From: a virus
Reading direction: 5' to 3' (one strand)
Virus record (IMG/VR): IMGVR_UViG_3300049460_000170
Coordinates: 1-23,102 of that record
Length of the DNA stretch: 23,102 nt
Part shown: positions 1 to 23,102 of the stretch, one piece after another
How the letters are laid out: the number at the start of each line of letters is the position of its first letter
Position numbering within the stretch: the first letter of the stretch is position 1
The notes under the pieces: model-generated
The model's input: the letters and a program-made list of their open reading frames with translations, nothing else
The model's database searches: none
Told to the model about the DNA's origin: nothing
Position numbers and translations under genes: made by a program

Positions 1-1
1 G

Positions 2-1708
2 CTGCGCCAGAAACTGCTGCTGGCCAACGCCGGTTCCATCAACCTGCAGATCGATGAGATCGGCTCGAACCTGATCAACAACATCGAGGTGCTGAACCTG
101 TTTCTGGAGCTGTATGACCAGGGGATGGTCAAGCAGAAGCTGACGAAGAACACCGCCGAGAACACCCGGGGTGAAGAGGTCGACGGCAAGACGCCTTCGA
201 ACATGCTGCTGTTCGGTACGCCGAGCAAGCTGCTGGACGGCGGGCAAACCGAGAACGAGTTCTACTCGTTCCTGGAGACGGGCTATGCCCGTCGCTGCCT
301 GTTCGGCTGGGGCCAGCAGGACCGCAAGGCGTCGCACTCGATGTCGGCCGCCGAGATTTACCAGCGACTGACCCAGCCCACCAACAACGCCGTAGTGGCG
401 AAGTGGGCGGCACACTTCCACAAGCTGGCGGACCCCGCCATGTTCGGCTGGAAGATGACGGTCGATGATGCCGTGGCCATCGAGCTGCTGCAGTACAAGA
501 TCTTCTGCGAGCAGTCGGCCGATGCCATGGCCGAGCACGAGGAGATCAAGAAGGCGGAGCTCGGTCACCGCTACTTCAAGGCCCTCAAGCTCGCCGGTGC
601 ATACGCGTTCTGCGACGAATCGAACGAGGTCGAGATGGATCACCTGAAGCAGGCGATCCTGCTCGTCGAGGAAAGCGGGGCTGCGTTCCAGTCGATCCTC
701 AACCGTGAGAAGGCTTACGTGAAGCTGGCGAAGTACATCGCCACCTGCGGCTCGGAAGTCACCCACGCGGATCTGCTCGAAGCGCTGCCCTTCTACAAGT
801 CGGGCAATGCCGCACGCAACGAGATGATGAGCCTGGCGACTGCCTGGGGCTACAAGAAACACATCATCATCAAGAAGTTCTATATCGACGGGATCGAGTT
901 CTACAAAGGTGAGACTTTGCAGGAGACGGACCTCGATGAACTGTTCCTCTCGTACGGGGAGCACTGGGCCTACAGCTATCAGGGCGAGAAGGTGCCGTTC
1001 GACCAGCTCCACCTGCTGACCCAGGCAGCCCAGGAAGACGGCAGCGCCATGCACTGGTGCAACCACTTCCTGAAGGGTGGCCACCGGGCCGAGGAGAACG
1101 TCATTGCCGGTTTCAACCTGGTGGCGATCGACGTGGATGAAGGTGTCACGCTGGAAACGGCGCATGAACTGATGAAGGACTTCCGGTTCATGACCTACAC
1201 CACCAAGCGCCACACGGACGAGACCAACCGCTTCCGGCTGCTGCTACCCATCAACTACGTGCTGGAACTGGACTCCGAGGACTACAAGGAGTTCATGAAT
1301 AACATCATGGCGTGGCTGCCGTTCAAGACGGACGAATCCGCGAACCAGCGAAGCAAGAAGTGGGAGACGTTCGCCGGCGGGAAGTTCCACTACAACATGG
1401 AAGGCGAGATCCTCGACGCACTACGGTTCATTCCGAAGACCACGAAGAATGAGCAGCATCTGAACGAGATGAAGTCGATCGCCTCGATGGACAACCTGGA
1501 GCGCTGGTTCGCCCAACGCATTGCCACCGGCAACCGGAACAACAACCTGCTGAAGTATGCAATGGCACTGGTCGACTCGGGCATGGATCTAATGGCCGTC
1601 AACCAGCAGCTCACGGCATTCAACGGCAAGCTGAACAATCCGCTGTCGGAGGAAGAACTGCGTTCGACCATCATGGTCTCGGTCGCCAAGCGTTATCAAC
1701 GTCAGTAA
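2..1708 (+). CDS. N4-type primase: ATPase-like part plus AEP primase domain (5' partial)
   Basis: The reading frame is open to the left edge, so the N-terminus lies outside the window; the GTG at 89 is not the real start. An ATPase-like part comes first, with a Walker-B-like LQIDEIG at bases 44-64, resembling DUF3987 phage ATPases. Further on come signs of an archaeo-eukaryotic primase (AEP) fold: a metal-binding DVD (D codons at 1130 and 1136), then a K-R-H element (His codon at 1211) followed by RFRLLLP, as in BT4734/RepB-type primases. The last ~70 residues (GNRNNNLLKYA, then PLSEEELRSTI) look like a PriCT primase C-terminal domain. It would make RNA primers for phage replication. By position and content it corresponds to the N4 gp42/gp43 primase region. 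The family assignment is from motifs only; the AEP call is good, the ATPase call weaker. Confidence 0.8.
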   Translation: MRQKLLLANAGSINLQIDEIGSNLINNIEVLNLFLELYDQGMVKQKLTKNTAENTRGEEVDGKTPSNMLLFGTPSKLLDGGQTENEFYSFLETGYARRCLFGWGQQDRKASHSMSAAEIYQRLTQPTNNAVVAKWAAHFHKLADPAMFGWKMTVDDAVAIELLQYKIFCEQSADAMAEHEEIKKAELGHRYFKALKLAGAYAFCDESNEVEMDHLKQAILLVEESGAAFQSILNREKAYVKLAKYIATCGSEVTHADLLEALPFYKSGNAARNEMMSLATAWGYKKHIIIKKFYIDGIEFYKGETLQETDLDELFLSYGEHWAYSYQGEKVPFDQLHLLTQAAQEDGSAMHWCNHFLKGGHRAEENVIAGFNLVAIDVDEGVTLETAHELMKDFRFMTYTTKRHTDETNRFRLLLPINYVLELDSEDYKEFMNNIMAWLPFKTDESANQRSKKWETFAGGKFHYNMEGEILDALRFIPKTTKNEQHLNEMKSIASMDNLERWFAQRIATGNRNNNLLKYAMALVDSGMDLMAVNQQLTAFNGKLNNPLSEEELRSTIMVSVAKRYQRQ

Positions 1709-1717
1709 AGGACAAAC

Positions 1718-1993
1718 ATGCACTTCGGCAAAGCAATCGAACACATGAAGCACGGGGACGCCGTGGCACGTGAAGGCTGGAACGGGAAAGGCATGTTTGT
1801 CTACCTGGTTCCCGCCAATGCGTACCCGGCACAGACGGGCATCGCCAAGACCTACTTTGGCGAACAGGCCAGGGTGCCCTACGGTGCGTACTTCGCACTC
1901 AAGGGCGTCGACGACACCGTGAACACCTGGGTGCCGAGCATCACGGACTGTCTGGCGGAAGACTGGATGGTCGTGATCGACAGCGGTCGCTAA
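1718..1993 (+). CDS. tad2: Tad2-like (DUF2829) anti-Thoeris protein
   Basis: This 91-aa protein has the DUF2829 signature: an opening FGKAIEHMKHGDAVAREGWNG, then GMFVYLVPA, and a C-terminal LAEDWMVV. Its length is that of the family (about 90 aa). DUF2829 proteins include Tad2, which binds and sequesters the cyclic ADP-ribose signal made by the ThsB TIR protein, so that the Thoeris defence effector is not activated. A Shine-Dalgarno AAAGGA lies at 1706-1711, overlapping the stop codon of the primase gene, so the two are likely co-transcribed and coupled. Anti-defence activity is inferred from family membership; not all DUF2829 members have been tested. It has no catalytic residues, as expected for a ligand sponge. 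Confidence 0.82.
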   Translation: MHFGKAIEHMKHGDAVAREGWNGKGMFVYLVPANAYPAQTGIAKTYFGEQARVPYGAYFALKGVDDTVNTWVPSITDCLAEDWMVVIDSGR

Positions 1994-2003
1994 AAGCCAC
2001 ACA

Positions 2004-2041
2004 CCTTCAGTCCTTTCCTTGGTTCAAGGGAAGACTGAGGG
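2004..2041 (+). other. Long intergenic hairpin with 3-nt loop
   Basis: The left arm 2004-2021 pairs with the right arm 2025-2041 around the loop GTT (2022-2024). This gives about 17 base pairs with one bulged C (2013) and two wobble pairs. No T-run follows, so it is not a standard intrinsic terminator. It sits between the Tad2-like gene and the ATPase gene, 24 bases before the ATPase ATG and upstream of its ribosome binding site. An RNase III processing site, a stability element or an attenuator are possible; the sequence does not decide between them. Confidence 0.6.
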
Positions 2042-2064
2042 ACAGGGAAACACAGGAGAAGGAC

Positions 2065-2826
2065 ATGAGTGAAGTAGCAGACGACACCGTTGACGCGGAT
2101 CTGATCAATGATCAGCTCATCCTCGTCGCCGGCTTCTCGGGTGAAGGCAAGAGCGCATCGCTGCGCCACATCCGCAACCAGGAGAAGTGGATGTACCTGA
2201 ACTGCGAAGCGGGCAAGCGTCTGCCGTTTCGCAACCAGTTCCAGAACTTCCGTATCACGGACCCGTACCAGGTCCACGAAGCGTTCGACCATGCCACGTA
2301 CGAGGCAACCGACACGCAGGGCATCATCATCGATTCGTCCACGTTCCTGATGGACATGTTCGAGTCGAACTACGTGCTCAACTCGGCCAACACCATGCAG
2401 GCCTGGGGCGCCTATGCCCAGTTCTTCAAGGTGCTGATGCAGCAGAAGGTCACCACCTTCGGCAAGCCCGTCATCGTCATCGCCCACCTGCTGGACGTGC
2501 TCGATGAAAAGAGCGCCGAGATGCGCACGAGCGTGCCCGTGAAGGGTTCGCTGAAGAACAACGGCATCGAGGCGTACTTCTCGACTGTCGTGGCTGCCAA
2601 GAAGGTTGCCGTCAAGGAACTGGAGAAGTTCGGCAGCAAGATGCTGGTGATCACCGATGAGGAGCGTGAGCTGGGTTTCAAGCACGTGTTCCAGACGCGC
2701 ATCACCAAGCAGACCACGGGCTTTCGCATCCGCAGCCCGATGGGCATGTTCGACAAGTCCGAGACGTACATCGACAACGACTGTCAGGTCCTGCTGGACC
2801 ACCTCACCGAGTTCTACGGTAACTGA
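2065..2826 (+). CDS. RecA-like P-loop ATPase (AAA_24/Sak4 type)
   Basis: This 253-aa protein has a Walker A motif GFSGEGKS at residues 23-30 and a Walker B GIIID at 86-90, followed by a polar SST sensor-like segment. PVIVIAHLLDV further on resembles the sensor strand of RecA-fold ATPases. Length and layout fit phage AAA_24 ATPases, some of which (Sak4) work with SSB in single-strand annealing and recombination. The gene lies directly before the SSB gene, which supports such a role, and position matches N4 gp44. A purine-rich AGGAGAAGGA precedes the ATG. The exact activity (annealing, helicase loading or other) cannot be decided here. Confidence 0.78.
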   Translation: MSEVADDTVDADLINDQLILVAGFSGEGKSASLRHIRNQEKWMYLNCEAGKRLPFRNQFQNFRITDPYQVHEAFDHATYEATDTQGIIIDSSTFLMDMFESNYVLNSANTMQAWGAYAQFFKVLMQQKVTTFGKPVIVIAHLLDVLDEKSAEMRTSVPVKGSLKNNGIEAYFSTVVAAKKVAVKELEKFGSKMLVITDEERELGFKHVFQTRITKQTTGFRIRSPMGMFDKSETYIDNDCQVLLDHLTEFYGN

Positions 2827-2886
2827 TCGGCTCACACCGCAAAAACGTAAAACTCACAACCGAACCAACTGAAAGAGAAAATCACC

Positions 2887-3666
2887 ATGAGCCTGTTTGG
2901 AAACCTGAAGAGCGAAGGCCTCGAAGAAGCAACCGATCGTCTGGGTGGCGGCTTCGGCGCCATCGAGACGAACATCTACAGCGGCATCATCAAGGCACTC
3001 TACGCCGGCCAGTCGGCACAGGGCGCACGCAACGTGACGCTGATCACTGACTTCGGCGGCCGCGAGTACCGCGAGACGATCTACATCACGAACCGTGCCG
3101 GTGAGAACTGGTTCGCCGCCAAGGACAAGGACGGCAAGGCAACGGGCAAGAAGGCACCGCTGCCGGGCTTCACGCTCGTCGACGACATCTGCCTGATCGC
3201 CACGGGCAAGCCGCTCGCGGAACAGGAAGCCGAAGACAAGGTGGTCAAGGTCTACGACGCGGAAGCCCAGAAGGAGCTGCCGAAGTCGGTGCCGATGATC
3301 GTCGAGGCAATCGGCAAGCCGATTTCGCTGGCCATCCAGAAGACGCTCGAAAACAAGAGCGTCAAGGAAGGCGACGTGTACGTGCCGACGGCGGAAACGC
3401 GTGAAGTGAACAACTCCGAAAAGGCGTTCGACACCGACACGAAGATGAGCGTCGTCGAAGCCAAGGCGGGTGCCGAGAAGCCGGCCTTCTGGGATGCCTG
3501 GCTCGAAAAGAACAAGGGCAAGACGCGTGACAAGCGCACGTTGAAGGAAGGCGAAGCGGGTGCCGCCGGTGCGCCGCCCAAGGCACGTGCTGCAGGTTCG
3601 GCCACGCCCCCGGCTGCCAACCAGGCAGCACCGCGCAAGTCGCTGTTCGGCAAGCAGGCTGCGTAA
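2887..3666 (+). CDS. ssb: N4-type single-stranded DNA-binding protein and likely late-gene activator
   Basis: The protein has 259 aa, against about 265 for N4 SSB (gp45), and lies in the same place: after the ATPase and before the convergent vRNAP gene. Residues ~15-190 look like a compact beta-rich domain. Residues ~195-245 form a charged, Ala/Gly/Pro-rich linker, and the basic tip ends PRKSLFGKQAA. N4 SSB is needed for replication and recombination, and through residues at its C-terminus it activates host sigma70 RNA polymerase at late promoters. A similar motif, SLFGNLK, occurs at the N-terminus (residues 2-8). The Shine-Dalgarno is weak and purine-rich. The assignment rests on position, size and tail; I cannot run a profile search. 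Confidence 0.78.
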   Translation: MSLFGNLKSEGLEEATDRLGGGFGAIETNIYSGIIKALYAGQSAQGARNVTLITDFGGREYRETIYITNRAGENWFAAKDKDGKATGKKAPLPGFTLVDDICLIATGKPLAEQEAEDKVVKVYDAEAQKELPKSVPMIVEAIGKPISLAIQKTLENKSVKEGDVYVPTAETREVNNSEKAFDTDTKMSVVEAKAGAEKPAFWDAWLEKNKGKTRDKRTLKEGEAGAAGAPPKARAAGSATPPAANQAAPRKSLFGKQAA

Positions 3667-3670
3667 GGAG
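3665..3670 (+). promoter_or_regulatory. Ribosome binding site fixing a TTG start
   Basis: AAGGAG overlaps the TAA stop of the SSB gene and sits 7 bases before TTG at 3678. No ATG lies at suitable spacing, and the next ATG (3699) would cut off the strand that leads to the first catalytic aspartate. TTG is therefore the likely start of the resolvase gene. Confidence 0.75.
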
Positions 3671-3677
3671 CTGAACC

Positions 3678-4235
3678 TTGCGCATCCAGGTCGCAGGCAT
3701 GGACCCCTCAATGAGGCATTGGGGGTCCGCTGAAGCCACACTCGATATGGACTCGGGTGTACTTGACATCCCCGTGCTGTCCCTCTGTGAACCAGAGGAC
3801 ATCAAGGGCAAGCAGGTACGCCAGAACTCCAATGATCTCCACCTCGCCAAGGTGCTCTATGAATACGCCATGCCCATCGCCAGACGGGCCAAGGTGATCT
3901 TCGTAGAGGTTCCCGTTGGCTCGCAGTCGGCTGCCGGCATGAAGGCCTATGGCCTGTGCGTCGGTGTGCTGGGTGCATTACGGGCCGAGGGGCACGAGAT
4001 CATCGAGGTGACGGCCACCGAAGTGAAGCGCTGCTTCACGGGGGATCCGAATGCGACAAAGAAGCAGATGATCGCCCAGGGCGTGCAGGATTACCCGCAC
4101 GCCAACTGGCCCCGCCACAATGGCAGGGTCAGTGAATCGAAGGCCGAGCACTGTGCTGACGCCATTGCCGCCATCCATGCCGGGGTGAACACCCCGATGT
4201 TCCAGAATCTCGTGCGACTTTTCGCAAAGGTATAA
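3678..4235 (+). CDS. RuvC-like Holliday junction resolvase
   Basis: This 185-aa protein has the RNase H-fold resolvase motifs in order: Asp9 in GMDPS, Glu77 in FVEVP, and the C-terminal His158/Asp161 pair in AEHCADAIAAI. A basic ATKKQ segment (126-130) lies before the last motif, as in RuvC proteins. The His-x-x-Asp pair replaces the Asp-x-x-Asp of E. coli RuvC; Thermus thermophilus RuvC also uses His at that site, so the enzyme is probably active. It would resolve branched replication and recombination intermediates before packaging. The start is TTG with a strong Shine-Dalgarno, which may lower expression relative to SSB. The gene follows SSB by 11 bases, probably in one operon. Confidence 0.9.
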   Translation: MRIQVAGMDPSMRHWGSAEATLDMDSGVLDIPVLSLCEPEDIKGKQVRQNSNDLHLAKVLYEYAMPIARRAKVIFVEVPVGSQSAAGMKAYGLCVGVLGALRAEGHEIIEVTATEVKRCFTGDPNATKKQMIAQGVQDYPHANWPRHNGRVSESKAEHCADAIAAIHAGVNTPMFQNLVRLFAKV

Positions 4236-4242
4236 ACGCATC

Positions 4243-4722
4243 ATGCAGATCATCATCGTCCAGTCGGAAATCGAACAGGCCATCCGCAACCACATCAACA
4301 GCCTGTTGAATGTGAAGGACGGCAACCGCATCGAAATCACCCTGTCGGCTACACGCGGCGAAGACGGCTTCAAGGCCACCATCGACATCGTGGCGGCCGA
4401 TGAGCCGGCACCCGCTGGCGCCAAGTCGGACACGAAGGCGGAAACGGCTGTCACGGCTTCGCGCACGTCGGTGCAGGTGTCTCCGCCCTCTCTCACCACC
4501 ATCACCCAGGTGACGAAGAAAGACCTGGATCTGCCGTCGGATCCGGCACCGGCTGTCCTGGCTGACGTGACGGATGTCGAGGACACCAGCAAGGGTGCAG
4601 AACCCCCGGCCGATGCCGCACCGTCGTCGTCGGAACCGGTCCAGGCGGAAGCAGCCGGTGAAGTCAAGCCGGCCGGTCGCAGCCTGTTTGCCGGCCTGAA
4701 GAAGCCGGTGAACGCATCGTAA
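4243..4722 (+). CDS. Hypothetical protein with disordered acidic body and SLFxGLK tail
   Basis: I do not recognise a family for this 159-aa protein. Residues 1-52 look folded (alternating strands and helix, with IEQAIRNHINSLL). Residues ~53-140 are Ala/Pro/Asp/Glu/Ser/Thr-rich and probably disordered. The tip, RSLFAGLKKP at residues 146-155, closely resembles both ends of the SSB in the same operon (SLFGNLK at its start and RKSLFGK at its end). The start ATG lies 7 bases after the resolvase stop, with AAAGG upstream. A small folded head, flexible linker and short basic tip suggest a protein that docks onto a common partner; that role is inference. Confidence 0.7.
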   Translation: MQIIIVQSEIEQAIRNHINSLLNVKDGNRIEITLSATRGEDGFKATIDIVAADEPAPAGAKSDTKAETAVTASRTSVQVSPPSLTTITQVTKKDLDLPSDPAPAVLADVTDVEDTSKGAEPPADAAPSSSEPVQAEAAGEVKPAGRSLFAGLKKPVNAS

Positions 4723-4723
4723 G

Positions 4724-4918
4724 ATGAAACTGGGTGCGATCCTCACCATAGGGATCGTGATGATGGCGATCGTGATTGCCGTTACGGTCGCCATCATCGC
4801 TGCAGCACCCTACATGGCCATTGGCATCGTGATGCTGGTAGGCGGCTATGTAGCGCTTGCACTGGACAAGGAGGATGATCCCCCTCCTGGACCGCCTGGT
4901 CCGCCCACTGTGCAATAA
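4724..4918 (+). CDS. Small membrane protein with proline-rich tail
   Basis: The protein has 64 aa: two hydrophobic segments (about residues 4-29 and 31-48), then an acidic DKEDD and a PPPGPPGPP tail. ATG begins one base after the stop of the upstream gene and no clear Shine-Dalgarno is visible, so translation is probably coupled. It is the last gene before the bidirectional terminator. The topology could suit an inner-membrane protein involved in lysis or superinfection exclusion, but no family is recognised and the function is unknown. Confidence 0.6.
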   Translation: MKLGAILTIGIVMMAIVIAVTVAIIAAAPYMAIGIVMLVGGYVALALDKEDDPPPGPPGPPTVQ

Positions 4919-5002
4919 TGAGTTTCCCGGGAAGTCGAGAGCCCTGGAAAAGCAGAAGCCCGGAAGACCGTGATCAGTTGGGCTTAAAGCCAAAGACGGT
5001 AC

Positions 5003-5036
5003 AAAAAACCCCCAGTTTCGGCTGGGGGTTTTTCTT
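5003..5036. terminator. Bidirectional intrinsic terminator between convergent blocks
   Basis: The arms CCCCCAG (5009-5015) and CTGGGGG (5022-5028) enclose the loop TTTCGG. An A-run (5003-5008) precedes the hairpin and a T-run (5029-5033, then more T to 5039) follows, so it works in both directions. It ends the rightward replication operon and the leftward vRNAP transcript, whose stop codon is at 5044-5046. Confidence 0.93.
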
Positions 5037-5043
5037 TTTGAAC

Positions 5044-8000
5044 TCAGTGCACGAGATTGACCCATGGGTTGAGCATCGGGGCGTGCAGCACCTGCCCGAA
5101 GCCGAAGCTGAAGTTCAGCTGCCCATCAGCCAGTTTCGTGAACACGTTGTCCGTCAGCGGCGAGCCGATGGAGCCAAGGAAGGTAGGGGCAGGCGCCAGT
5201 CCGGCCAGCAGCGCATGCACCGGGTTGTTGCGGATCATCGAGAGTGCCACCTTCGATGAGCGGATCTTGAAGTTGTAGAACCACAAGAGACCCATCGACT
5301 CCAGGTAACCCCGGAAGCGGCCACGCAGACGGTCATAGTTGACGAACTCTTCCGTCACGCGGGACAGGGCATGTTCCTTCGACTTGCCCTGGCGCTTCGT
5401 CAGGTCATCGTAAAGAATCGCCTTGGCGAGGAAGTCACCATACTCGGTGGCCGTCTGCATACCCCGGTAGAGCGCCGTGTCCTTGGTGATCAGCGCGTAG
5501 CGGCCCGCTGCCTTGATACCGGCCGGCAGTTTGTTCACCTGGCTCTCGATGTAGCTGTAGAGCTTGCCCGAGGCGAGCTCCACATCCTCGATGCCTGCCT
5601 GCCCACCCGAGATCGCACTGAACTCGCCTGCCTGGATCAGCGGCCAGATCGACATGCGCTTGTGGCTGTCCTCGATCGACTGGATCTCGGCGGCCAGCTT
5701 GCGTCCGGCCACCACGTCATTGCGCCCCTGGGCGGCACGCAGCTCGGCATCAGCCTCGATGCGACGCACTTCCGACTTCACATAGGCCTGCACTTCCGCC
5801 GTCTTCTTCGGCATCCCCGTGATGATGGACTTGACGGGCACTCCACGCGCCGCCAGCTGGTAGGCATTCGAGATCATGTTAGTGACGGGCACCACCACCG
5901 ACTTGACGACGATCATCGTCTTCACGTCCGAGATGAACGACTGGAAGGTCTTCTCGGCATTGACCGTGTACTGGTAGGCCTTGTTGCCGAAGACCGACAT
6001 CGCCAGGCGCTTGAAGCTCTCCTGCGTCTGGTTGTTCCAGCGGCTCGTGCCCGTCCACGCATCACCGACCGACGCTGCCCGGTAACCAAGCGCATCGTTG
6101 AGCATGTCCCGGCGCACGTAGAACGACTGGCCGAACGTCTGCTCGATACGCTGCTTCATCTGCGGCGTGATGAGCTGCACGGCGTCATGCAGCACGGGAT
6201 CCTTCGCCTGCTCACGCAGATCGAACACGTTGATGTACTGGTCCTGGTTGCTGGTGCCGTTCTTCATGTCAGCATCGTACATATCGTAGAGCCGGTCGAT
6301 CAGCGCGTCATTGTAGAGGGCGGCCTTGGCCTCTTCCACCTGACGGCCACGCCACACCCCCACCATCTCATGGAGCTGGGTGTTGAACGACAGCCGCTGC
6401 ATCTGGAACGGATCGACCGAGCGTTCGAATGCCACCACCTGACCACCGCCGTCATAGACGGGAAGCAGGTGCTCACGGCTGCCTTCGATCCCGGCCTGCA
6501 TGCCGCGCACGGCCCGCTGCACGATCTTCGGATCGGTGATGCGGCCCGCCGTCATATCTCCGACCGTGTAGCCCGTTGCCACATCGACACCGCCCGCCGT
6601 CTGGCGCACGTTCTGCAGGATGCCCTGGGCAAAGACGTTGCGGCCCGAGACGGGCGCGAAGTAGTAGCCCCGGCTGATCTTGCCCGCCTCCGCCACGCTG
6701 CCGCCGTAGTCACCGACGCGCACGTACGAGCGCTCGGCCAGGTGCGCGTAGTTCGCATCGTCGGCCACGATGAGCGACTCCCCGGCACCCTGCAGGGACG
6801 GGATGTTGCCCTTGTAGTGGTTGAACAGCGACCGGTCGGACTGCACGGCCCGGTTCTGTTCTTCCACACGCTGACCCTGCAGGTAGGCCAGTGCGAACTG
6901 CATGCCTGCGCCTTCCTTCGATACCAGCGTCGACACGTCGAGCTGGTGCTTGAGCTCGAGGTGACCCAGTGCGTAGAGTGTGGTCAGCATGTCGATGTTC
7001 TTCTGGAACGTCTTCATGTCGGCCACTTTCGCGGACTTGCGGTTCACATTCGTCTCACCCAGCAGGCGGGAGATGGCCACTGCATTCCTCAGCAGGTTGG
7101 AGCTGGTCTTGCCGTTCATCATGTAGTCGGCCAGCTGCTGCATCTTCGTCTGGTAGCGGCTCCAGTTCGGCTTGTCCGCTGCCTGGATGGCCTTCTCCAG
7201 TTCCTGGATCTTGGCCTTCAGGTCGGCCGGGTGTTCGAGTACCTTCAGGATTTCATCCTGGTTCATGCCCTGAGCCAGGGAGGCAAGATCGGACTTGCCC
7301 ATCGCCCGGTGCAAGAGGCTCCACTCGTCATCCGTCAGCGTGCGGCTGAACTTGCTGGCGATCACCTTGGGCACTTCCTCGCGGAACTGCTGACGGTCCT
7401 GGGCAATCATCGTGCGTACCAGCTTGATCATGTCGTAGACGCTGGCGTTGGACACCGTGCGGCCGACCAGATCGGCAATCGCCTCGGTGAACGGCTTGAA
7501 GCCCTTCACCTTGTTGAGCGCCGTCAGCACCCCCTCGGCAATCTTGCCGGCGTGCTCTTCCGAGACGACGGCCGCCGTCAGCCGGGCAGCCGAAGCCAGC
7601 AGGTTCGTGGCCTTGTTGTCGTACTTCGCATCAAGCGCTTCGGCCTTGCCGACGGCCTTGTCGGCCAGATCGTTCATGCCCTGCACCACGATGCCATTGC
7701 TGCGGTCGACCACATCCCCCACCGGGTTGGCGAGCTGGTCAAAGAAGCTCTGACGGTCCTGGGCAATGGCGATCATGCGATCGGACAGGGCATCCACCGC
7801 TTCCCGCACCGTCTGGCTGCCAAGGTCACCCGAGAGACGGCGGGCCAGATTGTCCATGACCGCCTGGGCGCCGTTCTCCAGCAGTGCATCGATCCGGCTT
7901 TCGGCGTTCGACTTTTCGCCCTTCGGCACGGGCATGTCGTGCAGCACGCCACGGAACTGGTCGTTCGTCATGGCCAGCGCCATGAAGGCGGGCAGCAGCG

Positions 8001-11000
8001 TCGAGCGGCCTGCCCCGTCAATCTTTTGCAGGCTGTTGCCGATGATGGCGTCGTACTTCTGCTGTGCGTAGTAGCGCTCGGCCTGCGGATCGGCAGCATG
8101 GGGATCCATCAGGTCTTCGACCGTCAGGTTCTTTTCGACATGCGTCCACAGCTGTTGCATGCGCGTGAGCACGTTGCCGTCGAGATGGGCCTCGGTGGCG
8201 AGCGCCGACTGGATCTTGCTGAAGGTGGTCAGCTCCTGCATCGTCATCGGGAACGCTGCGGCGAAGTGGCTCGCTACCTGCGCACCCAGTTGCAGGGCAT
8301 CGGACACCTTCGTCTTGCGCCGGCTCTCTTCACGCGGATCCTGCACATCGAGGTAGTCCGCTACCTTGCGGTCGAGCGTGTCTTCGAGCGCGGAGAGGCG
8401 ATCGTTCAGGCCATACGTGGTCGACTGGAAGAGTGCCGTATCGCGCATGACAGCCGAGCGGCTCGGTTGCGACTGCAGTACGACGGCCGTGTTGAATAGC
8501 AGGTTGCTGAACATGTCATTGGCTGGCACGACTTCCCTGCCCCAGACCAGTTGCTTCAGGTGCTCGATAACCTTCCGTGCCAGCTGAACCAGGGGATGCG
8601 CAGCCGTGCGTTCCTGCAGACGTGCGAGATCCTGGTTGGCCAGCGCCCACGCCATGAACTCATTGAGTCCCTGTGCCTTCTGCGAGGCACGTTCCAGATC
8701 GGGATTGTTCAGGTGACCATTGATGGCCGTCACCGCATCGGTGTAGGCCTGCTGGAGTTTCGGAGAAACGTTGTTCAGCCGGTCGGACATCGACAGGAAC
8801 TGCGTCATCAGCTTTTCAATGTTGCCGATGGCACCCTTGATGACGCCCGACTGCGGGCCTAGGTTGTCTCCTGCGTAGTGAGCGAGCACCGTCTCGAAGG
8901 TCGAGGCATGGATCAGCTCATGCGTGAGCGTCTCACTGGACGGATTCATCAGGTAAATCTCCTGACGACCCGGCATCATGAAGCCCTTGGTGCGCTCATC
9001 CGACAGCCAGGACGCATCGACTGCATTGCCACCCTGGTTCTGGTTGTAGGCAAGCAGTTGTTCCCGCGTACCAAAGATCACCTTGTAGCCCTGGGCTGCC
9101 AGTGACTGGCTGATCTGCTGGAGAATCTTTGACTGAACCGAGGGAATCTTGGATCCGATCTGACCGAGCAGATTCTTCAGATCAGCAAAGTTCAGCACAC
9201 GTGCGCCCGACGCCGTTTCGAGTCCGGCTTTCTGCAACTCAGGTGCAATGTTCTGCGTCTTCGGTGCCGACTCACCGAGGAGCTTGTCCCGCTCTTCGTT
9301 GTAGAGTTCGGACATGCGGGTAGCGACTTCCTCTTCGCTGCCGGTGAGCATCTCCTTGCCCTGGATCTGGTACGGGGAAGAAGCGGCCGCCATCTGGTCC
9401 ACTGACACATTGACACGGCTCAGTGCACGGTGACGGGCTTCCGCTTCCAGTGCACCATCGGCCACCGCTTTCTGCAGGTCGAGCATGGCATCCCGGACAT
9501 CCTGCAGACCAAACTCCTGCGTGGTCTTGAGCGGACCGAACAGTGCCTTCACCAGATCCTTGTGCTGGTCGCCGTGCGGTTCCACGTCCTTGAGCGAGAT
9601 GTCCTTGACGAACTTGCCATAGGCCTCGGAGACGGCCTGCAGCGGGTTGCCCATCCACGACTGCCACACTGCCTGGTTGGCCTGTTCGGAGCCTTCCACG
9701 ATCTTGTCCAGCGGCATGTTCATGCCGTCGAAGATCTTCAGCGTGCCGCCGATCGCCCCCTGCATGGTGGAGATGAGCTGCATCATCTTGCCATCCCCCA
9801 TGCCGATGTTCATGAAGGGGATGCCCGCCACACCCGAGTTTTGCGGGCCATAGGCGGTAGCCGTCGCACCCATCTTGTTGTCGAACGAGGTGGCGTAGCC
9901 TTCACCCTTCAGGTTGGCCTTGTCGGCGCCTGCCACATAGAAGGCCTGGCCCGGCGCCTTGATGACGGGAGCCAGGTGAGACACAGAGCCCAGGATCTGG
10001 TCCTGTTCCTTCTGGCTCAGGTACTCACCTGCCACATAGTCCGGACCCTTGGCCTTCTCCGCAAGTGCTGCTTCCACGGCACGCTGGTAGGCGTATTGCT
10101 GCATGATCGACGGGATCTGCGTGGCCTTGCGCACGAGCTCCGCCGAGTCGAAGAGTGAATGTCCGACCACTTCCTTGATCGACTCACGCATCGGCTCGAC
10201 GAAGAGGCTCAGCATGTTCTGTCGCATCACCTTCAGTGCTTCCGGTTCAAACGTCCACGTCTGCAGCTTCTGTGTCACTGAATCGACGCCCGAGTCTTCC
10301 ATCGTGCGGGAGCCGTCCGGATTGGTCGTGACCTTGTTCAGGATCAGCGCATTCAGTGCATTCATCAGCATGTCCCGTTTGGCGATGGCTTCTTCGCCTT
10401 CACCGAACAGGGTTGCTGGTGTGCGGCCATTAGCCAGCGCATCGGAGAACTGCTGGTAGACCTTCTCCACCACCATGCCCGTGAGCTTGCCGGCGATGCC
10501 CATCGCACCTGAACCGTAGATCGTGATGGTCAGCGGATTCTTGGCAATGCCCCGGTCCAGATCTACCGTGTCCTTGCCGTCGAACTTCACCACGTCACCG
10601 AGCATCAGGTTCATCAGGTTGAGCAGATGGTTCTGCTGCGTCTTCACCTCTTCCGGCAGGCTCTGGCGCATGTCGGCAATACGCGTGCGCAGATCGTCGG
10701 ACGACGCCTTGTACAGGTCGACACCATCCTGCTGGCGGTAGGCGGTCGAGGTCTGGTCCTTGAGGCCACCAAACCACAGGCCACCCCGGGCCATGTTCTT
10801 CACCCAGCTCCTGGTGAAGCGACCCGTGGAGAGCAGCGCCATTGCATTGACCGGGCCGTTGGTCATGCCGTCGGCCTCGAGGTAGAGCTGCGTCTGGAAC
10901 CCCTTGCGGTCAGCCTTGCTCGCATCGAGGTAGCGGGCGTACTCCATCAGCCCATGCAGCTGCACGAACGACGGATCGGAGCCAAGGGAAGCCTTGAGCT

Positions 11001-14000
11001 CACTGGCCATGTCCTCGGTCATCTTGCCCGTCTGCTGGAACTGGCGCAGCACATCGACAGCCGGTGCGAACTTGCCGGTGAGGTCTCCCAGCGTCTTGTC
11101 CAGCATCATGGCGAACGGCATGTTGTGCACCTTCGTGCCGATCGCCTGACCGACACCCAGCATGAAGGCCTGCATGTGCTCCGACGTGCCCAGGTCGAGC
11201 GTGCTCATCGTGGGCAGCACGACTTCACGCATGAGCTTCGAAGCCTGCGGATTGTAGCGGCCCAGCATCTGCAGACGGGATACCCGGCTCATGTTGTAGC
11301 CGTAGCGGATGTTCACCTCTTCAGGCGCCTTGCCAGTCTGTTCGGCATGGCCTTCGACAGCCGACATCAGATCCTCGAACGTGCTGAATGCCGAGACGAT
11401 CGCCTGACGCTGGCCCTGCTTGGAGTTGAAGTCGTTGACGTTCAGCTTCTCCTTGTCGACCATGCCCGGCCCGAAGATATCAGCCAGCTTCTCCAGCGTG
11501 AGTGCACGGTAGAGCGACGCCATACGCGGGTTCACCCGGAACGGTGTGGCCTGTTCGTTGGCGATCATGTCCAGCTGCTCGGCCGTATTCTGCACGAGCG
11601 GATTGCGCATCTGGGCCTTGGCCACAGGCGGACGGTCATCACCCAGGTAATGGGTCAGTTCCGGCGTCTTCGCTACCACCCGTTCGATCGCATCCGGGAA
11701 CGAGCGGATGTTCTTCATGTCCTTCATGTTGGCGGTCACCAGCACAGGCAACGTCTTGATCTTCAGGCCCTTGGCCGACTCGCCATCGGGGATCACATCA
11801 CCCGTCTCCGTGTTCACGCGGATCGACTTCTCCGCAAGCAGTGGCATCTTCTCGTAGCGCTGGGTCTCGTCATTCCAGCCGGTGACAGTCGTATCCATCA
11901 TCGTGCGGATGACTTCGGCCGCCATCGCCTGCGGGATGCCCTTCACGTACCCGTCGGCCACATTGCGGTTGCCATCCAGTCCCCAGTAGGTCTGGATCTT
12001 CTGAGCCAGGGAGGTAACGGCATCGATGCGGGACACCCCTGAATTCAGGTGATTGACGATCGACTCGTCGACCTTGGCATCATCGGCAAAGCCGAATGCG
12101 CTCTTCACGTCCGACTCGTCGAGCACGCCGCCATACCCATTGGACGACAGGATCCACTGCAGACCCGCAATGGAAGCCGTCTCGGCCAGCGCCTGGTTCA
12201 GCTTCAGACCACCACCCTCCTGCTCTTCCGTCAGGTTGAGCAGCTTGCCATTGCGCCAGCGGTTGGCGTTGTCGGCATTCTTGTTGCCACTGACCTTTTC
12301 TTTCAGGAAGGTCTGCAGGTGATCGTTGAGCTCATTGACCATGCTGGGCACCATGCCCAGGAACCAGCGGTAGTCACGGGCGACTTCATCCGTCAGGCGT
12401 GCGGGCGAACCCTTGCCACCGTCACGGGCAAAGTTACCCGACGAAGCGAGCGACTCCTTGACCTGTTCGAGCGGCTGCTGCGAAGTAGCCAGTGACGACT
12501 TCGCTTCCTTCGGCAATGAGAACGCTTCGGTGAACTTGTTGCCCGTCTTCGGTTCGACGAGATCCGGGTAGACGGCAGCCAGGCCCTTCTTCTCCTTCAC
12601 TGGTTCAACTTTGGTTTCAACTTTCGCTTCGACAGGCGCAGCCTTCTCCGCTACCGGCTTCACTACCGGTTCAGCAGGCTTTGTCCCGGGTTGTGCCGGA
12701 GCAACTTCCGGCTTCGATTCCGTAACAGTCTGTTTCGGTGCGGGCTGAGTCTCTTGGACCGGTGCCCCAACCGGTTTAGACTCGGCCTTGACTTCTGTTG
12801 TGTCCGGCGTCGCTGCAGTCTGGGCCGTCTGGACATTCCCATTGACCGAACCGACCGAGCGCTTGCCCTGTGCCCACTCCTGCGCTACCTTCGCGGGCGT
12901 GTCACCCGTGAGCGACGGGTCCAGTGCCACCTGATCCAGATGACCAACCTTCAGCTCCGGATACGCCGACGCCAGCGCATTGTGCATCTCCACGAGGGCA
13001 TGCGCTTCCGCCCCGACAGTCTGGGCATTATCAATCGAGCCGGGTTTGTGTGGCGTGACACCGAAACCCTTCTTCGAGGTCAGCCACTGGGACTTGTCAG
13101 GCGAGATGTAGTTGTACTGGAGCGAGTTACCCGTATTCGCATTCCGGCCCTGTGCCGCGATCTGCGCATTGATGGCCTTGACCTTGTTCTGGATCGTCTG
13201 CGCGAACAGGCCAAAGTTGGTCAGCGCAGTACGGGCACCTTCCATATCACCCGACGCATACGCCGAACGGATATTGGCGAGGTGTGTCGCAGCCGAATCC
13301 TTGCCTTCTGGCGATTCATTGGCGGGGGCCGTTGAGACCTGCTTGGCCACGATGTCTTTCGCAGCCGTCTGACCATTCGCCGCGAGCTGGTCGACATACG
13401 CCTGACGACCTTTCAGGACAGCCAGTGCCGTGCGGATCGCCGCACTCTGGTAGTTCGACAGCTGCACCTTACCGGCCGACTGCATGGCCATCACCGTCTC
13501 CAGCGACTTCGCTGGCACGCGGTCAGGTGCGAGATCGGCTACCGCCGCCACCGTGTGAATCGCCTGCTGGCCTTCCGGCGTTGCGGCTGACTCCTCGGTC
13601 ACATGAGGCACTTCGATCTTTTCAGCGGCCTGCTGGGCAGCCTTGGCTCCCTTGCGGGCACCCGGCGACTGCTGGTAGGTGCTGACCAGATCGCTGATGT
13701 CCTGCACGAACTGCTGCGCTTCGGGCGGCAGGTGCTGGATGTCTTCGGGCGACTGGCTCAACGTGTCCATCACGTTGTTCAGACTGGCCTTCAGGGCGCC
13801 ATGCACCAGCAGCCGGTCCTGCATCGAGTTGTTCTCGTCCCACATGTAGCGGTCCATGTTCTGGAACGCATGCACGCGGGTCGATGCATCACCGACGGCA
13901 TCCGTGATCTGCTGGGGCAGACCCTGCAGCTCATCCGGATGGAAGGCCATCGAGTCGTGGACTTCCTGCACGTACTTCGCACCCGTGGCCTTGGTCTCTT

Positions 14001-15678
14001 CCGGCAGGTTGGCTGCCTGGATCGAGTCCTGTGCCTGCTGGGCAGCGACGGGCGCATTCTGGGCCACCTCATCGGCCGCCGTGCTGATGTTCTGGTCTGA
14101 GACGGGGGACGCTGCTTCATTGGCGGCCGCCACCTTGTCGCCCCGCTTCGCAGCGAGATCCACCAGCGGTTTGGCCACAGCACCCGCCACACCTGCCGCA
14201 CCCTTGACAGCGGACGTTGCCACCGAGCCGAGATTCAGTGCGGCACGGGTTGCATGCGTGAGCACCGCACCCGGACCCTGCACCGCACCAGCGGAGGCCA
14301 TGCCATACAGGCCACCGAGACCGGCCTGCTCACCGACACCTTCGAGCAGATCCTGGTTGGGGTTCGCTCCCGAGCGTTGCGTGCCCAGGTTCTGGGCGAG
14401 CTGACCCGTACCTGACTGGATCGTTTCTTCCAGTCCTTCCTTGAGGATGTTCTGTCCTGCTTCGCGCAGTGATGGCACCGAGAACGGATGCGCCTCGAAC
14501 TTCTCGACCAGCTTGCCCGTCATCATGGCGGCCGGTCCCTGCACGGCAGCTGCGAACATGCCTGCCCGGTTGGCAATGAACGTCTTCGCCTGATCCGGGC
14601 TCATGCCCTGGTTGTCGACCAGATCGACGTACGTGGGCGAGTCCTTGCGCAGGTCGGTATCCGACTTGCCCATGATGTCGGCCGCCGTCTGCTGGTACGC
14701 GCCGCCCGCTTCCGTGAGACCGATCGAACCCGGCATGGCCACATCGTGAGCCAGGGGAGCAATCCTGGCTGCCACCTGTTCACCCTTCAGGCCAACGCCT
14801 AGGAGTCCCAGGTGTTCAGCACCATCAATAGCGGCCTTGGCACCGAGACCAATGCCCTTGCCGATCGGGCCAGCCGTGACCAGCGAGCCGATGCCCTGTG
14901 CCAGACCGTCCGTTGCGACCGTGCCATCGGAGAGTGCATTGCTGACGGCCGTTCCCGCATCCCGACCAATCCGGCGCAGACCGGCGACCAAGGAGCCGTC
15001 CGTCTTCGTTTCCTGTTCCTGCAGCGCCTTGTTGTCCCGGTAGCCGAGTTCGTTCGTTGCCGCGTTCACCCGCTGGTGAGCGGACAGTGCATCCGACTCC
15101 AGGTTGCCCTGTACGAAGTCATTGAGTGACTTCACGGCAGAAGCGGCCTGTGTGCCGGCATCCTTGTTGATAAGGCCGAGACCCAGCGCACCGATACCGC
15201 CCACCGAGTTGGCCACACCGAGACCTACACCGGCACCGAAGTCACCGATTGCCTGGGCGTAGTTACGTGAACCCGTGGCATCCGTCTGCACGGCGCCTTG
15301 TGCCTGCAGTCGGGCCGAGATCAGGCGCATGCCCTGGTCATAGCCGTACTTGGCGATGAGATCTGCACCCGGCAGTGAGGCCATGTCGGCATCAATCTGC
15401 GTGGGCATCGTCTTCATGCCTGCGCCTGTCTGGCGGGATAGCACATCGGAGTACAGCTGATCCAGAGAAGGGATACCGTTCTGTTGGGCAACACCGGCCT
15501 TCTTCTGGTCGGCGGTGACAGCAAGGGAAGCCTTCTTTGCATCAGCCGTGGCAGCGACAGACTGCTGGATAGTGGGCTGGACTACAGATTCCCCAGGACT
15601 GAGTGAGCCTTGAGGAGCAACGGGAGCCGGAGTGTTCCCGTTGAGATACTGGTCGAAAAGATCTTGTGCAGAGGGCAT
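5044..15678 (-). CDS. N4-type virion RNA polymerase (vRNAP), 3,544 aa
   Basis: This is the giant DNA-dependent RNA polymerase that N4-like phages package and eject to transcribe early genes from hairpin promoters. The T7-family motifs sit at N4-like spacing: SRVSR (1464-1468; Arg1468 matches the T/DxxGR arginine), motif A EADGMTNGP (Asp1603), motif B R1709-x3-K1713-x7-Y1721-G, and motif C IFDGMN (Asp1984). Trp1141 in NANRW lies where N4 contacts the promoter hairpin. Residues 1-950 form an N-terminal region with glycine-rich hydrophobic stretches. A Pro/Lys/Glu-rich linker (950-1031) leads into the polymerase (about 1032-2130). The remainder is the C-terminal region, needed in N4 for packaging; it contains a zincin-like motif HELIHA (2253-2258) with Glu2340. 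There is no cysteine in the whole protein. The start ATG has AGGA 7 bases upstream, and the gene is bounded by terminators on both sides. Confidence 0.98.
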   Translation of the reverse strand: MPSAQDLFDQYLNGNTPAPVAPQGSLSPGESVVQPTIQQSVAATADAKKASLAVTADQKKAGVAQQNGIPSLDQLYSDVLSRQTGAGMKTMPTQIDADMASLPGADLIAKYGYDQGMRLISARLQAQGAVQTDATGSRNYAQAIGDFGAGVGLGVANSVGGIGALGLGLINKDAGTQAASAVKSLNDFVQGNLESDALSAHQRVNAATNELGYRDNKALQEQETKTDGSLVAGLRRIGRDAGTAVSNALSDGTVATDGLAQGIGSLVTAGPIGKGIGLGAKAAIDGAEHLGLLGVGLKGEQVAARIAPLAHDVAMPGSIGLTEAGGAYQQTAADIMGKSDTDLRKDSPTYVDLVDNQGMSPDQAKTFIANRAGMFAAAVQGPAAMMTGKLVEKFEAHPFSVPSLREAGQNILKEGLEETIQSGTGQLAQNLGTQRSGANPNQDLLEGVGEQAGLGGLYGMASAGAVQGPGAVLTHATRAALNLGSVATSAVKGAAGVAGAVAKPLVDLAAKRGDKVAAANEAASPVSDQNISTAADEVAQNAPVAAQQAQDSIQAANLPEETKATGAKYVQEVHDSMAFHPDELQGLPQQITDAVGDASTRVHAFQNMDRYMWDENNSMQDRLLVHGALKASLNNVMDTLSQSPEDIQHLPPEAQQFVQDISDLVSTYQQSPGARKGAKAAQQAAEKIEVPHVTEESAATPEGQQAIHTVAAVADLAPDRVPAKSLETVMAMQSAGKVQLSNYQSAAIRTALAVLKGRQAYVDQLAANGQTAAKDIVAKQVSTAPANESPEGKDSAATHLANIRSAYASGDMEGARTALTNFGLFAQTIQNKVKAINAQIAAQGRNANTGNSLQYNYISPDKSQWLTSKKGFGVTPHKPGSIDNAQTVGAEAHALVEMHNALASAYPELKVGHLDQVALDPSLTGDTPAKVAQEWAQGKRSVGSVNGNVQTAQTAATPDTTEVKAESKPVGAPVQETQPAPKQTVTESKPEVAPAQPGTKPAEPVVKPVAEKAAPVEAKVETKVEPVKEKKGLAAVYPDLVEPKTGNKFTEAFSLPKEAKSSLATSQQPLEQVKESLASSGNFARDGGKGSPARLTDEVARDYRWFLGMVPSMVNELNDHLQTFLKEKVSGNKNADNANRWRNGKLLNLTEEQEGGGLKLNQALAETASIAGLQWILSSNGYGGVLDESDVKSAFGFADDAKVDESIVNHLNSGVSRIDAVTSLAQKIQTYWGLDGNRNVADGYVKGIPQAMAAEVIRTMMDTTVTGWNDETQRYEKMPLLAEKSIRVNTETGDVIPDGESAKGLKIKTLPVLVTANMKDMKNIRSFPDAIERVVAKTPELTHYLGDDRPPVAKAQMRNPLVQNTAEQLDMIANEQATPFRVNPRMASLYRALTLEKLADIFGPGMVDKEKLNVNDFNSKQGQRQAIVSAFSTFEDLMSAVEGHAEQTGKAPEEVNIRYGYNMSRVSRLQMLGRYNPQASKLMREVVLPTMSTLDLGTSEHMQAFMLGVGQAIGTKVHNMPFAMMLDKTLGDLTGKFAPAVDVLRQFQQTGKMTEDMASELKASLGSDPSFVQLHGLMEYARYLDASKADRKGFQTQLYLEADGMTNGPVNAMALLSTGRFTRSWVKNMARGGLWFGGLKDQTSTAYRQQDGVDLYKASSDDLRTRIADMRQSLPEEVKTQQNHLLNLMNLMLGDVVKFDGKDTVDLDRGIAKNPLTITIYGSGAMGIAGKLTGMVVEKVYQQFSDALANGRTPATLFGEGEEAIAKRDMLMNALNALILNKVTTNPDGSRTMEDSGVDSVTQKLQTWTFEPEALKVMRQNMLSLFVEPMRESIKEVVGHSLFDSAELVRKATQIPSIMQQYAYQRAVEAALAEKAKGPDYVAGEYLSQKEQDQILGSVSHLAPVIKAPGQAFYVAGADKANLKGEGYATSFDNKMGATATAYGPQNSGVAGIPFMNIGMGDGKMMQLISTMQGAIGGTLKIFDGMNMPLDKIVEGSEQANQAVWQSWMGNPLQAVSEAYGKFVKDISLKDVEPHGDQHKDLVKALFGPLKTTQEFGLQDVRDAMLDLQKAVADGALEAEARHRALSRVNVSVDQMAAASSPYQIQGKEMLTGSEEEVATRMSELYNEERDKLLGESAPKTQNIAPELQKAGLETASGARVLNFADLKNLLGQIGSKIPSVQSKILQQISQSLAAQGYKVIFGTREQLLAYNQNQGGNAVDASWLSDERTKGFMMPGRQEIYLMNPSSETLTHELIHASTFETVLAHYAGDNLGPQSGVIKGAIGNIEKLMTQFLSMSDRLNNVSPKLQQAYTDAVTAINGHLNNPDLERASQKAQGLNEFMAWALANQDLARLQERTAAHPLVQLARKVIEHLKQLVWGREVVPANDMFSNLLFNTAVVLQSQPSRSAVMRDTALFQSTTYGLNDRLSALEDTLDRKVADYLDVQDPREESRRKTKVSDALQLGAQVASHFAAAFPMTMQELTTFSKIQSALATEAHLDGNVLTRMQQLWTHVEKNLTVEDLMDPHAADPQAERYYAQQKYDAIIGNSLQKIDGAGRSTLLPAFMALAMTNDQFRGVLHDMPVPKGEKSNAESRIDALLENGAQAVMDNLARRLSGDLGSQTVREAVDALSDRMIAIAQDRQSFFDQLANPVGDVVDRSNGIVVQGMNDLADKAVGKAEALDAKYDNKATNLLASAARLTAAVVSEEHAGKIAEGVLTALNKVKGFKPFTEAIADLVGRTVSNASVYDMIKLVRTMIAQDRQQFREEVPKVIASKFSRTLTDDEWSLLHRAMGKSDLASLAQGMNQDEILKVLEHPADLKAKIQELEKAIQAADKPNWSRYQTKMQQLADYMMNGKTSSNLLRNAVAISRLLGETNVNRKSAKVADMKTFQKNIDMLTTLYALGHLELKHQLDVSTLVSKEGAGMQFALAYLQGQRVEEQNRAVQSDRSLFNHYKGNIPSLQGAGESLIVADDANYAHLAERSYVRVGDYGGSVAEAGKISRGYYFAPVSGRNVFAQGILQNVRQTAGGVDVATGYTVGDMTAGRITDPKIVQRAVRGMQAGIEGSREHLLPVYDGGGQVVAFERSVDPFQMQRLSFNTQLHEMVGVWRGRQVEEAKAALYNDALIDRLYDMYDADMKNGTSNQDQYINVFDLREQAKDPVLHDAVQLITPQMKQRIEQTFGQSFYVRRDMLNDALGYRAASVGDAWTGTSRWNNQTQESFKRLAMSVFGNKAYQYTVNAEKTFQSFISDVKTMIVVKSVVVPVTNMISNAYQLAARGVPVKSIITGMPKKTAEVQAYVKSEVRRIEADAELRAAQGRNDVVAGRKLAAEIQSIEDSHKRMSIWPLIQAGEFSAISGGQAGIEDVELASGKLYSYIESQVNKLPAGIKAAGRYALITKDTALYRGMQTATEYGDFLAKAILYDDLTKRQGKSKEHALSRVTEEFVNYDRLRGRFRGYLESMGLLWFYNFKIRSSKVALSMIRNNPVHALLAGLAPAPTFLGSIGSPLTDNVFTKLADGQLNFSFGFGQVLHAPMLNPWVNLVH

Positions 15679-15741
15679 CAGTCAGTCCTGTTGCGAGATA
15701 TGTTTGGGGTGAACTGTACCAGGAACCGGGCACCTTAAAAA
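15679..15741 (-). promoter_or_regulatory. Leader with probable vRNAP promoter and ribosome binding site
   Basis: A terminator lies just upstream, so the vRNAP gene needs a promoter in this 63-base leader or must rely on read-through. On the minus strand CATATC (about 15696-15701) could be a -10 element. The hexamer 17 bases before it (TTCCTG) is a poor -35, which would fit N4 late promoters: they are weak sigma70 promoters that depend on phage SSB. AGGA at 15686-15689 is the ribosome binding site. The promoter elements are tentative; the ribosome binding site is firm. Confidence 0.4.
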
Positions 15742-15772
15742 CAAAAAAGCCCCACCCTTTTGGGGTGAGGCT
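15741..15772 (-). terminator. Intrinsic terminator before the vRNAP gene
   Basis: The arms 15748-15757 and 15763-15772 form a GC-rich stem of 9 pairs with one C/A mismatch. On the minus strand a T-rich tract (complement of 15741-15747 and beyond) follows. It would end transcription of the structural genes after the 72-aa gene, separating the vRNAP gene from them. Confidence 0.85.
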
Positions 15773-15799
15773 CGTCTGTTGTCGAGAGCAGTGGACAGT

Positions 15800-16018
15800 T
15801 TACGCGCTTTTCGGCCGGGCAATGCCCTTGATGATCCACGCAATGGCCTGCAGGAGCAGACAGGCAATGAGAGCACCCCAGAATGGATCGAACACAGCCG
15901 ATCCTTCGTGGTGCAGCTGGAACTTCTGCCAGGCGTAGAACAGTCCTACGGGAAGTAGCAGCCAGCCGATGAGACTGACTACACGTGCAAAGCGCCGGAT
16001 ACCTTCTGCCATGTTCAT
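15800..16018 (-). CDS. Small two-helix membrane protein
   Basis: The protein has 72 aa with two likely transmembrane helices (about residues 12-30 and 45-63), separated by a short polar loop with HHEG. Both ends are basic (RRFAR near the start, KGIARPK at the end), so both termini are probably cytoplasmic. This hairpin topology is shared by class II holins and other small phage membrane proteins, but no family is recognised. ATG at 16018 is preceded by a GGGGG held in a hairpin stem; a second ATG at 16012 is a possible alternative start. It lies between the structural genes and the vRNAP terminator, where N4 itself has no counterpart that I can recall. Confidence 0.65.
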   Translation of the reverse strand: MNMAEGIRRFARVVSLIGWLLLPVGLFYAWQKFQLHHEGSAVFDPFWGALIACLLLQAIAWIIKGIARPKSA

Positions 16019-16021
16019 GTG

Positions 16022-16057
16022 GATTCCCCCGTCCTTTATTGGAAGTACGGGGGAATC
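16022..16057 (-). promoter_or_regulatory. Hairpin covering the ribosome binding site of the 72-aa gene
   Basis: The arms 16022-16032 and 16047-16057 are perfectly complementary over 11 bases, with a 14-base loop. On the minus strand the G-run that could act as Shine-Dalgarno lies in the stem, about 7 bases before the ATG at 16018, and an AAAGGA lies in the loop. No T-run follows. The structure could block or tune initiation of the membrane protein gene. Confidence 0.6.
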
Positions 16058-16062
16058 TTACA

Positions 16063-18081
16063 TCACATCGGCGGCGACCAAGGATTGTTCAGCGACTGGT
16101 CAAAGGCTGCGCTGATCGCCCTTTTCCGCGCTTCCTCGTCGTCGGCCTGCTGCTGTTGTGCATCAGCTGCCGCCTTCCAGCCGATCGGCTTCTGGTCCGC
16201 ATTGCCCTGCGCCGAGGCCTGCGCCAGCTTCAGCATTGCATCAGCCTGCTTGTATTCAGCCGTGATGCGGGCTTCCGTGTCCTTGTCAACCGGCCTGCCA
16301 AGGCGCAGGGCATTGACCATGTTGCCGTATTTGGCCGATGCAACCTGGTAGGCCTGGGCAGCACCAGAAATGTTCTGCTGGGTCTGCTGGTTGGCCAACG
16401 TCTTGCCTGCCTGATCGATCGGAGAACCCGTTGCGGTATTCTTGACCAGCTGGTTGATCTTGTTCTGGTCGAGCTCCTGGCCCGTCGACAGACCATTGCC
16501 CGAGAAGAAGTTGCCGATGGAATCGAGGCCACGACCGAACGTGCTGTTCGAGCCCCCCGCAATGGCACTCTCCAGGATGACACCCGCCTGGGCAGCATTG
16601 AGCTTGGCCACCGGCTTGCCCGTCTTCGGGTCCGGTTGGGCCGACTGCCGCATGATCGCGTCAATGTGGTTCTGCACCCAGCTGACATTCTGGCTCTTGA
16701 GCGGGCCGTTACCCTCCACCAGTTGCGATGCTTCATCCGCCGGTGAGTTTTCCGTGCGGTTGGTGGCCGACACCCACTTCTTCGGATCGAGTCCAAGGTT
16801 AGCAATGTCCTGCGCATTGCGGGACTGGGCACCACCTGTGAGGATGGTGTTTTCCACCTGGTTCTGCTGGAGCTGGGCCTGAATGGCAGCGGGACTCGTG
16901 CTCGATTCGCCCTTGGCGATGACTTCCCGTGCCTGGTTCCAGTCAGCACCTTGCAGTTGCTGTGCCTGTGCGTCGGAGAGCGAAGTCCAGCGGCCTTTCA
17001 TGGCCGACGGATCGCTCTTCACTGAATCCCAGATCGCCTTGCCTACCTTGTCCTGCGTGTCGAACGAGCGCACGTCGGCATTCTGCCAGTTGGCACCCAG
17101 TGCCTGCGGAGCGAACTGATTGAAGGTATCAGCCGTGATCTGGTACAGGCCGACGTTCGAATGACCCTTGTTCTGGTCGATAATCTTCTGCTTGTTGTTG
17201 ATGACATCGCCCACCGTCTTGATGGACGGATCGAGCTGGCCGCCACCGAGCGTGACACCCAGTGCCGACGGCGAGCCAGAGGGAGAACCTGTACCGCCAG
17301 CACCACCACCATCGAGCGGACCCTGGTTGAACGCATAGCCCTTGCCCTGCAGGTACGCCATGGCAGCAGCCCGCTGGCCTGGTGTCGGGAGCCTGTTGAC
17401 CTGCTCCAGTGCACCCTGGTTGTCGTAGCCCCCTGCTGCAATCAGCTGGCCCGTAGCGAGACCTGCCTGACTATCGGCATCGTTACGCTGGCCGATGGTC
17501 AGGTTGAACTGCGACTGGCTGTTCTGCGTCTGCTTGCCGGACAGATCCTGCGAGTCCTTGAGCACATTGTTCACCTGGCTCGAGCGCAGTGCCTGGTAAG
17601 CGGGATCCTGCCCTGCCTCCGCCTGGGCTGCAGCAATCTTCGCCGGGTCTCCCGTGGCACTGGCCGCCAGCAGCTTGTTGACGGTCGGCTGCGCAGCATC
17701 TGCGAGCTGGTTACCCTGCACCGCCCGGTTCTGGTTGTAGGTGTTCGTGTCCAGCGTCTGCTGGTTTGAGGCCTGCGTGAGCAGGTCACCGACCTTACCC
17801 TGCAGGCCCGAGAGCGTCCCCACACTGACCTTGCTCGGATCGGTGCCGGCGAGGATCGAGCCATTGGCGAGCGCCGCCTTCAGGGATGCGGGATCCTGGT
17901 ACTGCAGCGCATTCTGCTGCACCAGGTTGTTGTTCTGCTCGGTCTGCCAGTTGCCAAACTTGCCGAGCGCATCGGCCAGGTTGCCGGGTGCATCTCCGAG
18001 CAGGCGGCCGGCGAGTCCCAGCGCCTGTACGGTATCGCTGCGGTTGGGCGCATCCACATTGCGCCAGGTCAAAACAGCCAT
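16063..18081 (-). CDS. Internal virion protein with degenerate lysozyme/transglycosylase-like region
   Basis: This 672-aa, Gln/Asn/Ala-rich protein has no cysteine. Its position next to the vRNAP gene matches N4 gp51. Residues ~285-370 contain SNVGLYQIT (308-316), an xTF pair and DTQDKVGKAIWD, as in SLT/lysozyme-like domains that open peptidoglycan for DNA ejection. The catalytic glutamate usually found shortly before that motif is absent (Asp302 lies nearby), so activity is doubtful. A Gly/Ser-rich stretch (about 260-275) precedes the domain; the C-terminus is helical with AAADAQQQQADDEEA. A strong AGGAGG Shine-Dalgarno overlaps the stop codon of the upstream 148-aa gene. Probably packaged and ejected with the vRNAP; that role is inferred from context. 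Confidence 0.75.
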   Translation of the reverse strand: MAVLTWRNVDAPNRSDTVQALGLAGRLLGDAPGNLADALGKFGNWQTEQNNNLVQQNALQYQDPASLKAALANGSILAGTDPSKVSVGTLSGLQGKVGDLLTQASNQQTLDTNTYNQNRAVQGNQLADAAQPTVNKLLAASATGDPAKIAAAQAEAGQDPAYQALRSSQVNNVLKDSQDLSGKQTQNSQSQFNLTIGQRNDADSQAGLATGQLIAAGGYDNQGALEQVNRLPTPGQRAAAMAYLQGKGYAFNQGPLDGGGAGGTGSPSGSPSALGVTLGGGQLDPSIKTVGDVINNKQKIIDQNKGHSNVGLYQITADTFNQFAPQALGANWQNADVRSFDTQDKVGKAIWDSVKSDPSAMKGRWTSLSDAQAQQLQGADWNQAREVIAKGESSTSPAAIQAQLQQNQVENTILTGGAQSRNAQDIANLGLDPKKWVSATNRTENSPADEASQLVEGNGPLKSQNVSWVQNHIDAIMRQSAQPDPKTGKPVAKLNAAQAGVILESAIAGGSNSTFGRGLDSIGNFFSGNGLSTGQELDQNKINQLVKNTATGSPIDQAGKTLANQQTQQNISGAAQAYQVASAKYGNMVNALRLGRPVDKDTEARITAEYKQADAMLKLAQASAQGNADQKPIGWKAAADAQQQQADDEEARKRAISAAFDQSLNNPWSPPM

Positions 18082-18090
18082 GTTGCCTCC

Positions 18091-18537
18091 TTAGCCGAGC
18101 TTGTTGGCTGCGATGTACGCATCGCGGGTTGCATTCGACTGGCCTTCCGTGACAGCCCGTGCCGTCGCCCGGTCGGTGAGTGCCGTGTTGTAGGAAGCCA
18201 GCGAGTTGGCATAGTTCTTCTGGGTCATGTCCTTCTGGAAGTTGAACTGGTCCTGTGCCAGGCCCAGCGACTTCAGACCCGTGTACAGCTGGGCCAGTGA
18301 GGACACACCCTGCAGGCCGAGCTGAAACGTCGGCAGGTTAAAGCCGAGCTGACCCGGCGTCGCACCCGGATTCACGCCGCCCAATCCGCTGACCGGGCTC
18401 TGTGCGCCACTGGTAGGCGAAGCCAGTCCAAAGGAACTGAGCGCGCCGTAGCCGCCCGTGTCATTGACACCCAGGCCGGTGGGCACCGTGAAGTTGTAGG
18501 GGGTGACATTGCCACCCGTACCGAAATTGAGGTCCAT
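18091..18537 (-). CDS. Small internal virion protein (N4 gp52-like by position)
   Basis: The protein has 148 aa and no cysteine. The first ~70 residues are Gly/Asn/Thr/Pro/Ser-rich and probably flexible; the rest (from FQLGLQGV) is predicted helical, with regularly spaced hydrophobic residues. Size (about 15 kDa) and position fit the small structural protein gp52, one of the conserved N4-like core proteins. The stop codon touches the Shine-Dalgarno of the next gene, and an AGGA upstream serves its own ATG. The function within the virion is not known to me; it is assigned by gene order. Confidence 0.65.
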   Translation of the reverse strand: MDLNFGTGGNVTPYNFTVPTGLGVNDTGGYGALSSFGLASPTSGAQSPVSGLGGVNPGATPGQLGFNLPTFQLGLQGVSSLAQLYTGLKSLGLAQDQFNFQKDMTQKNYANSLASYNTALTDRATARAVTEGQSNATRDAYIAANKLG

Positions 18538-18551
18538 AGGATTGTCCTGAT

Positions 18552-21281
18552 CTAGGTAACGAGAGTCTGAGAAACGTCCAGAGTCAATGACACGTATTCG
18601 GAGATCAGTGCGGAGTTGAGCTCCGCAATATCGCTACCGGTCATCAGTGTTCTGTTGAAGAAGCTGTCGGGTGGCTCATACACATGAAGCGGCCCGGAGC
18701 TGGGTGGTGCACTGACATCCGTCAGCTGCATCGGATCGAAGTATGCCAGGTCGGAACCCAGGACAGACGCATACTTGTCGGAAATCGACTGCATCTCCGC
18801 GTTGTACTGGTCGAGCAGTTCATTGGTCTGGTGCAGGACATCTCGCGTCTCCGCCCCGACATACTGACTCACCCCGTTGGCGACAGCTGACGTGAGCTGC
18901 AGCAGCGTGCTGGGTGAGGTGAGCTGGCTCATGCCTTCCGCCCAGGTGCCGCCGCCCGCCATCGTGCCGCCCACCACCATCACCACCACCGTGGCAATGG
19001 CGCCGATGATTGCCCCCACCTTGTCACCGAAGAGCTTCTTCGACACGTAGCCGAGGATCTTCGAGACGATCATGGCGGCAATCATGGTGACGGCAAAGCC
19101 CACCACAATGGCGGCAATGCCGGAGAGGCCAATGGCTGCACCGATCGCCCCGTAGAACGAGGTGGCGGGACCTGTGCCCGTACCCCAGGTCAGTACCGTG
19201 ATGATGATAATGATGATGATCACGATCACCTGGAAGCCGGCCGAGGCATACCACGGCTGCTTGACCACCTGGTAGCAGTTGAAGACGATGTACACGCAGG
19301 CGGTCGACATCTGGGTGCTGTCTTTGAGCGAGGTCGAGCGGAAGATCTCCTCATTGAGCGGGATGATGAAGCCCGACTCGTTCGTGTCTCTTAGGGCATC
19401 CGTGATAGCGATGTCCACCGACTTGCCGTTGTAGACGTAGTTCTGGTGCTTCAGGCCGTAGAGCTGCAGCGCCTTCCAGTTGTTGTCGTCCACCTGCCAG
19501 TAGAGTGTCACGTACGGCACCTGGAAGGAGTCTTCGAGCACGCCCGATTCCGGATCCTGGCTCGTGCGGATCGTGCGCGTGAGCGTATCGGCACCATTGA
19601 CCACCCACCAGATATCCCCGGCACCGTGGGCCGGATCCACCCGCCCTGCGCCGAACGTCGCTTCGATCCCGTTCCATGAGATCAGCATGTTGTAGTTCAG
19701 GTTCGAGTTGCTCGAGGTCCGGATATCGAGCGACTGGACAGGCAGCGACGGGTAGTTGCCTGCGGGCGGTGCGGTTGTCCTGTTCATGTTGGATGGGTCC
19801 AGTCCACCCGCTGCCACCCAGGCGTTATAGCCGGCCTGCACACTGTCGGCCGCCGCCCACTGTGACTTGAACTGGGCGTAGGCGTGCCGCGTGAAGGAGG
19901 CCGAATCCATGCACGCTTCGAAGAACGACCAGATATAGCGCTTCGCCGTGATCTCGGCCACGTTCACCGACACACCAAACACCACGTAGGCGTAGTCGAT
20001 GTCCTTGATCGACTGGTTCTCGTTGATGGTTTTCACGAGATCATCAAACTGCTTCGTGGTGGCTTTTTTATAGGCCTTCTTCGCCGCCGCGTACACATCC
20101 GGCTTGTACGTGCCGGAGACCATCTTGTTATCGATGCGCACGGGAATGTACGGGAAGAACTTCCCCATGTCCGAGGGCGGATTGAACATCGCATCGAGCG
20201 TGGCGTTGCCCGAGCCAAGGGGGTAGATGAACACCTGCAGCCCGCTTTGCGTACCGTTGGTCACGTCCTGCGTATCGATCCGGTATGAACGGGTGTTGCC
20301 CACCGTCTGCACGGTCCTGGTCACCGTCTGGGTTGCATAGACACTCGTGCTGCCCGCTACCAGATTGGTCGAGGTGGTGGACACCGGTGTGCCTGCCACC
20401 ACTGACTGGACCTGGTTCTGCACCATGATCTGGCGGGACGAGTGCGTACGCGCCGGATTGACGGGATCGATACCGAGGTAGGTGGTCTTCTTGAACACCG
20501 CCGAAGTCTGGATCACCTGCACCGTGTTATGGGTGGTGACCGTATGACTGTCGGGTGCCCGGTTGTCCGAGTAGGTGTTGCTGGTGGTCACCGTGGTGAC
20601 AAGATCCAGCGAACCCGGCGTGAAGGTGGTGGAGTCCACCAGCCAGTCCGAGGTGGACGGGAAAGCGTCACTGGCACCCAGTGTCACCGTGTTGCCTGGC
20701 ACGACGGCGCCGTCCGACTCACCCGAGTTCAGGGTGTAGGCGGCAAACAGGTACTTCGTGTCCGGACTGAAGCCGGCTGGCGTAAAACTCTCCTGGCCAC
20801 CCCCCGCAAAGGTGATCACACCCTGGCCGTTGAGGTAATCGCAGTGCCAGTTCGTATTGATGAGTGTCGGGTGATGCGCAAGGATGTACTGCTCGGCCCA
20901 CCAGGAGATCTCGCCATAGCCCAGATCGCTCTGCTGGATCTGCACCGAGTAGCCCGCCGGCGCACCCAGACTTGCCTGGATCTGGGCAGCCAGTGCGTCA
21001 TTGTTCAGCGAGTTGCCTGTCACCAGCGAGCCAGCGGTGAAGCCCACCACGTCCTCATAGCCGGAGCTACCGGCCGCCCACCGGGCGAACATGCGCAGGC
21101 CCATGCCGGGACCGTTGCGGTAGGCCGACGTGATGGTATCCCCGATGGACTGGCCGGTATCCCCGATCATGCCTGCCGTGACGGTCGACTTCAGGAAGTT
21201 CGGGCGCTTGTTGACATCCCCGGCCATGTTGTAGATGGCCGAGGAGACAGAGACCGTGGTGTCGCCGCCAAAGAAGCCCAT
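18552..21281 (-). CDS. Large structural/ejection protein with membrane segments (N4 gp53-like by position)
   Basis: The protein has 909 aa. Residues 1-680 are mostly beta-rich, Thr/Ser/Val-rich, with repeated TVT and TTxT strands (about 235-340). From residue 685 come several strongly hydrophobic stretches: VIVIIIIIIITV (685-696) with seven consecutive isoleucines, then Ala/Gly/Ile/Val-rich helices to about 790 that include SKKLFGDK. The C-terminal ~110 residues are acidic and polar. Membrane-active segments in a virion protein suggest a part in forming the ejection channel, but this is inference. Unlike its neighbours it contains a few cysteines. The ATG follows the stop of the 285-aa gene after 3 bases with a weak Shine-Dalgarno, so translation is likely coupled. 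Confidence 0.72.
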   Translation of the reverse strand: MGFFGGDTTVSVSSAIYNMAGDVNKRPNFLKSTVTAGMIGDTGQSIGDTITSAYRNGPGMGLRMFARWAAGSSGYEDVVGFTAGSLVTGNSLNNDALAAQIQASLGAPAGYSVQIQQSDLGYGEISWWAEQYILAHHPTLINTNWHCDYLNGQGVITFAGGGQESFTPAGFSPDTKYLFAAYTLNSGESDGAVVPGNTVTLGASDAFPSTSDWLVDSTTFTPGSLDLVTTVTTSNTYSDNRAPDSHTVTTHNTVQVIQTSAVFKKTTYLGIDPVNPARTHSSRQIMVQNQVQSVVAGTPVSTTSTNLVAGSTSVYATQTVTRTVQTVGNTRSYRIDTQDVTNGTQSGLQVFIYPLGSGNATLDAMFNPPSDMGKFFPYIPVRIDNKMVSGTYKPDVYAAAKKAYKKATTKQFDDLVKTINENQSIKDIDYAYVVFGVSVNVAEITAKRYIWSFFEACMDSASFTRHAYAQFKSQWAAADSVQAGYNAWVAAGGLDPSNMNRTTAPPAGNYPSLPVQSLDIRTSSNSNLNYNMLISWNGIEATFGAGRVDPAHGAGDIWWVVNGADTLTRTIRTSQDPESGVLEDSFQVPYVTLYWQVDDNNWKALQLYGLKHQNYVYNGKSVDIAITDALRDTNESGFIIPLNEEIFRSTSLKDSTQMSTACVYIVFNCYQVVKQPWYASAGFQVIVIIIIIIITVLTWGTGTGPATSFYGAIGAAIGLSGIAAIVVGFAVTMIAAMIVSKILGYVSKKLFGDKVGAIIGAIATVVVMVVGGTMAGGGTWAEGMSQLTSPSTLLQLTSAVANGVSQYVGAETRDVLHQTNELLDQYNAEMQSISDKYASVLGSDLAYFDPMQLTDVSAPPSSGPLHVYEPPDSFFNRTLMTGSDIAELNSALISEYVSLTLDVSQTLVT

Positions 21282-21284
21282 GGC

Positions 21285-22142
21285 TTACAGTCCGTTGTTG
21301 TTCTTCAGGGCGTTCATCACCTCGTCGACCACCGCATTGGTGAACGAGTTCGGTGCCGTCAGGCCTTCGTCGATCGTCTTCTGCGTGACCCACGCATCGG
21401 AGAAGATCTTCGCTGCCTTCTGTTCCGAGTCGCGCTTGTAGCTGACGATCTGCTGGGCGTAGAGCGCCTTCTGCTGACCGAGCACACCGACCACCGGATA
21501 GTTGTCGGTACGGGTGTCGAGCGTCTGGGCACGCTGCACTTCGACCTGCTCGCCCACCAGCTTCACCTGGTTCTGCGCCACCTGCAGCTGCACGGGCATC
21601 AGGTTGTCGATGTTGTACTTGAGCTGGCCGTACTGGGCATCTTCCGTGCCGATCTTGGCCTTGGTGAGGGCGAGATCTGCCTTGGCCGTCTCCGCCTGGA
21701 TGCGGGCCGTGAGCGCCTGATACTTGACCATCTCCAGGTTGACACGTGCCGTGACGGCGGCGATCTGCGCATTGACCGCCTGCCAGTAGGCCTGGTCCCG
21801 GCCCAGCAGGAACTGGGTGGCATTCTGCATGACCACCTGTACGAGGGCCACGTAGGTCTTCGTGTACTCGGCGGCCGTGATGCGCCCCTTGTCGAACTCT
21901 TCCTTCAGCTGGGCTTTCACGCCCTGCATCATCACGTCAAACGTGCCCGTGCCGTCGATCGCACCCGTGGTGTAGTCGGCATTGGCGAGCCGCTTGATCT
22001 CGGCATAGGCGGCCGAGTTGATGTCCGACGGAATGTTGTAGACGTTCGAGGTCAGGTCAAGCGGATCGACCGCAATGGGCGTAGCCGACAGCAGCTGGCT
22101 GTAGGCCAGGTTTGCATCGATATCAATGCCGTAGGTGGACAT
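21285..22142 (-). CDS. Coiled-coil internal virion protein (N4 gp54-like)
   Basis: The protein has 285 aa (about 31 kDa) and no cysteine. Residues ~95-215 are rich in Ala, Gln, Lys, Glu and Leu with heptad-like spacing (for example ARVNLEMVKYQALTARIQ), so a long helical or coiled-coil rod is likely. Size and position fit gp54, a conserved N4-like structural protein. AGGGAAAAG precedes the ATG. A terminator lies immediately upstream, between this gene and the 204-aa gene, so its expression relies on read-through or on a promoter within the short gap. Confidence 0.72.
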   Translation of the reverse strand: MSTYGIDIDANLAYSQLLSATPIAVDPLDLTSNVYNIPSDINSAAYAEIKRLANADYTTGAIDGTGTFDVMMQGVKAQLKEEFDKGRITAAEYTKTYVALVQVVMQNATQFLLGRDQAYWQAVNAQIAAVTARVNLEMVKYQALTARIQAETAKADLALTKAKIGTEDAQYGQLKYNIDNLMPVQLQVAQNQVKLVGEQVEVQRAQTLDTRTDNYPVVGVLGQQKALYAQQIVSYKRDSEQKAAKIFSDAWVTQKTIDEGLTAPNSFTNAVVDEVMNALKNNNGL

Positions 22143-22158
22143 GTTCTTTTCCCTGGTT

Positions 22159-22194
22159 CAAAACAAAAGGCCCGCCCAGTTCCGTGAGCGGGCC
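22159..22194 (-). terminator. Intrinsic terminator between the 204-aa and 285-aa genes
   Basis: The arms GGCCCGC (22169-22175) and GCGGGCC (22188-22194) form a 7-bp GC stem with a 12-base loop. On the minus strand TTTTGTTTT follows. It would lower transcription of the ejection-protein genes relative to the capsid gene, which suits the different copy numbers of these proteins in the virion. Confidence 0.87.
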
Positions 22195-22217
22195 GTTCAG
22201 GCATGAGGTGAGTGTGA

Positions 22218-22832
22218 TCAGAGGGCGTCGTCTGCGCCCACGCCCACTGCGCCGGCTGCGATCTGGGCCGTAGCCAGACGCTTGAGCTCCGCATCCGTGA
22301 GCTGCGGCAGCACTTCGAGCGAGAATTCCTTCGCCCAACGCTGCTCGATCTTCGGCACGCCGTTCTTGCCCTTGACCGAACGGATGTTCAGGAACTTGCG
22401 GGATTCAAGCTGCCGGTAGATGCAGTACGGGACGTGGTAGCCGTCGTCGGTCACCTCACCGTAGGGGATGTACTTGCGCACGGTGCCCAGGTGCTCGTTG
22501 GCGATCGTGAAGATTTCACCCGGCAGATCCTTCTTCTTCGGATCCATGTTGGTGATGCGCACGCGCACCAGCTTCATCTGCTCGTCGTGCAGATGCTGGC
22601 GCAGTGTCTTGCGCTTGACGGGCTCATTCTGGCCGGCCAGCGGATTGGCTGCATGCACCTTGTCAGCCACTTCGGTGACTTCGGGCTTCTCTTCCTCGCC
22701 ATTCAGCTTCGCTTCGATCTTCCTGCGAAGGGCGTCGAGGCCGATGTTGTTGCTGTAGGTGACACCCATCAGGTCCGCACGGGACTTGAGCATCTGCAGT
22801 TCGTTCGGTGCTGCGTCTTCGAGAGCATTCAT
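22218..22832 (-). CDS. Capsid-adjacent protein (N4 gp55-like) with SAP/HeH-like N-terminus
   Basis: This 204-aa protein lies between the major capsid gene and the coiled-coil gene, as N4 gp55 does. Residues ~10-42 (from ELQMLKSRADLMGV through LDALRRKI) resemble the helix-extended-helix SAP/HeH fold, often a nucleic-acid or protein-binding module. A charged linker (about 43-75) leads to a basic segment and then a beta-rich C-terminal domain (about 85-180). GGAG lies 6 bases before the ATG. It may help capsid assembly or packaging; the function is not established in what I know of the family. Confidence 0.7.
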   Translation of the reverse strand: MNALEDAAPNELQMLKSRADLMGVTYSNNIGLDALRRKIEAKLNGEEEKPEVTEVADKVHAANPLAGQNEPVKRKTLRQHLHDEQMKLVRVRITNMDPKKKDLPGEIFTIANEHLGTVRKYIPYGEVTDDGYHVPYCIYRQLESRKFLNIRSVKGKNGVPKIEQRWAKEFSLEVLPQLTDAELKRLATAQIAAGAVGVGADDAL

Positions 22833-22854
22833 GTTTGACTCCGGGAAGGATTTG

Positions 22855-22900
22855 GAGCCAAGGGGAAGGAAGACATCGCTATCTTCCTTCCACTTGGTTC
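22855..22900 (-). other. Long hairpin after the major capsid gene
   Basis: The arms 22858-22873 and 22882-22897 pair over 16 bases with one mismatch, and three further outer pairs extend the stem (22855-22857 with 22898-22900). The loop has 8 bases. No T-run follows on either strand. It sits 12 bases after the capsid stop codon. It may be an RNase processing site, an mRNA-stabilising structure or a weak attenuator. Confidence 0.65.
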
Positions 22901-22912
22901 AGTCAGTCAGAC

Positions 22913-23102
22913 TTAGACCGGGGCGACCGTCTTGACCAGGCCGATACGTTCCGGGCGCTTGATCAGAATGCCGTAGTACCACTTGATCGAGCTGAAGCCC
23001 GTTTCGCCGTACGGATCATCCTTCGTGGCCGTGGCCTGACCCGGCATCTTCGTCAGGACCGAGAACTTCACGGTCTTGCCGTCCGTCTGGAAGCCGATCG
23101 TC
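22913..23102 (-). CDS. Major capsid protein, C-terminal 62 residues (N4 gp56-like; partial)
   Basis: The frame is open to the right edge and ends with TAA at 22913-22915. The visible tail includes [13 protein letters not shown] and [18 protein letters not shown], which resembles the C-termini of HK97-fold capsid proteins of the N4 gp56 family (aromatic WYY followed by RPER). Position at the head of the structural block, before the gp55-like gene, supports this. Only the tail can be assessed. Confidence 0.78.

What the first reader, a model, noticed from the sequence alone, without database searches (positions are those of the whole stretch)
1718..1993. Tad2-like anti-Thoeris gene inside an N4-type replication operon
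The 91-aa protein carries the DUF2829 signature with the GWNGKGMFV core and LAEDWMVV tail. Tad2 blocks Thoeris by capturing its cyclic ADP-ribose signal. Here it sits between the primase and the RecA-like ATPase, genes that are core in N4-like phages, so it looks like an accessory counter-defence gene carried in the replication operon. It would be made together with the replication proteins.
Basis: partly seen in the sequence, partly recalled or inferred. Interest (0 to 1): 0.75.

Follow-up and report, generated by a model that had tools for sequence, protein, structure and literature searches.

The report
Phage sponge against Thoeris immune signals

Summary
Window 1718-1993 (+) encodes an intact 91-aa protein with the Pfam Tad2-like domain (E 2.2e-24). 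Its model (pLDDT 95) matches solved Tad2 structures far above anything else. It lies 9 bases after the primase stop and before a Sak4-like (RecA-like) gene in an N4-type operon.

One correction: the closest solved relative is Myroides ModTad2 with histidine-ADPR (PDB 9EIB; 55% identity), the type II Thoeris signal, not the cyclic-ADPR binder SPO1 Tad2 (38-45%). The window protein shares a supported 24-row clade with ModTad2 (97/97). That clade lacks a glutamine, beside the described pocket, that 83 of 91 other distinct domains have (0 of 24 in the clade). His-ADPR is therefore the likely ligand (about 60%).

The gene is accessory: 5 of 45 related primase-Sak4 gaps carry a Tad2, and a close relative's 74.7-kb record has none. 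Other N4-like phages, N4 included (gp49), carry Tad2-like genes elsewhere. Binding and anti-Thoeris activity are untested. New member of a known kind.

The parts
1718..1993 (+). Tad2-like sponge protein, 91 aa, single domain
1707..1712 (+). Likely ribosome-binding site AAAGGA, 5 bases before the ATG, overlapping the primase stop
   Evidence: Read; inference
2..1708 (+). N4-type DNA primase, 5' end outside the record; stop codon 9 bases before the Tad2 start
   Evidence: phrog_2135 2.9e-275; PriCT_1
2007..2038 (+). Hairpin with CTTTCCTTGGTT motif in the Sak4 leader, separating Tad2 from Sak4; recurrent in N4-like phages
   Evidence: -24.6 kcal/mol for 1990-2064, z -2.4
2065..2826 (+). Sak4-like ssDNA annealing protein (RecA-like ATPase; N4 gp44 homologue)
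   Evidence: phrog_124 1.1e-43
2887..3666 (+). N4-type single-stranded DNA-binding protein
   Evidence: phrog_743 1e-78
3678..4235 (+). RuvC-like resolvase
   Evidence: phrog_159 1.1e-34
5004..5033 (+). Intrinsic-terminator-like hairpin at the end of the operon, facing the vRNAP gene
   Evidence: 13 pairs, T tail; the number of such sites in the region (3) is not above shuffles (mean 3.9)
5044..15678 (-). Giant virion RNA polymerase gene (context)
   Evidence: tblastn match to the annotated vRNAP of Ochrobactrum phage ZX86

Best explanation
The gene encodes a Tad2-family sponge that binds and holds an ADP-ribose-derived alarm molecule made by host TIR (ThsB) enzymes on infection, so that the Thoeris effector is not switched on. 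Within the family it belongs to the ModTad2-like clade, so the most likely ligand is histidine-ADPR of type II Thoeris, not the glycocyclic ADPR of type I. It is probably translated from the middle-phase replication transcript. It is accessory cargo placed between the primase stop and the structured leader of Sak4. Shown here: family, fold, clade, conservation of residues in the described pocket elements, context, presence/absence pattern. Inferred: binding, ligand, tetramer, timing, protection.
For: PF11195 2.2e-24. Model pLDDT 95.2. Foldseek's first 24 PDB chains are all Tad2/AcrIIA7 family, led by ModTad2 with hisADPR (9eib_B, E 2.9e-11, 53% identity); the 25th has E 0.84. VIA-align Z 11.2-12.7 for the ten Tad2/AcrIIA7 entries, 5.5 for the next. 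L019 is 84 of 84 identical to ModTad2 chain 8v3e and sits with the window protein in a 24-row clade, support 97/97, without SPO1 Tad2. Residue 75: Q in 93 of 103 other domains, SPO1 among them, and in 0 of 25 of the clade (window I, ModTad2 V); P73 25 of 25 against 16 of 103; T70 21 of 25 against 1 of 103 (5 of 133 domains did not fit the pattern). In distinct sequences: Q in 83 of 91 against 0 of 24. The extra segment of AcrIIA7/HgmTad2 is absent. MoTad2 inhibits type II Thoeris by binding His-ADPR (stated in PMC13299392, passages). Tad2 lies in 5 of 45 primase-Sak4 gaps; the state of this slot changes at least 5 times on the quick primase tree; the 74.7-kb record of a close relative (L086, primase 84% identical) has no PF11195 match.
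Against: No binding or infection data. Only one member of the clade (ModTad2) has a known ligand, and the window protein is only about 55% identical to it (48-56% by the different aligners). The structural Z to SptTad2, ModTad2, AcrIIA7 and SPO1 Tad2 is tied (12.7-11.9), so the fold does not discriminate ligands. Ten of 103 domains outside the clade also lack the glutamine, and position 75 was picked after seeing the alignment. Pocket residues were mapped through a review's description of pocket elements, not from coordinates. The tree has only 86 columns and SPO1 is a long branch of unsure place. Sponges can bind several signals. The host and its defences are unknown.
Confidence: 0.6

Rival explanations
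1. It is a Tad2 sponge for glycocyclic ADPR (type I Thoeris), like SPO1 Tad2.
For: Same family and fold; SPO1 Tad2 sequesters 1''-3' gcADPR (PMC11722364, passages); the conserved residues are shared with SPO1.
Against: Lower identity to SPO1 (38-45%) than to ModTad2 (55%); SPO1 lies outside the supported clade (where SPO1 is a long branch of unsure place); SPO1 has Q at position 75, the window I.
Confidence: 0.2
2. It has a broad or different signal range: cyclic dinucleotides of CBASS, type IV N7-cADPR, or several at once.
For: HgmTad2/AcrIIA7 is solved with 1',2'-cADPR and cGG (PDB titles); the review says sponges can take several signals (PMC12043709, passages).
Against: The review places the dinucleotide site in an insertion between beta2 and beta5; the window protein lacks the extra segment seen in AcrIIA7 (alignments), which I take to be that insertion. 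SPO1 Tad2, also short, did not bind 3'3'-cGAMP.
Confidence: 0.12
3. It is an anti-CRISPR (AcrIIA7-type), as automatic annotation labels a relative in an N4-like phage.
For: AcrIIA7 is in the same family; Mimir124's homologue is annotated anti-CRISPR.
Against: AcrIIA7 itself is solved with cADPR and cGG; the window protein is closer to ModTad2 than to AcrIIA7.
Confidence: 0.03
4. It is a replication accessory factor that belongs to the operon, with no role against host defence.
For: Position inside the replication operon; purifying selection; N4 gp49 sits in the same operon.
Against: Present in only 5 of 45 gaps; no match in a close relative's 74.7-kb record; relatives in other phages lie near terminase, ribonucleotide reductase or lysis genes; every solved relative with a ligand named in its title carries a nucleotide signal.
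Confidence: 0.05

Closest known systems
ModTad2, prophage of Myroides odoratus (PDB 9EIB with hisADPR, 8V3E apo)
   Same: Full-length single-domain match, 55% identity, same supported clade, no Q at position 75, and Q39, T70, P73 shared
   Different: Comes from a Bacteroidota prophage; the window gene is in an N4-type replication operon
SPO1 Tad2 (gp34.65; PDB 8SME, 8SMF, 8SMG)
   Same: Family, fold, R18, W21, N22, W71, S74, D77
   Different: 38-45% identity; Q at position 75; outside the clade; binds gcADPR
AcrIIA7 / HgmTad2 and SptTad2 (PDB 8KBI-8KBK, 8WJD)
   Same: Family and fold
   Different: Carry an extra segment that the window protein lacks; 34-42% identity; W-L-A-S-Q-T-D loop
N4 gp49 (NC_008720 34003-34485)
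   Same: Tad2-like domain in the same operon of an N4-type phage
   Different: Lies before the vRNAP gene, behind an ~80-aa N-terminal module, has Q at position 75, outside the clade
Ochrobactrum phage ZX86 gene 63
   Same: 62% identity, single domain, same operon, same clade
   Different: Sits between SSB and the RuvC/RNase H-like gene
P015 of Sinorhizobium phage AP-20-A (PMC13299392, passages)
   Same: Tad2-like protein of a lytic podovirus, 50.5% identical to MoTad2, predicted by its authors to act on type II Thoeris; the phage is placed only distantly in Schitoviridae
   Different: 97 aa; not compared with the window protein here; 49.4-kb genome whose capsid and terminase genes group with Bacillota phages

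Membership tests
Tad2 family (PF11195) | Curated sequence profile above its cut-off over the full domain | tested here: met
   86.2 bits against 25; profile 1-73 of 73
Tad2 family (PF11195) | Tad2 fold | tested here: met
   Foldseek E 2.9e-11, VIA Z 12.4 to 9eib; next unrelated entry Z 5.5
Tad2 family (PF11195) | Conserved residues in the pocket elements (loop beta1-beta2, beta4, loop beta4-alpha3, alpha3) | tested here: met
   R18, G20, W21, N22, G23, W71, D77 invariant and S74 over 90% in the 70- and 68-row alignments, all kept; pocket elements as described in PMC12043709, placed on the model; contacts not measured
Tad2 family (PF11195) | Homotetramer with two ligand pockets | not testable with these tools
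   Only monomer prediction available
Tad2 family (PF11195) | Binds an immune nucleotide and rescues phage | not testable with these tools
   Needs biochemistry and infection assays
ModTad2-like, His-ADPR / type II Thoeris sponge | Clade membership with ModTad2 | tested here: met
   24-row clade, 97/97
ModTad2-like, His-ADPR / type II Thoeris sponge | Binds His-ADPR | not testable with these tools
   Inference from one solved relative
AcrIIA7/HgmTad2 dual sponge | Insertion said to carry the cyclic-dinucleotide site | tested here: not met
   Extra segment seen in 8kbi and 9kzr but absent in the query; that this segment is the review's insertion is my inference
Schitoviridae (N4-like) phage, as the carrier | vRNAP of about 3,500 aa plus N4 order of primase, Sak4-like and SSB | tested here: met
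   3,544-aa ORF and operon, order as in N4

The most novel reading that the evidence does not exclude
N4-like replication operons are a general docking place for swappable counter-defence modules. The window protein belongs to a Tad2 lineage tuned to His-ADPR, marked by loss of a near-universal glutamine beside the pocket. Two uncharacterised modules that occur fused to Tad2 and to each other, an ~80-aa N-terminal module and Phage_gp49_66 (PF13876), would be further, unrecognised anti-immunity domains.
Probability: 0.3. Interest if true: 0.6.

Novelty: new member of a known kind. Interest (0 to 1): 0.4.

Why it matters
It would put a probable type II Thoeris sponge into the replication operon of a large group of lytic phages, and show that Tad2-like genes, including gp49 of the model phage N4, are recurrent cargo of that operon. 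The clade and its residue-75 marker give a simple, testable rule for which Tad2-like proteins take His-ADPR and which take cyclic ADPR. It also cautions against labelling every DUF2829 protein as an anti-cADPR or anti-CRISPR protein.

Tried and rejected
Anti-CRISPR reading: AcrIIA7 is a family member, but the query is closer to ModTad2, and AcrIIA7 is solved with immune nucleotides. PADLOC gave no match up to E 1; NCBIfam gave none up to E 0.01.

Single acquisition in the primase-Sak4 slot: the best trees with the four close slot members, or with all six, held together are not rejected (p-AU 0.278 and 0.075), although the free tree puts L097 and L110 in another supported group. Repeated insertion at this very slot is suggested, not proven.

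Leader hairpin: a plain alignment of 15 hairpins gave no consensus structure, I think because stem and loop lengths vary; a per-sequence stem test was used instead. The motif pattern was written after looking at the leaders, so its enrichment over shuffles is inflated, and the leaders are not independent. Eight of the 26 leaders tested did not reach p<0.05: L085, L086, L087, L088, L089, L104, L107 and N4 itself (0.053); in L085-L088 the motif forms the 5' arm of the predicted hairpin. Twenty-one of 52 leaders have no motif. An exact version of the motif searched over six whole records was hardly more frequent than its backward control in two of them and absent from two.

The N-terminal module gave no convincing PDB fold (best Foldseek E 1.8, VIA Z 3.6). 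Rfam gave nothing in the window at gathering threshold. The primary papers on SPO1 Tad2, HgmTad2 and ModTad2 are not held, so pocket contacts could not be taken from them; their findings are cited through other papers. Position 75 was picked after comparing the clade with the rest, so it is a post hoc marker.

Full report
What is there. Window 1718-1993 (+) is an uninterrupted 91-codon ORF with ATG start. The start lies 9 bases after the primase stop codon, with AAAGGA just before it. Pfam gives PF11195 (Tad2-like) at 2.2e-24 over the whole domain. PHROGs gives phrog_872, phrog_1048 and phrog_30130 (unknown function), the window protein covering only the C-terminal part of each profile, and a weak phrog_643 hit. 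The gene evolves under purifying selection (dN/dS about 0.17 and 0.16 against L002 and L089, with dS near saturation) and has the G+C of its neighbours (0.61 against 0.58-0.63).

Context. Primase (phrog_2135), Tad2, Sak4-like ATPase (phrog_124), SSB (phrog_743), RuvC-like (phrog_159), two further ORFs (4243-4722 and 4724-4918) and a terminator-like hairpin at 5004-5033 are followed by a 3,544-aa vRNAP gene on the other strand. This is the N4 operon order (N4 gp43-gp50). The record is a 23-kb linear virus record. In N4 the replicative functions are transcribed in the middle phase by N4 RNAPII (PMC4496689, passages and section 6). Production of the Tad2-like protein at that time is inference.

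Structure and family. The AlphaFold2 model (68-row alignment) has mean pLDDT 95.2. Foldseek ranks ModTad2 with hisADPR first (E 2.9e-11); the first 24 chains are all of the Tad2/AcrIIA7 family and the next has E 0.84. VIA-align gives Z 12.7 SptTad2, 12.4 ModTad2, 12.2 AcrIIA7, 11.9 SPO1 Tad2: ties, against 5.5 for the next entry. So the family is certain, while the fold alone does not choose the ligand. The invariant R18, G20, W21, N22, G23, W71, D77 and near-invariant S74 fall in or at the edge of the loop beta1-beta2, beta4, loop beta4-alpha3 and alpha3 segments that a review names as surrounding the gcADPR pocket (PMC12043709, passages).

Which ligand. By sequence the window protein is nearest to ModTad2 (phmmer 3.7e-28 against 1.2e-16 for SPO1). 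IMG/VR locus L019 is identical to PDB 8v3e over 84 of 84 residues, and L147 (Myroides odoratus XSfan) encodes the same 84 residues, so ModTad2 itself could be placed on the tree. In a 50-row maximum-likelihood tree the window and ModTad2 share a 24-row clade (97/97) without SPO1 or the AcrIIA7-like rows (only 86 columns, and SPO1 is a long branch). Across 133 domains (128 fit the pattern used) residue 75, the first residue of alpha3 in the model, is Q in 93 of 103 outside the clade and in 0 of 25 inside it; P73 is 25 of 25 against 16 of 103 and T70 is 21 of 25 against 1 of 103. In distinct sequences the Q counts are 83 of 91 and 0 of 24. SPO1, SptTad2 and AcrIIA7 have Q there. A paper states that MoTad2 inhibits type II Thoeris by binding His-ADPR and SPO1 Tad2 inhibits type I by binding gcADPR (PMC13299392, passages). 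The extra segment of AcrIIA7/HgmTad2, which I take to be the insertion that the review links to dinucleotide binding, is missing. I therefore put His-ADPR first, at about 0.6, and note that one characterised clade member is thin support.

Accessory status. A primase-based scan of viral contigs gave 48 loci, some with identical primases. Of these, 45 include a Sak4 match, and Tad2 lies between primase and Sak4 in 5 of the 45 (L085, L087, L089, L097, L110). The slot's state changes at least 5 times on the quick primase tree, in which many forks are open. L086, whose primase is 84% identical, has only the 57-base leader in the gap, and its 74.7-kb record, of unknown completeness, has no PF11195 match. 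Over the 27 N4-like records searched, 12 have one; three of those 27 had been fetched by the Tad2 search itself, so the fraction is biased upward. L097 and L110 carry distant Tad2-like proteins (32% and 28% identity) in the same slot and in another supported tree group, although the AU test does not reject one origin (p 0.075).

Other places in N4-like genomes. Between SSB and RuvC: ZX86, L007, L020, L022, L024-L027. Before vRNAP: N4 gp49, Delftia RG-2014, Mimir124. Near and upstream of the terminase genes: QDWS595, RiverRider, Philippe, P184. Between ribonucleotide reductase and exonuclease: XC38.

What is in print. In the held library I found one paper on a comparable case: a MoTad2-like protein, predicted to act on type II Thoeris, in the lytic Sinorhizobium podovirus AP-20-A, which its authors place only distantly in Schitoviridae (PMC13299392, passages). 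The RG-2014 genome paper lists DUF2829 for gp64 in a table of domains (PMC5735904, passages). I did not find Tad2 in the N4 replication operon discussed there; most subscription papers are not held.

Verdict. A real, intact Tad2-family gene and a sensible counter-defence reading; ordinary in kind, with the ligand corrected from cyclic ADPR to probably His-ADPR.

Noticed in passing
window 2007-2038; primase-Sak4 leaders of L084-L140, N4 included (L138:3474-3501): A hairpin with a CTTTC(C/T)TTGG(T/C)T-like motif sits in the leader of the Sak4 gene: motif in 31 of 52 leaders against 5 of 5200 mononucleotide shuffles (pattern written after seeing the leaders). 18 of 26 distinct leaders have a stem around the motif better than shuffles at p<0.05 (N4 0.053). 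Stem score 8.5 or more in 22 of 31 leader sites against 11 of 84 motif sites elsewhere. Function unknown, perhaps translational or RNA-processing control. In the window, L085, L087 and L089 Tad2 lies between the primase stop and this leader.
   Followed up: partly
L084:3519, L085:4523, L088:4525: The same motif within an inverted repeat recurs about 1.5 kb upstream of the primase match, in an intergenic gap in L084.
   Followed up: no
N4 gp49 residues 1-82 (L138:8004-8249), AP1 (L146), L003-L037, L118, L165: An ~80-aa N-terminal module (RGW..GYLVEY..GYISWSP) precedes the Tad2 domain in 32 open frames, plus one frame with PF13876 too. No Pfam match in N4 gp49, Mimir124 or AP1 and no convincing PDB fold. 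The window protein lacks it.
   Followed up: partly
L138:7633-8004 (N4 gp48), L142:955-1638, L082:1940-2530, L008, L014: Genes like N4 gp48 (Phage_gp49_66, PF13876) occur in 20 of 136 loci with a Tad2 domain (local profile), within 600 bases in 18. Tad2, the N-terminal module and this family occur fused in every pairing, with all three in one open frame in L014 (open frames, not all annotated genes), which hints at a shared role.
   Followed up: partly
L138:8004-8486: The model phage N4 carries a Tad2-like protein, gp49 (PF11195 8e-24), labelled only DUF2829 in its record.
   Followed up: partly
L140:7235-8234 (Mimir124): Annotation calls both the PF13876 protein and the Tad2-like protein anti-CRISPR; the Pfam matches are PF13876 and PF11195.
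   Followed up: partly
L112:7696-8060, L126, L119, L100: Other N4-like phages have different small open frames in the primase-Sak4 gap, so the gap may be a general cargo site.
   Followed up: no

Follow-up and report, generated by a model that had tools for sequence, protein, structure and literature searches.

The single-stranded DNA-binding protein and a resolvase-linked neighbor of N4-like phages share a co-varying C-terminal motif, a possible docking code

The single-stranded DNA-binding protein (SSB) encoded in a 23.1 kb virus record (the window, meaning here the whole stretch of DNA analyzed), a fragment of a Schitoviridae (N4-like) genome, and a nearby 159-aa homolog of N4 gp47 end in the same short motif, which is conserved at the C-termini of both families and co-varies between the two proteins within each phage. 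From comparative sequence analysis, we think it probable that the two tips share a docking motif for one pocket of a common partner, with gp47 acting as an adaptor for a Holliday-junction resolvase. More tentatively, the tips could constitute a family-wide docking code, in which the SSB and the resolvase adaptor present the same co-evolving C-terminal motif to one phage-encoded hub, so that an interchangeable tip might connect the coating of single-stranded DNA with the resolution of junctions and also, in N4, with the transcription of late genes by the host RNA polymerase, RusA-type resolvases being wired in by direct fusion.

The gene order of the window matches that of the N4 genes (Table 1). 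The SSB is homologous to N4-type SSBs over its full length (phrog_743, E 1e-78 over residues 1-256) and shares 47% identity with that of N4. AlphaFold2 (AF2) models, built from alignments that combined the window sequences with those of viral contigs, gave a confident core (residues 26-217, pLDDT above 90) with low-confidence ends, and the best Foldseek match was the OB-fold protein PrgE (probability 1.00 but E 4e-3), which is consistent with a predicted OB-fold core. Pfam searches with the SSB, gp47 and the fused resolvases described below returned nothing useful.

Table 1. Position of the relevant features in the window and at other loci carrying the gp47 module.
Feature	Position	Strand	Evidence or remark
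Primase, partial		+	PriCT-1
Sak4-like ssDNA annealing ATPase	2065..2826	+	phrog_124 E 1e-43; upstream of SSB, same module
N4-type SSB (N4 gp45 homolog), 259 aa	2887..3666	+	phrog_743 E 1e-78
SSB N-terminal segment SLFGNLK, residues 2-8	2890..2910	+	conserved [LIM]FGN[LM], outside folded core
SSB C-terminal docking tip (putative) RKSLFGK, residues 250-256	3634..3654	+	equivalent of N4 K259-K265
RuvC-like Holliday-junction resolvase	3678..4235	+	phrog_159 E 1e-34; between both tip-bearing genes; proposed gp47 partner
gp47-like protein, 159 aa	4243..4722	+	phrog_18842 E 5e-24; phrog_7641 (N4 gp47) E 3e-13
gp47 N-terminal domain, about residues 1-52	4243..4398	+	helix 7-21, strands 29-36, 43-50
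gp47 linker, residues 53-145	4399..4677	+	without predicted structure (AF2)
gp47 C-terminal docking tip (putative) RSLFAGLKKP, residues 146-155	4678..4707	+
64-aa protein	4724-4918	+	directly 3' of gp47
Virion RNA polymerase (vRNAP), 3544 aa		-	running toward + strand genes
gp47 module fused behind RusA-like resolvase, other loci	L004:4849-5643; L143:3243-4085; L147:3349-4251; L150:3224-4342; L019:4190-4987		annotated resolvase or hypothetical

The N-terminal domain homology of the 159-aa protein and its place behind the resolvase gene assign it to the gp47 family (phrog_18842, phrog_7641, phrog_33948), whose members are listed as of unknown function, fused forms being annotated as RusA-like resolvases. 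In its AF2 model a small helix-strand-strand domain, for which no PDB match was found (best E 0.8), is joined through a long linker to a tip at which confidence rises slightly (72-79). Both the SSB and the gp47 tips thus lie on tails predicted to be disordered and appear to be held on flexible tethers, as is typical of short docking motifs. An earlier note on this DNA had pointed to a motif of the SLF type at three protein ends, and all three are readable in the window: the SSB begins with MSLFGNLK and ends with APRKSLFGKQAA (C-terminal RKSLFGKQAA), and the 159-aa protein ends with AGRSLFAGLKKPVNAS, its tip being GRSLFAGLKKPVNAS. Additional copies of the lineage motif were observed inside the linkers of some gp47 proteins (L151:4444-5196, L146:4609-5289, L150:3224-4342, L006:5308-6114), examples being PSLFDT, PSLFPE, DIFDQ and DLFEG in MS02 and RKSLFAPK in a Delftia phage, a pattern that suggests multivalency.

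To follow the motif across the family, SSB homologs were collected from 452 matching phage records, named phages being read with their annotation, and from 164 viral-contig loci obtained by protein scans; the search for gp47 used a profile built on the N-terminal domain, so that the tip itself played no part in it. The pattern [ST][LIMV]F was present within the last 12 residues of 117 of 128 SSBs (one per cluster at 85% core identity), compared with a mean of 0.6 in shuffled tails, and within the last 22 residues of 94/105 gp47 domains, compared with a mean of 1.0. Under the relaxed pattern [LIMVFP]F these numbers rose to 127/128 and 103/105, whereas just 13 of 368 other long ORFs at the same loci carried the motif, and a scan of ten named phage genomes located it at the extreme C-terminus mainly in the SSB and gp47. 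In an alignment of 40 gp47 sequences, no column was invariant except those of L and F in the tip. The consensus of the motif is [KR]-x-S-L-F-x-x. At five loci with enough downstream sequence (L195, L221, L222, L225, L228), no tip-bearing gp47 candidate was found with this approach.

Conservation of the motif in homologs of both proteins, which the earlier note had proposed as a check, is therefore borne out at the two C-termini, more strongly than had been claimed, but its third copy, at the N-terminus of the SSB, did not behave as part of the same system. Of 50 SSBs, 45 keep F4 and 37 keep L7, and the main clade retains [LIM]FGN[LM] at this end. This conservation does not extend to the serine as a motif position, and the segment does not vary together with the gp47 tip (z 0.5, p 0.31). 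We consequently treat the N-terminal SLFGNLK as a separate feature.

A protein of roseophages similar to N4 gp2 was considered as a general third tip carrier and rejected because its counterparts in other lineages have different C-terminal ends. In Ruegeria phage V12 (L135:1187-1597) the protein ends with DLDSLFG, making it a possible third carrier there. The gp2 ends of other lineages are conserved but unlike the motif, e.g. SNPFARKLF or, in N4, ENKYARKLTF, and may themselves be docking tips.

In the N4 reference record (NC_008720, L002:1679-2113) gp47 ends with KKRLKNQYKPNLLCLQV, while PSLFAGLKR, the tip, is encoded in a different frame. Since gp47 of two close relatives of N4, OLB145 (L102) and AlfredRasser (L313), reads into the tip in frame, programmed frameshifting was discarded in favor of the simpler explanation that the N4 record carries a mutation or a sequence error. 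The frame difference may partly explain why the likeness of the two tips went unnoticed.

The gp47 module is tied to Holliday-junction resolvases, a link absent from the earlier note. Of the 105 gp47 domains, 26 form the rear part of a fusion with a RusA-like resolvase, and all 26 heads match RusA in PHROGs. The other 79 are encoded by separate genes, which lie behind a resolvase gene of the RuvC-like type in 62 instances and of the RusA-like type in 9, nearly always within about 40 nt. Because the type of resolvase varies while the gp47 module stays constant, we infer that gp47 acts as a resolvase adaptor.

The SSB and gp47 tips of individual phages resemble each other (Table 2). To quantify this, tip pairs from the same genome were compared with permuted pairs, leaving out the LF anchor. 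Same-genome tips were more alike than permuted ones (z 9.2, n = 103; z 6.3, n = 55; z 5.0, n = 18; permutation p≤5e-5) in a sample in which related phages are not independent, and they remained so among phages whose SSB cores are less than 45% identical (z about 4.5, n = 14; p≤5e-5). Partial Mantel tests controlling for SSB-core distance, a control that is itself partial, gave r values of 0.22-0.51 (p 5e-4, and 0.036 at n = 7). The co-variation was present separately in the residues before LF and in those after F. Tests on named phages agreed, but were not blind: some distant gp47 genes had been identified from their position while their ends were already visible, and the FBKp27 anchor was placed manually. 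Several of the genes identified in this way also served as seeds for the profile-based test.

Table 2. C-terminal tips of the SSB and of gp47 encoded by the same phage.
Phage	SSB tip	gp47 tip
Window	RKSLFGKQAA	GRSLFAGLKKP
KP8	KKSLFGKK	KPSLFANLKR
Axy04	RPSLFGKK	RPSLFGNL
HN02	RPSLFKKS	RPSLFAGLNK
Pollock	TKSLFAK	TKSLFARN
ZC08	RKSMFKKD	AKSIFGNK
Littlefix	TASLFS	GGSLFS
V12	KSSLFDD	KSSIFDVD
CB4	QSDLFL	VLDLFS
FBKp27	GDDPFTL	EDDPFANFD
Presley	KRQFFKR	RKTVFGKR

Over evolution, changes in one tip have gone along with changes in the other, and the two therefore probably fit the same socket. The idea of the earlier note that a tip common to the SSB and its neighbor, behind a disordered linker, has a common partner gains from its family-wide occurrence, which makes such a partner likely. 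In the explanation we favor, the SSB and gp47 would carry one short motif at the ends of flexible tails and both tips would dock into a single pocket of the common partner. The N-terminal domain of gp47 would work with a Holliday-junction resolvase, or be covalently fused to it, and the gp47 tip would bring the resolvase to the docking place of the SSB tip, single-stranded DNA coating and junction cutting being handed over, or competing, during replication-coupled recombination. The pocket would most likely be part of a phage protein evolving along with the tips, be it one of replication/recombination or the core of the SSB, and in N4 the SSB tip would additionally contact the beta-prime subunit of the host RNA polymerase for late transcription. 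A phage-encoded pocket is the likelier one because the tips drift by phage lineage and yet match within each phage.

If the pocket were the SSB core, each SSB tip would fold back or engage a neighboring SSB, and gp47 would dock on SSB-coated DNA by imitating that tip, thereby bringing the resolvase to SSB filaments. Such an arrangement is one version of the favored explanation, and a pocket in an adjacent gene would be expected to co-evolve with both tips and to drift by phage lineage; the tails of other SSBs, such as those of E. coli SSB and T7 gp2.5, are known to fold back on their own core. On the other hand, the AF2 monomer gave no confident docking of the SSB tip on its own core, and we regard this version as rather unlikely.

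Host beta-prime is the sole published partner of the N4 tip, and it could be the common partner, with gp47 as a second late-transcription factor, co-activator or competitor, that uses the activating tip of the SSB. The connection of the N4 SSB C-terminus with host RNA polymerase proved stronger than the earlier note had claimed. The N4 SSB ends with AKSLFGKK, whose SLFGKK is the equivalent of SLFGK in the window, and its KSLFGKK holds S260, K264 and K265, the activating region needed for late transcription by E. coli RNA polymerase (Miller et al. 1997, as cited in PMC2784036). N4SSB contacts the conserved C-terminal region of beta-prime (PMC4496689), and the gp47 tips of the N4 group are basic as well. 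The SLFGKQAA of the window keeps the serine and the first lysine of this activating tip, the second lysine being replaced by Q.

As the common target of both tips, however, host RNA polymerase, which the earlier note had put forward, fits poorly. KP8 and FBKp27 both grow on K. pneumoniae, but their tips are SLFGKK/SLFANLKR and DDPFTL/DDPFANFD, respectively, and those of three P. aeruginosa phages (Pae575P-3, KPP21, ZC08) differ too, whereas beta-prime hardly varies: region 1218-1373 of E. coli is identical at 153/156 positions to that of Klebsiella indica, and at 113/156 to that of Pseudomonas fulva. Moreover, outside the N4 group many tips lack the lysines, as already noted for roseophage SSB tips (PMC2784036), and gp47 is tied to resolvases, with no obvious place in transcription. 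We therefore consider beta-prime alone an unlikely common partner; different lineages could use different host partners. A phage replication protein, the alternative offered by the earlier note, would fit better than host RNA polymerase.

We find it improbable that the tips are sliding-clamp-binding motifs of the QL[SD]LF type, directed to the host beta clamp. The x-[SD]-L-F portion equals the last three positions of the clamp motif, and the SSB tip of Pectobacterium phage CB4, GQSDLFL (L021:3450-4214), fits the full consensus Qx[SD]LF, but where the clamp motif has Gln, four residues before F, SSBs mostly have R/K/T and gp47 mostly K/R/A, with R and G, respectively, in the window. In addition, the pocket of the beta clamp is conserved among bacteria, so lineage-specific co-drift of its ligands is not expected.

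Chance or local DNA copying, by which low-complexity tails of neighboring genes would come to look alike through drift or gene conversion, is scarcely credible: identical SLF codons in both tips are somewhat enriched (10/83 genomes, 5.4 expected), but the shuffle controls and the co-variation between deep lineages speak against it, and the codon family of the motif serine (TCN or AGY) is the same in both tips in 43/83 genomes compared with 40.5 expected, which rules out gene conversion between the SSB and gp47 tips. In the window the serine is encoded by TCG in the SSB and by AGC in gp47. As these codon families match only at chance level, the likeness of the tips has been kept by selection on the protein.

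A single tail type on two phage proteins is already known from T7, where two different proteins, one of them the SSB, also have like C-terminal tails. The C-terminal tail of the T7 SSB, gp2.5, binds the gp5 DNA polymerase. The acidic tails of gp4 bind basic patches of gp5 (PMC12593628). The T7 tails are acidic and belong to the SSB and the helicase, whereas the tips described here are mostly basic, have a strict S-L-F core and are found on a second carrier linked to resolvases. The bacterial SSB-Ct (...DDDIPF) is likewise a flexible SSB tail with a Phe-anchored docking tip, and the DDPF tips of FBKp27 look similar to it, but most tips here are basic, have residues after F and are also carried by a second protein; the window tips, RKSLFGKQAA and GRSLFAGLKKPVNAS, are basic and show neither the acidic stretch nor the C-terminal Pro-Phe of SSB-Ct. 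The N4 SSB tip has been published solely as an RNA-polymerase contact, and no description of gp47 as a second tip carrier, or of lineage-wise co-variation, was found in the open-library literature.

The presence of a tip described as transcription-activating on a second, resolvase-linked protein with which it co-varies makes a wider role of the N4 SSB tip testable, and provides a hypothesis of function for gp47, of unknown function throughout Schitoviridae. It also raises the possibility that replication, recombination and late transcription are physically connected in these phages. If the partner is shared, a short peptide of the SSB tip and one of the gp47 tip from a single phage should both recover the same protein.

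The 64-aa product encoded downstream of gp47 is hydrophobic with a proline-rich tail and is probably a membrane protein; small ORFs of similar size sit after gp47 in several relatives. Between the convergent gp47 operon and the vRNAP gene, at positions 5005-5040, a G+C-rich hairpin is followed by a T-run (CCCCCAGTTTCGGCTGGGGGTTTTTC), which by eye looks like a terminator.
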